From positions 124,001 to 188,000 of the forward strand of contig JACQYI010000022.1 in NCBI GenBank assembly GCA_016208305.1: 64,000 bases of DNA, written 5' to 3'. The notes beneath the pieces are model-generated. The model was given only the letters and a program-made list of their open reading frames with translations, ran no database searches and had not been told where the DNA came from. Below, piece by piece: positions 1 through 64,000 of the stretch; positions within the stretch are counted from its first letter, which is position 1; each line of letters starts with the position of its first letter. This stretch comes from Oscillatoriophycideae cyanobacterium NC_groundwater_1537_Pr4_S-0.65um_50_18. Lineage in GTDB: Bacteria > Cyanobacteriota > Cyanobacteriia > Elainellales > Elainellaceae. A program made the position numbers and the translations under genes.

Positions 1-216
1 TAGAAGCTTTTGTGAGATGGAAGCCTCGTAAAAAATAAAGCAGTCTACATGAAAATTTTCCTGACTTATAACCTGAAGAAATTGCGTTTCTGAGCTAATT
101 TGGGTTAGCTTGTAGCGACCCATTTTCTGGCTTGAGCCATTTTCCAGATACTGCTCAAGAAGCTGAGCTAAAGCATCCGAAAAATCAGCGATGTAAATTG
201 CCAGTGGAGAACGCAA
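1..216 (-). CDS. kaiA: Circadian clock protein KaiA, N-terminal fragment (runs off the window edge)
   Basis: Only the first 72 codons are inside the window and they are open to base 1. KaiA stimulates KaiC autophosphorylation; its N-terminal pseudo-receiver domain is what is seen here. The fragment begins LRSPLAIYIADFSDAL, continues with a GRYKLTQISS strand/helix, and has the hallmark VDCFIFYEAS strand (residues 57-66), which matches the 'IDCLLVYYEA' strand of cyanobacterial KaiA as I remember it. No ATG is available: an in-frame TAA lies four codons upstream, so TTG at 214-216 is the likely start. The gene reads leftward, so kaiB and kaiC would be expected beyond the edge. Identification rests on pattern recall of a short fragment, so it is likely but not certain. 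Confidence 0.72.
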   Translation of the reverse strand, partial: MRSPLAIYIADFSDALAQLLEQYLENGSSQKMGRYKLTQISSETQFLQVISQENFHVDCFIFYEASISQKLL

Positions 217-720
217 GATCTTGAAGGGTTACTAAATTTAAAATGATGATTAAGGCGAATGACCCAGAGGTATTCAAGCATGACCGGGGAGCAGGCTCAG
301 GGCTAGTAAAAGCGCCAGTCTAGCCCTTGGGGGCAACAGCTTTTTACAGTCTCGTCAAGTTTCATAAAAATACTTAACGATTATTGTAATTGAAAATGGC
401 TTGGCTTCTACAGCGATGTCGTCATAATTAAGATAATGGCTGGCGATCGCTTTCCTTAGCCTTTACTGTTCCCTTTTGTCCCGGACAACCTGCGACGCAT
501 TAGCGGATTTTTTTGAGCAGTTTATCCAAAGCAATTCTGCAATTGACCTCTACGACCTCTCTCTGGCCTTTCAAGCTCGATTGTGCTTGAGATCTCTGTT
601 GTAATAAGGGAACCAGGCCATCTCAGCCTCTCGTTCCGAAAGCAGCAGATGTTAAAACATAGTCACAACGCCCTTGTCTACTGCTCTCTAACTTGTGGGA
701 ACTTACCCTCTTAACTGCGA
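217..720. promoter_or_regulatory. Divergent intergenic region between kaiA and hybrid kinase
   Basis: No gene is supported in these 504 bases. The region must hold the promoters of both divergent genes. A 7-bp stem GGGCTAG/CTAGCCC lies at 300-306/320-326, which would fall in the kaiA leader if transcription starts to its right. The stretch around 355-450 is AT-rich and suits promoter DNA, but I could not fix a -10/-35 pair. Confidence 0.45.
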
Positions 721-3700
721 ATGGATACTGTTTCCCTCAGAGATTTTTTAATCGATGTTCCGGCTTGTCCCGTAACAGAGTCTCTGTCACAGGTCTGGCA
801 GATATTTCAGCAGACAAATTGCTCTCGAATTGTTGTCGTGGATGGACAGCAGATTGCTCTAGGAACTTTGAGTTTGCATCACTTCATGCCTTACGGTCTG
901 AAGCCGCAGACCTCTGATCACAGCCAGCAATCTATCCAAACCCTACTCAGCTCAAAGGCAGCTAAAAACCTGCTAGAACCGATCGCCTCTTTCCCATCTG
1001 AAGCAACATTACGGCAGCTTCAGCCCTATTTAGATCGCGCATCTCAGCAAAACTGGGGGCTTGTAGATGACCAGGGGCGATATGTTGGATTGCTCGATCG
1101 CCTAGCTCTACTGCAACGGCTGGCCACTGATCCGCATCTGGCCTCAGACCAGCCCAATGCACAACCAAATGCACTGCCAGAACCCGAATGCTTTTCCTCG
1201 GTGCCCTTGCTTGATCCACTGGTTGACCTATTAGAACGGCTGCCGATTCCGCTGATGTTGCAAACCAGCACAGGGCAAATTATCACTCAAAATTGGGTGT
1301 GGCGTCGGCAGGTAGGAGAGCTGGCCGATCCGGGGCAACTTCGCCAGGAAGCCGCTTTGATCTTAGAAACGATCGCCTCAACAGAGGAATATACTGCTGT
1401 CAGCAGCAGATACCCTTCGGCTGACGCAGCTTTGGCTCAACGACATGCCGATAGTTCAGAACTTCCCGGATTTTACACGGGCAGTTGGGATCATGCCAGC
1501 AGCTTACTAGAAGGATCTCGCTACACTGGAGCCTGCCGCCTCAGTGCTGAAGCGGGTGCATGCGTTTGCACTTGCCCGATGAAAAGCGGACAAGAGCGGG
1601 TTTGGCAGTTTGTCAAAATTTCTATGGGGACTGTTCCCTCCCAGCTCAACACTTCGGCGCATGATGCATCAGAAGCAGGGTTTTCAGATCTCTTAACGAC
1701 ATCAGGTGCGGCGTCAGATGCGGCGTCAGAGATACCCTCGATCTTTAAGCTGGCGACTTTAAATTTTCATCCTGACCCTGAGTGGCGATCGCTGATGCAA
1801 ACTGAGTCTCTTTGGCTCGTGCTGGCTCAAGATATGACCGAACAGCACCAAGTTGCCAAAGAACTCTCTGCAAAAAATGCTGATCTGGTACAGCTTAACC
1901 GCCTCAAAGATGAATTTTTAGCCTGCATTAGCCACGAATTGAAGACTCCCCTGACGGCCGTTTTGGGGTTGTCAAGCTTGCTCAAAGATAAGATGCTGGG
2001 CGAACTGAACGATCGCCAGTCTCGCTACGCACAGTTGATTCACCAGAGCAGTCGCCATCTGGTTCTGATCATCAACAACATTCTGGATCTCACTCAGATT
2101 GAAACCGGGCAGCTAGATCTGAGCCTACATCCCGTTGAAATCGAAACTTTGTGCAATCGAGCCTATGAGCAAGCCTGCCAGATTCAAGTCGTTGAGTCTA
2201 GCAGTAAGATCCAAGGTGACAAAGCAAAGACGGCTGCTGAATATAGTTTAGACATTAAGCCTGGGATAGACCTGCTGATTGCTGATGAACTGCGGTTGCG
2301 GCAAATGTTAACCAATCTGCTTTCCAACGCGATTAAATTTACAGAAGTCGGGGGCAAGATTGGGCTAAAGGTTGAAGCTTGGGAAGGGTGGATTGCCTTT
2401 ACCGTCTGGGATACAGGAATTGGCATTCCTGCGGACAAGCAGCATTTAATTTTTCAAAAGTTTCAGCAGCTAGAGAATCCTCTGACGCGGCGGTTTGACG
2501 GCACAGGTCTAGGACTCGTACTCACCCAGCGGTTGGCCAGGATGCATGGGGGAGATGTGACGTTTATCTCGCGGGAAGGACGCGGCAGTGAATTTACGCT
2601 GCTTTTGCCTCCCTGTCCACCTCAAGCTGTGCGATCGAGCCAGATCAGTCGAGCCGGGGGTTCACTTGAGGGTTCACTTGAGGGGGCTTCTGGAGCAGAC
2701 AGCGCGATCGCCCATCGTCCACCCCACAACTCCATAACCCCAAAAGCTGCTGGAATTCAGCCGACCCAGATTACGACAACTTCTGATAATCATCTGGTGT
2801 TGGTGGTAGAGGCGGCTCCTAAGGCGATCGAAAATTTGACCCACCACTTAACAGGACTGGGTTATCGGGTGGCGGTCGCCCGCTCTGGTACAGAGGCTTT
2901 GGAAAAGGCTCGAAGGCTCCAGCCCTGCGCCATTTTCTTGAATCCGGCTCTGCCTTTGCTGTCAGGTTGGGATGTGTTGACCTTGCTCAAGGCCGATGAC
3001 ACCACGCGGCAGATTCCGACTGTGGTGACGGCAATGCGAATGGAGAAAAAGCTGGCGTATCAGAATGGTGCAGATGGTTTCTTGAGCCAGCCAGTAGAGG
3101 CGATCGATCTGGAGCGTTGCCTAGAGCGGGCAATTCGTCCGAAGACAAGTACGGCAGAAACCACGAATTTAACGGTGCTACACCTGCGAGAGCATTCTCT
3201 AGAGCAAGAGAAATCAGGTCGCGATGTCAACCAGCTTTTGCATCCTTACCAATATCGGGTGCTGGAGGTAGATGATTTAGAACAGGCTGAGCTATTGGCT
3301 AGAGTTTGGCATCCTGATGTGGTGATCATTGACGGGACATTTACCAATCCCCTTGCTTTGATGAAGCAGTTTAGCCAGTCTTTGTTTTTGGCTGCTTTGC
3401 CGCTGGTGACCCTAACTGCAGAGATGACGCAAGCCGCCAATCAAGTCTCAGGGCTTTCAGTTTTTCCCTGCTTCGCAGAAGTAGGCGCATCTGACGCCGC
3501 GATCGCACATTCGGCTTCCTGGGGCGATAGTCACCTCCAGACTCCAGCGGCCACTTCTCAAGATTCCACTTTGCTGCAAGTGATTCAGATTGCGGCAGGG
3601 ATTCAGTGGAAGCCTAATATTTTAATTGCCGATTTTACGACCCTAGAAACAGATTGGCTAGATGTGGCTCATGCCGCAGAGTCTAACTCAGGGTCGATCG

Positions 3701-4116
3701 CCTCAGACGAAGCAGAGGTTGCTCGGATCAAAGCCCCAAGCGGTCTTCAAGCGCTTGTGCAGTACATTCACACCGCAGGATTTCGTAGCTCTGTGGGCAA
3801 CTCTTGGCGATCGGTTCTGCGGCAGTTACAGTATCAAAGCGTTGACTTGCTGCTGTTTTATGTGCACAGTGCCGAGCCGCATCCCCTGTTTGACCGGATA
3901 GCACAAGATTTGCAGCAGCTTGACGTTAAACCTCCTATTCTGGTCTGGCACTGTCACGCTTATTCCGCTACGGCAACCGAGGCCGAGATCAAGGAATTTA
4001 ATACGCTCTGGGGGTCAATTGCCACACAGGTTTTGCCTCCTTGCGTAGAAATGTCTAACTTACTCGCAGAAATTAACCATACCCTGGCACAGGTGAAGCG
4101 GGAAAAAAGGGGTTAG
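721..4116 (+). CDS. Hybrid sensor histidine kinase with CBS-like N-terminus and several receiver-like C-terminal domains
   Basis: A 1131-residue soluble two-component protein with no clear membrane segment. Residues about 5-145 resemble a CBS pair (SRIVVVDGQQIALGTLSL; a second half near RYVGLLDRLALL). A divergent PAS-like sensor region follows. HisKA has its phospho-acceptor His at about 405 (ISHELKTPLTAV). The HATPase has an N box near 530 (NLLSNAIKF), DTGIGIP and GTGLGL. The C-terminal third holds a receiver-like domain (about 694-800) in which the usual phospho-acceptor Asp is Asn741 (FLNPALPLLSGWD), then a second receiver-like unit with Asp871 (VVIIDG) and a third degenerate unit to the end. 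It therefore looks like a kinase with at least one pseudo-receiver. It is divergent from kaiA. The signal is unknown. A link to the clock is inference from position only. Confidence 0.88.
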   Translation: MDTVSLRDFLIDVPACPVTESLSQVWQIFQQTNCSRIVVVDGQQIALGTLSLHHFMPYGLKPQTSDHSQQSIQTLLSSKAAKNLLEPIASFPSEATLRQLQPYLDRASQQNWGLVDDQGRYVGLLDRLALLQRLATDPHLASDQPNAQPNALPEPECFSSVPLLDPLVDLLERLPIPLMLQTSTGQIITQNWVWRRQVGELADPGQLRQEAALILETIASTEEYTAVSSRYPSADAALAQRHADSSELPGFYTGSWDHASSLLEGSRYTGACRLSAEAGACVCTCPMKSGQERVWQFVKISMGTVPSQLNTSAHDASEAGFSDLLTTSGAASDAASEIPSIFKLATLNFHPDPEWRSLMQTESLWLVLAQDMTEQHQVAKELSAKNADLVQLNRLKDEFLACISHELKTPLTAVLGLSSLLKDKMLGELNDRQSRYAQLIHQSSRHLVLIINNILDLTQIETGQLDLSLHPVEIETLCNRAYEQACQIQVVESSSKIQGDKAKTAAEYSLDIKPGIDLLIADELRLRQMLTNLLSNAIKFTEVGGKIGLKVEAWEGWIAFTVWDTGIGIPADKQHLIFQKFQQLENPLTRRFDGTGLGLVLTQRLARMHGGDVTFISREGRGSEFTLLLPPCPPQAVRSSQISRAGGSLEGSLEGASGADSAIAHRPPHNSITPKAAGIQPTQITTTSDNHLVLVVEAAPKAIENLTHHLTGLGYRVAVARSGTEALEKARRLQPCAIFLNPALPLLSGWDVLTLLKADDTTRQIPTVVTAMRMEKKLAYQNGADGFLSQPVEAIDLERCLERAIRPKTSTAETTNLTVLHLREHSLEQEKSGRDVNQLLHPYQYRVLEVDDLEQAELLARVWHPDVVIIDGTFTNPLALMKQFSQSLFLAALPLVTLTAEMTQAANQVSGLSVFPCFAEVGASDAAIAHSASWGDSHLQTPAATSQDSTLLQVIQIAAGIQWKPNILIADFTTLETDWLDVAHAAESNSGSIASDEAEVARIKAPSGLQALVQYIHTAGFRSSVGNSWRSVLRQLQYQSVDLLLFYVHSAEPHPLFDRIAQDLQQLDVKPPILVWHCHAYSATATEAEIKEFNTLWGSIATQVLPPCVEMSNLLAEINHTLAQVKREKRG

Positions 4117-4230
4117 CACTATTTGTCTTATTCAGAGCATTATCCGGAGCCTTGCCCAGAGGATAGAAATAGAGAAAAAATCGGTTGAGTTAGAGTAGGG
4201 TTGAAATGCTCAAACTGAGAGGGGGAAATT

Positions 4231-6360
4231 TTGCATAATTTGCCCTACGGCACCACAGTCCAGGTTGTGGGACGGGAAGCCGAACTGACTCTGCTGCACA
4301 GCCGTCTTCAAGCATCCGATCGCCCTGTCTTGGCACTCCAAGGTGTGGATGGCATTGGCAAAACAGCCTTGGTGTTGCGTTATGCCTATGACTCATGGGC
4401 ACAGAGCTTCTACCCAGGTGGCGTCTGCTGGCTGCGATCGCAAGAAGATATCGGCACTCAGATTGTCTGCTTTGCCAGAGCGCACCTCAACCTGCAACCT
4501 CCAGTAAGCCTCAACTTACTGGAGCAAGTCGCCTACTGTTGGGCACATTGGCCAGAGGGCACCTTGCTAACGATTTGGGATGACGTCGTAGATTATGGCC
4601 AGATTCAGCCCTATCTGCCACCTCAGAGCGATCGCTTTAAGGTGCTGCTAACCACGCCGCACAATTTGGGGGTGGCGGTGCAGTCCCTGCCATTAGAAGG
4701 ATTGCGGGAAGATGCAGCCCTAGAGTTGTTGAAGACCATTCTGCCAGAGAGCCGCATTGCCCAACAATTAGCAGACGCAAAGACGCTGTGTAATCGGCTA
4801 GATTACTTGCCGTTAAGCTTGGAGCTAGTCGCAGGGTATTTACGACGCAAGCCAGATTTGGCGATCGCGACTCTGCTGCAAAGCTGGCCTGCTCAAAGCT
4901 TAGAAACCTATGCTCTGAAGCAAATTGAATCCAAGACGGCGGCAGCTTTGGGTGTGGCGGCGGCGCTTGAGCTGAGTTGGCAAGACCTCTCGGAAACAGC
5001 GCAGCGATTAGCCGGGTTGATAAGCTTGTTTGCCCTTGCACCCATTCCTTGGGAGTTGGTAGAAGCCTGTTTTTCTAAGGCGTATGCCCAAGACTTGGTC
5101 AAACCACGAGATCAGGAGTTGATAGCGCTACACCTGCTTCAGCGATCGGATCAGGATCGGGAAAGGTATCAACTGCATCGGCTTGTGCGGGAATTTTTTG
5201 CTGCAAAGCATCAAGAGGTGATACCCGTTCGCGAAGGTCACTCTGTGGAGGACTGGCTGAAGCTTTTGCAGCCTCTCTCTACGACCCAACAGCAACAGGA
5301 TATCATCGCGGTAGCAATGAAGCAGACGGTTGCCTGCGTTGTGGTTCATGCCGCGCAACCCATTTCCCCGACGCCAACGCTGACACAGATTGCCCAATTT
5401 GCAACCCTGATGCCTCATCTAAGCGAAGTGGCAACTGCCTTCACCACCTGCTTAGCCGATGATATTTTGACGATTCCCGCCACTCGGATTGCCGGGTTCT
5501 ACCAGTTACAGTCGGCATCTGCCCAAGCAGAGTCTTGGCTCCAGCAGGCTCGGACAGCAGCCGAAAGCCGTTTCGGGAAAGACCATCTTAGCGTTGCTCA
5601 AAGCCTCAACCATCTGGCAGAATTCTACCGATCGCTGGGGCGCTATGGCGAAGCAGAGCCATTGCTGGCGCGATCGCTCTCGATTCTAGAAAGTCAGTTG
5701 GGCATGCAGCACCGGAGCGTCGCCCAAAGCCTGAACAATTTGGCAGAACTCTACCGATCGCTGGGGCGCTATGGCGAAGCAGAGCCATTGCTGACGCGAT
5801 CGCTCTCGATTCTAGAAAGTCAACTGAGTGCAGATCACCTCGACATAGCCACTAGTCTCAATAGTCTGGCCGTCCTCTATTCTGCCCAAGGTCGCTATAG
5901 CGAAGCAGAGCCATTGCTGGCGCGATCGCTCTCCATTCGGGAAAGCCAGTTGGGGGCAAATCATGCTCAGGTAGCCACCAGCCTGAATAATCTGGCAGAA
6001 CTCTACCGATCGATCGGGCGCTATGGCGAGGCGGAATCACTGTTGGTGCGATCGCTCTCTATCCGAGAGAGTCAGTTGGGGGCAGATCATCCTGAGGTGG
6101 CTCAAAGCCTCAACAGCATGGCGTTACTCTATGCTGTACAAGGCAACTTCAGCGAAGCCGAGCCGTTTTATCTCCGAGCCGTAGCCATTTTGGGGTATCG
6201 ACTGGGCAAAACCCATCCCAATACCCAAGTGGTTTGGAAAAACCTCATGAGCTTCTTGCAGCAAGTTATCCAGGCAGGGCAAACCACACAGCTCTCGCAG
6301 CATCCCGTCACGCAAAAATTGCTAGCGCATCTAGCCCATAACCCTGGCAATCTGTCCTAA
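4231..6360 (+). CDS. STAND-class NTPase: NB-ARC domain followed by a TPR array
   Basis: A 709-residue protein with a TTG start (HNLPYG...) preceded by GAGAGGGGG at a good spacing. Residues about 12-50 hold VVGREAEL and the P-loop GVDGIGKTAL; Walker B-like LLTIWDDV is near 113-120; a GLPL-like LDYLPLSLEL is near 190-200; a winged-helix region follows. Residues about 451-660 are five 42-residue tetratricopeptide units of the SLNNLAELYRSLGRYGEAEPLL type. In the family the NB-ARC acts as a nucleotide-driven switch and the repeats sense a ligand or partner. There is no recognisable N-terminal effector domain, since the NTPase begins almost at the start. Ligand and output are unknown. It could be a signalling scaffold or the sensor of a defence system. 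Confidence 0.85.
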   Translation: MHNLPYGTTVQVVGREAELTLLHSRLQASDRPVLALQGVDGIGKTALVLRYAYDSWAQSFYPGGVCWLRSQEDIGTQIVCFARAHLNLQPPVSLNLLEQVAYCWAHWPEGTLLTIWDDVVDYGQIQPYLPPQSDRFKVLLTTPHNLGVAVQSLPLEGLREDAALELLKTILPESRIAQQLADAKTLCNRLDYLPLSLELVAGYLRRKPDLAIATLLQSWPAQSLETYALKQIESKTAAALGVAAALELSWQDLSETAQRLAGLISLFALAPIPWELVEACFSKAYAQDLVKPRDQELIALHLLQRSDQDRERYQLHRLVREFFAAKHQEVIPVREGHSVEDWLKLLQPLSTTQQQQDIIAVAMKQTVACVVVHAAQPISPTPTLTQIAQFATLMPHLSEVATAFTTCLADDILTIPATRIAGFYQLQSASAQAESWLQQARTAAESRFGKDHLSVAQSLNHLAEFYRSLGRYGEAEPLLARSLSILESQLGMQHRSVAQSLNNLAELYRSLGRYGEAEPLLTRSLSILESQLSADHLDIATSLNSLAVLYSAQGRYSEAEPLLARSLSIRESQLGANHAQVATSLNNLAELYRSIGRYGEAESLLVRSLSIRESQLGADHPEVAQSLNSMALLYAVQGNFSEAEPFYLRAVAILGYRLGKTHPNTQVVWKNLMSFLQQVIQAGQTTQLSQHPVTQKLLAHLAHNPGNLS
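5581..6210 (+). repeat. Five 126-bp coding repeats (TPR units)
   Basis: Consecutive 126-bp units within the STAND gene encode 42-residue TPRs. Stretches such as GCGATCGCTCTC followed by GAAAGTCAGTTG recur almost unchanged between units, and the first two units are nearly identical over long runs. The high DNA identity suggests recent expansion or gene conversion. Confidence 0.85.
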
Positions 6361-6499
6361 GTCGAGATTGCCGAAATCATTATGTTTGCCCCAAACAGCA
6401 GTCTTCAGCCTATGAGCCTCTAGTCTGTTCCGGTTCTGTTGTAGGCTGTAAATAGAATCGAAAATTAAATTTGACATATTTGGCTCTGTAAGAAAGGTT

Positions 6500-7033
6500 A
6501 TGGACGATCGCTTATTACCCGCCATCTATCTCAGTATTTTGGTAGTTTTGCTAGGAGGAGCCTGCTGGTTTCTGTTTCGGCAAGTGCTCAAAACGCGGCG
6601 CACTGAGATGAGGCTTGCCAAACTGCAAAACAAGCTCAGCCAGGGCAAAGGCACGGCGCAGGAATACTACGAGCTAGGCGGGATTTTGTTGGACAAACGG
6701 TTATATAGTCAGGCGATCGCTCAATTTCAAAAAGCGCTCAAGGCTAAAGATTTAGAAGCAGGAGAAAATGCTGCCTTTATCTATAACGCTCTGGGGTTTG
6801 CCTATGCAGCGCAAGAGCAGTTTGATCTGGCAATTAAGCAATACAAAGAGGCTCTGGAGCGGATTCCCGACTACCCTACAGCCCTTAACAACATTGGCTT
6901 TGCCTACGAGAAAAAACAGCTCACGGCTCAAGCGCTAGAGTCATACGAAGCCTCTCTTCAGTTGGAACCTAACAACGCGACTGCTCGACGGCGAGTGGAA
7001 TCACTGCGTAAGCGCCTGGTTCCTTCTTCATAA
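6500..7033 (+). CDS. ycf37: Ycf37, photosystem I assembly/stability TPR protein
   Basis: A 177-residue protein with one N-terminal membrane segment (IYLSILVVLLGGACWFLF, about residues 9-26), a basic RQVLKTRRTEMRL stretch, and then TPRs (QEYYELGGILLDKRLYSQAI; FIYNALGFAYAAQEQFDLAI; TALNNIGFAYEKKQLTAQAL). This layout and the FRQVLKTRRTE motif are those of cyanobacterial and plastid Ycf37, a thylakoid protein needed for photosystem I accumulation. The start is the only ATG that gives the family's length of about 175 residues. It sits 75 bp ahead of ycf66 on the same strand. Confidence 0.88.
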   Translation: MDDRLLPAIYLSILVVLLGGACWFLFRQVLKTRRTEMRLAKLQNKLSQGKGTAQEYYELGGILLDKRLYSQAIAQFQKALKAKDLEAGENAAFIYNALGFAYAAQEQFDLAIKQYKEALERIPDYPTALNNIGFAYEKKQLTAQALESYEASLQLEPNNATARRRVESLRKRLVPSS

Positions 7034-7107
7034 AAGCTTCATATTGTCAAGCAGATTGAGGTAAGCACTGGCAGCTATGCTGTCTTCAGTGTCTTTGGAA
7101 AAACACA

Positions 7108-7935
7108 ATGCTCGCCTACATCCTGGCACTCGCAGTCTGCCTTGGCAGTCTTAGCTTATACCTGTCTGCCTTTGCCCTTCCAGAAATTTATCGCAAACAT
7201 GATTTGCTCTGGAGTGGTCTGGGGTTATTTTATGCGCTGGTGCTTTGGACTTGTGCAGGCAGAATTACAGGCAGCCTGCTGCTGGGGCAGATGGCCAGCG
7301 TAGCACTTTTAGGCTGGCTGGGTTGGCAAACGTTAATGCTGCGCTTTGCCCAGATGCCTCTAGAGCAGCGCATGGGTGAATCTCTTCAAGCAGCCATTCA
7401 AATCAAGCTTGCTCAACTCCAAACGATTTTTGAGGACGGATCTTGGCGGGTTTACGTTGCCAAGGTTCTAGATCGGCTTCCCGATCGCGTTGCTAATTTT
7501 GCCAAAACGCTTCAGGGTTGGCTTGAGGCACTGATTAGTACTACCTTGAGCAGCCTGATTGGAGTTTCCAATGCTGTCCCTAAAGCTACTCCTGAGGCTG
7601 CTCCTGAGACTACTCCCAAAGCTCCGCCAGATATTGCCGCTGAGATGGCGGTTAATCCTGTCTTCGAAGAAATTGCCGCGATCGATCGCCCCATCCCCCC
7701 ATCGCGACCTTCTGCCAGAGATTTAGCCTCCCGCCTAGCCGCAGCCAACTCTCTAACACCAGACGTGGCGGCAGCAGAGGTAGCCTTAGAGTGGGACGAC
7801 TTAGAGCCTGAAGTGCATCCTGAATTAGAGACGATCGATGGAGTCGGCTGGGATTTTCATGCAGAATCTGCTCAGGGGCAAGCGCCCGATGCTTCGCTTT
7901 CATCCCCTAAGCCTTCTAAAGAACCATCAGACTAG
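7108..7935 (+). CDS. ycf66: Ycf66 family membrane protein
   Basis: A 275-residue protein. The N-terminal 90 residues are hydrophobic, with three membrane spans (LAYILALAVCLGSLSLYLSA; LLWSGLGLFYALVLWTCAGR; LLLGQMASVALLGWLGWQTL), matching the Ycf66 family conserved in cyanobacteria and some plastids. The rest is a soluble tail of low sequence complexity, rich in Ala, Pro and Glu (for example a VPKATPEAAPETTPKAPPD run near 155-172). The biochemical function of Ycf66 is not established. It follows ycf37 in the same direction, consistent with a thylakoid-related transcription unit. Confidence 0.78.
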   Translation: MLAYILALAVCLGSLSLYLSAFALPEIYRKHDLLWSGLGLFYALVLWTCAGRITGSLLLGQMASVALLGWLGWQTLMLRFAQMPLEQRMGESLQAAIQIKLAQLQTIFEDGSWRVYVAKVLDRLPDRVANFAKTLQGWLEALISTTLSSLIGVSNAVPKATPEAAPETTPKAPPDIAAEMAVNPVFEEIAAIDRPIPPSRPSARDLASRLAAANSLTPDVAAAEVALEWDDLEPEVHPELETIDGVGWDFHAESAQGQAPDASLSSPKPSKEPSD

Positions 7936-8102
7936 ACCCGTAGCCATTGCGGATCGTATGGCTAGACAGTGTGGTTAAGACAGGGTGCGTCTAGCAAAAT
8001 ATCACCGTCCTTACCCCTGACTGATGGAGATTAGTGCCCATCTTGATGCCAGCCCCCCACCTGTGGGAATTCTAAGGGAATTCAGGGTTATCTAAGGGCG
8101 GC

Positions 8103-9692
8103 ATGACGAGCCATATGACTGAGCCATCTTTTGGGAAAGACACAGCGCCGATCGCCAGCCCAGCCCTTACTGAGGCAGATTCGCCCTCTGGTACAGATTC
8201 GCCCTCTGAGGCGCACAGTGGCACTCTCCGCAACTCAAGCGATCGCCTGCTGACATTTGCCAAAGCTGGTCATCCTCAGGCCATAGCAGGACTTCTGGCC
8301 AGAAAACTCTACCCTTATGGCATCTCGATCAAGTCAAAGTTTCAGTCTGCCTGTCTCGAACTGCTCCTAGAATCTTCTCCCATACCCGATCAGCGCCTCT
8401 GCATTATGTTGATCTTAGGAGAATTAGTGCGATTGCAAATTCCTGGACTGGTTTCTGTACGTTTGTTTGCTCGTCAGACCGGGCATACTTCAGTAGCTTG
8501 GACACAGATCCTAGATTTGCAGCCAACTCCTCTTGCCCCGTCAAGCACGCCCTGTGAAATTTCAGCATGGCGCGATCGCGTTTCCCAAGCCGATTTGTCT
8601 GCTATGAAAGCCCTGCTCGATCGCACCCTTGCCCACAAACAAACTACAGCAACTCTCACACTTAACTCAAACTCTCTAGACATCTTGCTAGAGGCAGAGG
8701 CTTCTCTAGATGAGCAGGTCTGTCTCACGCTCATTTGCCGCGAGGTTAGCCATTGGAATTTGGCACCGTTGGCGATCGATCACCTTTGGGTCAGAGGGCT
8801 TCCTCGCCACATTGTTGATCCCATTTGGGAGAAACAAGTTTTTTTGCAAGCAGCCGAAGGAATTTCAGAACTGCGCCAGATTGCCTTGGGCAACCGCAAG
8901 CATACCGTACCTGCCCCAATACCCCGGCGCGATCGCCTTGCGACTCCGATCGATGCGGCAGGCTGGAAAACGCTTGCGGCAAGCTTTGTGCTAGCTAGCC
9001 TGCTCATGGCTTCCCAACAGCTCACATTTTTGGTTAGCCCTCTGCTCATTATCGTGCATGAGTTAGGTCATGCCAGCCTAGCTTGGCTATTTGGCTACGC
9101 CGCTCTACCCGCCTTTGATTTCATGTATGGCGGGGGGATAACGATGCAAACCACCGATCGCATTCCGCTATTGCTGTTTGGCATTTGCAGCGGCTTTGCC
9201 TATCTTTGCTATCGCTATCGCCACAATGATCTAACCTCTCGCCTCCTGTTGGGTGGGGCGATCGCCTATGGTTTCTGCGCCTTGACCCAAGTTCATACGC
9301 TGCTCATAGTGGCTATGGGGCATGGATTTGAGCTGCTATTTGCCGGAATTTTTTTGTATCGTGCCCTCAGCGGTTGGGGCTGCCGCCAGAGCATTGAACG
9401 ACCGCTTTACGGCATGTTAGGGCTGTTCACGGTGTTTTACAATGTTCGCTTTGCCTATCGTTTGCTGACTGATGCTGAAGAGCAGGGAATTTACCAGATG
9501 GGCAAAGGAAATCTTTTGGATCATGATTTTGTCAGGCTGGCGATCGATTATTTCAATGTCGATCTGTCGAGAATTGTGACCGTATTTCTAATCTGCACAA
9601 TTGCAACCCCGATCGTGACTTTCCTGCTGTTTCGCTACAGAGTCGTCATGCTGTATCTGTTCAGTAGACTTTTCTTAGTGAGGCAAGACTGA
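8103..9692 (+). CDS. Membrane protein with HELGH zinc-metalloprotease signature (M50-like)
   Basis: A 529-residue protein. The first 280 residues are soluble, with a region (about 45-270) containing two similar halves (LTFAKAGHPQAIAGLL...; LDILLEAEASLDEQVCLTLI) that I cannot assign. From about residue 285 there are some six membrane spans. The first spans hold HELGHASLAWLFG (His319-His323), an HExxH zinc site inside a membrane helix as in site-2-type proteases. A second metal ligand motif of the NxxPxxxLDG type is not obvious, so activity is uncertain. The start at 8103 has a TAAGGGCGGC ribosome site; ATG at 8115 is an alternative. The substrate is unknown. Confidence 0.6.
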   Translation: MTSHMTEPSFGKDTAPIASPALTEADSPSGTDSPSEAHSGTLRNSSDRLLTFAKAGHPQAIAGLLARKLYPYGISIKSKFQSACLELLLESSPIPDQRLCIMLILGELVRLQIPGLVSVRLFARQTGHTSVAWTQILDLQPTPLAPSSTPCEISAWRDRVSQADLSAMKALLDRTLAHKQTTATLTLNSNSLDILLEAEASLDEQVCLTLICREVSHWNLAPLAIDHLWVRGLPRHIVDPIWEKQVFLQAAEGISELRQIALGNRKHTVPAPIPRRDRLATPIDAAGWKTLAASFVLASLLMASQQLTFLVSPLLIIVHELGHASLAWLFGYAALPAFDFMYGGGITMQTTDRIPLLLFGICSGFAYLCYRYRHNDLTSRLLLGGAIAYGFCALTQVHTLLIVAMGHGFELLFAGIFLYRALSGWGCRQSIERPLYGMLGLFTVFYNVRFAYRLLTDAEEQGIYQMGKGNLLDHDFVRLAIDYFNVDLSRIVTVFLICTIATPIVTFLLFRYRVVMLYLFSRLFLVRQD

Positions 9693-9698
9693 TGCAGT

Positions 9699-9769
9699 AC
9701 TTGCTACATACTTGCTACATAAAGAGGCTTAAGGAACGTTGCTGCGTCCTTAAGGAACGTTGCTGCGTC
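9699..9769. repeat. Two perfect short tandem duplications
   Basis: ACTTGCTACAT is repeated head to tail at 9699-9709 and 9710-9720. A 21-bp unit beginning CTTAAGGAACGTTGCTGC is repeated exactly at 9728-9748 and 9749-9769. Both lie in the 176-bp gap between the metalloprotease-like gene and prxQ, and look like slippage products. Confidence 0.9.
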
Positions 9770-9868
9770 TGGAAAGAATTTGGAGAAAGCAAGCTAAAAC
9801 CAACATATAAATTTTTGTAAACTTATATTAGAGTAGATGGGAGAACTTTCACTTTACTCTTCGTCATA

Positions 9869-10420
9869 ATGATTTCTCGGCGCACTTTTTTTGGCTTGCT
9901 GTGGATGCTGTGTTTGGTTTTGCTCACTGCGTTTGGCGGCGGATCGGCAGCGATCGCGATGGGAGGCGAACAGCCCCCTTTAAACCAACCCGCGCCAGCG
10001 TTTACGCTGCCAACCAATTCTGGAGATGGCGAGGTTTCTCTATCGGATTACCGGGGGCAATGGGTTGTCGCCTACTTTTACCCCAAAGACTTTACGCCTG
10101 GATGCACGCTCGAAGCTCGTCGCTTTCAGCAAGACTTACCGAAATATCGAGCCAAAAATGTGCAGATCCTGGGTATTAGCGTCGATGATGTAGACTCTCA
10201 TGCTGAGTTTTGTGATTCAGAAGGGCTGAAGTTTCCCCTCCTGGCTGATGTAGATGGCAAAGTCAGCAAAGCATATGGCTCTTGGCTAGGGTATTCTGCC
10301 CTGCGGCACACCTACATCATTGACCCAGAAGGCATAATGCGAGAGCGGTTTTTGGGTGTGCGACCTGCCATTCACAGCGCTGAAGTTCTGGCCAAGCTAG
10401 ATGAGCTGCAAGCCGCCTAG
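9869..10420 (+). CDS. prxQ: Peroxiredoxin of the PrxQ/BCP family with an export signal
   Basis: A 183-residue thiol peroxidase. Residues 1-31 form a signal peptide or membrane anchor (RRTFFGLLWMLCLVLLTAF, then a small-residue GGGSAAIAM cleavage-like site), so the enzyme likely acts in the thylakoid lumen or periplasm. The catalytic Cys79 lies in DFTPGCTLEARRF. The resolving Cys usually five residues later is absent (Arg84), but Cys115 (SHAEFC) lies 36 residues on, the position used by the alpha-3 type of PrxQ. It probably reduces peroxides with thioredoxin-like electron donors. No Shine-Dalgarno is obvious. It is convergent with psbK and shares its terminator. Confidence 0.87.
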   Translation: MISRRTFFGLLWMLCLVLLTAFGGGSAAIAMGGEQPPLNQPAPAFTLPTNSGDGEVSLSDYRGQWVVAYFYPKDFTPGCTLEARRFQQDLPKYRAKNVQILGISVDDVDSHAEFCDSEGLKFPLLADVDGKVSKAYGSWLGYSALRHTYIIDPEGIMRERFLGVRPAIHSAEVLAKLDELQAA

Positions 10421-10501
10421 TCTTCTGCTGAGTTATGGCCATGACTCATAGAGCATTTGTGGATTTGGCGACAGAACAAGGGCAGTTCAAAGATAAAGGT
10501 C

Positions 10502-10532
10502 AAAAAAAAGGGGGCGATCGCCCCCTTTTTTT
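10502..10532. terminator. Bidirectional Rho-independent terminator between prxQ and psbK
   Basis: A8, then GGGGGCGATCGCCCCC (10510-10525), then T7. The stem is perfectly palindromic with A and T runs on either side, so it can end transcripts from both strands. It incorporates a HIP1 octamer in the stem. Confidence 0.92.
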
Positions 10533-10569
10533 CATACAAATGAAACAAATATACGTGAAAGAAAGTTTC

Positions 10570-10704
10570 TTATCTAAAACCAACAGAGGCTTGCCACACA
10601 AAAGCAAGCAGCAAGAAGAAGACAGGAATTACAGGCAGGACATCCACCAGGGGATCAAAAATGGCATAAGCTTCGGGTAGTTTTGCTAACAGCGCCGCTT
10701 CCAT
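10570..10704 (-). CDS. psbK: Photosystem II reaction-centre protein K
   Basis: A 44-residue protein read on the minus strand: [20 protein letters not shown], continuing with [16 protein letters not shown] and ending VWQASVGFR. This is the typical cyanobacterial PsbK precursor: a short N-terminal stretch removed on maturation, the conserved KLPEAY and [12 protein letters not shown] segment, a single membrane span, and the VWQA-VGFR end. PsbK binds at the edge of the PSII core near CP43. It is below 60 codons and easily missed; an open frame of 81 codons on the other strand (10435-10680) covers it but is spurious. The start ATG at 10702-10704 is the only possible one. Confidence 0.96.
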
Positions 10705-10783
10705 GAATGGGTTAACCTCTCCAACACGAGTTCATAATTGACACAGATTTTAACACGGTTGGGGGCTGCAAAATGGCTAGAGC

Positions 10784-10966
10784 CTATCGCTTTTTCTGAG
10801 CTTTCCAGGTGCCGCCATAGACATAATGTGGATTGTTTTGGCTAATGCTAGGAAAGCAAGCAGGGCAGACAAAAACCCATTGCTGAGAGGCATCAATTTG
10901 CGATCGATACAGTACGGCTGCCCGTTGACTGCATTGTGAGCAGGGTTTGCTGCGAGCCATGCGCAT
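10784..10966 (-). CDS. Small zinc-ribbon protein, conserved in cyanobacteria
   Basis: A 60-residue basic protein with two cysteine pairs, CSQC (residues 9-12) and CPAC (34-37), which would form a treble-clef or zinc-ribbon site, followed by HYVYGGTWKAQKKR. Similar short proteins occur widely in cyanobacteria without a known role. It lies upstream of psbK on the same strand, with 79 bp between. A second Met at residue 3 is an alternative start. Function unknown. Confidence 0.65.
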   Translation of the reverse strand: MRMARSKPCSQCSQRAAVLYRSQIDASQQWVFVCPACFPSISQNNPHYVYGGTWKAQKKR

Positions 10967-11113
10967 TTTGTTACTCGATCCTATACGCCACGATCGCAGG
11001 TAGATTTCAAGGCAACGCGATCACCTGAAGTATTTTTTGAACAAAGTAAGGCATAGCCTCCTTTTTCAAAATCATAGGGTTCAAAATATGCCGATTTGAT
11101 TGAATTGATGATC

Positions 11114-12193
11114 CTACGCCATCACAGAAGCTTCTGGGCGAGCAAAAATCATTCGTCCGGCTGAAGTCTGCAATGCCCCGGTGACAACGACGCAAACCTC
11201 ATCTCCCATGTAGCTCCCCCCTTCTTCTACCACAACCATCGTGCCGTCATTCAGATAGCCGACTCCTTGAGCAGGTTCCTTGCCTTGCTTGACGATCTTG
11301 AGGTCGATGGTGTCTCCCGGTAAGTAGGCAGGTCGCATTGCCTGTGCTAAGTCGTTCACGTTTAGCACAAACACTTTTTGCAAGCTGGCAACCTTGTTGA
11401 GGTTATAGTCATTGGTCAGCAGTGAACCATTGATATCTTGCGCCAGCCGGACTAATTTGGCATCTACAGTCGGCACATCCTCATAGTCTGCTGGATGGAT
11501 CATGATGCGTTCTGGAAACGCTTCTTGGATACGATTCAAAATATCTAGCCCGCGCCGCCCGCGAACGCGCTTCTGGTCATTGGAAGAATCGGCAATGCGC
11601 TGAAGCTCTTGCAAAACAAATTGCGGCACCAGGATCTGACCTTCCAAAAAGCCCGTACTGAGCAGATCTTCAATTCGCCCGTCAATAATGCAGCTTGTGT
11701 CTAAAATCTTTGCCGTAGCAGATTTCAGCGTGCCTTCCGCTACCAGCATTGTTTCTACGCTGTTGGGGTTGAGGAGTCGCAGCAGCGTCCGCCCATGAAT
11801 ATCGGCCAAGTTGACGCCAGAGAAAGCAAACATCAGACTGCCCAAGACTGCTGCCAGCGGCTTAATAAACGCAAACTCGCGCGGAATCGGCAGTAGAAAG
11901 ATAGGAGCCAGCATCAAATTTGCCACCAGCAGCCCCAAAACCAGACCCACCGATCGACTCAAAAGCATGTCTACAGGCATTTCTCGCACCTGACGCTCGA
12001 CTCGCCGATAGCTGGCCTGAGCCACCAACCCTAGCAGCAAGCCAAACAGTGCCCCAAAGCCGCCTGTGGCAAAGCTTAACCCCTCCAGGCTATTGACCTT
12101 TTCGAGGGTATCGGTGGGAAGCAAGTCAACGCCGTAATAGCCAATTCCTGCCCCTGCTATGATGAATGAAAGAATTATGATTGCGTCGATCAT
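11114..12193 (-). CDS. PIN and TRAM domain membrane protein (YacL-like)
   Basis: A 359-residue protein. Residues 1-130 hold about four membrane segments (IIILSFIIAGAGIGYYGV; GGFGALFGLLLGLVAQA; VGLVLGLLVANLMLAPIFLL; PLAAVLGSLMFAFSGV). Residues about 160-285 are a PIN domain with the acidic residues of the nuclease site visible: Asp165 (ILDTSCIIDGR), Asp244 (VDAKL) and Asp262 (TNDYN). Residues about 290-350 are a TRAM RNA-binding fold (GEPAQGVGYLNDGTMVVVEEG type). PIN-TRAM proteins of this kind are thought to be membrane-tethered RNases; the target is unknown. Confidence 0.87.
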   Translation of the reverse strand: MIDAIIILSFIIAGAGIGYYGVDLLPTDTLEKVNSLEGLSFATGGFGALFGLLLGLVAQASYRRVERQVREMPVDMLLSRSVGLVLGLLVANLMLAPIFLLPIPREFAFIKPLAAVLGSLMFAFSGVNLADIHGRTLLRLLNPNSVETMLVAEGTLKSATAKILDTSCIIDGRIEDLLSTGFLEGQILVPQFVLQELQRIADSSNDQKRVRGRRGLDILNRIQEAFPERIMIHPADYEDVPTVDAKLVRLAQDINGSLLTNDYNLNKVASLQKVFVLNVNDLAQAMRPAYLPGDTIDLKIVKQGKEPAQGVGYLNDGTMVVVEEGGSYMGDEVCVVVTGALQTSAGRMIFARPEASVMA

Positions 12194-12464
12194 GTTTCCA
12201 ATCCCTATGGGTCTGGGTGTGCTTCAGAACTGGGAGCGGACAAATCCCGGACAGATTTGAATCTTTTGAGAAGATCTCATCTTAACTGCTGCGAGACAGG
12301 TGGCGGCAAGAAAATCACTTGCCAACCCTCTTGTGTAAGACAGATAAATGCCCCAGAGTAGGCTTGAATCCTAGATTTGTACAGGTTCATTATATCGCTC
12401 TGCCTTGATATCCGTTGTTTAGCAGTTTTTCTAAACGTTGGATCGATTTCTACGAGTGGAGCTT

Positions 12465-13700
12465 ATGCCGGATCAAGTTTCAACGGCGACTCTAGCGGAT
12501 AGACCCACTGCGGCCTATGTGCATATTCCTTTTTGTCGGCGCAGGTGCTACTACTGCGATTTTCCCATTTCGGTTGTGGGCGATCGCCCTCCCCAATGGC
12601 AACAGGGTCAGTTGCAGTTTGGCACGATCGCTGATTACGTCGAAATTCTTTGCCGAGAAATCCGGGCAACGCCTCGCTACTCTGCTGCCTCGCTCGACAC
12701 GGTTTTTTTGGGCGGCGGCACGCCTTCGTTGCTGACTTCTGAGCAGCTTGATCAGATTTTAAAGGCGATCGATTGCTGCTTTGGCATAGCATCTGATGCC
12801 GAAATCTCTATGGAGATCGATCCCAATACCTTTGACCTCGATCGGCTCAGAGGCTACCGCGCTGCCGGAATTAACCGCGTCAGCTTGGGCGTTCAGGCTT
12901 TTCAGACAGAGCTATTGCAAGCCTGTGGCCGCACCCACACAGCCGCAGATGTCTACGCTGCGATCGAAATGATCCATCAGGTCAATTTGACGAACTTCAG
13001 TCTGGACTTGATTTCAGGGTTGCCGCATTTGACTGCCGCAGATTGGCAAGACTCTCTCGAAAAAGCGATCGCTCTAGCACCCTCTCATCTCTCGGTCTAT
13101 GATCTAACGATTGAGCCAGGTACGGCCTTCGCTCGTCGTTACCAGCCAGGAGAGTCACCCCTCCCCACGGATGACATGACGGCACAGATGTATCGGGCTG
13201 CTCGTCAGACCCTGACCCAAGCCGGCTATGAGCATTACGAAATTTCTAACTATGCCAAACCGGGCTATCAGTGCCGCCACAACCGAGTGTACTGGGAGAA
13301 CCGATCCTACTATGGCTTCGGCATGGCAGCCGCTAGCTATGTCCAGCAGCAGCGCTTTACCCGCCCGCGCCAACGCCAAGCCTATGCAGCCTGGGTGCAA
13401 GACTACGAAAACGCAGGGGGGACGATCGCTTGTCCCGTGACAGATCAGGCCGAGAGGCTGCTAGATACGCTGATGCTGGGCTTAAGATTGTCTGAAGGGC
13501 TGAGCCTTAGCAAACTAGAGACAGACTTTGGAGGGCGATCGCTCCAACAAGTTCTCACCTGTCTAGAGCCGTTTCAGCGGCAGGGTTGGGTTGCCCTCAC
13601 CGGAGCGCCAGACTCGCGGCTACGGCTGACTGATCCCCAAGGCTTTCTGTTCTCTAATGTTGTTCTCAGCCAGTTATTTAAGGAACTGGGAGAAGGCTAG
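12465..13700 (+). CDS. hemW: HemW-type radical SAM protein (coproporphyrinogen III oxidase-like)
   Basis: A 411-residue protein from ATG 12465, which has GTGGAG just upstream; a TTG nine codons earlier is possible but weaker. It has the radical-SAM cluster motif HIPFCRRRCYYCDF with the Cx3Cx2C spacing, GGGTPSLL, and HNRVYW, the HNxxYW heme-binding signature that separates HemW from true HemN. The C-terminus carries the HemN-like domain (LMLGLRLSEGLSL). HemW is regarded as a heme chaperone that delivers heme to membrane cytochromes. True HemN activity is unlikely given the Cx3Cx2C form. Confidence 0.88.
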   Translation: MPDQVSTATLADRPTAAYVHIPFCRRRCYYCDFPISVVGDRPPQWQQGQLQFGTIADYVEILCREIRATPRYSAASLDTVFLGGGTPSLLTSEQLDQILKAIDCCFGIASDAEISMEIDPNTFDLDRLRGYRAAGINRVSLGVQAFQTELLQACGRTHTAADVYAAIEMIHQVNLTNFSLDLISGLPHLTAADWQDSLEKAIALAPSHLSVYDLTIEPGTAFARRYQPGESPLPTDDMTAQMYRAARQTLTQAGYEHYEISNYAKPGYQCRHNRVYWENRSYYGFGMAAASYVQQQRFTRPRQRQAYAAWVQDYENAGGTIACPVTDQAERLLDTLMLGLRLSEGLSLSKLETDFGGRSLQQVLTCLEPFQRQGWVALTGAPDSRLRLTDPQGFLFSNVVLSQLFKELGEG

Positions 13701-13902
13701 GGCTAGGGTTTGCCGAAAAATTTCTCTCGTGATTGCGATCCTGAGCTAGCGATCGCATTAGCGTTTTGGCTGAGGTAGGGAAAGAACGTGTTCTTCAATA
13801 CAGAAATTTTCTCACTCCATAATTTCTTGATGTCACCTGAACCCGATGAATGTCTAGATTTGGTAGTCTAGCTTTAATATCTCTAAAGGAAGGGTGGAAA
13901 GC

Positions 13903-15066
13903 GTGGACATTCAAATTGGCAGAGGCAAAGTAGCCCGCAGAGCGTACGGCATTGACGAAATCGCCCTTGTCCCCGGACAGCGCACTTTAGACCCCTCATT
14001 GGCAGATACAAGCTGGACAATTGGCGGCATTGAGCGTCAGATTCCCATCATTGCCAGCGCTATGGATGGCGTTGTGGATGTAAAGATGGCGGTAGCGCTC
14101 TCCCAGCTAGGCGCATTGGGTGTCCTTAACTTGGAAGGTATTCAGACCCGCTATGCCGATCCTGAACCCATTCTCGATCGCATTGCTGCCGTTGATAAAA
14201 CTGAATTTGTGCCGCTCATGCAGGAGCTTTATGCCGAACCTGTCAAGCCAGAGCTGATTGAGCTTCGTATTCAAGAAATCAAGCAGCAAGGTGGCATTGC
14301 CGCCGTTAGCGCCACACCGATCGGAGCTTCCAAGTACGGAGCAGCGGTTGCCAAAGCCGGAGCCGATTTATTTTTTATTCAAGCAACGGTCGTTTCAACG
14401 GCGCATCTATCGCCTGAGTCTGTAACCCCGCTCGACCTTGCCGAGTTTTGCCGGGAAATGCCGATGCCTGTGGTGCTGGGCAACTGCGTCACCTATGAAG
14501 TCACGCTTAACTTGATGAAAGCAGGAGCAGCGGCTGTGCTGGTAGGCATTGGGCCTGGAGCAGCCTGTACTTCGCGTGGGGTGCTTGGAGTAGGGCTACC
14601 TCAAGCCACTGCGGTGGCTGATTGTGCTGCCGCCCGCGAAGATTTTTATCGAGAAACAGGTAAGTATGTGCCCGTGATTGCGGACGGCGGATTGATTACA
14701 GGTGGCGATATTTGCAAGTGCATTGCTTGTGGTGCTGATGGCGTCATGATTGGTTCGCCCTTTGCTAGAGCGCAAGAAGCACCCGGTCGCGGGTTTCACT
14801 GGGGCATGGCAACGCCCAGCCCTGTGCTGCCTCGGGGTACCCGGATTCGGGTGGGCACGACAGGCACCCTACAGCAGATTTTGCGAGGCCCTGCTCAGCT
14901 CGATGACGGTACCCACAATCTGATGGGCGCACTTCAAACCAGCATGGGTACGCTAGGGGCAAAAGATATTCGTGAAATGCAGCAGGTGGAGGTGGTCATT
15001 GCGCCCTCATTGCTTACCGAAGGCAAAGTCTACCAGAAGGCGCAACAGTTGGGCATGGGCAAGTAA
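13903..15066 (+). CDS. guaB3: GuaB3, IMP dehydrogenase-related protein
   Basis: Start chosen at GTG 13903 ([19 protein letters not shown]), because AGGAAGGG ends nine bases before it, whereas GTG 13894 would overlap that site. The protein has 387 residues and lacks CBS domains, unlike classical IMP dehydrogenase. It has the TIM-barrel phosphate site GVGLPQATA, the catalytic-Cys loop [12 protein letters not shown], and [12 protein letters not shown]. The N-terminal [19 protein letters not shown] block is typical of the GuaB3 group of cyanobacteria and actinobacteria, which converts IMP to XMP for guanine nucleotide synthesis. It lies upstream of Yfr1 and trxA, the gene order known from many cyanobacteria. 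Confidence 0.9.
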
Positions 15067-15261
15067 TGGGATGTTCTTAATCTGAGATTAAATTCAGCCT
15101 GAGATTCAGATTGGGGGGTAGAGTCAAAGATTTTTTGAATAGGGAGGCTACGCTTCCTTAGTTCGAAAGATTATTTCAGTTTCTGGAAGAGAAATTTGAG
15201 ATAATTGGCAAACAAAGTAGCTCCTGTCAAGGGGCTTTACATAAGTTTGCATTGGCGAGTC

Positions 15262-15375
15262 TAGGAACCGCCCGAAATTCTTTGACTGTCGCTTAGAATA
15301 AAGAGAGCGGAGACACATGTTTCCGTTCACTCCTCACACCACACTCCGCCTGGACTATTGTTCGGGCGGTTCCTA
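15262..15375. repeat. Perfect 15-bp inverted repeat bracketing Yfr1
   Basis: TAGGAACCGCCCGAA at 15262-15276 is the exact reverse complement of TTCGGGCGGTTCCTA at 15361-15375. The right arm overlaps the 3' half of the Yfr1 terminator stem; the left arm lies just upstream of the expected Yfr1 promoter. See findings. Confidence 0.9.
15308..15375 (+). ncRNA. yfr1: Small regulatory RNA Yfr1
   Basis: The sequence contains the ultraconserved single-stranded Yfr1 motif ACTCCTCACAC (15329-15339). It is flanked by a 5' hairpin GGAGAC-ACAT-GTTTCC (15309-15324) and a 3' terminator-type hairpin CCGCCTGGAC-TATT-GTTCGGGCGG (15346-15369; ten pairs with two G-U), then a pyrimidine-rich TTCCTACTTTCT. Yfr1 is an abundant cyanobacterial sRNA of about 55-70 nt that regulates porin and other mRNAs by antisense pairing through this motif, and its usual genomic site is between guaB and trxA, as here. 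A TAGAAT -10 element at 15294-15299 would place the RNA start close to 15306-15308. Exact ends are inferred. Confidence 0.92.
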
Positions 15376-15612
15376 CTTTCTGGAGAATTTTGAGGAACGG
15401 CTAGAACTTGTTCTTGCCTGGTGGCTCATCTTTACGGCAGATTGGCTACAGACTTTACGAAAGATAAATAACAGGCGCACAACTTTGTTTCGATCGTGCA
15501 GTCAATAGCGATTGGCGAATTATGTCTGTTTGTATAGACCTAGTATCCTCAGTCTCGCCTTTTCGCTATGGTAAGATTTCAACAGATAAACGTAGGCAAG
15601 GACTTTCTAGGC

Positions 15613-15936
15613 ATGTCAGCAGCCGCACAGGTTACAGATTCCAGTTTTAAGCAAGAAGTACTTGACAGCGAAGTTCCGGTCTTGGTTGATTTTTGGGCAC
15701 CTTGGTGCGGTCCCTGCCGGATGGTCGCGCCCGTGGTCGATGAAATCGCGGAACAGTTCGTTGGCCAAATTAAAGTCGTTAAGGTCAACACAGACGAGAA
15801 TCCTAGCGTTGCCAGCCAGTACGGCATTCGCAGCATTCCAACTCTGATGATATTTAAGGATGGGCAGCGCGTTGACATGGTTGTGGGTGCAGTGCCCAAA
15901 GCCACGTTAGCTACCACGCTCGAAAAATATCTTTGA
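15613..15936 (+). CDS. trxA: Thioredoxin, m/A type
   Basis: A 107-residue thioredoxin ([16 protein letters not shown]...) with the active site WCGPCR and the cis-Pro segment [10 protein letters not shown]. The start is set at ATG 15613 because this gives the family length and AAGGA lies eight bases upstream; a frame open from 15568 would add 15 unusual residues. It reduces disulfides of Calvin-cycle enzymes and peroxiredoxins, perhaps including the PrxQ encoded at 9869. It has its own terminator downstream. Confidence 0.95.
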
Positions 15937-15958
15937 GTTCTTACACCCTCTGCATAAA

Positions 15959-16022
15959 CCTCTTGCAAAAAAGTTTCTGAGAGGGCTTTTGCCCTCTGAA
16001 GCGTTTGGCAAGAGGCTTTTTG
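15959..16022 (+). terminator. Nested stem-loop terminator of trxA
   Basis: An outer stem CCTCTTGC/GCAAGAGG (15959-15966/16008-16015) encloses an inner hairpin AGAGGGC-TTTT-GCCCTCT (15980-15997) and is followed by CTTTTTG. Confidence 0.85.
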
Positions 16023-16135
16023 TCTCAAAGGTTTCTTGTCTCAAAGGTTTCTTCGATCGCTCTCCTTTCAAAAACTGCCAGGGCATTCTTCAAGAAATCC
16101 CGATAGAATAGAACGCTGCCAATTCTGAAGAATTC

Positions 16136-17203
16136 ATGACCTTTTCGTCCTCTTCCCATGCCCTGGAGCCGCTTCAGGCAGAAATTAGTGAATTGCTAGA
16201 ACAACTGCCTCAAATGAAGCATGGGGCGTTGATTCAGCAAGCATTGACGACACTGGTTCGGATGGCAGAAGTAGAAGCCGATCGCCTCGATTGGAAGATT
16301 CTCAATGCCTCCCTGGAAGACATGGAACGTGCCTTCCGGGTGTTTTACCCCTATCGGCATGTGCGAAAGATTGCCATTTTTGGCTCTGCCCGCACCAAGC
16401 CCGATCGCCCTGCCTATCAAATGGCTTCGGACTTTTCGCGAGCCGTAGCCGAGCAAGGATTTATGGTGATGACAGGCGGTGGCCCAGGCATTATGCAGGC
16501 GGCCAATGAGGGCGCAAGCGTCGAGAAGTCGTTTGGGCTAAATATTCAGCTTCCGTTTGAGCAGGGTTCCAATGCCGTAATTGAGGGCGACCCGAAGCTA
16601 ATTAATTTCAAGTATTTCTTTACGCGCAAGCTGTTTTTCCTACGGGAGAGTGATGCTGTTGCGGCGTTTCCAGGCGGGTTTGGCACCCAGGATGAAGCGT
16701 TTGAATGCCTAACGCTGATGCAAACAGGAAAATCTGGATTTTTGCCTGTTGTACTGATTGACTCCCCTGGCGGAGACTATTGGAAGAGCTGGGATACCTA
16801 CCTGCGGGATCATTTCCTCTCGGCAGGGTTGATTAGCGAACCTGATTTGCATCTGTATACGATTACCGATCGCATTGATGTGGCCTGTGAGGCGATCGCC
16901 AGTTTTTATCGCGTTTTTCACTCTAGCCGCTATGTGGGCGAGCAGCTCGTGCTGCGGCTCAACTTAGAGCTTTCTGACGAAGATGTCGAGCTTCTTAACC
17001 AAAACTTTAGTGATTTGCTAGTCAAAGGCAAGATCAGCAAGAGTCAAGCTTTGCCTCAAGAGAGCAGTGACGGTACGGCCAATCTTCCCCGCATCACGAT
17101 GCATTTCAACCAGCGCGATCTGGGTCGCCTTTACCAAATGATTGGTGTGATTAATCAACTGCGCAAAAATGAGCCAGAAGCCACACACCCTGAGCAAAAG
17201 TAA
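16136..17203 (+). CDS. LOG family protein (TIGR00730-like, long cyanobacterial form)
   Basis: A 355-residue protein with a Rossmann-like core: IAIFGSARTKPDRPAY (residues about 80-95), the nucleotide-binding TGGGPGIMQAANEGA (about 115-130), and PGGFGTQDEAFE (about 180-191), the PGGxGTxxE signature of LOG/lysine-decarboxylase-like proteins. LOG enzymes release free cytokinin-type bases from nucleoside monophosphates; the role in cyanobacteria is not settled. This form carries an extra N-terminal helical segment of about 75 residues and a C-terminal extension of about 100 residues. The TAA stop is separated by a single base from the ATG of the ABC ATPase gene (17205), so the two genes are likely cotranscribed. 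Confidence 0.87.
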   Translation: MTFSSSSHALEPLQAEISELLEQLPQMKHGALIQQALTTLVRMAEVEADRLDWKILNASLEDMERAFRVFYPYRHVRKIAIFGSARTKPDRPAYQMASDFSRAVAEQGFMVMTGGGPGIMQAANEGASVEKSFGLNIQLPFEQGSNAVIEGDPKLINFKYFFTRKLFFLRESDAVAAFPGGFGTQDEAFECLTLMQTGKSGFLPVVLIDSPGGDYWKSWDTYLRDHFLSAGLISEPDLHLYTITDRIDVACEAIASFYRVFHSSRYVGEQLVLRLNLELSDEDVELLNQNFSDLLVKGKISKSQALPQESSDGTANLPRITMHFNQRDLGRLYQMIGVINQLRKNEPEATHPEQK

Positions 17204-17204
17204 G

Positions 17205-18194
17205 ATGGATTCTATTCCCATCATTACGGTTGAAAACCTGAGCAAGGTTTATCCCGTTGCCGTCAAGCAGCCCGGACTTAAGGGCACCTTGACCCACTTT
17301 TTTCACCGCACCTATCGCTCAGTTCCGGCAGTTCAGTCGATTACCTGCCAGATCGAGGCGGGCGAGGTTGTGGGTTTTTTGGGAGCTAACGGAGCCGGAA
17401 AAACCACGACGCTAAAAATGCTGACGGGCTTGATCCATCCTTCGAGCGGACGAGTGCGGGTGGCAGGGCATGACCCCTTTCGACGAGAGCCTGCTTTTCT
17501 AGAAAAAATTACGCTGGTGATGGGGCAAAAACAGCAGCTAATTTGGGATTTGCCCACCTTGGATTCACTTCGGATCAATGCGGCAGTGTATGGCCTAGAC
17601 GATCGCGAGTTTCGGCAGCGCGTGGGCGAACTGAGCGAGATGCTGTTGCTAGGCGATAAGCTGAATCAGCCTGTACGCAAGCTGTCTCTGGGTGAGCGGA
17701 TGAAAGCCGAATTTCTGGCCGCGCTGATTCACCGCCCGAAGGTGCTGTTTTTAGACGAGCCGACCTTAGGGCTAGATGTCAATGCCCAAGTCAGCGTGCG
17801 GGAGTTTCTGCGGGAGTATAACCAGCGCTATCAGGCCACTATTTTGTTAACTAGCCATTACATGGCGGATATTACAGCACTTTGCAAACGGGTGCTCGTG
17901 ATTCGGGAAGGGCAGATGATCTACGATGGTGGCCTAGATAGTCTGCTAGAGCGGTTTTCTCCTAGCCGTGAGGTCACGGTAGAGCTAACCCACGGGCGAT
18001 CGCTGCAAGAACTCCAGCCCTATGGTGAGCTAATCTCTGTTGAGGGTTGCGTGGCTCGGTTTCTGGTGCCGCAAGAAAAGCTCACCCAGACGCTTTCGCG
18101 CATCTTGGCTGATCTAGATATTGCTGATCTCAAAGTGACTGAGCCGCCGATCGAAGAGGTGATTGGTCAGGTCTTCCGCGCTGGAGCGGCCTAG
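17205..18194 (+). CDS. ABC-2 type exporter, ATP-binding subunit
   Basis: A 329-residue protein from ATG 17205; the frame is open 12 codons further up, inside the LOG gene, but this ATG fits both the domain start (VENLSKVYPV) and the tight junction. Walker A is GANGAGKTT, the signature is LSLGERMKAE (LSxGE variant), Walker B is VLFLDEPTLG, and the H-loop is LLTSHYM. A C-terminal 80-residue extension follows. The type belongs to the exporters with ABC-2 permeases encoded downstream. The substrate is unknown; the permease next door is its partner. Confidence 0.9.
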   Translation: MDSIPIITVENLSKVYPVAVKQPGLKGTLTHFFHRTYRSVPAVQSITCQIEAGEVVGFLGANGAGKTTTLKMLTGLIHPSSGRVRVAGHDPFRREPAFLEKITLVMGQKQQLIWDLPTLDSLRINAAVYGLDDREFRQRVGELSEMLLLGDKLNQPVRKLSLGERMKAEFLAALIHRPKVLFLDEPTLGLDVNAQVSVREFLREYNQRYQATILLTSHYMADITALCKRVLVIREGQMIYDGGLDSLLERFSPSREVTVELTHGRSLQELQPYGELISVEGCVARFLVPQEKLTQTLSRILADLDIADLKVTEPPIEEVIGQVFRAGAA

Positions 18195-18256
18195 AGGAGA
18201 CTTAACCCGTTTCAGCCGTCAATTAAGCCCTGTTGAATAGAGGCACTCGCCCCGTT

Positions 18257-19045
18257 ATGAACCGCATTTTGACCACTGCCAAAGCGCTGCTTTCGGTTTA
18301 CTACGCCTATATGCTGGAGTATCGGGCAGAGCTGTTTTTCTGGGTGCTATCTGGCAGTCTGCCGATTATTTTGATGGGGGTTTGGACTGAAGCAGCGCAA
18401 GGTGGGGGCTTTGGGCTATCGCCGCTCGATTTTATCCGCTACTTTATTGCGGTGTTTTTTGTGCGTCAGTTCAGTATTGTCTGGGTCATTTGGGAGTTTG
18501 AGCGAGAGATTGTGGAAGGCAAACTTTCCTTTAGGCTGTTGCAGCCGCTTGATCCAGGTTGGCATCATTTTGCGTCGCATGTGGCTGAACGGTTTGCTCG
18601 GCTGCCCTTTGCCGCTCTGCTAATGGCGCTTTTCTTTTGGCTCTACCCGCAGGCAGTTTGGCTTCCGAGCTTGTCTAGTACTTTGCTCTGCATCCTGGCC
18701 GTGGTGCTGGCGTTTATTTTGCGGTTCGTGTCGCAATACACCTTTGCCATGATGGCCTTTTGGATTGAGCGTGCCAATGCGATCGAGTCTTTCTGGTTTT
18801 TGTTCTATCTGTTTTTGTCAGGGCTGATCGCTCCCCTAGAGGTGTTTCCGCCGATCGTCCGTCAGATTGTGCTCTGGACTCCTTTCCCTTATCTGATTAA
18901 TTTTCCCGCTAGTCTTTTGGTTGGCTTGCCTGTCAACGTCACCCAAGGCTTTCTGGCGATGCTGAGCTGGATTGGGCTATTTTTTGTGTTGAATCGGTGG
19001 TTGTGGCGGAAAGGATTGAAGCAGTATTCAGGCATGGGTGCCTAG
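18257..19045 (+). CDS. ABC-2 family transporter permease
   Basis: A 262-residue integral membrane protein with six predicted spans (for example FFWVLSGSLPIILMGVW, FFWLYPQAVW, TLLCILAVVLAFIL, FWFLFYLFLSGLIAPLEVF, AMLSWIGLFFVLNRWLW). The LEYRAELFFW start, FEREIVEGKLSFRLLQPLDP loop and SGLIAPLEVFP segment are typical of the ABC2_membrane_6 group. The start is ATG 18257; a TTG eight codons earlier is possible. In many genomes such operons encode two different permeases; only one is present here. Confidence 0.85.
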   Translation: MNRILTTAKALLSVYYAYMLEYRAELFFWVLSGSLPIILMGVWTEAAQGGGFGLSPLDFIRYFIAVFFVRQFSIVWVIWEFEREIVEGKLSFRLLQPLDPGWHHFASHVAERFARLPFAALLMALFFWLYPQAVWLPSLSSTLLCILAVVLAFILRFVSQYTFAMMAFWIERANAIESFWFLFYLFLSGLIAPLEVFPPIVRQIVLWTPFPYLINFPASLLVGLPVNVTQGFLAMLSWIGLFFVLNRWLWRKGLKQYSGMGA

Positions 19046-19076
19046 CTAAACCGTGTCTAGCCACATCCCAAGCAAA

Positions 19077-19631
19077 CTATGAGCCGGGATAATAAACCAT
19101 CCAAGTTGGGGGATATTTCCGATCGCTCAATCCCTGAGTCTTGATGTGAACATGATCGGTTTCAACCTTTACCACCTCCCAGATGGCTTGCAGCTCGGCT
19201 GCCGTGAGCTGCGCCTTGGCAATTAAAACCACGCGATCGCCTTGCTTGAGAGAGACAGATTTTGGTTGCGCGGCTGGCTGGAGGACGGGCTTGGATTCCG
19301 GGCTTTCTGCTTCAGGATGTTTGACTAGAGGAGGCTGAGATAGGGCTTCAGGTGGGCGAGCCGATCGAATCTGTTTTAGGCGCGTCCTGACGACCTCTGG
19401 CGTGGCATCCCAAACTTGCCGCTTTTGAGCTGGGGTCAATCGTTCCAGTAGCGCCAGATCTTCAGCCGAATCTATCACAGTCAGCATATCTAGCACCGTG
19501 TTGAGACTGGAATCGTCTAATAACTGAGACTCTGAATCCGACGGATCTTCTGAATGACTCGGCTCCGGAGGATCAGGCGGTTTGGGCTGGACATCCTGAG
19601 GAGGTGGCATAGTCCGGGTAGAGAGAGGCAT
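19077..19631 (-). CDS. Hypothetical protein with proline-rich N-terminus
   Basis: A 184-residue protein I do not recognise. Residues 1-35 are Pro/Ser/Asp-rich and likely disordered. Residues 40-95 are helical (LNTVLDMLTVIDSAEDLALL; LTPAQKRQVWDATPEVVRTRL). Residues 100-125 form a second Pro-rich linker. The last 55 residues look like a small beta domain (GDRVVLIAKAQL; AIWEVVKVETDHVHIKTQG; YPPTWMVYYPG). It ends 32 bp from the permease gene stop, tail to tail. Confidence 0.6.
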   Translation of the reverse strand: MPLSTRTMPPPQDVQPKPPDPPEPSHSEDPSDSESQLLDDSSLNTVLDMLTVIDSAEDLALLERLTPAQKRQVWDATPEVVRTRLKQIRSARPPEALSQPPLVKHPEAESPESKPVLQPAAQPKSVSLKQGDRVVLIAKAQLTAAELQAIWEVVKVETDHVHIKTQGLSDRKYPPTWMVYYPGS

Positions 19632-19786
19632 AAGCGATCGGCGTTGGCAGCCTGCGAGACAAACAATTGCTGCCTTCTTTCTCTATTGTCGATCGCCCCT
19701 CCCAGATTGCCCACTCTCAGCCGTTAGGATTGCAAATTAATTAACCTGTACTAGTTTTTTGAACGGCGTGAATCCACTTCAGCGAT

Positions 19787-20500
19787 CTAGGGCTGGGGTA
19801 GATAGTAAACAGGGCGGCTTGGCAACACAGGCATCCGGAGCGTGCCAGCCAAGACCTGATTTGTGAGCAAATTATGGGTGCGATCGGCGGTAGATGCCCA
19901 GAGTGAGTTTAGAACTCGAACAATCTCCTGTTCGTCCAAATCGCCTTCATAGCTAAATTCGATAAAAGTGTCGCCGCCAAAGGTTTCAAACCGATATTCA
20001 ACAATCCCATATTCTTCTTCTAGTTCATCCTCTGCGTATTCGTCATCATATTCGTCTTCGTCTTCGTCATCATATTCATCATTTATACCTTGCCACTGAG
20101 AGAGTGAGGAGTAGCCAGGTTGAGGATATGGAGAGTAGGCAGGTTGTCCCCAGTAGGGCTGAACGATCGTATAAGGACTGAGGCTTGCCTCTATTGAAGT
20201 ATTCCAGCCCGCTTGACTATCCCAACCCGCTTGGCTATTCCAGTCATCGCCGTCTTGCACCACAGACCTATAGGTATGGGTTTGCGACAATTCGTAACGT
20301 TCACGCCTAAGATCGCTTTGGGAGCCGTTTTTGAAATAGCTTTTAGAAGACATTGGTGGAGGCGCAGATCTCGTCCGTGAAATTGCCCGCGTTGCCTGCC
20401 TGCCGGAAGAGGGCGATCGCCCTGGAGCAGGTCTTGAACGAGCTGGGACACCAAAAAACAGACGATAGAGGGCGATCGCGAGTTTACGAAGAAGGGTCAT
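19787..20500 (-). CDS. Hypothetical protein with Asp/Glu-rich stretch
   Basis: A 237-residue protein without a recognised domain. It has a short hydrophobic basic N-terminus (LLRKLAIALYRLFFG), a Ser/Arg/Pro-rich segment (residues 18-70), a Tyr/Pro/Gln-rich part with repeated SQAGWDSQAGW, then a highly acidic run (about 140-163, mostly D, E and Y) and a C-terminal folded-looking part (YRFETFGGDTFIEFSYEGDL; EIVRVLNSLWASTADRTHN). The coding quality is supported by length and HIP1-rich codon use like its neighbours. Function unknown. Confidence 0.55.
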   Translation of the reverse strand: MTLLRKLAIALYRLFFGVPARSRPAPGRSPSSGRQATRAISRTRSAPPPMSSKSYFKNGSQSDLRRERYELSQTHTYRSVVQDGDDWNSQAGWDSQAGWNTSIEASLSPYTIVQPYWGQPAYSPYPQPGYSSLSQWQGINDEYDDEDEDEYDDEYAEDELEEEYGIVEYRFETFGGDTFIEFSYEGDLDEQEIVRVLNSLWASTADRTHNLLTNQVLAGTLRMPVLPSRPVYYLPQP

Positions 20501-20560
20501 TGGTTTTGAATTTTGGAGCGCCTGCGGGCTAATGGGCAGTCGGCTAATTTTATGCGAGTT

Positions 20561-22882
20561 TTAGGCCGATGAACTGCGCTGTTCAGGTTGTTGTAGAGAC
20601 TTTGACAGGCGATCGATCTCTCTCTCCGTCAGTTTGTATAGCTCGTATACATGATGATCAATGGCTGCTTCTAAACGCGCTATCTCTGCTCGGATAGCGT
20701 CTGGGTTAGGCGGAAGGAGATCGAGCTGATCTTGCAGCAAGAGGCGATCGCTCACCCAGTCTATGATCTGCTCATAGCTCTGGCGATCGGCTGCGTTAGT
20801 GAAATCAGGTATCCACAGAGGCAACTGCCGTAGCTGAGGTGTGCCAACTCTCAGATAGCCTCCCTGGAGACAGTTTCCGGCAAAACAGCGCTGAAAATAC
20901 AGGCTCAACAGACGGCTGTTGAGCAAGCCTAAGAGATAGCGCAAATCTAGGAGCGGACTCGCCCGAATCACAGAAGTTGATTTGCCCGCCAACACTGAAC
21001 CGATCGCATCTAGCCCACATTCCAGCACTTGAGAGAGACCCGCCACAATAATTTTGGGTTGCTGAGCCTGCTGTTTGCGCTGAGGAGACAAATGCACTCT
21101 GCGGGAGGCAGCCAGAATCGGATGCTGATAGACTTGCCCCAAGTAGCGCAGCGGCTTTTTGCCCCACAAAAAGCAGTAGCGATCGATCGTGCCGCTGTTA
21201 ACGAGCTTCAAATCTTCAGGAGCGATCGTGGCGCTGTCTTGTATCCAAGGCTGAAGGGCGTATGCCTCAGCCACGGTGGCGGCTCCGGTCACTTGAACCC
21301 TGTCTCCGAGGTCGCCAAGGGCTGGCAGGCTTTTCTGAATGCGATCGATCCAGGCCAGCGGCTCTCCGGTCACGCCCATTTGCCAGGGCTGCGAGGTGCA
21401 ATTGAGCAAGAGCCGACCTGTTGCGCCTACTTGGTCTAAGCTTTGCATCCGCTCATAGGCGATCGATTTTGGTGGTGTCACGGCACTCGGCGCATCGCGT
21501 TTCTGAGCCACATACACCAAGGGATAGACTGCCGCCCGAAAGGCAGCCACGCCAGAATAGTCGCGAATGGACAAGAGATCCGCTTGCTGCATGAGGAGCG
21601 ATCGCGCCCCGGCTGCGTAATTTGCCGAAGCCAGCTTGTTAGGCACAACTAAGCTTGTTAATCCGCCCGGTTTGCAAAGTGCCAAGGCTTTTTCGATAAA
21701 CACACAGAAGAGATCCCAGTTGCCAGCAGCCGTCTGGTATCGGGCTGTACAATAGCGTCGCCAGTCGGGCAGATGGGTGGTCATGCCTTCTGAGTCCAGG
21801 TAGGGCGGATTGCCAATCACCAAATCAAACCCACCCGATCGCAAAATTTCTGGAAAAGCCTGATGCCAGTCGAGCGGGCGATCGCGTTCTGCATTCAACC
21901 CCTTGCCATAGGGTTTCGAGGCAGCAGAATCTAGCGCATCCAGATCGGGCGCAATTAAGGCATTGCCGCACTGAATGTTTTGGCTGAGATCGGGGACAGG
22001 AGTGCGATCGGACGAACTTCCTCGCAGCAGCAGATATAGCCCTAGCTTCGTCATCTCGACGGCCTGTAGATCAAGATCAACGCCAAAGATGTGGGTGAGC
22101 AAAAGCCGCTCTCGCTCTGGGCGCGTCAGATACCACTGCCCGTCTTCGCCTCGCTCAATTGGAGAAAGGCGATCGGCACTTGAGCGATCGCGTTCCCAGA
22201 AATCGGCCTCCAGACTGTACATTCGCAAATGCCAATCCAGCAGAAATTGGTAGGCAGAAATCAAAAAAGCGCCACATCCGCAGCTCGGATCAAGCAAGGT
22301 CACAGGCGAGGGAGAAGGCACAGATAGGAGCTTCCCTAGCGTCATCTGCAACATATAGCTGACGATCGCCTCAGGCGTATAGTAAGCGCCTGCCGATTTG
22401 CGGCTGTGCATCGGCTTCGATTTAGGAGAATTGGGGAGGGCTACAGCACGGTTTCCCAACACCTCTTCGGCTAAAAGCGTTTCGTGAACCTGTCCCAAAA
22501 CTGCGCTCGAAAGACTCTGGCTCGTTGCACAAGCCGCTAAACTGTCAATCATCCGGCTCAGCAGAGGATCGGGCAGGTGAATCAGATCCAGCTCAGAGAG
22601 TTGACCCCAAGGCATTTGCGTCATTTGCCAAAGCTGCTTGAGCCAACCCAGCACAGCATCTTGCGGTAGTCTCCTTAGTTGACCTGCCTCCCACAGTCCA
22701 TGCTGCTCCCAGAGGCAAAGTGCCAAAACGCGCAAAATGAGCGATCGCGCCAAACTGCTGTTTTGCACTGCGCCAGGTTGCGCTTCAGAGGAGTTTTCAG
22801 AGGCGACACTGGATGCAGTATTGAGCTGAGAAACGATCGCCCGGTGCCAAGACAGCGCCAGTTTTGGCAGGTCAGCTTTCAT
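20561..22882 (-). CDS. Eco57I-like adenine-specific DNA methyltransferase
   Basis: A 773-residue class I SAM-dependent methylase. Residues 1-160 form an N-terminal helical region. AGAYYTPEAIVSYML begins near 164. SAM motif I is LLDPSCGCGAFL (about 196-207). Catalytic motif IV is NPPY (358-361, in FDLVIGNPPYLD), which marks N6-adenine (or N4-cytosine) methylation. The C-terminal 250 residues (from about 520) resemble a TaqI/Eco57I-type target-recognition region. No PD-(D/E)xK or HNH motif is visible in the chain, so it is either an orphan methylase or works with a separate nuclease. Its ATG overlaps the stop of the SRAP gene (ATGA), which implies translational coupling. Confidence 0.85.
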   Translation of the reverse strand: MKADLPKLALSWHRAIVSQLNTASSVASENSSEAQPGAVQNSSLARSLILRVLALCLWEQHGLWEAGQLRRLPQDAVLGWLKQLWQMTQMPWGQLSELDLIHLPDPLLSRMIDSLAACATSQSLSSAVLGQVHETLLAEEVLGNRAVALPNSPKSKPMHSRKSAGAYYTPEAIVSYMLQMTLGKLLSVPSPSPVTLLDPSCGCGAFLISAYQFLLDWHLRMYSLEADFWERDRSSADRLSPIERGEDGQWYLTRPERERLLLTHIFGVDLDLQAVEMTKLGLYLLLRGSSSDRTPVPDLSQNIQCGNALIAPDLDALDSAASKPYGKGLNAERDRPLDWHQAFPEILRSGGFDLVIGNPPYLDSEGMTTHLPDWRRYCTARYQTAAGNWDLFCVFIEKALALCKPGGLTSLVVPNKLASANYAAGARSLLMQQADLLSIRDYSGVAAFRAAVYPLVYVAQKRDAPSAVTPPKSIAYERMQSLDQVGATGRLLLNCTSQPWQMGVTGEPLAWIDRIQKSLPALGDLGDRVQVTGAATVAEAYALQPWIQDSATIAPEDLKLVNSGTIDRYCFLWGKKPLRYLGQVYQHPILAASRRVHLSPQRKQQAQQPKIIVAGLSQVLECGLDAIGSVLAGKSTSVIRASPLLDLRYLLGLLNSRLLSLYFQRCFAGNCLQGGYLRVGTPQLRQLPLWIPDFTNAADRQSYEQIIDWVSDRLLLQDQLDLLPPNPDAIRAEIARLEAAIDHHVYELYKLTEREIDRLSKSLQQPEQRSSSA

Positions 22883-23601
22883 CGAGAATTCTGAGTGGGA
22901 GCTGGATCGTCATTTGCCATGTCAGAAGGGTTGACCTCCAGAGGCGCAATACAATCTGGCGTTTCATGCTGGGGATTGTTAACCTGGGTACTCACCGGAT
23001 AGGCGATCATTTCAGCCGCTGCATAGGGGCGCAGTAAGTTCTGGAGGCGATCGCCACTGCTCTGCGGATCGAGCCAGGCGTCGTAATCTTGGGGTGCAAG
23101 GATCACGGGCATGCGATCGTGAACGGGACGCATTAGCTCATTGGCTGCCGTGGTGATTACCGTGCAAGATTCAGTTTCGCTGCCATCAGCACTTTGCCAA
23201 TGCTCCCACAATCCAGCAAAGCCAAAAGGTTGATGATCCTGTAGAGAGAAGTGCATCGGCTGCTTGCCCTTTGCCAGTTTTTTCCACTCATAAAATCCGT
23301 CTGCCAGCACCAGACAACGCCGCCGCTTGAACGCAGACCGAAACGAAGGCTTTTCACTCAAGGTTTCAGCTCTAGCGTTGATCATCTTTGCCCCTATCTT
23401 GGGATCTTTTGCCCAGGATGGAATTAGACCCCAAGTGAAATGGGTGAGCTGCCGTTCTGCTTTTTCTTCAGAAGAACGAACGGCCATCACGGGCTGAGTT
23501 GGGGCAATGTTGTATCGAGGCGCAAACATGGAAGGGATCGGCAGGTTGAGGGAATGGGCAATCGCATCAGGTGATTGGGTCAGGGTAAATCTGCCACACA
23601 T
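22879..23601 (-). CDS. SRAP/YedK family protein (abasic-site crosslinker)
   Basis: A 240-residue protein beginning MCGRFTLTQS. Cys2 is the catalytic residue that forms a thiazolidine crosslink with abasic sites in single-stranded DNA. Other active-site positions are present: Asn75 (MINARAET), Glu105 (GFYEWKK) and His161 (VHDRMPVIL), as in E. coli YedK (HMCES family). The last 45 residues continue beyond the usual fold. The gene overlaps the methylase gene by four bases and follows the Fe-S nuclease gene at 29 bp, so all three probably share a transcript. Confidence 0.93.
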   Translation of the reverse strand: MCGRFTLTQSPDAIAHSLNLPIPSMFAPRYNIAPTQPVMAVRSSEEKAERQLTHFTWGLIPSWAKDPKIGAKMINARAETLSEKPSFRSAFKRRRCLVLADGFYEWKKLAKGKQPMHFSLQDHQPFGFAGLWEHWQSADGSETESCTVITTAANELMRPVHDRMPVILAPQDYDAWLDPQSSGDRLQNLLRPYAAAEMIAYPVSTQVNNPQHETPDCIAPLEVNPSDMANDDPAPTQNSR

Positions 23602-23630
23602 GACTAAAGCCCTCTCTAAGAATCGATGCT

Positions 23631-24425
23631 TTAAATACTCAGCACCAATTGTAGACCCGCTTCGGGTTTGGCATCCTCTGGCAAAGGGTCAGGCTCGGCG
23701 CGCATCGCAGGACAATATCTGGCGTAGGCACAGCGATCGCACTGTCCACCGGGAAAAGGCAGCCAGCGCTGATCTTGACGCAGCTCTACTGCTAGATCGC
23801 TAATCACGGCTTCTACCCGTTGCCGATGCTCGACGCTGGCTGGGAAGCAAATCTTTTCACCAGTGCGTAAATACAGCAAGCTCAACTGTTTGAGGTTTTT
23901 CTGATAGCGCTGCTCTAGCGCCAGATAATATAGCCCAATCTGCAAATCGACTTCATCCGATTCCATCGCATCGACTTCTTTGGCAGATTTGTAGTCGATT
24001 AGCTCTAGCCCATCGCCTAGATAATCGAGGCGATCGTACCGCCCTGACAAGACGAACTCCAAATTCTCGGTACGCAACGTTCCCTGGATCTTGCCCTCGA
24101 CCGCTACAGGCTTCCGCATGGCGGACTGATTGGCAATGTAGGCGTAGTAATAGCGCCGCAAAATCCCCCGACCCTCGTTAATTTGGGTACTGGTAAGGTC
24201 TTTGGTCTGCTGACCCCAGCAATATTCAATCCAGTCCATCCGAGGAATTGGGTCTTGGTAATGCCAATCTTGGTAAATTTGCGCTAAGGCTTGGTGTAGA
24301 GAAGTTCCCAAGACAGCAGAGCCATAGAATGCGGCACCTTCTACCTTACGCTCATATCGGAAGTAATAAGCACGCGGGCAGCGATAGTAGCTTTGAAGCT
24401 TAGCAGCAGACAAGAAATAAGGCAT
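23631..24425 (-). CDS. PD-(D/E)xK nuclease with Fe-S cluster (Cas4/RecB-like)
   Basis: A 264-residue protein. Cys16 (YRCPRAYYF) pairs with a C-terminal CDRCAYARYC (Cys229, 232, 238), the four-Cys cluster of Cas4, AddB and related nucleases. The nuclease core shows His44 (TSLHQAL), Asp131 (GRYDRLD), Asp144 and Lys146 (IDYKSAK), and the QIGLYY motif near 162. In the family it acts as an exonuclease on DNA ends. There is no CRISPR array or other cas gene nearby. Stand-alone versions are common in cyanobacteria, so this may be a repair enzyme; its neighbours also suggest DNA modification or repair. Confidence 0.87.
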   Translation of the reverse strand: MPYFLSAAKLQSYYRCPRAYYFRYERKVEGAAFYGSAVLGTSLHQALAQIYQDWHYQDPIPRMDWIEYCWGQQTKDLTSTQINEGRGILRRYYYAYIANQSAMRKPVAVEGKIQGTLRTENLEFVLSGRYDRLDYLGDGLELIDYKSAKEVDAMESDEVDLQIGLYYLALEQRYQKNLKQLSLLYLRTGEKICFPASVEHRQRVEAVISDLAVELRQDQRWLPFPGGQCDRCAYARYCPAMRAEPDPLPEDAKPEAGLQLVLSI

Positions 24426-24695
24426 AGTCTCTGAACCCGGCGATTGACTTCTGGAGCCATCCCCTGTTTAGAGATGCACCCACAGATACAAGATCTGCGG
24501 GTGCGGTCTGTCGGGCATGACGCTACTATCATGCCACTAGATATAGGATTCGGCTAGGTTCTTTTGTATTAATTTTCCCTATATGTAGCGTAGGGGGGCA
24601 AAGTCAGTCTTTTGACGTAGACAAAACTAGGCGCAGGAGGCAGTCGCGCCTCCCATCACTGGACGCCATGATAGCTTGATTTACTTAACTGGCTC

Positions 24696-24896
24696 TTAAA
24701 CGTTAGTAATTTGATGCCCTGCTGCAACGATGAGTTGCTTAAAGGTCGTTTCAGAAGCTTGGGATTCGACAGTCACAGTTTTTGCATCTAAGTCAATGTC
24801 TACTTTTGCTTCAGGTTCAGAGGTGAGAATAGTTTCTCTAAGCGATTTTGCTGCTTCAGAGGTGCTTAAGGTAGGGACATGGAGTTTAAGAGCCAT
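24696..24896 (-). CDS. HMA-like (heavy-metal-associated fold) protein lacking the CxxC site
   Basis: A 66-residue protein: LHVPTLSTSEAAKSLRETIL, then PEAKVDIDLDAKTVTVESQA and an AAGH end. The pattern follows small cyanobacterial HMA proteins (ferredoxin-like fold, with P-SMVCSGCAD in the metal loop), but the metal loop reads TLSTSEAAK with no cysteine at all. It can therefore not bind copper or zinc in the usual way. It may be a scaffold or a decayed paralogue. Confidence 0.7.
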   Translation of the reverse strand: MALKLHVPTLSTSEAAKSLRETILTSEPEAKVDIDLDAKTVTVESQASETTFKQLIVAAGHQITNV

Positions 24897-25085
24897 ATTT
24901 CGTTTAACAATGAAATTCCAAGCTCATCATCGGACTTTGCCTGAAGCGGCGCATTTGGCTACAGGCAGAGTTTTAAGTCATCTTTTGGGGGAGAAAGTGA
25001 CAGGTGATGGCGTGTTGGTCATGGGTGATTAACCCTACCTTCGTGTGGTTAAAGAGCCAAACAGAATCGGTTGGGACCACTCCAT

Positions 25086-25334
25086 ATGGATGCTCGTCGT
25101 TGGATGCTAGAGCAAGTTTTGGCAGTTCAATCAGAGGTGGATACAGCGGCGCGATCGCTCAGTAAGCCAGAAATTAGCCTGATTAACGGTGAAGAATTGA
25201 CACGGATTGAGGAGTTAATTGCAGCAAATACCTATCCTGAAAAGTGGGATGGGACAGAACACCGAGGTGATGAGTGGCTTCCTGATATATTGCCTGATGG
25301 GAGCATTCAACCACTGCTATTCGATCAGATTTAA
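25086..25334 (+). CDS. Hypothetical small protein
   Basis: An 82-residue frame from ATG 25086 (MDARRWMLEQVLAVQSEVD), mildly acidic and mostly helical, ending PDGSIQPLLFDQI. A TTG five codons earlier is an alternative. No family is recognised. It lies in the AT-richer accessory stretch beside other small genes. Coding status is plausible from amino-acid composition but not proven. Confidence 0.35.
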   Translation: MDARRWMLEQVLAVQSEVDTAARSLSKPEISLINGEELTRIEELIAANTYPEKWDGTEHRGDEWLPDILPDGSIQPLLFDQI

Positions 25335-25384
25335 TCTCAGCAGTAAGAGCATGAGTAAATGTGTTACTCCTACTGCTGACACTA

Positions 25385-25630
25385 CTAATCGATCTGAATT
25401 GCTCGACTAACAACACTTATAACTTCATTGGAATTTCTGAAAGGGACTGGACGACTCCATTCACTTCCGGAAATGATGTTGTACCTGTGGAGTAGCCCAA
25501 CCATGCGATCAACGGCTCTACGAGTGCCCGTTAAAATCATCTTCACGGGTTCCTCACAGGGAGAAGATTGGCTCGTATCACCTTCAGGCGGTTGACCAGC
25601 ATCACTTGAAGAATTTCTGTCAATGAACAT
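25385..25630 (-). CDS. Small conserved protein of unknown function
   Basis: An 81-residue protein. The first 30 residues are Ser/Glu-rich and variable; the rest (MILTGTRRAVDRMVGLLH, then GSEWSRPVPF and a NEVISVVSRAI end) matches a short motif I know as recurring in multi-copy small proteins of filamentous cyanobacteria, with a form near MILTGTRRAVDRMIHLLH. Function unknown. It is divergent from the XRE gene and shares an upstream region with candidate operators. Confidence 0.6.
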   Translation of the reverse strand: MFIDRNSSSDAGQPPEGDTSQSSPCEEPVKMILTGTRRAVDRMVGLLHRYNIISGSEWSRPVPFRNSNEVISVVSRAIQID

Positions 25631-25658
25631 TTCAAATACTCCTGAACGAAAAGAAAAC

Positions 25659-25723
25659 TGTCACATCAAATTGTCACAGTCCATTTAGTCTCTATATAGG
25701 CTATCACAGTCCAATTGGACTGT
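25659..25723. promoter_or_regulatory. Candidate operator cluster between divergent genes
   Basis: A perfect 18-bp palindrome ACAGTCCAATTGGACTGT lies at 25706-25723. The half-site TCACAGTCCA also occurs at 25674-25683 and 25704-25713, 30 bp apart, and TGTCACA occurs at 25659-25665 and 25672-25678. The cluster lies between the small minus-strand gene (start 25630) and the XRE gene (start 25785), which is where an autoregulated XRE protein would bind. Confidence 0.6.
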
Positions 25724-25784
25724 ATACGGAGATGCAAAGCTCTGACACGATTGATCATGCTTGGAGCAAACCGTGTAAGAGGCT

Positions 25785-26033
25785 ATGGGAAAAGCAGGGC
25801 GAGTTCTAAAAACAGTAATGCAGAGTTATGGCATTAGTCAGGGAAAACTAGCCGCAGCTATGGGAATTGGCGCGTCTAATGTTTACCGTTGGGCGAACGA
25901 AATCCGTGATCCAAGCTCAGAAACCGTTATGAGTATTTTGGCGGCACTGGAAAACCTCAACCCGGATGCAGCTGCAGAATTTAGAAAGCTCTATATGAGT
26001 CCTGATTCGGAAACGGGTATGGAATCAGATTAG
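25785..26033 (+). CDS. XRE-family helix-turn-helix regulator
   Basis: An 82-residue protein that is essentially one HTH domain: LKTVMQSYGISQGKLAAAMG, then IGASNVYRWANEIRDPSSET and VMSILAALENL. The recognition helix is around ASNVYRWANE. There is no other domain, as in phage, toxin-antitoxin or restriction control proteins. Its last four bases overlap the last four of the HNH gene on the opposite strand, so the two genes converge end to end. It probably binds the palindrome upstream of itself; control of the neighbouring nuclease genes is inference. Confidence 0.8.
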   Translation: MGKAGRVLKTVMQSYGISQGKLAAAMGIGASNVYRWANEIRDPSSETVMSILAALENLNPDAAAEFRKLYMSPDSETGMESD

Positions 26034-26983
26034 GCAATTTTCCAGAATGAGCGATGCCACTGAAGAGAATCAATTCTTGGGTTGTAAATTTCTTGATTGG
26101 GTAGAAGAATACTTTCACCGTTAAAATCTTGCAGCGATCGCATATCTGTTGGAGTTTCTTCATGAAGGCGATCGTGAGGAATGATGATTCTATAATCGTC
26201 ACCAATACCAAACCAACCACGATCAAATGCCCAGTGATGATTTTTACAAAGAGCGATTCCATTATCAAAGCGATCATCATGAAACTCTGAAAATGGTTTG
26301 ATGTGCGCTCCATCTACAATATTCTGGCTATCTCGGCTAACAATCTTCAAACGGCAAAGGGTACAATGTTGTAGATACAGGGAGACTACATTACGACGAA
26401 ATGCAGCGTTTCTTACGAATGTCTTATCCTGATCCTTAATGTCTTCTGTTGTGTAGACTGCACCACCTTTTTCAAATAATCTCAACTGAATATTATCTAG
26501 CTCATCAACTTGATAAAGTTTTTCTAGCTGTTGTGTCTTAGCTGGAAACCATGTTGAAACTAAAGTTTCGGCTAAATGAAATCTTGAACTCACATCCTGT
26601 AAATACTCAAATAATTCATCATCTACATACGCATATTTAACTGTATTGCGGAGTGCTGCTAAACCTTTAATTTTAGTTCTACTTGCAATCGTTGCCTCAA
26701 AACCAGGATTAGGCATAAGATGCCAGAATTTATCGCCTGTGAGATGGAAGAAAGGCAAAGAAATGTCTGATCGATGATCGGTAGTTACCAAGTTTGACCA
26801 GTATTTGAGGAAGGTAGCAATTAGTTCAGGAGTTAAATAAATTTGATTATGCTGTATTCTGTCTTTCTCAAATTGTTCAATCACAGAGAGTAATAGAGTT
26901 GGTTTGTGTGGTGCAACTCCGTGAGCGCGATCGACTCCTAGCTTTGTAAATTTCTTAGCGTAGTAGCTTAGGTCTTTCTTCAT
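26030..26983 (-). CDS. HNH endonuclease with N-terminal domain resembling the ScoMcrA DNA sulfur-binding domain
   Basis: A 317-residue protein. Residues 10-145: VDRAHGVAPHKPTLLLSVIE, then TFLKYWSNL, LPFFHLTGDKFWHLM, and KYAYVDDELFEYLQD. The APHKP-LLL ... PF-x-L ... FW-L order resembles the sulfur-binding domain of phosphorothioate-dependent restriction enzymes (ScoMcrA type); this is my reading of motifs, not a search result. Residues 205-255 are an HNH nuclease: CTLC (207-210), DGAHIKP (His227), NGIALCKNHH (Asn241, Cys246, His250). It likely cuts modified DNA. The gene overlaps its upstream paralogue by ATGA. Confidence 0.78.
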   Translation of the reverse strand: MKKDLSYYAKKFTKLGVDRAHGVAPHKPTLLLSVIEQFEKDRIQHNQIYLTPELIATFLKYWSNLVTTDHRSDISLPFFHLTGDKFWHLMPNPGFEATIASRTKIKGLAALRNTVKYAYVDDELFEYLQDVSSRFHLAETLVSTWFPAKTQQLEKLYQVDELDNIQLRLFEKGGAVYTTEDIKDQDKTFVRNAAFRRNVVSLYLQHCTLCRLKIVSRDSQNIVDGAHIKPFSEFHDDRFDNGIALCKNHHWAFDRGWFGIGDDYRIIIPHDRLHEETPTDMRSLQDFNGESILLPNQEIYNPRIDSLQWHRSFWKIA

Positions 26984-27555
26984 CGCTCGTTATAAAGCTC
27001 CCAATAACCATCTCTCAGATACTCTGGCAGATCTCGAAATTCATCAGTTTGCGAAATCTCTTCGACTAACTCAACCTTACCCGGAAACCATCGAGCAACT
27101 AACACAGTAACTAAACTACTTCTTAGAATTGGGTCTTGTAGAAATTCAAATAGTTCTTCATCTAAGTGAGCATATTTAATTGCTTCTTTGACTTCTGAAA
27201 GAGTTTTTAACTTCTCTTTGGAGGAGATTAGTTTTACATAACCTGGATTTGCCCATAGATGCCAAAACTTACCACTTCTCATGTGAAAGAAGGGTCTGGA
27301 AATATCAGGATTGTGATTGAAAGAGCCTAGATAACTCCAGTACTTAAGAAATGTTTGAATCAGTTCACGGAATAAATAAATTTTGTTCTCTGTAATGATT
27401 TCCCTTCTAATCTGTTCGATTACAGACAGCAACAAAATAGGTTTGTGAGGAGCTATACCATGAGCGCGATCGACCCTCAATCGCTCAAATTTCTTAACGT
27501 AGTGAACGAGCGCTTCGAAATCTTGAATATTCCTCTTGTCTGAGTTGCTAGGCAT
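26980..27555 (-). CDS. Nuclease-less paralogue of the HNH protein's N-terminal domain
   Basis: A 191-residue protein from ATG 27555 (a TTG two codons earlier is weaker). It aligns by eye with residues 10-150 of the following gene: VDRAHGIAPHKPILLLSVIE, TFLKYWSYL, DISRPFFHM, KFWHLWANPGY, KYAHLDEELFEFLQD, and LVARWFPGK. It stops before the HNH region, ending DGYWELYNER, so it can bind but not cut. The four-base overlap with the HNH gene argues for a fixed ratio and perhaps a heteromeric complex. DNA here is visibly AT-richer than the flanks. Confidence 0.72.
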   Translation of the reverse strand: MPSNSDKRNIQDFEALVHYVKKFERLRVDRAHGIAPHKPILLLSVIEQIRREIITENKIYLFRELIQTFLKYWSYLGSFNHNPDISRPFFHMRSGKFWHLWANPGYVKLISSKEKLKTLSEVKEAIKYAHLDEELFEFLQDPILRSSLVTVLVARWFPGKVELVEEISQTDEFRDLPEYLRDGYWELYNER

Positions 27556-27870
27556 GATCAATATCTACCTAAAAATCGAGACAACGGCAAGCTGTTCAGC
27601 ATTCCTACGGTAGATCTCAAATTGACTAAGAAAGGAGTAGCACCTTGATCCAAGGAGTGTATTTTTCACAAACCCTATCTCTGCGTTTTTCCTTAAGGAG
27701 TTGATCAAACTTTTCTGAATTCCATTCCCTCTTCTCCGTGGCATGGAAAAATCCTGAGTATATTTATGTACTACCCAGGATTACATAGCTTTTCCTCTTA
27801 CTGTCTAACTTTTTTAGCCAGTGTTTGACTTTTTTATGCCTCTACTATGAGATTCAGTGAAGGGGCTAAC
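27556..27870. other. Intergenic region between the nuclease pair and glmS
   Basis: No gene is supported. A weak stem AATCCTG/CAGGATT lies at 27750-27756/27776-27782. The region marks the end of the AT-rich patch; both flanking genes read leftward, so it should contain the promoter of the two-gene nuclease unit near 27556-27650. Confidence 0.4.
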
Positions 27871-29763
27871 TTATTCCACTGTCACCGACTTAGCCAGGTT
27901 ACGAGGCTGATCGACATCTAAACCTCGACGGGCTGCAATGTGGTAGGCCAAAAATTGCAGCGGGATGACCGTCAAGATCGGTGAGAGCAGCTCTTCGACA
28001 GAAGGCACAGGCAGTAGATGATCAAACACCTCTGCGGCTTCTGCATCATTCATGGGCGTTACACCAATCAGCTTGGCGTCTCGTGCCTTTGCCTCCTGAG
28101 CATTAGACAGAACCTTTTCATAAACCATTCCTGGCATAGCGATCGCCACCACAGGCACTTTCTCATCCAAGAGGGCAATTGGCCCATGCTTCATTTCTCC
28201 AGCCGGGTAGCCTTCGGCATGAATGTAGCTAATCTCTTTGAGCTTCAAGGCTCCCTCTAGCGCGATCGGGAAATTAATGCCGCGCCCGATAAAAATAAAG
28301 TCCTGAGTTTCGGTAAACTCATGGGCTAACTGCTCTACATACCGTTCCTGCACTTCCAAAATCGACTCAATTTGGGCTGGCAACTGTCGTAGCTCTGTGA
28401 CGATTTCCTCTAGGCGATCGAGCGCTACCGTTTTGCGGCGATAGGCCAGATCGATCGCCAAACAGTAAAATGCCACAAGCTGAGCGGTAAAGGTTTTGGT
28501 TGCCGCCACCCCTATTTCAATCCCTGCATGGGTGTTAATTAGGTGATTGACCAAGTGGCTCAGAGTGCTGTCGGTGCGGTTGGTGATGCCCAGCAGCTTA
28601 GGCTGAAATTTACCGCCCATTTCGGTTCTGCGCCGCTTCTCCATATCTAGTGCCGACAGCGTATCGGCAGTTTCACCCGATTGGGTAACGCCGATCGTCA
28701 AAGTGTGGGGCGTCAGCGGCGAAGCCGCATAGCGAAACTCTGAGGCATACTGCACCTGGGTCGGAATGTCGGCTAGCTGCTCTAGCAGATGCTTGCCGAC
28801 CAGGCTGGCGTGCCAGCTTGTGCCGCAAGCCACGATTTGAATTTGCTCTAGATCGGCATAAAAGCTGTCTGGTAATCCCAGATGGATGGGAGAGGTCGAG
28901 GATTGAGCCGTCCATTCGCTATCCAAGTAGGCTTCTAGACCCGCACGCACCACTCCAGGCTGCTCATAGATTTCTTTGAGCATGAAGTGCTTGAAGCCTT
29001 GTTTTTCCACCAGAATCGGATTCCAGTTGAGCGTTTGTGGCGTTTTCCGCAGGCGATCGCCCCCAAAGTTATAGACCTCTACGCCTAGCGTCGTCAAACG
29101 GGCAATCTCACCGTTTTCCAGAGTCAGCACACTGCGCGTGTGGCTCACCAAGGCGGGCGTATCGGACGCACAGAAAAACTCCCCTTTGCCAAATCCGATC
29201 GCCAGCGGAGCCTGCTGCTTCACGGCAATTAATTCTTCGGGGTAGTCTGCATTGACGATCGCCAAAGCAAAAGCGCCGCGCAAATCGCTAACGGCTCGAC
29301 GTACCGCTTCTAACAAAGGCTTGACGTGATTTGCCTCTTGGACGATCGCCTGTAGATATTCGGCAATCAGATGAGGAATCACTTCCGTATCGGTGTCCGA
29401 TCGAAACTCATGCCCTCGCGCTTTCAGACCTTCCCGCAGCTCCCGATAGTTCTCAATAATGCCGTTTTGCACCACTGCGATCCGGCGGGCTGTGTCCATA
29501 TGCGGGTGCGCATTGTATTCTTCGGGCTTACCGTGGGTAGCCCAGCGCGTGTGCCCAATGCCAACCTGTGCCGGGTTCTCGACGCCTTCTAGCTTATCTT
29601 GCAAATTTTGCAGCTTGCCCTTTGCCCGAACACAGTGAATTTCGTGATCCCAGAGGGTGGCAATGCCCGCAGAGTCATAGCCTCGATATTCCAACTTGCG
29701 CAGACCTTCCAGCAAAATTGCGCTCGCGGGCTGGTTCCCGATATAGCCAACAATTCCACACAT
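27871..29763 (-). CDS. glmS: Glutamine-fructose-6-phosphate aminotransferase (isomerizing)
   Basis: A 630-residue enzyme from ATG 29763, which places the catalytic Cys at position 2 (MCGIVGYIG) and has GGAGAGGTGG upstream. The N-terminal glutaminase domain shows LEYRGYDSAGIA and GIGHTRWATHG. Two SIS sugar-isomerase domains follow (CGTSWHASLVGKHLLE; SQSGETADTLSAL; FIGRGINFPIALEGALKLKE; AEGYPAGEMKHGPIAL), and the end is LAKSVTVE. It makes glucosamine-6-phosphate from fructose-6-phosphate and glutamine, the first step to UDP-GlcNAc for peptidoglycan. No glmS ribozyme is expected or seen in this phylum. Confidence 0.97.
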   Translation of the reverse strand: MCGIVGYIGNQPASAILLEGLRKLEYRGYDSAGIATLWDHEIHCVRAKGKLQNLQDKLEGVENPAQVGIGHTRWATHGKPEEYNAHPHMDTARRIAVVQNGIIENYRELREGLKARGHEFRSDTDTEVIPHLIAEYLQAIVQEANHVKPLLEAVRRAVSDLRGAFALAIVNADYPEELIAVKQQAPLAIGFGKGEFFCASDTPALVSHTRSVLTLENGEIARLTTLGVEVYNFGGDRLRKTPQTLNWNPILVEKQGFKHFMLKEIYEQPGVVRAGLEAYLDSEWTAQSSTSPIHLGLPDSFYADLEQIQIVACGTSWHASLVGKHLLEQLADIPTQVQYASEFRYAASPLTPHTLTIGVTQSGETADTLSALDMEKRRRTEMGGKFQPKLLGITNRTDSTLSHLVNHLINTHAGIEIGVAATKTFTAQLVAFYCLAIDLAYRRKTVALDRLEEIVTELRQLPAQIESILEVQERYVEQLAHEFTETQDFIFIGRGINFPIALEGALKLKEISYIHAEGYPAGEMKHGPIALLDEKVPVVAIAMPGMVYEKVLSNAQEAKARDAKLIGVTPMNDAEAAEVFDHLLPVPSVEELLSPILTVIPLQFLAYHIAARRGLDVDQPRNLAKSVTVE

Positions 29764-29975
29764 GACTTCCACCTCTCCTCAATCAAAGCCAGAGATCGAT
29801 TAGCATACAATACTTATTCTTCGCTGTGGGTGCCAGTCAATGTCATGGGATGTCACGGGATGTCATGAACAGGCCGCAGCCAAGTTGCATATCGCAAATT
29901 AAGCCTTGTTGCAAACCGACTATTCTACCTAAAAGTTGCGATAGGTTTTGAGGGTGAGCTTTGGAGGATGGCGCA

Positions 29976-30536
29976 ATGGGTTTTCAACGAATTCTGGCAG
30001 CGATCGATTACTCTCCCCTCAGTCAGGTGGTGTTTGAGCAAGCCCTAGAGCTAGCCAAAGCCAATCAGGCCAAGCTAATGCTATTTCACAGTCTATCGGC
30101 AGATGCAGTAACGCTGGCTCCTGCATTTCCCGGTGAGTTTGGCGTATCGCCACAGTTTATTAGTCAGGCTTATCAAGTCGAGTTTGTGCGTTTAGATGAG
30201 CAGATCCAGCAAATTCAGTCTGTTCTGCATCGCTTTTATAATTTGGCCAAGCGCGAAGGCGTAGAGGCTGAATATCAGTACAAAATTGCTGAGCCTGGGC
30301 AAGGGCTATGTGAGGCGGCTCAGCAGTGGGAGGCCGATTTGGTGATTGTGGGTCGGCGAGGGCGTAAAGGGTTGACTGAGGCTCTGCTGGGCAGCGTCAG
30401 CAACTATGTGCTACACCATGCGCCCTGTGCGGTGCTGGCCATTCAGTCAACTCATGCGTATTCAGAAAAGCGATCGCCCCTCCCGGAATCCGCATTCAGC
30501 TCCACATCGCTCAATCAAACCAGCTCAATCAAATAG
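29976..30536 (+). CDS. Universal stress protein (UspA family)
   Basis: A 186-residue protein from ATG 29976, with TTGGAGGA seven bases upstream; the frame is open from TTG 29961, but that lies inside the ribosome site. It has an N-terminal strand FQRILAAIDYSPLSQVVFEQ and the ATP-binding loop GRRGRKGLTEALLGSVSNYVL (residues about 127-147), which fits the G-2x-G-9x-G-S pattern of ATP-binding members. A Ser/Thr-rich tail follows. The stress it answers to is unknown. Confidence 0.9.
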   Translation: MGFQRILAAIDYSPLSQVVFEQALELAKANQAKLMLFHSLSADAVTLAPAFPGEFGVSPQFISQAYQVEFVRLDEQIQQIQSVLHRFYNLAKREGVEAEYQYKIAEPGQGLCEAAQQWEADLVIVGRRGRKGLTEALLGSVSNYVLHHAPCAVLAIQSTHAYSEKRSPLPESAFSSTSLNQTSSIK

Positions 30537-30569
30537 GCTCAACAAGCATCCTTTGAAAATCAAATTTTT

Positions 30570-30605
30570 GGGGTTTTAGGCTGCGCTACGCGCAGCTAAA
30601 ACCCC
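30570..30605. terminator. Strong stem-loop between convergent genes
   Basis: GGGGTTTTAG-G-CTGCGC / GCGCAG-CTAAAACCCC with loop TAC: 16 pairs with one bulged G. It lies between the stops of the stress-protein gene and the AEC transporter gene. There is no long T run on either side, so it may be a processed 3' end or a weak bidirectional terminator. Confidence 0.7.
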
Positions 30606-30624
30606 GTTTGCGATCTACTGAAGC

Positions 30625-31734
30625 TCAATCAAACAAGACCAACCACAGCGGCAGAGTCAGCAGCAACATGCCTGTAGACAAAACGATGCTGCTGGCAATC
30701 AGTTCGCGATCGAGCTGATATTCTTCTGCCAAGATCAGTCCGGCAAAGGCTGAGGGCATGCCCGCCATCAGCACTAGAGCCAGTCTTGCATCGCCCATCA
30801 AGCCCATCAGCGAGGTCAGTAATCCGACCATCAGGGGGCTAACCACTACCTTGAGAAAGGCTGGCACCATAGCCAACCGCAGGCTTGCCCAGCCGTGAAG
30901 CTGGCTCAGCCGCATGCCCATCAGCAGCAAGGCTGCCGGAATCACGACCCAGACAGAGGCTTCAATGCCAAGCTCGATCGCCCCTGGCAATCCAATAGAA
31001 CGGGTCGAATAGCCGATCGCAAACGCCCAAAGGGAAGGTACGGTCAATACATCTCGAATCTGCATCAACCAGTGGCTTTTTTGCAGACTGCGCCCGTAAT
31101 AGCTAGCCAAAAACACGCCAATGCCGTAGGTGCCGACTACGTTTTGGGTAACGCTGTAAATTACCAACCAGCTAGCCTGGGCAGAATCGATGAAGGCAGG
31201 CGCGATGGCTAAGCCTACAAACCCTGTGTTGCCAAAAATGGAGGTGAGAATAAAGCTGCCTCGTCGAGCGCGATCTTGCCAGGGATCAGACCCAGGATCA
31301 GAGTGCAAAGCTGGCTCATGCGCTAAAGGAAAAGGAATGGTAAGAGGCTGAGCTAGTGTTTCTAGCGTTTTGGCTTCAGCAGCGTCTCTAACGATCTCTT
31401 TGGCGATCGCTTCAGCAGCGTTTTCAGCATTAGCTTGAGGCAGAACTTGAGGTAAGACTTGAGACAGAGACAGGCTGCGGACGGCTTGCAGGCTAAGCCA
31501 AGCCAAGACTAATGAAGATGTTAGTCCGGCGATCGTCACAATCGGCGCTAATCCAACTTGCGATGAGAAATGGGTTTGCCGCGCTAGAGCCAATATTTCT
31601 AAGGGCACACCCACCCAGTAAAGGCTACGACCCAGCAATCGCGGCAGAGATTCGGGCAAAACTCGCAGAAGAATTGCCCCTAACCCTGTCCAAAGAAAAA
31701 GCGGCAGATAGGCTTGAACTAGAGAGTCTGTCAT
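30625..31734 (-). CDS. AEC-family (auxin efflux carrier-like) transporter
   Basis: A 369-residue membrane protein from ATG 31734; a TTG nine codons upstream is weaker. About ten spans are visible, arranged as five before and five after a hydrophilic segment (about residues 95-150) unusually rich in Ala, Glu and Gln. The conserved second half starts with FILTSIFGNTGFVGLAIAPA and contains the NVVGTYGIGVF and AALLLMGMRLSQL segments of the family. Members export organic anions or amino-acid-like solutes; the substrate here is unknown. Confidence 0.85.
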   Translation of the reverse strand: MTDSLVQAYLPLFLWTGLGAILLRVLPESLPRLLGRSLYWVGVPLEILALARQTHFSSQVGLAPIVTIAGLTSSLVLAWLSLQAVRSLSLSQVLPQVLPQANAENAAEAIAKEIVRDAAEAKTLETLAQPLTIPFPLAHEPALHSDPGSDPWQDRARRGSFILTSIFGNTGFVGLAIAPAFIDSAQASWLVIYSVTQNVVGTYGIGVFLASYYGRSLQKSHWLMQIRDVLTVPSLWAFAIGYSTRSIGLPGAIELGIEASVWVVIPAALLLMGMRLSQLHGWASLRLAMVPAFLKVVVSPLMVGLLTSLMGLMGDARLALVLMAGMPSAFAGLILAEEYQLDRELIASSIVLSTGMLLLTLPLWLVLFD

Positions 31735-31861
31735 ATCTCTTAGGCTCTGGTTAAAGGTCAATTTTCAATACGCTACCCGCATTGAGATTGACCCTTTTGC
31801 TCACTCTAAAGCGTGCGCTTGACTACCCAAACAAAGAGCCTTTGGGAAAACCCAGGGTGCT

Positions 31862-34168
31862 TTAAAGCGCTTCTATTGATTCAATTAGCCATTGGCCGTC
31901 TTGGCGAGTTAAAGAATAGCGAACCCGCAAATTCTCTGGACTGCTGCTGCCGCCGTCAGGTTGGCCGTTGTTATAAGGCTGTATCGACTCGGTAACGGTA
32001 GCCTCAACGGTGGCACGAGTGGCCTCCACGACTGCATCAGAGCTAGAAGACTCGGCAGTATCGCTGGGAGACTCAGCGGTATCGCTAGGGGATTCCGCCG
32101 GATCTTCCGCAGAACTCTCCGGAGTCGAGTCTTCTGTTGAGGGTTCAGCAGATTCTGCGGTGGAATCCGCATCTGTCTCGACTGAAGTGATCTCCAAGTT
32201 GGAGTGTTCATACTTCAGATAGGAGTTAGCGGCTTTCACCTGCTCCGCATCTCCCTTCCACTGAGACAAAATCGGTTCTGCCAAGACTTTATCGAGCTGA
32301 GTCAGGTCATGATTTTCGCCCATAGCAGCAGCCTTAGCCGCCAGCCAAGACTCAATCACGACTTTAGCTTCGTCCGTTGTTAACGTGGGGCTGGCTGCGA
32401 CGACAGGTTGGCCTTGCTGTGTGATTTGACTAAATCCTTGCTCTGCCTTAACCGCACTTGCAGTTGCCGTTTGCGATCGCCCCCCAAAAACTCTACTGCC
32501 CAAGAACCCAAGTAGCAGTAAGCCCAGCACCCCTAATGCCGCTAAAAATAAGAGGCGATCGAGTCGAGGTGCGCCTTGAGAGCGTCTTGGCGGTTGCACG
32601 TCAGGTTGCACGACTCGTGTAGCAGGTATATCGTCCTCTAATCCAACAGGTGCATTGCCTCTATAGCCATTGCTGGTCACAGGAGAAGAAAAGACAGGCT
32701 CTGGCGACAGCGATGTGCCATTGTTGGCATGACTAGGAGCGGCAACCGTAGCCGTATCGCTACCTGAGACACGAATCGTTTCACTCGGCCTCATCTGAGG
32801 AGCGTAGGAAATTTCTGGATCTCTGCGGGGTGGCTGTCTGTTGAGAGTGGGCGATCGCCCCCAGCTGCTTGAGGGTTCAGGCTCATTAGGCAACTCCTCT
32901 AGATAAGCCTGCACATCCTCATCAGCAAAGTATTCTTTGAGAGAAGGCTGCTTTCTCGACAGGTCGCGGAAGTGTGGAAAAACCTCATTTTGCAGCCAGC
33001 GTTCGCTATAGAGACATAGCCCAGGCAGTAAGTCAGGCGATCCTTGTGAATGTTCGCGAATAAAGGTGAGGGAGTCAAATTCTTGGCTAAGCCCAAGTGC
33101 CCGACTCGCTTCATCGGTTTGACCCAGTAACAAAGCGCAGACGGCCTGCTCTAGATGCACATCCTGCTTGGTGCCGAGCCGCAGCAAGACGAGCTTTGCA
33201 CGTCGAATCAACGAAGGCTGACGTTCGGCAAATCCGCGCGCTAGCAGCGCATAGACGGCTAAATAGGACGCTACCGCTGAGGGGCGTTGTGCCTCGGCCT
33301 CAAATAGTGCCTGCTGTTCGGCTGCCGTCAAGTAGCTGCGTAACTGCTGAATAAACCTCAAGAAGTCATCAACGCCTAGCCCTGAGTAATCATCTTCCGA
33401 TCCATCAATGCCACCGCGATCGTGCAACATATCTTCCAGCAAACTCATGCCCTGCCGCCGAGTATCTTCTCGGTTTCCAGGCATGGCGAGAAGTTCTAAA
33501 ATCCGGTAGGGTCGCAACTTGTAAAGATCGGATCGCATCTCACCCCGTAGACTTGCAAAAATTCCTTCTCGTAACAAAAGCTGCTGTCCTGTTTCTAGAG
33601 ATTCAGCTGCGTTTTCATATTGACCCTGCTGCCACTGCTCTCTGCCAAGCTCCAAGCAAGCCAGCGCTACGGTTAAGACTATATCGGCAGAGACGATCTC
33701 TGGGTCGCCAAACTCGCCTGTTCTCAGGTTAAGATTGCCACCGCTCAGGTAAGGACGACCCAGCCGCAGCACAAGCTCATACTCTCCCAGCTCAAATAAG
33801 ACGACCAGCGCGCCAATAAACTGAGAGTCTGTAATTTCGATACTTGGGGTATGGGGATCAACGCTTAGTTCCGGATCAGCCGCCATCCGTCCATAGCCGA
33901 GAGCCTCACTATCTGGCTCAACGCCTCTAACGTCTAGCAGTTCGTATGATTTTGCCAAAAACTGTGCGTCGTAAGCTTGGCGTGCCTCTGGGTCAGAGAG
34001 AACTTCGTAAGCCGCGTCAATCAGCTGCCTGCGAGACGCAAGTGCCGCCTCCGAGAATTCACGTCTGGGAAGTTGTTGGGTTCGATCGCGGTGAGCCTGC
34101 TGCAACTGCTCAGCCGTGGCTTGAATTGGTAAACCTAAAATCCGATAATAATCTAGCGGAATTCGCAC
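31862..34168 (-). CDS. ftn2: ARC6/Ftn2 (ZipN) cell division protein
   Basis: Starts as RIPLDYYRILGLPIQATAEQ, the N-terminal J-like domain of the Ftn2/ARC6 family. GTG 34168 gives this family start and has GGGGATGGGA before it; ATG 34177 and ATG 34198 are alternatives. About 768 residues. The middle is a helical region (AAYEVLSDPEARQAYD; FELGEYELVLRLGRPYL; and so on), with one membrane span near residue 550 (LFLAALGVLGLLLLGFLGSR) and a C-terminal IMS-type domain (DEAKVVIESWLAAKAAAMG ... VRYSLTRQDGQWLIESIEAL). It anchors FtsZ to the membrane. The C-terminal domain is interrupted by a Ser/Glu/Asp/Thr/Pro stretch at about residues 663-716, made of SDTAESP-like repeats. Confidence 0.92.
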   Translation of the reverse strand: MRIPLDYYRILGLPIQATAEQLQQAHRDRTQQLPRREFSEAALASRRQLIDAAYEVLSDPEARQAYDAQFLAKSYELLDVRGVEPDSEALGYGRMAADPELSVDPHTPSIEITDSQFIGALVVLFELGEYELVLRLGRPYLSGGNLNLRTGEFGDPEIVSADIVLTVALACLELGREQWQQGQYENAAESLETGQQLLLREGIFASLRGEMRSDLYKLRPYRILELLAMPGNREDTRRQGMSLLEDMLHDRGGIDGSEDDYSGLGVDDFLRFIQQLRSYLTAAEQQALFEAEAQRPSAVASYLAVYALLARGFAERQPSLIRRAKLVLLRLGTKQDVHLEQAVCALLLGQTDEASRALGLSQEFDSLTFIREHSQGSPDLLPGLCLYSERWLQNEVFPHFRDLSRKQPSLKEYFADEDVQAYLEELPNEPEPSSSWGRSPTLNRQPPRRDPEISYAPQMRPSETIRVSGSDTATVAAPSHANNGTSLSPEPVFSSPVTSNGYRGNAPVGLEDDIPATRVVQPDVQPPRRSQGAPRLDRLLFLAALGVLGLLLLGFLGSRVFGGRSQTATASAVKAEQGFSQITQQGQPVVAASPTLTTDEAKVVIESWLAAKAAAMGENHDLTQLDKVLAEPILSQWKGDAEQVKAANSYLKYEHSNLEITSVETDADSTAESAEPSTEDSTPESSAEDPAESPSDTAESPSDTAESSSSDAVVEATRATVEATVTESIQPYNNGQPDGGSSSPENLRVRYSLTRQDGQWLIESIEAL

Positions 34169-34222
34169 AATTCCCATCCCCGCAACTAGTAAATTCATTA
34201 AAACCCCAACCTCTTTCCACAC

Positions 34223-34979
34223 ACAGCCACAGCTTGTCCATCACAGGCTCTCGACCTAGGTGGGTACGATTCCCATACCAGCAATCATTAAAATTTATTC
34301 CCAAGCATAGACAAAAAACTGCTGATTTTCACACATGTTTCCTATTTTAAAAATTTGCTCTTTTCATCTAAAAACTCGGTCACTGAAAACGCGATCAAAT
34401 TTACACTAGGTTATACTTCGGACTCTGGAGGATTGCAACTGCCCATGTGCGTAACCCCAGAGCCGTATAGAGTGCATTTGATCTAAGATCTGACCTACAG
34501 AACCTGTAACACATTGACCTATAGAACCTGTAACGGATAACTCAAGGCACAGCTTGAAATACGGAGTCCGAAAAGATTAATTTCTTAATTAATCCCTCAG
34601 AAGCTTCTCAAATTCCGAGTTGTTCGGAGAGCAATCGATTCATTTAGGGCAAGTACTTTTGATCTTGTCTGCAATTAACTCTAGATCACTGCGTAACTTA
34701 ATCTACAGGAACTCATTCTGAAAGCTAGCTGAAGCAGACATAAATTAACTCACCCCAACCCTGTTCCGCATTCTGAGCCAGACCTACTGAGCCAGAGCTT
34801 TGGCATCTCTTGATGGAATCTTTTGACGGAATCCCTAGCGGCGGGCTAGCCAGTGTGAGTAGATACATTTGCCCTGAGTTGTATCAATAGAATCCTTTCT
34901 CAGAAAGGTGCTGACCGGGTTATCTTGGAATGGATATATCTAGAGATTACACCACTGCTTCTTTAAGGATACTACGCCC
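34223..34979. promoter_or_regulatory. Long divergent region between ftn2 and pdhA
   Basis: No open frame is credible in 757 bases. It holds the promoters for ftn2 (left) and pdhA (right). The only clear structure is a 20-bp tandem-type repeat, TGACCTAYAGAACCTGTAAC, at 34491-34510 and 34515-34534 (one difference, 24-bp period). The remainder is AT-rich single-copy sequence without an obvious riboswitch or RNA gene. Confidence 0.5.
34491..34534. repeat. Two copies of a 20-bp direct repeat
   Basis: TGACCTACAGAACCTGTAAC and TGACCTATAGAACCTGTAAC, 24 bp apart (about two helical turns), in the ftn2-pdhA intergenic region. The phasing would suit a dimeric DNA-binding protein, but slippage duplication is equally possible. 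Confidence 0.85.
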
Positions 34980-36011
34980 ATGATTGAGGAACGGATTATC
35001 CCCACGCTGCCTTCGATCGCAGCCGTTTCCCGCGAGGAGGGACAAAGGCTCTACGAGGACATGAATCTTGGGCGCATATTTGAGGACAAATGCGCTGAGA
35101 TGTACTATCGGGGCAAGATGTTTGGGTTTGTCCATCTCTATAACGGACAAGAAGCAGTTTCAACGGGCGTCATTCAAGCCATGCGTCCCGGTGAAGACTA
35201 CGTGTGCAGCACTTACCGAGATCATGTGCATGCGCTCAGTGCTGGCGTGCCCGCGCGCGAAGTCATGGCAGAGCTGTTTGGTAAAGCCACAGGTTGCAGT
35301 AAGGGTCGGGGTGGCTCTATGCACCTATTTTCTTCAGAGCATCGGCTGTTGGGCGGCTATGCCTTTATTGGAGAAGGGATTCCCGTCGCGTTAGGAGCTG
35401 CATTTCAGTCGAAGTATCGCCGGGAATCTATGGGCGATGCCTCGGCAGATCAGGTAACGGCTGCCTTCTTTGGCGATGGTACTAGCAATAACGGTCAGTT
35501 TTTTGAATGCCTCAACATGGCGGCGCTGTGGAAACTGCCCATTTTATTTGTGGTAGAAAATAACAAGTGGGCGATCGGCATGTCTCACGAACGCGCCACC
35601 TCTCAGCCTGAAATCTACAAAAAAGCTAGCGTCTTTGGTATGCCAGGAGTTGAGGTTGATGGCATGGATGTCCTGGCCGTTCGTACGGTGGCTCAAGAGG
35701 CCGTAGCGCGTGCCCGTGCAGGCGAAGGGCCAACGTTGATTGAGTGCCTGACTTACCGTTTTCGAGGGCATTCTCTAGCCGACCCGGATGAGCTGCGCTC
35801 TAAGACCGAAAAAGAGTTTTGGCTGGCACGCGATCCGATCAAGCGCCTGAAAACGCACCTGATTGAGCAGCAGTTGTTTGAAGAGGAAGAGCTAAAGGCG
35901 ATCGAGCGGCGTATCCAAGCTGAGGTTGAGGATGCGGTCAAGTTTGCCCAAGACAGCCCTGAGCCTGACCCTAGCGAACTCTACCGCTTTGTGTTTGCCG
36001 AAGATGAATAA
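34980..36011 (+). CDS. pdhA: Pyruvate dehydrogenase E1 component, alpha subunit
   Basis: A 343-residue protein. It has ThDP-binding [17 protein letters not shown] ... VVENN (the GDG-x-NN signature), [20 protein letters not shown] near the N-terminus, a [14 protein letters not shown] loop and a [16 protein letters not shown] phosphorylation-loop-like segment. E1 decarboxylates pyruvate and passes the acetyl group to lipoyl-E2. It is a stand-alone gene, as usual in cyanobacteria where pdhA, pdhB and pdhC are scattered. The start at ATG 34980 fits the family length. A terminator follows. Confidence 0.96.
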
Positions 36012-36036
36012 ACGACTTCTCTAGAGCGCTATTCGG

Positions 36037-36066
36037 AAGCGCCACAAAAATTTCTGTGGCGCTTTT
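36037..36066 (+). terminator. Rho-independent terminator of pdhA
   Basis: AAGCGCCACA / TGTGGCGCTT (36037-36046/36055-36064), loop AAAATTTC, followed by TT; ten perfect pairs. Confidence 0.88.
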
Positions 36067-36138
36067 CGCTCCCGTTTCTTCAAGACCTTCAAATCTAGTC
36101 AAACAAACGTCCTTCAGTCCAATTTCTTCCTTGCCGCC

Positions 36139-36399
36139 ATGCCCAATCCTCTCATGTATCAAGCGGATGAAGCCTATGTGCTGCTGGAACCCGACCAGCC
36201 TGAGCAGTTTGTCACACCCGCAGAATTGCTAGAAAAACTGAAGCTGATTTTGAGCGATCGCCAAGATGATTTGCCTCAAGATTTGCAGCGCTTTACTGAC
36301 CTCACCGCCCAAGCCAAGCACCTAATGGAGACGAGCTGTGAGCTAGATATGGAGCCAGGACAGTTTTTGCAGTGGTATGTTGTGCGGTTAGAAAAGTAG
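36139..36399 (+). CDS. crr7: CRR7 family protein (chlororespiratory reduction 7)
   Basis: An 86-residue soluble protein. The signature parts are MYQADEAYVLLEPDQPEQF, the TPAELLEKLKLIL helix, and the C-terminal ETSCELDMEPGQFLQWYVVR-LEK, which I recognise as the CRR7 family of plants and cyanobacteria. In plants CRR7 is needed for accumulation or assembly of the chloroplast NDH (NAD(P)H dehydrogenase-like) complex; the cyanobacterial protein is presumed to have a related role. Start ATG 36139; ATG 36154 is possible. Confidence 0.87.
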   Translation: MPNPLMYQADEAYVLLEPDQPEQFVTPAELLEKLKLILSDRQDDLPQDLQRFTDLTAQAKHLMETSCELDMEPGQFLQWYVVRLEK

Positions 36400-36525
36400 G
36401 CTGCAAACGAGGCTGTAAAAGAGTTTGGGGTTGTATTCAGGTCATGGTTTTTGCGGGCGATAATTGGCGGGCAATTATGATGTGGGCGACCCATAGACAT
36501 GAAAGCTTGCAAGCCGCCGTAAATC

Positions 36526-37317
36526 TTAATAGGCAGGAAACTGCTCTTGGTAGGCCAGATAGATAGCCTCAAGGAATTGATCAGAAGTTAATCCTGCCGG
36601 AATCTCTGCCAGTTGAACGATCGCCCGCGTTTGACGAGCGAGCTTCAAGCTGAGTTCACTTCTAGCCTGGGTTTCCATGAAGTCTCGGCGCTGGAGATAT
36701 TCTCGGATGACGGCAAAATCATCGGGGAGAAGCTGAGTCAGATCGACCACTTGAGGCAGGCTTTCGGCTAGCTGTCTAGCTTCCTGGCTCACGCGAATGC
36801 CAGAATTGCTCTGTGCTCGGTTTTCCTGTATCACGACTGTACCCGCTACCCAATCTCCGATTCGCTTCTCTCTTCTACCAAAAAAAATCAGGAAGGCTCC
36901 GACAAAGAAAAAATCGTCGAGCGGGCGCAGCAAAGCTCTGAGCGTAGCTTGAGCCATTTTGATGGGTCTGCCATTATCGCGAATCACCCGAATTTTTGCC
37001 ATGCGTTTTCCAGGTGTTTGTCCTTGCCACAACACCTCGAAAAACACAAAATATCCTGCAAAAATGAAAAAGCTGGCGAGGAAAGCGATCGCCCCTAACC
37101 AGATTGGCAGACTTGCGTAGTTTGTTTCGGTACTCTCTAGATAGTTCAAAAGCTGATTGCTGATGATGCCCCAGATAATCCAGAACAGCAGCAGGCACAG
37201 CAGCAAAAAGGTGTAGTCCAGAGAGAGCGCCAGCGCACGACTGCCAATGCCAGCCAGGGAAAACTCTAGCTCAACGCTTTCGGGGGTCAGCAGCTTAATC
37301 CGGTTGAAAAGACGCAT
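36526..37317 (-). CDS. RDD family membrane protein
   Basis: A 263-residue protein with three membrane spans typical of the RDD domain (SRALALSLDYTFLLLCLLLFWI; AIAFLASFFIFAGYFVFFEV; a third near FFVGAFLIFF). The conserved Arg of the domain is in GIGSRALAL and the first Asp in LDYTF; QGQTPGKRMAKIRVI follows. The last 90 residues are a soluble helical tail. RDD proteins are poorly understood and sometimes linked to ion or compatible-solute transport. It lies beside another membrane protein gene and near spoIIM, a combination often seen together in bacteria. Confidence 0.87.
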   Translation of the reverse strand: MRLFNRIKLLTPESVELEFSLAGIGSRALALSLDYTFLLLCLLLFWIIWGIISNQLLNYLESTETNYASLPIWLGAIAFLASFFIFAGYFVFFEVLWQGQTPGKRMAKIRVIRDNGRPIKMAQATLRALLRPLDDFFFVGAFLIFFGRREKRIGDWVAGTVVIQENRAQSNSGIRVSQEARQLAESLPQVVDLTQLLPDDFAVIREYLQRRDFMETQARSELSLKLARQTRAIVQLAEIPAGLTSDQFLEAIYLAYQEQFPAY

Positions 37318-37418
37318 GAGAACGGAAAATAGGAGAAATAGAGAGAGATGGCTTAATTTCGCAGCTGCTGGTCTTAAAGCCTGGTCTTAAGCTTGGGCTT
37401 GAAGCCCAGTTTTACAGC

Positions 37419-38399
37419 CTAGTCCCGTAGCCGCAGCCCTAGCCCTTCTCGACGGCTGCGCAGATCATAATAAATTGCGGCTTTGATGGTTTGCCAAAAG
37501 GGCAGAAACAATGTGCTAGTGGCAAAACTAGAGATATAAGTGAAAGCCAAAGACAGCATGTAGAGCGCTGAGGTTTCTGAAGGCTGAATGGCAATTAGCA
37601 CGCCGCTAATCAGGCTAGTTGCGATCTGAATAGCAATTTGCAGGACAAAGGCAATTAGAAACGCGACAAATAGAATCAAGAAAATACGCCATGCGCTTTT
37701 TTTGGTGAGCTGCCAGCTCCGACCGATCGATCGCACGCCATCCATATCGAGTTCGATCGCCAAAGGCAGTTCCGTGACGCAAAACCGCGCACTCAGCCAG
37801 CACATCAGCACAATGAATGCTGCCACAACGACTAGAGTACCTAAGCCAAACGTCAGTAAAAAGCTAGGGTTGCTAAACATTTGCTCTAGTAAAACCTCTG
37901 GGTTTGAAGACTGAAAAGCAGCCAACCCCCCAACGGTTCCGAATGTTGCGACCATCAGCACAACGAGCAGCAGATAAAAGGCAAGTAAAACGCCACCAAA
38001 AATCAGCGAGGTGAGCAGAGACATGATCACAAACCACCACAGGCGGGAGTTGGTAAACCGCCTTGCCTGTTGGGCTGTCTCTGGCTGTTGAGTGAGTTCG
38101 CTAAAAGCCAGCCGCGAGATGGCTGCCGCACCCGCCATATATTTCCCGACACAGTACACTAGCAGCACCAGCCATGCGGGAATAATGAGGCCAAGCAGGG
38201 CATAGTAGTTTTGGACGATCGCAAAAAAACCAATGATGGCAGCGATAACCGCAATGGGTAGCACTATCCACAAGGTAGCCAGCAGCGCCACCCCAATATA
38301 CTGTTTGAAATGGCTGCTGTAGAGCCGTAGCCCTACGCTAACGACATTGCCGACGCTCAAGGGTTGCAGCAAACCTTGAGGATTAGAACTTGAAGCCAT
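37419..38399 (-). CDS. Multi-pass membrane protein of unknown function
   Basis: A 326-residue protein from ATG 38399; a TTG ten codons earlier is less likely. It starts with LLQPLSVGNVVSVGLRLYSSHFKQYIG, followed by about six long hydrophobic segments, and ends with the amphipathic KAAIYYDLRSRREGLGLRLRD. The SVGLRLYSSHF...Y start and the YYDLRSRREG-L end are found in cyanobacterial proteins annotated as glycerophosphoryl diester phosphodiesterase membrane domain or DUF975-like. No catalytic residues are visible. It lies in the same direction as, and 101 bp upstream of, the RDD gene. Confidence 0.75.
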   Translation of the reverse strand: MASSSNPQGLLQPLSVGNVVSVGLRLYSSHFKQYIGVALLATLWIVLPIAVIAAIIGFFAIVQNYYALLGLIIPAWLVLLVYCVGKYMAGAAAISRLAFSELTQQPETAQQARRFTNSRLWWFVIMSLLTSLIFGGVLLAFYLLLVVLMVATFGTVGGLAAFQSSNPEVLLEQMFSNPSFLLTFGLGTLVVVAAFIVLMCWLSARFCVTELPLAIELDMDGVRSIGRSWQLTKKSAWRIFLILFVAFLIAFVLQIAIQIATSLISGVLIAIQPSETSALYMLSLAFTYISSFATSTLFLPFWQTIKAAIYYDLRSRREGLGLRLRD

Positions 38400-38614
38400 C
38401 CGTCGCTTTCTCCCAACTTTCAGGTGCAAATGAATATGGCAGTTTTATAGTTCCCTGTTTCACCCTGAACGCATCCCCAGCCGGATTAGAAACCACGAGT
38501 CAGGGTATTTTCGATTCATCAGGGGATGCATGAGTTCAGACCATGCCCTACCCAAATATCGTCTAAATCTCGGCGGAATGCACACTAAAGTCAAGAAATA
38601 TAGAGATCTCAGAG

Positions 38615-39571
38615 ATGAATATTCAGCGTTGGGTGGCTCGACGAGAGCAAACCTGGAAGCAACTCGAAAAGCTGCTCAATCAAGTCGAGAAGTTTGGCAT
38701 CAAATCTCTTAAAGCAAAAGAGATTCAGACCTTAGCCAGTTTGTATCGATCGACCTCAGCAGATTTGGCGCGTGCCCGAACGCAGCAAGTCGGCAATCTC
38801 TTGATAGAGAATTTGCAGACCTTAGCTACTCGCAGCTATACCCAAATCTACCAAGGTTCGCATCGGCAAGAGTGGCAAGCCGTTCGCCAGTTTTATCTTT
38901 GGGGGTTTCCGGCCGTGGTGCAGCAGACCCGTGGCTATATTGCTCTGTCAACCTCTTTGCTATTGGGTTTTGGCCTGGTGAGCTGGTGGCTGGCATGGCG
39001 CGATCCAACCTTTTTGTCTTTGGTGGTACCGGAGTCGCTTATCTCTCAAGTGCGCGATCGCCAAGAGCTATGGATGGGTTCCATCTTGGGCATAGAGCCA
39101 TTCGCCTCTGCCAGTATCATGGTCAATAACATTCGGGTGTCTTTTGGGGCGCTAGCAGGCGGCATGATGGCTGGATTAGGAACCCTCTATATCATGGTGA
39201 TCAACGGCATTTCCTTGGGGGCAATCGCTGCCCTAGTGGCTCAAAACAATCTTTCATACCCCTTTTGGGCTTTTGTCTTTCCCCACGGAGCCTTAGAGCT
39301 ACCCGCAATTTTCTTTGCAGGCGCAGCGGGATTTTTGTTGGGCAAAGCTATCGTGTTTCCAGGCCAATATCGCCGTATTGATGCCTTGAGGCTTTATGGG
39401 CAACAGGCCGCACAACTCATGTTTGGCATTGTGCCCCTGCTGCTGATTGCAGGAGCGATCGAAGGATTCTTTTCTCCCAATCCGGCAGTTCCCAGCTTGG
39501 TTAAGTATGGGACGGGTATCTTGCTGTTTGTTGGGTTAGTTGCCTATCTCAGCCGCAAGCCATCGGTTTGA
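38615..39571 (+). CDS. SpoIIM-type (stage II sporulation protein M-like) membrane protein
   Basis: A 318-residue protein. The first 100 residues are soluble and helical (RWVARREQTWKQLEKLLNQV; LASLYRSTSADLARAR), and then about five spans carry the family's features, including FVFPHGALELPAIFFAGAAG with the conserved HG-x-ELPA motif, and SFGALAGGMMAGLGTLYIM. It is divergent from the membrane protein and RDD genes. In bacteria that do not sporulate, such genes travel with RDD, DUF58 and MoxR genes; the function is unclear but envelope-related. Confidence 0.87.
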   Translation: MNIQRWVARREQTWKQLEKLLNQVEKFGIKSLKAKEIQTLASLYRSTSADLARARTQQVGNLLIENLQTLATRSYTQIYQGSHRQEWQAVRQFYLWGFPAVVQQTRGYIALSTSLLLGFGLVSWWLAWRDPTFLSLVVPESLISQVRDRQELWMGSILGIEPFASASIMVNNIRVSFGALAGGMMAGLGTLYIMVINGISLGAIAALVAQNNLSYPFWAFVFPHGALELPAIFFAGAAGFLLGKAIVFPGQYRRIDALRLYGQQAAQLMFGIVPLLLIAGAIEGFFSPNPAVPSLVKYGTGILLFVGLVAYLSRKPSV

Positions 39572-39711
39572 AGCCGTCCACAGCGATCGCCTTTAGCCAT
39601 CTCAGTCGATATGCTGCTTGGGGCTGCATGAGAGAGCTAACCCTCTGCGGCTGCAAACGCTCTCATAGGAGGTTTGGGTAAGGACTGTCGATCGCAATAG
39701 TTCTTTTGTAC

Positions 39712-39717
39712 TATAAT
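39712..39717 (+). promoter_or_regulatory. Consensus -10 element upstream of the Rad52-like gene
   Basis: TATAAT at 39712-39717 matches the bacterial consensus exactly. No good -35 is present at 17 bp. Transcription from here would give a leader of about 20 bases before ATG 39743, which supports that start for the Rad52-like gene over the in-frame ATG at 39857. Confidence 0.6.
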
Positions 39718-39742
39718 GGGATCAGCTTAACCTACCGCGAAC

Positions 39743-40468
39743 ATGCTGGTTTCAACCTACCGCAAGGGCGACGGCTCCCAGTTGCCCGATTTTGATTTGC
39801 TAGATCAAACGTCACTTCTTGAAAACTCTCGCCACACTGCCTATCTAGACAGCACTATGGACATTCGAGACATTACTACCCAACTCAAAGCCTGGTTTCC
39901 ACCAGAAGCCCATCGCGAAAGAGATCTGCCAGGAGGCAACAAATGGTTTTATATTCCCTGGCAAACCATTCGAGAACGATTTGATGAAGTTTGCCCCGAT
40001 TGGGAAGTTTCTTACTCAGCCCCATCCTATTTGGGAGATTACTGTGCCATCACCTGCACGATTACGATCGGTGGGATCTCAAAGCAGGGGGTGGGCAATG
40101 CAGAGATTATGCTGCTGAGCAATAGCGGCAAAAATATGGCACGCGGCACGCCGATCGAGCGAGCAACGGCTGATGCGTTTAAAAATGCTGCCGAAGCTTG
40201 GGGTGTAGCCCGATATCTTGACGATCAGACTGATCCCAAAACCAAGGCAGATTTCATCCGCTATATGCAACATGCAGGTGATGGGCGAGCTGCTGATTTT
40301 TATCACCGCAATGAGGGCAATTTGCCTGCCCGATCGGCTCCAACCAAGATTCAGGCAAAACCCTTTGGCCAACCTTCTGTCCGACCCACTTCTGTCCGAC
40401 CTATAGAAAAACGCACGCGCGAGATTAGCCGTGAGGAGTGGGAATCGAAGCGGCAGCAAGCGGGCTAA
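39743..40468 (+). CDS. Rad52/Rad22-type single-strand annealing protein
   Basis: A 241-residue protein. The core (residues about 40-165) reads LKAWFPPEAHRERDLPGGNK, WFYIPWQTIRERFDEVCPDW, ITIGGISKQGVGN, and PIERATADAFKNAAEAWGVA-RYL, which fits the Rad52/Sak family of annealases found in cyanobacteria and phages: a DNA-binding beta sheet and an Asp-Ala-Phe-Lys helix. The C-terminal 70 residues are basic and disordered, with a repeated RPTSVRP motif. It may anneal single strands in recombination. Start chosen from the promoter position; ATG 39857 would drop a 38-residue unconserved leader. Confidence 0.83.
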   Translation: MLVSTYRKGDGSQLPDFDLLDQTSLLENSRHTAYLDSTMDIRDITTQLKAWFPPEAHRERDLPGGNKWFYIPWQTIRERFDEVCPDWEVSYSAPSYLGDYCAITCTITIGGISKQGVGNAEIMLLSNSGKNMARGTPIERATADAFKNAAEAWGVARYLDDQTDPKTKADFIRYMQHAGDGRAADFYHRNEGNLPARSAPTKIQAKPFGQPSVRPTSVRPIEKRTREISREEWESKRQQAG

Positions 40469-40508
40469 CAACACCCAGATTGATTCGCAATGCTCAGTAG
40501 ATCCAAAT

Positions 40509-40576
40509 TAGAGTTTTGGGTCGCATGCCCCAAAACTCTAGAAGCTGAATTTCAGACATGCGGAGTGTCTCTGAAA
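40509..40576 (+). terminator. Two consecutive stem-loops after the Rad52-like gene
   Basis: TAGAGTTTTGGG/CCCAAAACTCTA (40509-40520/40529-40540) is a perfect 12-bp stem. A second imperfect one, TTTCAGACA/TGTCTCTGAAA, lies at 40550-40558/40566-40576. No T tract follows the first; GGCTTTTAG follows the second. Confidence 0.65.
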
Positions 40577-40680
40577 TCCGGCTTTTAGAAAAATAGGAGG
40601 ACTTTGCAAGCTACTGATACTTAACCAATAACTGATACCTAACCAATAACAGTAGGTGAAGCATCTGTTTTAGAAGCCAA

Positions 40681-40829
40681 GACGGGCGCACGCATCTAGC
40701 AGTTGGGGGAGCCTCTCAATGTTACGAGCGTGGGAGGGTGGGATGATGCGATCGCCGTTGTTCACTCTCCCATTATCCCACTCTCTCTTCCCTAAAAATA
40801 TCTGCTCCTCTAACGACGAGATGCACCCA
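40681..40829. repeat. MITE-like structured repeat, copy 1
   Basis: 149 bp that recur at 41775-41908 in the same orientation with substitutions and small gaps. The ends are imperfect inverted repeats (GGGCGCACGCATCT and, read inward, GGGTGCATCT). Inside is a stem GAGGGTGGGATGATG/CATTATCCCACTCTC (40734-40748/40771-40785). No open frame. The right end abuts the 3' end of the M48 gene. Confidence 0.8.
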
Positions 40830-40840
40830 GCCAAGACGCT

Positions 40841-41704
40841 TCAAGGCTTTGAGAGGGGTAGCAACAAGGGCGATCGCTCTCCCACCTGATATCCCTTATC
40901 TTGGATTTCTGTTTCTATGCGGCGGACTCGCTTGTCGGCGCCTGGATGGGTTGTGAGAAAGTCAATATTGGAGCCAAGCTCCTGACTCATGCGGGCAAAG
41001 AAATCGGTGGCTCCAGCCACTTGCCCATAGGTTTGCTGCAATAGGTCTAACCCAAACCGATCGGCCTGGTACTCCTGATCCTGAGAGAAACGGGAATTGT
41101 CTAACGTTGTAGCGCTCGAAAGGGCGATCGACTGTAAGCTGCCTACATCTCCCAATACGCCAGCCAAGACCAGCTGTAGCAAGAGTCCTCTTCCTAGCCG
41201 CCTTAGATGGTCACGATGGGCAAAGTGTCCCAACTCATGACCTAAAACCATCATCAGCTCATTTTCTGACTCCATCTGAGCCAGCAGACCCTCGTAGATA
41301 ATGATCCGATCGCCCGGTATGGCCATCGCATTCACGACAGGCTGCGCCTCAGCCGTAGGAATGTAAATTACGCGATAGTCGCGATGATGAGGTTCGTCTG
41401 GCAAATGAGTCTCTAGGCGATCGACGAGCTGGTTCAGCTTGTCTTGAATCAGGGAACTCTGGCCTTGCTCCTCAGAGGATGCTTTTGCCTGCTGCTCATA
41501 GACAGGGATAATCAGCGCACCGAGCTGCTGCTCTACGCCATAGGGCACTAGCCCCGATAGCACATCTGCCAGCCCCTGCACCGAGGCAAAGAGGGCGATC
41601 GCAAAACCTACAAAAAAGCCAAGCATCTGAAGCAGCTGGCGATTTTTGGGCGGGGGAGAGCGATCGCTATAGCTGGCGGTTCCGGGTGGCAGTTCGAGCG
41701 GCAT
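40841..41704 (-). CDS. M48-family metalloprotease, membrane-anchored
   Basis: From ATG 41704 the protein has 287 residues; the frame is open to TTG 41752, which is a weaker start. One membrane span follows a short Pro-rich N-terminus (LQMLGFFVGFAIALFASVQG). The zinc site is HELGHFAHRDH, with the third ligand in the later Glu of QDQEYQADRFGLDLL. The C-terminal DFLTTHPGADKRVRRIE block is typical of M48/Oma1-like proteases, which degrade damaged membrane proteins. The gene lies between the two copies of the MITE-like repeat. Confidence 0.9.
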   Translation of the reverse strand: MPLELPPGTASYSDRSPPPKNRQLLQMLGFFVGFAIALFASVQGLADVLSGLVPYGVEQQLGALIIPVYEQQAKASSEEQGQSSLIQDKLNQLVDRLETHLPDEPHHRDYRVIYIPTAEAQPVVNAMAIPGDRIIIYEGLLAQMESENELMMVLGHELGHFAHRDHLRRLGRGLLLQLVLAGVLGDVGSLQSIALSSATTLDNSRFSQDQEYQADRFGLDLLQQTYGQVAGATDFFARMSQELGSNIDFLTTHPGADKRVRRIETEIQDKGYQVGERSPLLLPLSKP

Positions 41705-41774
41705 AGCTGGATTTATGGCTGGATTTAATGAGCGACATTCATCGGCTAACAAAACGCATCTGGACTCATACAGG

Positions 41775-41908
41775 GACGGGCGGATCTAGCAGGGGGAGCC
41801 TCTAAATGTTACGAGAGCGGGCTGATGCGATCGTCGTTGTTCGCTCTCCCATCAGCCCACTCTCTCATCCCTAAAAATATCTGCTTTCCTAACGACGAGA
41901 TGTACCCT
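41775..41908. repeat. MITE-like structured repeat, copy 2
   Basis: 134 bp matching copy 1 (40681-40829) from GACGGGCG to CTAACGACGAGATG. Terminal inverted pair: GGGCGGATCT and, inward from the right, GGGTACATCT. The internal stem is GAGAGCGGGCTGATG/CATCAGCCCACTCTC (41813-41827/41850-41864). Its base changes relative to copy 1 keep the stem paired. Confidence 0.8.
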
Positions 41909-41937
41909 ACATGAACTCCTACAACGGCATGGCAAGA

Positions 41938-42663
41938 TTAGCTCTTGATCGGTCTAAAGGCATTTAGGAAGTTGAGGAAAGGATAGAGCTGACGCGATTG
42001 TACCCAAAGCCTCCCTTGGCCGCTAAAGCGACAGACCAGCCCCTCACCGCCCAAAATTCCTGTTCTTAACCCTTTCCACGATAAACCACTCAGCATTTCT
42101 ACCTTGTAGTTCAGCGTGTCTTCAAACGCGGCAATGTAGCCCGTATCGACCACATATTCGCCATCCACCGGAATTTCTAAAATGCCGCCATAGGAGCTAA
42201 ACCAAAAATCTCCGCTGCCCGAAGCCTTCAGCAAAAACAGCGATTCGCCGCTAAAAAATCCTTTGAATCCCTGAAACTTTGTGTCGAGGGTGACGGTGGG
42301 GCTAGCAGCCACAAACCCCGAAGATTGCACCATCAACCCGTTACCCTTCAGCCGATAGTATTGAATGTCTCCGGGTACCCCAGGAGCCAGGATTAGCTCT
42401 CCAGGTTGGCCAATCGCCGTAAATTCGCTAATAAACAGCGACTCACCGCCTAGCATGCGCCCGATGCCTTTTGCCAATCCGCCCTGAACTTTAGATTTCA
42501 TCTGCATACAGGTATCCATAGCCGCCATTGCGCCCGATTCCACCAGCACCGTTTGGTTGGGGTTGAGTCTTAAGTGAAGCGATGCATAAGCAGGGGCATG
42601 TTCGATCGTGTAGGGAGTCTCTGACTGAGACAGGCTATCCGATGGGGACATATGATTTGTCAT
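41938..42663 (-). CDS. AIM24/TIGR00266 family protein, third of three tandem paralogues
   Basis: A 241-residue beta-rich protein. After a 20-residue Ser-rich leader, the family pattern is clear: LVESGAMAAMDTCMQMKSKV, GGESLFISEFTA, GFFSGESLFLLKASGSGDFW, GEYVVDTGYIAAFEDTLNY, GGEGLVCRFSGQGRLWVQSR. The start has AGGAGA upstream. AIM24 is named after a yeast mitochondrial inheritance gene; in bacteria the function is unknown. The three neighbouring copies read in the same direction. Confidence 0.9.
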   Translation of the reverse strand: MTNHMSPSDSLSQSETPYTIEHAPAYASLHLRLNPNQTVLVESGAMAAMDTCMQMKSKVQGGLAKGIGRMLGGESLFISEFTAIGQPGELILAPGVPGDIQYYRLKGNGLMVQSSGFVAASPTVTLDTKFQGFKGFFSGESLFLLKASGSGDFWFSSYGGILEIPVDGEYVVDTGYIAAFEDTLNYKVEMLSGLSWKGLRTGILGGEGLVCRFSGQGRLWVQSRQLYPFLNFLNAFRPIKS

Positions 42664-42681
42664 GGTTATCTCTCCTGTAAT

Positions 42682-43359
42682 TTAGCGGGGGGGAAGCTGA
42701 CTGCCGACCATCTGGCCAAATGCTCCCGGATTATGGGTTTGGCAAAAGAGCCGACCTTTGCCCTGAAATCGGCAGACGAAGCCTTCGCCGCCCAAAAATG
42801 CCCCAACCCAACTCGAACCTGGCTTAGTAATCGAAAAGCTCAACGTCTTCTCAAACGCAACAATATTGCCTGTGTCTACGATGTACTCCCCATCTACTTC
42901 GACTTCATAAATGCCACCAAAAGCGCTCAGCAAAACCAGTCCATTGCCGCTTGCCGTTAGCCAAAAGATCGACTCACCTGAGAGGATCGACTTAAAGCCT
43001 TGAAACCCCAGCTCGATATCTACACCGCCTGTGCTGGCAAGGTAGCCTGTAGACTGGATCACGAGTTCATTGCCTTGAAGGGTGTAGGGCAAAATATCGC
43101 CCATGAGCTTGGGGGCAAGATACAGCTCGGCAGATTGATTGCCCGATCGAAAAGTGCTGAGAAATAAGGATTCACCTGCGAGCATGCGCTTTAGCCCGCC
43201 CAAAACGCCACCCCCCTTGCCTTTGCGCAGGGTGGTATTGACATCTATATGTCCGCTCATGGCCACCATAGCTCCGGCTTCGGTCAGTATCTCTTCCTGA
43301 GGTGCCATGTCAATTTTGGCGATCGCACTGTCAGGCTGATGTAAGATATCGAGTTTCAT
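42682..43359 (-). CDS. AIM24/TIGR00266 family protein, second paralogue
   Basis: A 225-residue protein with the same repeated motifs: EILTEAGAMVAMSGHIDVNT, AGESLFLSTFRS, ILSGESIFWLTASGNGLVLL, GEYIVDTGNIVAFEKTLSF and GGEGFVCRFQGKGRLFCQTH. It is 18 bp upstream of the third copy, so translation is likely coupled. Members of the family are single-domain double-psi-like beta proteins. The copies differ at about half of all positions by eye, so the duplication is old. Confidence 0.9.
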   Translation of the reverse strand: MKLDILHQPDSAIAKIDMAPQEEILTEAGAMVAMSGHIDVNTTLRKGKGGGVLGGLKRMLAGESLFLSTFRSGNQSAELYLAPKLMGDILPYTLQGNELVIQSTGYLASTGGVDIELGFQGFKSILSGESIFWLTASGNGLVLLSAFGGIYEVEVDGEYIVDTGNIVAFEKTLSFSITKPGSSWVGAFLGGEGFVCRFQGKGRLFCQTHNPGAFGQMVGSQLPPR

Positions 43360-43430
43360 AGTTTTGTGCCTTGGTCTTTAGGGTCTACGATCTTCGGTCT
43401 TTAGGGTTTTTAGATAGAAGTAGAGTGCGC

Positions 43431-44093
43431 TTATCGCAGCTTGGGACGCACAAACCGCACCAGCCCGCCAACACTACGAGACTGTAGATAAATCCGACCC
43501 TGACCCGATAACCGATTGACCAGCCCCTCTCCTGAAGTAATCGAACCCACCAAACCACCTGCCAGCTTCAGATTCATCTTGATGCTAGGTTCATAGGCCA
43601 GCAGGTGCCCTGAATCGACGATGAATTCGCCATCTACCCGTCGCTGCGAAACGCCGCCATATCCGCCAAAAAAGACCAGCCCATTGCCGCTTAGCTTCAG
43701 CCTAAACAACCCTTCACCCGCTAGCCAGCTCGAAAAACCAGCCCACTGCACGCCCATGTGAACGCCAGGTGTATGGGCAAGATAGGCTCCGGGCTGAAAG
43801 CAAATCTCGTTGCCCTTTAGCTCGATCGCTACAATATCCCCGATCGTAGACTGGCTGAGCACCAGTTCCATAGGCTGAGCTGAGGTATTTTTAAACGCAT
43901 TGACAAATAGCGACTCACCCCCAAGAAATTTTTTGAGCAGTGCCGGAATAAAGCCGCCTGAAAACTGAGTAGTCATGGAGAGCTTTGCAGCCATGCTCAG
44001 CATGGCTCCAGCTTCGGCAATTATCTGCTCACCTGGACTTAGGGTCAAAAAAATCGCTGCAAATGCAGGCTTATAGCGAATTTCGTACTTCAC
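43431..44093 (-). CDS. AIM24/TIGR00266 family protein, first paralogue
   Basis: A 220-residue protein: MKYEIRYKPAFAAIFLTL, then QIIAEAGAMLSMAAKLSMTT, GGESLFVNAFKN, LAGEGLFRLKLSGNGLVFFG, GEFIVDSGHLLAYEPSIKM and SGEGLVNRLSGQGRIYLQSR. It is the promoter-proximal gene of the three. A minus-strand terminator-like hairpin lies about 355-385 bp upstream of its start (44448-44480) and may act as a leader attenuator or end a separate small RNA. Confidence 0.9.
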   Translation of the reverse strand: MKYEIRYKPAFAAIFLTLSPGEQIIAEAGAMLSMAAKLSMTTQFSGGFIPALLKKFLGGESLFVNAFKNTSAQPMELVLSQSTIGDIVAIELKGNEICFQPGAYLAHTPGVHMGVQWAGFSSWLAGEGLFRLKLSGNGLVFFGGYGGVSQRRVDGEFIVDSGHLLAYEPSIKMNLKLAGGLVGSITSGEGLVNRLSGQGRIYLQSRSVGGLVRFVRPKLR

Positions 44094-44981
44094 AGAGATA
44101 CCTCATTCAAGGTTGGTATTGGGGTTGATATTGGGATGTAATCTACTCATTCAATCTCAGCCGATTCATCTCAGTCGATTTACTTCGGTCAATTGCAAAG
44201 TTTTTTCAGCCTTCTACAAAACTAGTTTTTGAATTTTGTGCTGTACAAAACCTAAATTTAGATTTACTGAATCTAGGAGCGACGATAAACAGCGTGAGGT
44301 CTGACGGCTCTAGCATGCCCTGAGAAAAACGATCGCTAGCGAAGGTCTCTGTTAATTTCTATTGCAAATTCATGTCTTGCAGCGCTCCTTTACGATTTTC
44401 TTCTTTGCGGCGCTACAGGTTTCCGGCCAGTCAGTTCTTCCCCTTGCAAAAAAAACCTCGAAGCTGTAGCTCTTCGAGGTGGGTATCGCTATCTGGATAA
44501 CGATCTTTATTCGTTCAGCATGAAACGAATCTTGGTGAGGACAAAGGCTTTCAAGGATGGCGATCGCTGATTTTCGCTGACTTATCCTCATGCTGACTCG
44601 TCCTCATAGCGAGCTATCAGCCGTCGTCGCGGTCGTTATGCAGAAGATTTAAATAACTTCACACTTTTATGCGATCATCATTCAGGTATCGATACTCAAT
44701 AAAGCTAGGTAAATAAGATTAATTGGATAGTTGAACAAAAGTTGAATAGATAAGTATGGAAACAACATTATGGAGCAAGTCCAATTTTGGCAGCCTGTGC
44801 CCCGCAGGGGTAGAAGTTTCCGATTGGGGGGAATTGTAATTTGTGTAAGTACTTCATCGGTTCAATTCATGGTCTCTGTGATCCAGGGCATCTATAAAAT
44901 ATTTGGCTTGAATAATGGGTTGCTACGATCGCAGTAGATTCGCAATATTGATAGCAGATGAGTCTGTTAGGAGGGGAAATC
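44094..44981. other. Long divergent intergenic region
   Basis: 888 bases without a credible gene; a 73-codon minus-strand frame at 44370-44591 runs through the terminator hairpin and is rejected. Visible structures are the hairpin with T tract at 44448-44480 (minus strand) and a CCAAT ... CCCCGCAGGGG ... ATTGG nested palindrome at about 44780-44828 in the leader of the downstream plus-strand gene. Promoters for both neighbours must lie here. Confidence 0.5.
44448..44480 (-). terminator. Rho-independent terminator on the minus strand
   Basis: Read on the minus strand: ACCTCGAAG-AGCTACAG-CTTCGAGGT, followed by an uninterrupted T run (complement of A at 44448-44455). Nothing upstream of it on that strand is a plausible coding gene, so it may terminate a small RNA or attenuate the AIM24 transcript. 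Confidence 0.8.
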
Positions 44982-45623
44982 ATGGTAGAACGTCCAATTA
45001 AAAAGTCTGAGCGGCAGGCTGAGCCAAAAACAGGAACTGAGGCTGCTGAAACCGCTTCAGTTTCGGCTCCTGAAATTAGCCAGGAAGCCCCACCTTCGGA
45101 GGATCGTCCTAAAAGAGTTGTGCCAATGCCCAACAAAGATCCCAATCGCGATCGCACCGCTAGCCGAGACAGCGATCGCGATCGGGGCAAAGGCAAAGGC
45201 AGGGGCGATCGCAAAAGAGAGGAAGAAAGCAGCAAGCCACCCGCCGCTATGGCTTTGATGCGTGGCCCTAGACCTAGCAAAGCTAAACCTCCTGTCGAAG
45301 CACCCGTCATAGCGATTCAGGAAGAGTCTGAAGCGGCTGAACCTGAAGTGATTGAAACAGCTCCTGATGCAGTTGTTCCTGAACCAACCGTTTCTGAAGC
45401 ACCTGCTCCTGAAGCACCCGCACCTGTAGAAGTGGCACCGATCGCGCCACCCGAACCAGAGCCAGCCCCTGAAACGGTCACTTCTGAAGCGGTAGTTGAG
45501 GCAGAAACCGCTACATCATCAGAGGGGATTACGTCTGAGGTGGCAGAGGAAGCTGCCCCAGAAGCCGTAGAACCCGTAGCTGGAGAAGCAGCTACCAGCG
45601 AAGCGAAAACTGAAGGCACTTAG
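44982..45623 (+). CDS. Disordered acidic Ala/Pro/Glu-rich protein
   Basis: A 213-residue protein from ATG 44982, with AGGAGGGG seven bases upstream; in-frame ATG 44958 lacks such a site. No folded domain is seen. Residues 1-60 are charged; residues about 55-85 are an Arg/Asp/Lys patch (NRDRTASRDSDRDRGKGKGR); then PAAMALMRGPRPSKAK; then about 120 residues made of Glu-Ala-Pro-Val-Thr repeats. The basic RD/RG patch could bind nucleic acid, but that is a guess. A strong terminator follows. Confidence 0.7.
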   Translation: MVERPIKKSERQAEPKTGTEAAETASVSAPEISQEAPPSEDRPKRVVPMPNKDPNRDRTASRDSDRDRGKGKGRGDRKREEESSKPPAAMALMRGPRPSKAKPPVEAPVIAIQEESEAAEPEVIETAPDAVVPEPTVSEAPAPEAPAPVEVAPIAPPEPEPAPETVTSEAVVEAETATSSEGITSEVAEEAAPEAVEPVAGEAATSEAKTEGT

Positions 45624-45657
45624 GCTAAACCTACACCAAAGCCGTTGATATAGGCTG

Positions 45658-45715
45658 AAAGATTTTTTGAGGCAATAGGCGATGCTGACGGCTTCAAAAA
45701 ATCTTTTGTTTTATT
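45658..45715 (+). terminator. Terminator after the disordered-protein gene
   Basis: AAAGATTTTTTGA/TCAAAAAATCTTT (45658-45670/45694-45706), a perfect 13-bp stem, then TGTTTTATT. Confidence 0.85.
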
Positions 45716-45759
45716 AAGCTTGCCACCCTAGCTAGGCCAATACGCAAGCTGCGAGATGC

Positions 45760-48333
45760 CTAGGCAGGGGCAGCCTCAAATGGCAGTGTGAAGTAGAAAT
45801 GGCTGCCTTTGCCCAGTTCACTTTCAACCCAAATGCGTCCTCCATGCTGCTCCACAATGCTGCGGCAAATGGCTAATCCTAATCCTGAGCCTCCATAGAG
45901 ACGGGAATCAGAGGAATCAATCTGCTGGAAGCGTTCAAAAATGACGCCTAGCTTATCGGCTGGAATACCCCTTCCCTGATCTTTAATGCCAAACAGAACC
46001 TCGGTAGGCTTCAGCTCAGCCGTAAAGAAAACGGTACTCTTGGCAGAAGAAAACTTAATGGCATTGTCGAGCAGATTGGTAAAAGCTTGAATCATGCGAT
46101 CGGGGTCAGCCCAAATCTGAACTGACAGAGGGGTAATCGATAAATTAATGTGATTTTTGTCTGCCATAGGCTGAATACCATTGGCAGCCTGCATCATCAG
46201 GTCAGCCACATTACAGCGCTGCTGGGCGATCGCCCCCTTGTCAGAGTCCAAACTACCAGACTGTAGCCGCTCTAGATCTAGAATATTGCTGACCAACCGA
46301 ACAAGTCGATTAGTACTTTCTAGGGCAATATCCAGCATATTTTGGGATTGTTCGGGTTGATGACTGAGTAGGCCGCTAGCCAGTAACCCCAAAGAGGTGC
46401 GAATGGAGGTTAATGGCGTGCGCAACTCATGGCTGACCAAAGAAATCAGCTCATCTTTGAGCTGCTCAACAGCTTTGCGATCGCTAATGTCAATAATGAC
46501 CCCATCCCAAACGACTTTCCCGTCAATCTGCTGTTCTGGGCGAGCAATGACCTGTAGCCACTTGAGCCGTCCCGAAGGTGTCGTGATGCGATGCACATGC
46601 TCAAAAGGCTGGCCTGTTGCAGCAGAAAGGTCAATCATGGCGCTGAGCGGTTCTACATCGTCAGGATGTACCATTGCCCAGAGCACAGTCTCATTTTGCT
46701 GAATTGCCGCAGGTTCTATTTCATAAATTTCAGTGCTAGCAGAACTGGCATAGGTAAATTCGGCAGAACTATCTGGATTCAGCACATATTGATAAATCAT
46801 GCCTGGCACATTGGCAACGAGCCGTTGAAACCGAGATTCACTCTGACGCAATGCTGTTTCTGTTGCCTGCCGTTCGCTAATTTCCACCTGAAGATGTTGA
46901 TTCGTTTGCTCTAGTGCCGCCGTCCGCTCTTGCACCCGAAATTCTAATTGATTGTTGAGATCTTGCAGGGCTAGCTCTGCCTGTTTGCGCGTCGTAATAT
47001 CGATCCAATAACCCACCATCTCAAGGGGATTACCCCTTTCATCCCGAATTAACTTCAAGGCATCCCGCATCCAACGATAGCTTCCATCTTTGTGGAGGAA
47101 ACGGTACTCGTGGGTGTGATGCCCTGCCACAAACAGCGGCGATAAGTTTGCCAGCAAGGTCGCTCCTTCGTCAGGATGAATGTGATTAATCCAAAAGCGA
47201 AAATCTTGATAAAAATCTTGGGGTTTGTAGCCAAGAATGGCTTCAACATTGTCGCTAATGAACGTTGCTCGGTAGCAGCCAAAAGCTTCGCAAGTGTAAA
47301 TAACGGCAGGCGTTGAAGAAAGCAGAAATTGCAGTCGCGCTCGGCTAATTCTTAGATCTTCTTCGGCCTGTTTAGCAGCCGTGATGTCTTTCATAAAACA
47401 ATAATGGCCAATCCGACGGTTTTGAGCATCGGAAGCAATCACCATCGACAGACGTTTATAGAAAACTGAACCATCTTTGCGCAGTCCCCTGACTTCCTCT
47501 TCTACACTGCCCCTGTCCAACATATGTTGGTAAGCAACCATCACTTTTTCTAGATCTTCTGGGTAAACCGTCTGTTGCCAGTTCATTCCCAGCATTTCCT
47601 CAAGTGGGTAACCAATTATCCGCGCATATTGTCGATTTGCAGTAACATAACGCCCCTCAAGATCGATTCGCGAAATTCCCTCAATGGCATATTCCATTGC
47701 CCGATGTAAGTCCTCTACTTCTTGCTCTGCTTGCTTGAGCATGGTGATGTCACGGGTGATCGTCAGAACTGATTTAACCCTGCGATCGCTCATTGCAGAA
47801 ACAGCTAATTTGGGCAGAGCAAACTCAGGCACGACTCTAGAAAACCAGTATTTCAGACCTTGAGAGGAAAGAAATTCAAACTCCATCGTCTGTTCCTGTC
47901 CAGTCTCAAAGACTTGCTGCACGATGGAATACCAAAGGTTAGACTGAGACTCAAAAAAACCGAGTTCTTGAATGGTTTTACCGATAAGATGATCAGGAGA
48001 GATACCTATTTCTTGCTCAATTCTAGGATTAATATAGAGAATACGAAAATCTTCATCTGTTTGAACAATAATATCGGGTGAGTTCTCAGCCAAGGCTCTA
48101 AATTCTTGCTCACGCTGGCGCAACGCGTTCTCAATTCGATCGCAACGCTGCTTGAAAATTGCCATTGCAATCGACCCAACGACTAAAGCGATCGCCCAGG
48201 TGAATGGCAAATTAACGTCAGTGAGATGCAAGGCTGCCTGAGACAGCAGTACCTGAGACAGCGTTGCCGGAGATAGTATTGCCGGAGAGAAAGCAGGCTC
48301 GAAGCATTGACCTAGAAAAGTCAGATTTATCAC
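45760..48333 (-). CDS. Multi-PAS sensor histidine kinase
   Basis: An 857-residue protein with a GTG start. The N-terminus has a repetitive hydrophobic stretch (SPAILSPATLSQVLLSQAAL) and one membrane span (FTWAIALVVGSIAMAIF, about 44-60). Four PAS/PAC units follow (near 75-200, 205-325, 330-450 and 500-620), joined by short coiled segments; PEDLEKV, HPDEGAT and HPDDVEPL mark PAC-type turns. HisKA has His635 (LVSHELRTPLTSI); the HATPase has LLDNAIKFS, DQGRGIP and GSGLGLA. There is no receiver domain, so a separate response regulator is needed; none is adjacent. Confidence 0.92.
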   Translation of the reverse strand: MINLTFLGQCFEPAFSPAILSPATLSQVLLSQAALHLTDVNLPFTWAIALVVGSIAMAIFKQRCDRIENALRQREQEFRALAENSPDIIVQTDEDFRILYINPRIEQEIGISPDHLIGKTIQELGFFESQSNLWYSIVQQVFETGQEQTMEFEFLSSQGLKYWFSRVVPEFALPKLAVSAMSDRRVKSVLTITRDITMLKQAEQEVEDLHRAMEYAIEGISRIDLEGRYVTANRQYARIIGYPLEEMLGMNWQQTVYPEDLEKVMVAYQHMLDRGSVEEEVRGLRKDGSVFYKRLSMVIASDAQNRRIGHYCFMKDITAAKQAEEDLRISRARLQFLLSSTPAVIYTCEAFGCYRATFISDNVEAILGYKPQDFYQDFRFWINHIHPDEGATLLANLSPLFVAGHHTHEYRFLHKDGSYRWMRDALKLIRDERGNPLEMVGYWIDITTRKQAELALQDLNNQLEFRVQERTAALEQTNQHLQVEISERQATETALRQSESRFQRLVANVPGMIYQYVLNPDSSAEFTYASSASTEIYEIEPAAIQQNETVLWAMVHPDDVEPLSAMIDLSAATGQPFEHVHRITTPSGRLKWLQVIARPEQQIDGKVVWDGVIIDISDRKAVEQLKDELISLVSHELRTPLTSIRTSLGLLASGLLSHQPEQSQNMLDIALESTNRLVRLVSNILDLERLQSGSLDSDKGAIAQQRCNVADLMMQAANGIQPMADKNHINLSITPLSVQIWADPDRMIQAFTNLLDNAIKFSSAKSTVFFTAELKPTEVLFGIKDQGRGIPADKLGVIFERFQQIDSSDSRLYGGSGLGLAICRSIVEQHGGRIWVESELGKGSHFYFTLPFEAAPA

Positions 48334-48350
48334 GGTGACAGATCACGCCT

Positions 48351-50228
48351 CTACTTCGATCGCCCTGTTTTTACTTTCACTTTTTTAGCAGGAGACTCTG
48401 CCACAACAGCAGGCATTTGAGCCAACCGCACTGTTGCTGCTTGAGCCAATAGCGAATCTGCAAACGCGATCGCATCTTGATCAGATTTTCCGCCTGCGAG
48501 TTGCGCTAACTCTTCCCGACGCTGATGCTCATCTAGCGAGATTACCCGCACCACTGTTCGGACATCATCTGCGTTTTTGTTTGCTTCCTTGCCTGTCCCA
48601 TTTCTACTGCTCCCATTCGTCTCGACAAGCTGTTTGGCTTTGCCACGCTCCTTTTTACTGGCAATGGCTTCACCCGCATCAATGATTTCCTTGCCCACCC
48701 GGAAATGATGGTCTGCCATAGCCGCCACGATCGGCTGATGGGTGACGCAAAGCACTTGGTGCCGACGACTCAGCTGGTAGAGTTTCTCGGCGATCGCCTG
48801 TGCCACTCGCCCCGATACACCCACATCTATTTCATCAAATACCATTGTGCCAACCGAATCAACCTGCGAGAAGCAGGCTTTGAGCGCCAGCAAAAATCGA
48901 CTCATTTCACCGCCAGAGGCTATTTCTGTTAAAGGTTGCAGCGGTTCTCCAGGGTTGGGGCTAAACAAAAAGCTGATGCGATCGGCTCCGGTAGCCGTAG
49001 GTGAGCAGGGCGCAATGTTGACCTGAAACTGAACTTTATCCATAGCGAGTGGCTTTAGCTCGCTAATCAGCAGTGCATCTAAAGTCTGCGCTGTTTTTTG
49101 GCGCAGCTCTGTCAAATGAGCACAAGCTTGAATCAGCTCTGCCTGTCGTTCTAGGTAACTTTTCTCTAGCACCTCTAGCGACTGTCCGCTGCCGCTGAGT
49201 TCTTCTAGCTCTTGCTGCACGCGCTGGCTGTGGGCGATCGCATCCGCCAAAGTTGGCCCATACTTGCGGCAAACCTGCTTTAGCTGAATGATTCGATCTT
49301 CCACCTCCTGAAGGCGATCGGGATCGGTTTCCAAGGCAGCGCCATAGGCGTTCACCATTTTCCCTGCTTCTTCAACCTGCGCCAGTGCCCCTGTCACCAG
49401 ATCTAGCATGGGCTGAAGCTGATTGTCATAGCGCAGCATATCTAGCAGTGCTGTTTCGGCTTGACCTAGTAGATCGGCACAGGCTTCAGCCCCGCGATCG
49501 TTTTGGTAGAGTGCCTGGTAAACCTGGTAGCTTTGCTGTTGCAGCTCAACGCTGTGGCTGAGGCGCTGGCGCTCTTGTTCAAGTTGCTCTAGTTCATCAG
49601 GTTCGCCTAGGTTGGCAAGGCTCAGCTCGCGTGCCTGATATTCAAAAATATCGAGCTGTTGTAGCCGCTGTTGTTCAAACTCTCGGCGTTTTTCTAGCGC
49701 CTTGAGCGCATGCTGGGTTGCAACATAGACATCTGTCACTCCTTCCCGACGCTCTATCAGATCGGCACCGCCAAAGCCATCGAGCCACTCCCGCTGTAGG
49801 TTAGGACGCCCCAAGTGTAGGGTTTGTCCCTGAGCCGTGATTTCCAACAGGCGCTCTCGCAGCTCGTCCATCTGCTGTTTATTCACCAGCACGCCATTGA
49901 CCCGCGATCGACTGCGCACACCGCTTTTGCTGCTGGTAATTTCGCGGCTGCACACCAACGACATATCATCGACTAGCTCGATCTGCTGCTCGGCTAACCA
50001 AGCGATTAGGGCAGGATCGAGGTCAAAGGTGGCTTCAATCAGCGATCGCTCGCACCCCGTCCGAATTGCTCGGCTGGTGACTTTGCCTCCTAGAGCCGCA
50101 TCCAGCGCATCTAAAATAATTGATTTTCCGGCTCCTGTTTCACCTGTCAAAACATTTAGCCCAGCTCCTAGCGGCAGGTCTAAGCGATCGACTAAGGCGA
50201 AGTTCTCAATTTGAAGAGAGATCAGCAT
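48351..50228 (-). CDS. recN: DNA repair protein RecN
   Basis: A 625-residue SMC-like ATPase. The start is ATG 50228 (MLISLQIENFALVDRLDL), which gives the usual N-terminus; the frame stays open 12 codons more. Walker A is GETGAGKSIIL, a long coiled coil runs from about 160 to 390, the ABC signature is ASGGEMSRFLLALK, and Walker B is TMVFDEIDVGVSG. RecN acts early in double-strand break repair. An unusual hydrophilic insertion (KKERGKAKQLVETNGSSRNG and on) lies near the C-terminus. It follows closely behind the PAS kinase gene start (17 bp). Confidence 0.96.
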   Translation of the reverse strand: MLISLQIENFALVDRLDLPLGAGLNVLTGETGAGKSIILDALDAALGGKVTSRAIRTGCERSLIEATFDLDPALIAWLAEQQIELVDDMSLVCSREITSSKSGVRSRSRVNGVLVNKQQMDELRERLLEITAQGQTLHLGRPNLQREWLDGFGGADLIERREGVTDVYVATQHALKALEKRREFEQQRLQQLDIFEYQARELSLANLGEPDELEQLEQERQRLSHSVELQQQSYQVYQALYQNDRGAEACADLLGQAETALLDMLRYDNQLQPMLDLVTGALAQVEEAGKMVNAYGAALETDPDRLQEVEDRIIQLKQVCRKYGPTLADAIAHSQRVQQELEELSGSGQSLEVLEKSYLERQAELIQACAHLTELRQKTAQTLDALLISELKPLAMDKVQFQVNIAPCSPTATGADRISFLFSPNPGEPLQPLTEIASGGEMSRFLLALKACFSQVDSVGTMVFDEIDVGVSGRVAQAIAEKLYQLSRRHQVLCVTHQPIVAAMADHHFRVGKEIIDAGEAIASKKERGKAKQLVETNGSSRNGTGKEANKNADDVRTVVRVISLDEHQRREELAQLAGGKSDQDAIAFADSLLAQAATVRLAQMPAVVAESPAKKVKVKTGRSK

Positions 50229-50877
50229 GGAGACAATCCGCAATTGACCAGAAATTAATGGCAAGCTTGAAATTAATGGCGCTTATCTATTCAGTCTAGT
50301 GGCTGCAAGTAAGTCTTTGAAATAGCTCAAGTGGAATGTTTTTGGAATCAGAATGATTGGAACGCAATTGGGCGATCGAGCAGATGCGAACCCACTGATA
50401 CCGAACTATAGTACTACAGACGACAGTTGACAAAACTCTCCCTTGACGGATGAGCAAATGTTACAATGCTTAATATCAGCTTGCTAGGACTTTTTAACAG
50501 AATTTATTTAAGTTGCATCCGGCATTGAGCCTGCTAGTTCAGCCAGTTGCAGCCCATCTGAACTCAAAATTCAGCTTCAAGGCTACCGGTTACTTTGACC
50601 CTGGCTTTATCAAGCAGAGAAATATGCAGAGGAATATTCATAGAAATTCTGGCGATCACGACTGAAGCTATCGGTTTTCTCTGCCTTTCTGAAGGGTAGA
50701 AACCTTTGAGGTGCAGGTAGATTGGTAAGAAAGCCCGTAATCTTTCTCAAAGAATGTTTTTTAGAGAATGCTTGTCAAAGACATCTGTCGTGACTTAGGG
50801 CATCTTCACTCGTTCGGTTATCAGCTCAACTCTTGCCACTTTAGGCTCTTCCCATTTTAGAAAGTGATTCCACCATC
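50229..50877. promoter_or_regulatory. Divergent region between recN and the UbiB-family gene
   Basis: 649 bases with no supported gene. It should hold both promoters; a run of AT-rich sequence at about 50450-50520 is the likeliest core. I see no riboswitch, repeat or RNA gene. Confidence 0.4.
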
Positions 50878-52878
50878 ATGCAGACAGTGACTCCTCCAGA
50901 CAACTTGAAGATCGATCGCGGTATCGTCATTGAAAGTGAGCCGCATCCCCAACCGGAGGAGCATCTCAAGTCTGTGCAGGTGAGCGAATCTATCCCAGCT
51001 GTGCAGTACGACCCAGAGGCAATCGCCACCCAGTATCGCTACCGCTACTGGCAGGTCTGGGGACGGATGATTGGCATTGTCTGGACTTTTCTCCTATTTG
51101 TCACATCTCTCTTGTGGGATCGCCAGACCGGACAACTAGAAACTAACCAGCAAAAGCGCGCCATTAAGGTGCGAGAGATCCTTACGGGTCTAGGACCTGC
51201 GTATATCAAAATTGGTCAAGCCTTGTCCACTCGCCCAGACTTGGTGCCGCCTCATTACCTAGACGAGCTAACACGCTTGCAAGATCAGCTGCCGCCATTT
51301 TCGAATGAGTTGGCCTTTCAGTTCATCGAGGAAGAGTTGGGCGCTCCACCTGATCAAGTCTATGCCGAGCTGACTGAAGAGCCGATCGCTGCTGCTTCTC
51401 TAGGTCAAGTCTACAAAGGGAAACTCAAGAGTGGAGAAACCGTTGCCGTCAAAGTGCAGCGTCCGGGATTGGCCGACCAAATCACGCTCGATCTGTTTAT
51501 CCTGAGACGCTTAGCCGCCTGGATCTCTCACACGTTTAAGAGCATCCGCAGCGACTTAGTGGGCATCATGGATGAGTTTGGGACGCGCATCTTTGAAGAG
51601 ATGGACTATAACCAGGAGGGACGAAACGCCGAGCGGTTTGCTCAGCTCTATGGCCATCTGCCTGATATCTATGTGCCCCGCATCTACTGGCAGTACACGC
51701 AGCGTCGAGTGCTGACGATGGAGTGGATTGTAGGCACTAAGCTAACTCAACCTCAAGAAATTCGCGACCAGGGCATTGACCCCACCTATCTAATCGAAAT
51801 GGGGGTGCAATGTTCGCTACGGCAGTTGCTAGAGCATGGCTTTTTTCATGCTGATCCCCATCCGGGCAATCTGCTGGTCACGCCAGATGGCAAGCTGGCT
51901 TATCTCGACTTCGGCATGATGAGCGAGATCAAGCCTTATCAGCGCTATGGCTTAATTGAGGCGATCGTGCACTTGGTGAACCGAGACTTTGAAGGGCTGG
52001 CCAATGACTATGTGAAACTGGAGTTTTTGACGCCTGATACAGACTTAAGACCGATCGTTCCAGCGTTGGCGAATGTGTTTAATCAGGCGCTAGGGGCAAC
52101 GGTCGCAGAGCTGAACTTTAAGAGTATGACGGATCAGCTGTCTCAGCTCATGTATGACTTTCCCTTTCGGGTGCCAGCTTACTATGCGTTGATTATTCGA
52201 TCGCTTGTCACGCTAGAAGGCATTGCCATCAATGTAGATCCTAACTTTAAGGTATTAAGCAAAGCTTATCCCTATGTGGCGAAACGGCTGCTGACGGATC
52301 AGTCGGAACAGCTGCGTACCTCCCTGCAAGAGCTTTTGTTTAAGGATGGCAGCTTTCGATGGAACCGTCTGGAAAATCTGCTGCGTAATGCTCGCGATAA
52401 TCAAGACTACGACATTAACCAGGTGGTTGAGCAGACAACGGACTTCCTGCTCTCAGAGCGAGGAGCCTTCATCCGTGAGTACTTGGTTGAGGGGGCTGTT
52501 CAAGGCATCGATGCGGCTGGACGCAATGCTGTAGAGCAGCTTACCCAAAACTTCTGGAGCTGGGTCGGGTTGAAGGGCGATCGCCCTCTCGTTCAGGCTA
52601 TTCCTCCTCAGCCCAACAATTTCGATCACATGGTGCGCATCTTAAATTTGCTGCGAGAAACACCGGGCTTTAATGCTGCTCAACTTCTGCCGGTGATTCC
52701 TAAGCTGCTGGTCAATCCTAAAATGCAGCAGATGGGGCAGCAAATTGTAGGTGGCTTGGCTCAACGAGCGGCAGCCCGACTGATTCGAGAGGTGCTATTA
52801 CAGGAGCAGACGGCTCAGCGATCGCCAGCGCCACCCAGACCCTCAGGACAAAGAGCCTTGCCTTCAGCACAGCGATAA
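50878..52878 (+). CDS. AarF/UbiB (ABC1/ADCK) family atypical kinase
   Basis: A 666-residue protein. The family's KxGQ motif is seen in YIKIGQALSTRPDLVP; the Ala-rich nucleotide loop is PIAAASLGQVYKG; the Lys strand is VAVKVQRPGL; the catalytic loop is GFFHADPHPGNLL; the metal site is LDFGMM. Two hydrophobic helices near the N-terminus (WGRMIGIVWTFLLFVTSLLW) may touch the membrane. Members support isoprenoid-quinone or prenyl-lipid biosynthesis and tocopherol/plastoquinone homeostasis. A terminator follows at 52918. Confidence 0.93.
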   Translation: MQTVTPPDNLKIDRGIVIESEPHPQPEEHLKSVQVSESIPAVQYDPEAIATQYRYRYWQVWGRMIGIVWTFLLFVTSLLWDRQTGQLETNQQKRAIKVREILTGLGPAYIKIGQALSTRPDLVPPHYLDELTRLQDQLPPFSNELAFQFIEEELGAPPDQVYAELTEEPIAAASLGQVYKGKLKSGETVAVKVQRPGLADQITLDLFILRRLAAWISHTFKSIRSDLVGIMDEFGTRIFEEMDYNQEGRNAERFAQLYGHLPDIYVPRIYWQYTQRRVLTMEWIVGTKLTQPQEIRDQGIDPTYLIEMGVQCSLRQLLEHGFFHADPHPGNLLVTPDGKLAYLDFGMMSEIKPYQRYGLIEAIVHLVNRDFEGLANDYVKLEFLTPDTDLRPIVPALANVFNQALGATVAELNFKSMTDQLSQLMYDFPFRVPAYYALIIRSLVTLEGIAINVDPNFKVLSKAYPYVAKRLLTDQSEQLRTSLQELLFKDGSFRWNRLENLLRNARDNQDYDINQVVEQTTDFLLSERGAFIREYLVEGAVQGIDAAGRNAVEQLTQNFWSWVGLKGDRPLVQAIPPQPNNFDHMVRILNLLRETPGFNAAQLLPVIPKLLVNPKMQQMGQQIVGGLAQRAAARLIREVLLQEQTAQRSPAPPRPSGQRALPSAQR

Positions 52879-52917
52879 GGCTTGTGGACAGGCAATAGCC
52901 ATACCAAACATTCAATC

Positions 52918-52944
52918 AAAAAGGGAGGCTTAGCCTCCCTTTTT
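52918..52944. terminator. Bidirectional terminator
   Basis: AAAAAGGGAGGCTTAGCCTCCCTTTTT: GGGAGGC/GCCTCCC stem with loop TTA and A5/T5 flanks, between convergent genes. Confidence 0.93.
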
Positions 52945-52972
52945 ACTTCCTTTCTAGTTGAATTCAGACGCT

Positions 52973-54274
52973 CTACTGGCCAACTGTGGTAGAAGTCGTT
53001 TGATTGATGGCAACCGTCGATCGCAATGCATTGACGGCTTTGGCATATTGCGGGTCAGCATTCGTACCAATCAGGGTTTGGTTGCCCGATAGGACTTGCT
53101 GCTGCTGCTCCGTTAGCCCGACCTCGATAGTAGGCTGAATGCCACGATGCCCAATGTCGATGCCATTGGGCGTGTAGTAATGGGCGATCGTCACGGCCAG
53201 ACCCGACCCATCTGAAAGCGGGTGAACGGACTGCACCAGTGCCTTGCCAAAGGTCTGGGTTCCAACGACTACAGCTCGACCATTGTCTAGCAGTGCCCCA
53301 GTCAAAATCTCGCTAGAGCTGGCAGAGTTGCCGTCAACAAGGACCGCCAGAGGCAGTTGCGTCATAGCAGTCTGATTGGCAGCAATATCTTGGCTGTTGC
53401 CTTTACGGTTGATCGTTTGAACAATTTTGCCTTCGTCAATCCACATGCGTGAAATCTCGACGCTGGCAGACAGCAACCCCCCAGGATTGCCACGCAGATC
53501 CAAAACAAAGGCATTCACATTTTGATCCAGCAGATTTTGAATAGCGCGGCGCATTTGGTCAGGCGCATGGCTGCTAAATTCCGTCAGACGAATGTAGCCG
53601 ACTTTAGTATTTCCCTCTTGTCGCACCGATGAGTGAACGTTGGGAACCTCAATTCTGGCTCGCACGAGAGGCAAATCAAAAGGAGTTTTGCCTTCGCGTC
53701 CAATTTTCAGCGTGATTGATGTTCCAGCTTCGCCCTGAATCAGCTTCGAGGCATCTTCAACCGTCATCCCGGCGGTTGCTTTGCCGTCGATCGCCACAAT
53801 TTGATCGCCTGCTCGAATCCCAGCAGCACTAGCAGGCGAGTTTTCTAGAGGTGAAACGACTGTCAAGACTTGAGTATCTGGAGAAACCTGTAGCCGGATA
53901 CCTACGCCCGATAGTTCTCCTGAAGTTTGGTTGGTCAGAGACTGGTATTGTCTCGGGTCCATGAAGCGCGTGTAGGGGTCATTCAATCGCTCTAACTGCT
54001 GCCGTAGCGCAGCGTAGGCTGCTTGTGTAGAAGTGTAGTTACCCTGTAAAAGCTCTTGCCGAGCCGCTTGCCAGTCTACTTGATTAAATGAACCATCAAC
54101 GTACTCTCGATTAACGATTTGCCAAGCCTCGTCTAAAACAGCCTTGGGACTATTGTGAAAAGCTGCTTGAGCCACCGGGACGAACGGTGGACTCATCAAG
54201 GCTGCTGTTGTTGTAATTGCCCCACTAAATAGAGCAGCTTTCAGGAACCGAACAAGAGAGAGGGGGTGAGTCAT
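52973..54274 (-). CDS. Carboxyl-terminal processing protease (S41, CtpA/B/C family)
   Basis: A 433-residue protein from ATG 54274. The signal peptide spans residues 1-38 (FLKAALFSGAITTTAALMSP ... AQA-A), so it is exported to the lumen or periplasm. A PDZ domain (ELSGVGIRLQVSP ... AAGIRAGDQIVAIDG) leads to the protease domain with Ser in VDGNSASSSEILTGAL and Lys in TQTFGKALVQSV, the Ser-Lys dyad. Cyanobacteria have CtpA (matures the D1 protein), CtpB and CtpC. The DEAWQIVNREYVDGSFNQVDW N-terminal block is closest to CtpB/C types in my recall, so D1 processing should not be assumed. Confidence 0.9.
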   Translation of the reverse strand: MTHPLSLVRFLKAALFSGAITTTAALMSPPFVPVAQAAFHNSPKAVLDEAWQIVNREYVDGSFNQVDWQAARQELLQGNYTSTQAAYAALRQQLERLNDPYTRFMDPRQYQSLTNQTSGELSGVGIRLQVSPDTQVLTVVSPLENSPASAAGIRAGDQIVAIDGKATAGMTVEDASKLIQGEAGTSITLKIGREGKTPFDLPLVRARIEVPNVHSSVRQEGNTKVGYIRLTEFSSHAPDQMRRAIQNLLDQNVNAFVLDLRGNPGGLLSASVEISRMWIDEGKIVQTINRKGNSQDIAANQTAMTQLPLAVLVDGNSASSSEILTGALLDNGRAVVVGTQTFGKALVQSVHPLSDGSGLAVTIAHYYTPNGIDIGHRGIQPTIEVGLTEQQQQVLSGNQTLIGTNADPQYAKAVNALRSTVAINQTTSTTVGQ

Positions 54275-54930
54275 ATCGGTTGAACTTGGGCAGTTGGGGG
54301 TTAGCAAATCAACTAGGCAAAATCAGCGGCCAGAGATGCAGCTATCAGAGGCGATCGAACGGGTATTGGCAAACCGCCTCAGCTAGGTCTCCAGAATTTA
54401 AGTTTCATACCTATTATCTATTCCTACCTATTCCTATCGAGAGATGCAAGCAACCGATCCTTCAACAAAAATAGAGAGTAGATTCAGCACAGAACCACCC
54501 TAACCGATCGCTTAGCCAAAAACACAGGGCTTAGAGAAGCCAAAAGTGCCGCTGTCGTAGAAGAGTAACGTAGGGCTGGAGTTAGCTAATTTTTATAAAA
54601 CTGGAGCCGCAGATCTGTACCGATAAGTCTAGCAAAGGTAAGTCGGTGAAATGTTGAAGATTACTGACTGTCTTCACAATTGATGCTAACGGCTGCCCTA
54701 AAAAGCTGATTTTTCGATCGTTTTGTGGTCGAAAAATGAATTTTCTGCTTCTTCGAGCAAAGCCGAGCCTAAATTGTTGTAATTCACCAACGCCCAGAAT
54801 AGGATCTCAATACTGAAAATTTAATAAAATTACTAGCTTCTTTAAGAAATAGTTTGCTTTTTCAAAGAAAGCTTTTAAGTTAATTTATCTACAAGCCTGA
54901 GCGCCGCAATCGGCAGAGTCACGATCGGAC
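54275..54930. other. Intergenic region downstream of hetR and upstream of ctp
   Basis: 656 bases without a credible gene. Both neighbours read leftward, so this contains the ctp promoter and the hetR 3' end. A stem ATTTTTCGA/TCGAAAAAT (54709-54717/54729-54737) is a possible hetR terminator 190 bp beyond its stop. Confidence 0.45.
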
Positions 54931-56874
<1,944 letters not shown>

Positions 56875-58278
56875 ATGAATTCAATTTGGCAACATCTGAC
56901 GCTAATGAATCTTTCGCTGCCACAGTGGAGCCACTCAAGCTATCTCCATCGTGGCGTTGGTCTACTCAAGGCGTGGCGAAAGGGAAGCTGGTTGATGCAG
57001 TGGGCCGATGAATTGGGTGCGCTTCTGGTGGCATTGATTTTTGGGTTATCTCCCTTTGTTCCGAATGCACTGACTGGGGTACTGCTGATAGCCTGCGCCG
57101 GATTTTGGCTGTTGCTGACCCTATCTGATGAAGGTGAAGGCGATCGCCTAACTCCTATTCATCTACTAGTGCTGCTCTATTGGGGCATCGCGACTGTAGC
57201 CACTGCAATGTCGCCTGTTCGGGTGGCAGCGTTCGAGGGTTGGACAAAGCTAACGCTCTATATAATTTTGTTCGCTCTGATGGCACGGGTGCTGCGATCG
57301 CCCCGCATTCGCTCTGTGGTGATTTTGGTGTATCTACTGGTGGCTCTGCTGGTCAGTGTGGTAGGGCTGAGGCAGTGGTTTTTCGGCGCAACGGCACTTG
57401 CCACTTGGGTAGATCAAGAGTCAACCCTGGCAGGAACCACCAGGGTTTATAGCTTTTTGGGCAATCCTAACCTGCTGGCAGGTTATATTCTGCCCGCCGT
57501 CATCTTCAGCGCAGCGGCTTGCTTTGCCTGGAAGCGTTGGCTACCCAAAGCCTTGGCGCTGAGCATGTGGGTGATTAATGCCTCTTGTCTGATCCTGACT
57601 TTTAGCCGAGGGGGATGGATCGGCCTGGTCGTGTCCAGCTTTGTCCTACTGATGCTGTTGATCTACTGGTTTAGCCGCTATCTGCCTCGATTCTGGCGGA
57701 TCTGGTCATTACCGATTGCCTTGGGCGTTTCAATGGCTGTCGTTATTTTTGCTGTTGTGGCCGTTGATCCTTTGCGCGATCGCGTTATGAGCATGTTTGC
57801 TGGACGAGAAGACAGCAGTAACAACTTTCGCATCAATGTCTGGATGGCGGTAATTGAAATGATTCGCGATCGTCCTATCTTGGGGATTGGCCCTGGAAAT
57901 GACGCCTTTAATAAGGTCTACCCTCGTTATCAGCAGGCAGGCTATACAGCGCTAAGCGCTTATTCCATACCGCTAGAAATTGCAGTTGAGACAGGTTTGG
58001 TGGGGCTAACCTGCTTCTTGTGGATTTTGCTGGTTGCTTTTAATCAAGGCTGGGTACAAGTTCACAAGCTGAGGCAGGTCGCCAATCGAGAAGCGTTTTG
58101 GTTGATTGCAGCTTTTGCAACCATGATGGGAATGCTGTTTCACGGTCTGGTAGATACAGTCTGGTATCGTCCGCAAGTGAGCACTCTATGGTGGTTAATG
58201 CTGGCTCTGGTTGCCAGCTATTACATGCCGCATTCTAGAACGGGAGCGATCGAGGAGCCATCCCCTCAACTCAGGTAA
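56875..58278 (+). CDS. ictB: IctB-family membrane protein (O-antigen ligase/Wzy-like fold)
   Basis: A 467-residue protein from ATG 56875 (MNSIWQHLTLMNLSLPQWSH). It has about ten membrane spans. FSRGGWIGLVVSSFVLLMLL and ILGIGPGNDAFNKVYPRYQ are the conserved loops of the IctB/SLL1515 group, with the GPGN-x-FN-VYP motif before a long extracytoplasmic segment. IctB was first described as an inorganic-carbon accumulation gene of Synechococcus; its role in bicarbonate uptake is disputed, and the fold is that of O-antigen ligases. It is divergent from hetR. Confidence 0.9.
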   Translation: MNSIWQHLTLMNLSLPQWSHSSYLHRGVGLLKAWRKGSWLMQWADELGALLVALIFGLSPFVPNALTGVLLIACAGFWLLLTLSDEGEGDRLTPIHLLVLLYWGIATVATAMSPVRVAAFEGWTKLTLYIILFALMARVLRSPRIRSVVILVYLLVALLVSVVGLRQWFFGATALATWVDQESTLAGTTRVYSFLGNPNLLAGYILPAVIFSAAACFAWKRWLPKALALSMWVINASCLILTFSRGGWIGLVVSSFVLLMLLIYWFSRYLPRFWRIWSLPIALGVSMAVVIFAVVAVDPLRDRVMSMFAGREDSSNNFRINVWMAVIEMIRDRPILGIGPGNDAFNKVYPRYQQAGYTALSAYSIPLEIAVETGLVGLTCFLWILLVAFNQGWVQVHKLRQVANREAFWLIAAFATMMGMLFHGLVDTVWYRPQVSTLWWLMLALVASYYMPHSRTGAIEEPSPQLR

Positions 58279-58310
58279 AATCGGGAATTTGCCGCCATAG
58301 AACAAAAACA

Positions 58311-58357
58311 TAAGAGCAGCGCTCCTAGGTTTAAGGTAACTAGGAATGCTGCTCTTA
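58311..58357 (+). terminator. Stem-loop after ictB
   Basis: TAAGAGCAGC/GCTGCTCTTA (58311-58320/58348-58357), ten perfect pairs, with a secondary CCTAG/CTAGG inside. It is not followed by a T run. Confidence 0.6.
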
Positions 58358-58451
58358 CGAAGATAGAAACGAATTTCTTGGCTGCTGAGATTGAGCTTAG
58401 CTCTTCAATTAAGTCTTGATGATCAATTAGCTCTAATACATAGACTCTGAT

Positions 58452-58483
58452 ATTGAAACCCTAATACATTGAAACCCTAATAC
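58452..58483. repeat. Perfect 16-bp tandem duplication at the 3' end of yggT
   Basis: ATTGAAACCCTAATAC is repeated exactly at 58452-58467 and 58468-58483; a further CTAATACAT lies at 58432-58440. The minus-strand stop codon of the YggT gene (58477-58479) falls within the right-hand unit. Confidence 0.9.
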
Positions 58484-58758
58484 ATAGAAATGGCTGGGGC
58501 AACGGGAGGAAGCAAGCTGATAATCACGTTAATTAGGAGAAACGCCAGCATGGGGGAAAAATCAATGCCGCCCAGGGGAGGGATGATCGAACGAAAAAGA
58601 TTGAGATAAGGATCAGTGAGCTGGCTGAGAATCGAGAACGGTGGGCTGAGCCAGTTGATATTGGGGAACCAGCTAAGCAAGATGCGAATCAGCAGCAACA
58701 CAAGATAGGCTTTTAGAAAGATGGTTAGCGGAGCCACAATCATGGATACGGCGCTCAT
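58477..58758 (-). CDS. YggT family membrane protein
   Basis: A 93-residue protein with two membrane spans around a conserved centre: LTIFLKAYLVLLLIRILLSW, then FPNINWLSPPFSILSQLTDP and YLNLFRSIIPPLGGIDFSPM. YggT proteins are found beside cell-division genes in many bacteria and as CCB3/YLMG1 in chloroplasts, where relatives affect nucleoid distribution or cytochrome assembly. It is monocistronic here. Confidence 0.92.
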   Translation of the reverse strand: MSAVSMIVAPLTIFLKAYLVLLLIRILLSWFPNINWLSPPFSILSQLTDPYLNLFRSIIPPLGGIDFSPMLAFLLINVIISLLPPVAPAISMY

Positions 58759-58844
58759 GGGTTCGTAGGTTCCCTAGAAATAATTATTTGACAATACCTC
58801 TAAGTTTAGCCGAGATCAACTGGAACTATCCGCTAGGAAAACGA

Positions 58845-60026
58845 CTAGATCAAGCGATCGGGTAAGAGTTGCGCCAGCAAAGGGTCTGGTTGGTCTGTAG
58901 TCCCCGCAGCAGCTTGAGCAAAACGCCGTGCTACCGAAGGCAGCAGTGCAAAAGGATTGCTGAAGCCGGAAAATAGGTGGATACCCTCAGCGACTGCAAA
59001 ATGGCCTACTAGCGGTAAGCGATCGCCGCTGAAAGAAACCAAACAGCTAGACCACTGCCCTGGCAATTGCTTGAGGGCGGGTAGAAAATGTCCTACCGCT
59101 TGTCGCAATGAGGCTTCGCTGGTTGAGGTATCCGCTTGAGCGGTGGGATCTGTTAGGGTGCGGCTAACCTGCCCAATTCGCAGACTGCCATCCTGAAACT
59201 GAACTGCGCCGATATCAAGAATGGGGGAAACCACTTCATGGCCGGGCTGATCCCACAGCGCATCCTGATCCGCACTGCCTGCGATCGCCTCCATCTCAAA
59301 CCGCTTTAGCTCGGCAGGCATGACAATGGTTTGCAGCTGAACCTCAGCCGGAGGTGTTTCTATAATTTCAGCCTGGGTGAAATACAGCCGAGTGGATATG
59401 CCGACGCTCTTGAGTAATGCCCGACTCAGCCCCCCTGCACAAACTGCAACATTGCCTGCCTCATAGATCTGGGTAGGTGTTATCACCCCTTTTATCCGAT
59501 CGCCCATCCGCGCTAGCCCCGTCACTTGGGCAATTTGCATCACGCCTCCGGCACGAAGAAAAGCCTGATTGTATGCCTTTACTGTGGCCTCCGGAGACAC
59601 ATGACCGTGGGGTAGGAGCAGCGCGGCGGCGATCGCCTCAGAATTTAGCAGTGGCTCAGCGGCTTTGGCTGCCTCTGGGGTTAGCAGAGCCGGAGTGACA
59701 GAAAACTGTTGATACTGCTGAGCAATCGTTTCGGGATCGCGATCGCGATCGATTACCAGCAGCAACTGCATCTCGCGAAACTGTGTATCAGCCTCTAGTT
59801 CAGAAGATAGATGACGGTGAATCTCAATTCCTTCTTGGCAAAGCTGCTTGGTCAACTCTGTAGTGCCTGACCAATAGGCTATGCCGCCATAGCTATAGCG
59901 CGTTCCATTGGAGGGCGCTGGCGAATCCTCTAGGAGCAAAACTGAAAACCCTGTCCTTGCGAGTTCGTAGCTTAGCGCCGAACCCGCCAACCCCCCACCT
60001 ACCACAATCCAATCAAACGTTTTCAT
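58845..60026 (-). CDS. FAD-dependent amine/amino-acid oxidase (DAO family)
   Basis: A 393-residue flavoenzyme. The N-terminal dinucleotide fold is IVVGGGLAGSALSYELARTG with Glu33-like LLEDSP. The middle is the substrate domain of the D-amino-acid/glycine-oxidase family, and the C-terminal FAD site is GIHLFSGFSNPFALLPSVARR. The catalytic residues cannot be assigned, so the substrate is open. The ATG overlaps the RidA stop by four bases, which ties the two functions: oxidases of this type release imines and RidA hydrolyses them. Confidence 0.85.
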   Translation of the reverse strand: MKTFDWIVVGGGLAGSALSYELARTGFSVLLLEDSPAPSNGTRYSYGGIAYWSGTTELTKQLCQEGIEIHRHLSSELEADTQFREMQLLLVIDRDRDPETIAQQYQQFSVTPALLTPEAAKAAEPLLNSEAIAAALLLPHGHVSPEATVKAYNQAFLRAGGVMQIAQVTGLARMGDRIKGVITPTQIYEAGNVAVCAGGLSRALLKSVGISTRLYFTQAEIIETPPAEVQLQTIVMPAELKRFEMEAIAGSADQDALWDQPGHEVVSPILDIGAVQFQDGSLRIGQVSRTLTDPTAQADTSTSEASLRQAVGHFLPALKQLPGQWSSCLVSFSGDRLPLVGHFAVAEGIHLFSGFSNPFALLPSVARRFAQAAAGTTDQPDPLLAQLLPDRLI

Positions 60027-60409
60027 GTCTGCACCACTGCGTCTACTTCAATTTCTACCCGCATTGCAGGAGAAGCCAATCGGCTCACTTCAACTAGAGT
60101 ACTGGCAGGACGAATGGTGTGGAAAAATTTGTGGTGGGCTTTTGTGACCTCGGAGGCTTCTTCCATGTCGATAACATACATGCGGGTGCGGACGACATCC
60201 TGTAATTCAGCCCCGACTGCTTGGAGTGCCCTCTCAATTTTCTGCAAAATTTCTACGGCTTGTTGATAGGGTTCTGGGCTAAGAATCTTGCCTTCAGCAT
60301 CAATTGCTGTCGTACCAGAAATATAGACCAGATTCCCCACCCGAACAGCCCGTGAGTAACCAACCGCAGTTTCCCAAGGAGTCCCCGTCGAAATAATCTG
60401 TCTCGCCAT
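60023..60409 (-). CDS. ridA: RidA/YjgF family enamine/imine deaminase
   Basis: A 128-residue protein from ATG 60409 (MARQIISTGTPWETAVGYSR); the frame is open 13 codons further. Conserved parts: VRVGNLVYISGTTAID, the LQDVVRTRMYVIDM strand with the substrate-binding Arg, FFHTIRPASTLVEVSRL and MRVEIEVDAVV. RidA preempts damage by reactive 2-aminoacrylate-type intermediates. It is coupled to the FAD oxidase gene by an ATGA overlap. Confidence 0.88.
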   Translation of the reverse strand: MARQIISTGTPWETAVGYSRAVRVGNLVYISGTTAIDAEGKILSPEPYQQAVEILQKIERALQAVGAELQDVVRTRMYVIDMEEASEVTKAHHKFFHTIRPASTLVEVSRLASPAMRVEIEVDAVVQT

Positions 60410-60560
60410 GCTGATGATCACACGTAGATATCGCTCCTTTAGAAGCAAAGGAGGTAGATATATTCTGCATTATTACCACTGTAGAAAGAAGTCGGAATGA
60501 ACAGAATCATCTATGTAGATCTAATTCAACTCGTCACTTTACTTACCCGTCACTTGAGCT

Positions 60561-60800
60561 ATGAGCAAAACCCCTCACCGTTTTTGGATCGCGATCGCCG
60601 TCTGTGGCATGCTTGGTATGGTATTTGGCGGTGCTGCTAGTCAGGCAGCCATCCGTGAATGCACGCAGTCAGATCATTCCAGCGCTAGCTGCAACATGCG
60701 AGATCCCTGGATTATTCGCTTAGAAAATATTGGAGTTGGCCTATTTGCTGGCGTTGGCGCAGCCGTTGGTGCAACTTGGCAAGCCGCTCAGAAAGAATAG
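60561..60800 (+). CDS. Small membrane protein of unknown function
   Basis: A 79-residue protein: a positively charged start (SKTPHRFW), a signal or anchor segment (IAIAVCGMLGMVFGGAASQA), two cysteines (RECTQSD and ASCNMR) that could pair outside the cytoplasm, and a second hydrophobic Gly/Ala-rich segment (IGVGLFAGVGAAVGATW). I do not recognise a family. It lies alone, convergent with the GlsB-like gene. Confidence 0.6.
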   Translation: MSKTPHRFWIAIAVCGMLGMVFGGAASQAAIRECTQSDHSSASCNMRDPWIIRLENIGVGLFAGVGAAVGATWQAAQKE

Positions 60801-60869
60801 GTGGCTCTTTCAGTCCTTTTTTGAACTTATGAATGGTTAGCGACTGGGTGAGTTAGGCGACTGAGTGAG

Positions 60870-61124
60870 TTAGGCCGATTTCTTGATGTACCAACTCCAA
60901 AGCATCATGATCGCCAAGGCTCCTAAAACTCCCCAAACGATCCCGTCTAGTGTGATGACTTGAGAGGAGGTACTCACGCCTAACAACACCTTGCCGACAT
61001 ATCCTCCGGCTAACGCACCGATGATTCCCAGGACGTTAGTCGTAAACACATCGCCTCCGGCATTTACCAATCGAGCTAAAGCTGCCGCAACCAGACCTAA
61101 AATAACCCAAGCCAGAACGCTCAT
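60870..61124 (-). CDS. GlsB/YeaQ/YmgE family stress-response membrane protein
   Basis: An 84-residue hydrophobic protein with three short spans: VLAWVILGLVAAALARLVNA, NVLGIIGALAGGYVGKVLLG and IVWGVLGALAIMMLWSWYI. The G-x-x-G-x-x-GG-x-x-G pattern is that of transglycosylase-associated (GlsB/YeaQ) proteins, often induced by general stress. The biochemical function is unknown. Start ATG 61124. Confidence 0.88.
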   Translation of the reverse strand: MSVLAWVILGLVAAALARLVNAGGDVFTTNVLGIIGALAGGYVGKVLLGVSTSSQVITLDGIVWGVLGALAIMMLWSWYIKKSA

Positions 61125-61361
61125 CTGCTATTTTCATCCTTAACTGTATGTGGGTTTCCAGGCGGCAGTCGCTTATTCTCAAGCAGCCCAATCTTTCTAG
61201 CCACTTGATGCTCAAGCGGTCGAACAAGACAAGATTTGCAAAAGCACCGAACTTACCTTTGTAAGAACTTATTTATGTAAGAACTTAGCTTTGCAAAATC
61301 TTGATTTCAGGCAGGATAAGTCCCTAGCTAGATTAACTTCTGTCGGAGGAAACTTTTAAAA

Positions 61362-62774
61362 CTATACAGGCTGGGCGAAAGTTGCGATTGTGGGGGCAGA
61401 CACCACATTTTGAGCCTCTAGAAAAGCTGCGGCTCGCAAGATTAACGCCTCATTGTAGGGCGCTGCAATAATTTGCACGCCAATAGGCAGGGCATTAGGG
61501 CGCTGAATCGGCACTGACAGAATGGGTAAGCCAATAAACGATAGAGGTTGGGTGAACAGCCCTAAGTTGGGGCGGACTAACATTTCCTGTCCGTCTAATG
61601 TCATCATTTGTTGACCAATGAGCGGCGCAGGGCAAGGGGTTGCTGGAGCCAAAATTAGATCCACAGACTGAAAAACCTCACGGACGCGATCGCGGTACCA
61701 GCGACGAAACCGCTGTGCCTGCAAATACCAAGTATTGGGAATCATCGTGCCCGCCAAAAAACGATCGCGGGTAGCAGGATCAAAGTCTTGAGGACGAGCC
61801 TTCAGCCTTGCCAAATGAAGATTGCTGCCTTCGCAGGCCGTAATGATGTAAGCCGAGGCTCTAGCGCGATCGGTTTCCGGCAGAGTGACACGCTGCGTTG
61901 CGCCTAGAGCCAGGGCAACTTTTTCTACAGCAGCAAAGACTTCGGGTTCGGCACCCTGGGCAAAATAGCCGTCTGCGATCGCAATCCGCAGTCCATCAAT
62001 ACCCAGCCCAAGCTGCGGCAAACAAAATTCTGGCGATCGCTGAGTACAAACCGGATCACGGGGATCTTCGCCTTGCATGAGGTCAAAGCTAGCTGCAATA
62101 TCGCGTACCGATCGGGCAAAAGGCCCTAGATGATCCAAACTGCTGCAAAACAGAAACGCTCCCGATCGAGAAATTCTGCCGTAGGTGGGCTTAAGTCCAA
62201 AAATGCCGCAAAAAGAAGAGGGAACGCGGATCGATCCGTTGGTATCGGAACCGAGGGTTAAGGGCACCAATCCCCCAGCAACAGCCGTAGCCGATCCACC
62301 CGAAGATCCGCCTGCTACTCGGCTTAAGTCATGAGGGTTGTGGGTGTTGCCATAGTGGCTGTTTTCGGTGACAAAGCCGTAGGCATATTCATCCATATTG
62401 AGGGCACCTACCAAGACGGCTCCTGCCTGTTTTAATGCCGTGACGGTGACGGCATCTTCGGTGGCGGGCGGACGATCTTGATTGATCTTGGAACCAGACA
62501 GAGTCGGCAGACCTTTGATATCCAGCAAATTTTTGACGGCGAACGGCACCCCAGCCAAGCTGCCCGGATCTTTGCCTTGAGCGATCGCTTCATCTACTTT
62601 TTGCGCATCGGCGATCGCCTGTTCCTTCAACACGGCTGTGAAGCTGTTTAAAGCCGGATCATGCGTTGCGATCCGCTCTAAAGATGACCGAACAACCGCC
62701 TCTGCACTAACCTCTTGCGATCGCACTGCGGTAGCAATGGCGATGGCATCTGCCTGTTCTAAGTTGATGGCCAT
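61362..62774 (-). CDS. Amidase-signature enzyme, AtzE-like
   Basis: A 470-residue amidase. The Ser-cisSer-Lys triad is visible: Lys81 ([13 protein letters not shown]), cis-Ser157 ([13 protein letters not shown]) and nucleophile Ser181 ([14 protein letters not shown]). AtzE-type enzymes hydrolyse biuret-like or carboxyamide substrates and often need the small AtzG-like protein, a relative of which (DUF4089-like) is encoded two genes upstream at the window edge. The gene order small subunit, hydrolase, amidase on one strand suggests an operon. The substrate here is unknown. GatA is unlikely because gatB/gatC are absent and the AtzG partner is present. Confidence 0.87.
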
Positions 62775-62863
62775 TCCTGATTCCTAAGGTGAACTTAATA
62801 GTCTTAATAGTCTAAATAGCAACAAATAGCTGCTTCGGTATAGCGATCGCCCCTGCTTTGCTC

Positions 62864-63790
62864 TTATGGAAGCGACTCCACAAATTTCTGGATTGCTCTC
62901 AGATATGATTGATCGCCAGGTTGATAAATTCTGACATGTTCAGCACCAGAAATGAAGAATAGCTGTTTGGGTTCAGGGGCGGCAGCATATAGCTTCTGGC
63001 TCATCTCAGGGGGGACAACCGAATCCTCGCTTCCATGCAGAAAAAGAACAGGCACTTGCAGCGATCTGATTTTAGAGATTGAATCAAAACGTTCAGTAAG
63101 AATTAAATCGATGGGGAAAATTTTAGTAAAGGCTCTGGACTTGACCGCTTCAGCCATTGAGGTAAACGAGCTTTGCATGATTAAGCCATTCGCTTCAGGC
63201 TGCTTTAGCGCCAAATCCAATGCGATGGCTCCGCCCAGAGACTCGCCATAAATCAAGATTTGCTCAGCAGGAATGTTTCTTACATTGCGTAGATAATCCC
63301 AGGCCGCCTGTGCATCTTCATAAACTTGTGATTCACGCGGAAAGCTGCCGTCACTACGTCCATAACCTCGGTAGTCAAACACCAACACCGAAAAGCCAAG
63401 CTGCCGAAATGCTGCAACCCTAGCCAGATAGTTATAGTCGCCCATGTTGTTCCCCACTCCGCAGAAGTACAGCATGACTCTGGGAGATTTGAGGATTTGG
63501 ACTGGCTCATTGGGGAGGGCTGAAAACTTTGCCTGTGGGGGCGCAGCCGGAACCCACCAACCCTGGAGTCGCTCTTTAGAACCTGGGATCGGTATCCATA
63601 CATCCTGATAAGGAAGCTTAAAAGCCGATGCGCTGGGCAGCATTGAAAGCTCAAGCTTAGGACGGTAAATCAGGTGACGTTGCCAGAAAAGCAGAAAAAG
63701 AGCAGCTGAAACATAGGCTAATCCAAGCAAGCTCACAACAGCCAAGAATCTTTGCCAGCGGTTGGAATATTGCTTGAAATCACCGCCCAT
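62864..63790 (-). CDS. Membrane-anchored alpha/beta hydrolase
   Basis: A 308-residue protein with an N-terminal membrane segment (FLAVVSLLGLAYVSAALFLL, about 15-34) and a serine-hydrolase domain. The nucleophile elbow is YGESLGGAI (Ser184), Asp256 lies in LHGSEDSVVP, and His285 in SGAEHVRIY complete the triad. VFDYRGYGRSDGS is the usual oxyanion strand. It resembles BEM46/ABHD13-type hydrolases, whose substrates are unknown. It lies between the amidase and the AtzG-like gene. Confidence 0.88.
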   Translation of the reverse strand: MGGDFKQYSNRWQRFLAVVSLLGLAYVSAALFLLFWQRHLIYRPKLELSMLPSASAFKLPYQDVWIPIPGSKERLQGWWVPAAPPQAKFSALPNEPVQILKSPRVMLYFCGVGNNMGDYNYLARVAAFRQLGFSVLVFDYRGYGRSDGSFPRESQVYEDAQAAWDYLRNVRNIPAEQILIYGESLGGAIALDLALKQPEANGLIMQSSFTSMAEAVKSRAFTKIFPIDLILTERFDSISKIRSLQVPVLFLHGSEDSVVPPEMSQKLYAAAPEPKQLFFISGAEHVRIYQPGDQSYLRAIQKFVESLP

Positions 63791-63824
63791 ATTTGTTCTC
63801 TACTCTAGCCATTCAAGCCCCAAT

Positions 63825-64000
63825 CTAAGGTTGGAAAACTGGAGCGGCCTCAACTTCATCAGATAGCTCAAATTCCATCACCTGCTGGGCGATCGCGGCA
63901 TTTCGCTCCATATTGGCAATAACGCCCGGTCGATGCTCAGGGTCGAGAGTTAGCCCAATTAGCTGAGCCATTAGATCAACAAGCGAGTCTGGGGCGATCG
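63825..64000 (-). CDS. AtzG-like/DUF4089 protein, C-terminal part (runs off the window edge)
   Basis: The last 58 codons of a minus-strand gene that continues beyond the window. The translation reads IAPDSLVDLMAQLIGLTLDP, EHRPGVIANMERNAAIAQQV, MEFELSDEVEAAPVFQP and stops at TAG 63825-63827. The LGL-DPEHRPGV-AN ... F-L-DE-E-APVF-P pattern is that of DUF4089, the AtzG-like small proteins that stabilise AtzE amidases. It is 34 bp from the start of the hydrolase gene and in the same direction as the amidase gene. Confidence 0.75.
   Translation of the reverse strand, partial: IAPDSLVDLMAQLIGLTLDPEHRPGVIANMERNAAIAQQVMEFELSDEVEAAPVFQP

Follow-up and report, generated by a model that had tools for sequence, protein, structure and literature searches.

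Two overlapping genes, here called A and B, lie in the window (the whole 64,000-nucleotide stretch of cyanobacterial DNA analyzed) and would together form a module for reading phosphorothioate (PT) linkages in DNA. Our preferred reading, which we hold to be an even call, is that B is a PT-reading nuclease and that A, a second reader with no nuclease, tunes it. The module would have arisen inside cyanobacterial Dnd/Pbe PT-defense loci and, in the window, would have outlived the genes that write the modification. The evidence is drawn from sequence comparison and covers the domain identity and pocket residues of the two proteins, the overlap of their genes, the conservation of A, the locus membership of the pair in relatives, and the loss of the writers.

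Domains and Sulfur Pocket of the Two Proteins

Gene A (26980-27555, minus strand) encodes a stand-alone, nuclease-free sulfur-binding domain (SBD) of 191 residues, and gene B (26030-26983, minus strand) a protein of 317 residues that joins such a domain to an HNH nuclease. The genes overlap in an ATGA at 26980-26983 (minus strand), made up of the TGA of A (26982-26980) and the ATG of B (26983-26981). Gene A starts, as its close relatives do, at the ATG (27555) rather than at the in-frame TTG of 27561. The two proteins are 53% identical across 161 residues (E 1e-60, pairwise comparison), and A stops right after the domain they have in common. In B, Pfam detects HNH_2 (PF13391, E 2.9e-11), the HNH motif CxxC...DGAHIKPF...NG..LCKNHH is complete, and no SRA domain was found by Pfam; the SBD runs to about residue 165, and the HNH part starts at about residue 190. 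The initial annotation had proposed two overlapping genes with a common domain and an HNH nuclease in the second only; its gene calls, strand, and ATGA overlap all hold up, and so does the division of domains.

The annotation had further likened the common domain to the sulfur-binding domain of ScoMcrA-type enzymes. The family is borne out by matches to a solved domain, and the nearest relative turns out to be SBDHga1 (PDB 8h0l), with E values of 1.8e-21 (B) and 1.2e-20 (A) by phmmer and of 2e-28 (B) and 1e-23 (A) by profile, whereas ScoMcrA itself matches the B profile with an E value of merely 0.24. We take SBDHga1 to be the sulfur-binding domain from Hahella ganghwensis; a short loop of it touches the DNA backbone rather than the bases, and its sequence specificity is low. 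The NCBIfam model NF045808, "phosphorothioated DNA-binding restriction endonuclease," also matches B (1.2e-31, 109.9 bits) and A (6.2e-8, 32.1 bits); the curated cut-off of the model, 180 bits, lies above both. AlphaFold2 models of A and B, built on shallow alignments, have a pLDDT of about 40. Judged by these sequence matches, A and B are sulfur-binding domain proteins.

The sulfur pocket of ScoMcrA consists of H116, R117, Y164, P165, and A168, with R117 replaced by Lys in most homologues (PMC6224610). Assigned by motif order, the equivalent residues are His37, Lys38, Arg87, Pro88, and His91 in A and His26, Lys27, Leu76, Pro77, and His80 in B. The pocket His, Lys, and Pro of A (H37/K38/P88) do not vary among the 10 intact A proteins. 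At the lid, every A has Arg or Lys; the 33 B and solo proteins in the comparison all have Leu, Gln, or Tyr there, and SBDHga1 has Leu. Given the invariant pocket residues and the basic lid, A likely retains PT recognition with an altered lid, and the Arg/Lys could make sulfur recognition weaker or different.

Gene A Across Cyanobacteria

Gene A is a conserved, nuclease-free gene in its own right, as far as its distribution, tree, and selection tell. It occurs in 12 cyanobacterial genomes, and in 8 of these B follows directly downstream at a spacing of -4 to +6 nt: the window genome, Drouetiella hepatica (G003, L024), FACHB-502 (G008, L023), Elainella saxicola (G032, L025), PCC 7375, Prado105, G012, and G047. 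The initial annotation had called for a survey of homologues for the tandem arrangement, and among cyanobacteria these 8 loci show it; their constant order and spacing rule out a chance pairing of A and B. Among the other four, Vasconcelosia has both genes at contig ends (its A is truncated by one), G011 has an intact A and a B split by an insertion, G028 has a frameshifted A and is missing B, and Leptolyngbya sp. Heron Island J has an intact A and no B found in its genome. In the last (L026:4134-5640), the position where B would be expected after A is taken by a distant SBD-HNH-like gene, convergent to A and 23% identical to B.

The A proteins form a single clade with support of 100/100 in a tree of 44 domains, and their reading frame is intact in 10 of the 12 genomes, the exceptions being the G028 frameshift and the Vasconcelosia contig end. 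Omega is 0.08-0.21 among the closest A pairs, which indicates purifying selection. That the first gene might be a disrupted remnant in relatives had been named at the outset as one of two findings that would refute the proposed module; monophyly, frame retention, and low omega rule it out.

The B proteins from A loci group together, with two solo B proteins among them. As a separate clade they were rejected on account of these two, although a single clade stays compatible with the data (p-AU 0.107, not rejected). Solo B genes without A are found in G019, G041, G055, and G058, so A is dispensable. The tail of the PCC 7375 A can still be aligned to the linker of B. The simplest history that the sequences suggest is that an SBD-HNH gene was duplicated once, that one copy shed its HNH part, and that A was later lost in places. 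A phage or prophage origin was also considered and dismissed, given that A has no match in phage records, B has weak matches only, and no related viral contigs were found. Plasmid matches are annotated as HNH endonuclease or as hypothetical, and the three plasmid neighborhoods opened contain no annotated dnd gene and no second SBD-HNH gene beside the match.

Dnd/Pbe Loci of the Relatives

In relatives, the pair sits inside larger loci, of which that of G047 is the fullest; the others keep parts of the same order. It runs from PbeA (PLD + SF2 helicase; PADLOC 2e-242, TIGR04095) and PbeC (PADLOC 2e-242) through dnd_assoc_4 (TIGR04062, treated here as a PbeD/DndE-like subunit), A, B, a convergent HTH gene, and a small ORF, c4, to a dndC remnant (a fragment only), DndD, DndE, a DndC-like PAPS-reductase protein of about 400 residues, and a dnd-associated methyltransferase (TIGR04096). 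In relatives A lies between dnd_assoc_4 and B.

A survey of 386 cyanobacterial genomes, 40 with the SBD family and 93 with DndC above cut-off, places these loci in context. DndC is present in 35 of the 40 SBD-positive genomes and in 58 of the 346 SBD-negative ones (Fisher 2e-19, shared ancestry ignored). Where a genome has both, the SBD gene lies within 6 kb of dndC in 33 of 35 cases, and among the 33 genomes with both an SBD gene and dnd_assoc_4 the two are adjacent in 23. On this sequence evidence the B family belongs to Dnd/Pbe phosphorothioation loci. Beside intact SBD-HNH genes, dndC has repeatedly been broken, by an internal stop or down to a C-terminal fragment (G003/L066, G047/L067, G008/L068, G041/L073).

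The DndC-like protein of about 400 residues, a possible second sulfurtransferase, scores about 135 bits to TIGR03183, which is below cut-off. It was found in 3 of the 386 genomes, two of them A-carrying, occurs, whole or fragmented, in most of the other A genomes, and is also present in G026, a genome with no SBD gene found.

Such tight linkage of B relatives to intact dndC and dnd_assoc_4 would suit a self/non-self effector of Dnd/Pbe, in which host PT restrains or positions B so that unmodified phage DNA is attacked; A would then be an accessory and the window copy an idle survivor. DndI (PMC11662687), for which such behavior is reported, and SspE (PMC9646914) offer precedents. We nevertheless think this quite unlikely, because an intact B occurs, beside A or alone, in several genomes that lack DndC (G000, G012, G032, PCC 7375, and Prado105, plus the solo genes of G019 and G055), and a nuclease held by PT alone should do harm there.

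Only one of the 12 A-carrying genomes, G008, has a fully intact DndC, located elsewhere in its genome, and the DndC of G003 contains a stop codon. Compared with the other SBD genomes (35/40), the difference is marked (p = 8e-7, shared ancestry ignored), yet it loses significance when the four nearest solo genomes serve as the comparison. A as a protection in dndC hosts was set aside, as A genomes mostly lack an intact dndC, with the caveat that this contrast is not significant among near relatives.

The same counts bear on whether A is a shield or antagonist that occupies PT sites, or B itself, and stops B from cutting, which would let a PT-sensing nuclease coexist with the cell's own PT. The B family stands mostly beside intact dndC, so that some restraint would be needed, and A, the gene of which overlaps that of B, has retained the PT pocket and acquired a basic residue at the lid, and is free of a nuclease. 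On the other hand, most B-family genes beside intact dndC do without A, a fully intact DndC is missing from 11 of the 12 genomes with A, and A is intact in G011 and Heron Island J, where B is split or was not found. We consider the shield conceivable, albeit rather unlikely.

What Is Left in the Window

The window pair is best described, from comparison with these loci, as a preserved piece of a larger Dnd/Pbe locus whose other genes have been lost. Next to B lies a small convergent HTH gene (HTH_3; 25785-26033, plus strand), which overlaps the end of B by 4 nt and is kept beside B in most loci. It is followed by small ORF c4 (25385-25630, minus strand; 81 aa), the conserved downstream neighbor of B and near-constant companion of B and the HTH gene across loci; the window copy has no Pfam match, and its G047 relative has no match in Pfam, NCBIfam, or PADLOC. 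A DndC-like fossil comes next (25056-25334, plus strand; match over 25056-25331), comprising the C-terminal 90 residues or so of the PAPS-reductase protein of about 400 residues and 68-89% identical to the intact copies of relatives (L067:5302-6507, L070:9228-10427, L028:7221-8477). About 3 kb from the HTH gene, 20561-22882 (minus strand) encodes a putative DNA N6-adenine methyltransferase of 773 residues, Eco57I-like and with an NPPY motif, as judged by eye.

DndC, DndE, and dnd_assoc_4 were not detected in the window genome, and their absence is likely rather than certain, as the assembly is 98.5% complete and in 85 contigs. Within the window no similarity to PbeA or PbeC was found. A DndCDE-PbeABCD locus is thus not seen in this genome, whereas relatives such as G047 largely have one. 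The initial annotation was right that no dnd genes are near the pair in the window; its step from there to incoming modified DNA as the target holds for the window only, with the pair being internal to Dnd/Pbe loci in relatives and a DndC-like fossil remaining in the window.

Could the window locus be a decaying leftover, with A and B still open but their use lost? The dnd and pbe genes are all gone and a neighbor has been reduced to a fossil, and elsewhere decay has set in, with A frameshifted and B missing in G028 and B interrupted in G011. Nevertheless, both frames and the HNH motif are intact, and omega is about 0.2 even between the window and G012; rough three-taxon estimates for the window branch, based on few changes, are 0.15 (A) and 0.27 (B). 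We therefore regard decay as improbable.

The lack of detected writers here, together with the survival of B without writers, would also agree with the heterodimer suggested in the initial annotation. A and B would then make up a stand-alone Type IV enzyme, its two readers engaging both strands and its single HNH cutting or nicking PT-DNA that comes in, and the linkage to Dnd would be historical only. Coupling and spacing of the genes are conserved, and SBD-HNH enzymes form dimers (PMC7461809). Set against this, the isolated SBD of ScoMcrA is monomeric in crystals, the model of the ScoMcrA authors suggests that simultaneous binding of two ScoMcrA to the two strands of a DNA might not be possible (PMC6224610), and the closeness of SBD genes to dndC in DndC-positive relatives speaks for more than history. 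This makes the heterodimer an unlikely arrangement in our estimation.

How the Pair May Work

In the preferred reading of a nuclease tuned by a second reader, the sulfur-binding domain of B would locate PT linkages and its HNH domain would cut or nick the DNA. A, a paralogue of the B reader domain without the nuclease, is probably made together with B via translational coupling. It may also bind PT DNA and would alter when or where B acts, either by serving as a further reader subunit or by competing for the same sites. In the window, any residual activity would be Type IV-like, directed against incoming PT-modified DNA, since no dnd genes were detected in the window genome.

Two settings of B frame this reading. 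Where writers are missing, B has been kept, which speaks against a nuclease with activity on unmodified DNA and PT as its sole restraint; beside intact dndC its relatives have been kept, which speaks against an unrestrained PT-dependent cutter. Some control step would be needed. A is a candidate for the control factor where it is present; solo B loci manage without it. Critically speaking, it counts against the preferred reading that most B relatives coexist with an intact dndC, as a freely active PT-dependent cutter should not.

A bolder form, which we think doubtful, would make A a dedicated free-standing PT reader and a new subunit of PT defense that controls a PT-sensing nuclease inside the modification locus of its host, either through the shielding of self sites or as the reader of a second mark from the DndC-like protein of about 400 residues. 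This protein accompanies nearly all A-carrying genomes and is otherwise found in few of the cyanobacteria searched.

The loci thus turn the puzzle of a PT-reading nuclease coexisting with the PT modification of its own cell into one that can be tested. A itself, at 166-197 residues, is a natural candidate for a stand-alone PT reader and might be of use in the detection of PT in DNA.

Comparison With Known Systems

Among solved structures, SBDHga1 is the closest relative of A and B, over about 137 residues and with the same pocket His, Lys, Pro, and His. A differs from it in its basic lid and in being a separate protein beside an SBD-HNH gene.

With the PT-dependent Type IV endonucleases EcoWI, SprMcrA, and Ksp11411I (NF045808), B shares the SBD-HNH build, while scoring below the curated cut-off of that family. 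No SBD-only partner is mentioned for these enzymes in the available text on them, whereas the window pair has one. ScoMcrA (SBD-SRA-HNH) and the wHTH+SAD+HNH proteins (PMC10853773) likewise combine a sulfur reader with an HNH nuclease and are Dnd-linked, the wHTH+SAD+HNH genes being reported in Dnd loci. In contrast, no SRA or SAD domain was found in B, and the SBD-only gene is extra; the available text of PMC10853773 makes no mention of an SBD-HNH gene accompanied by a separate SBD gene.

At the level of the locus, the DndCDEA-PbeABCD system (PMC6459918) and the CxC ABC-ATPase systems (PMC10853773) come closest. PbeABCD halts virus propagation without degradation of viral DNA, and deletion of dndCDEA causes no apparent growth defect (PMC6459918). 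As re-read in PMC10853773, PbeA is an HKD nuclease-helicase, PbeC a CxC ABC-ATPase, and PbeD a DndE cognate. The loci of the relatives similarly hold PbeA, PbeC, dnd_assoc_4, DndC, DndD, and DndE in varying completeness. They differ in the additional SBD-HNH and SBD-only genes, and the window differs in being without all Dnd/Pbe genes.

So far, work on SBD-HNH enzymes has dealt with them as Type IV cutters that stand alone and keep away from dnd genes, and of the predicted PT-dependent enzymes surveyed, less than 3.6% may be near dnd (PMC7461809). The cyanobacterial branch to which B belongs lies, by contrast, mostly inside dnd loci, and one of its lineages has added a conserved nuclease-free reader.
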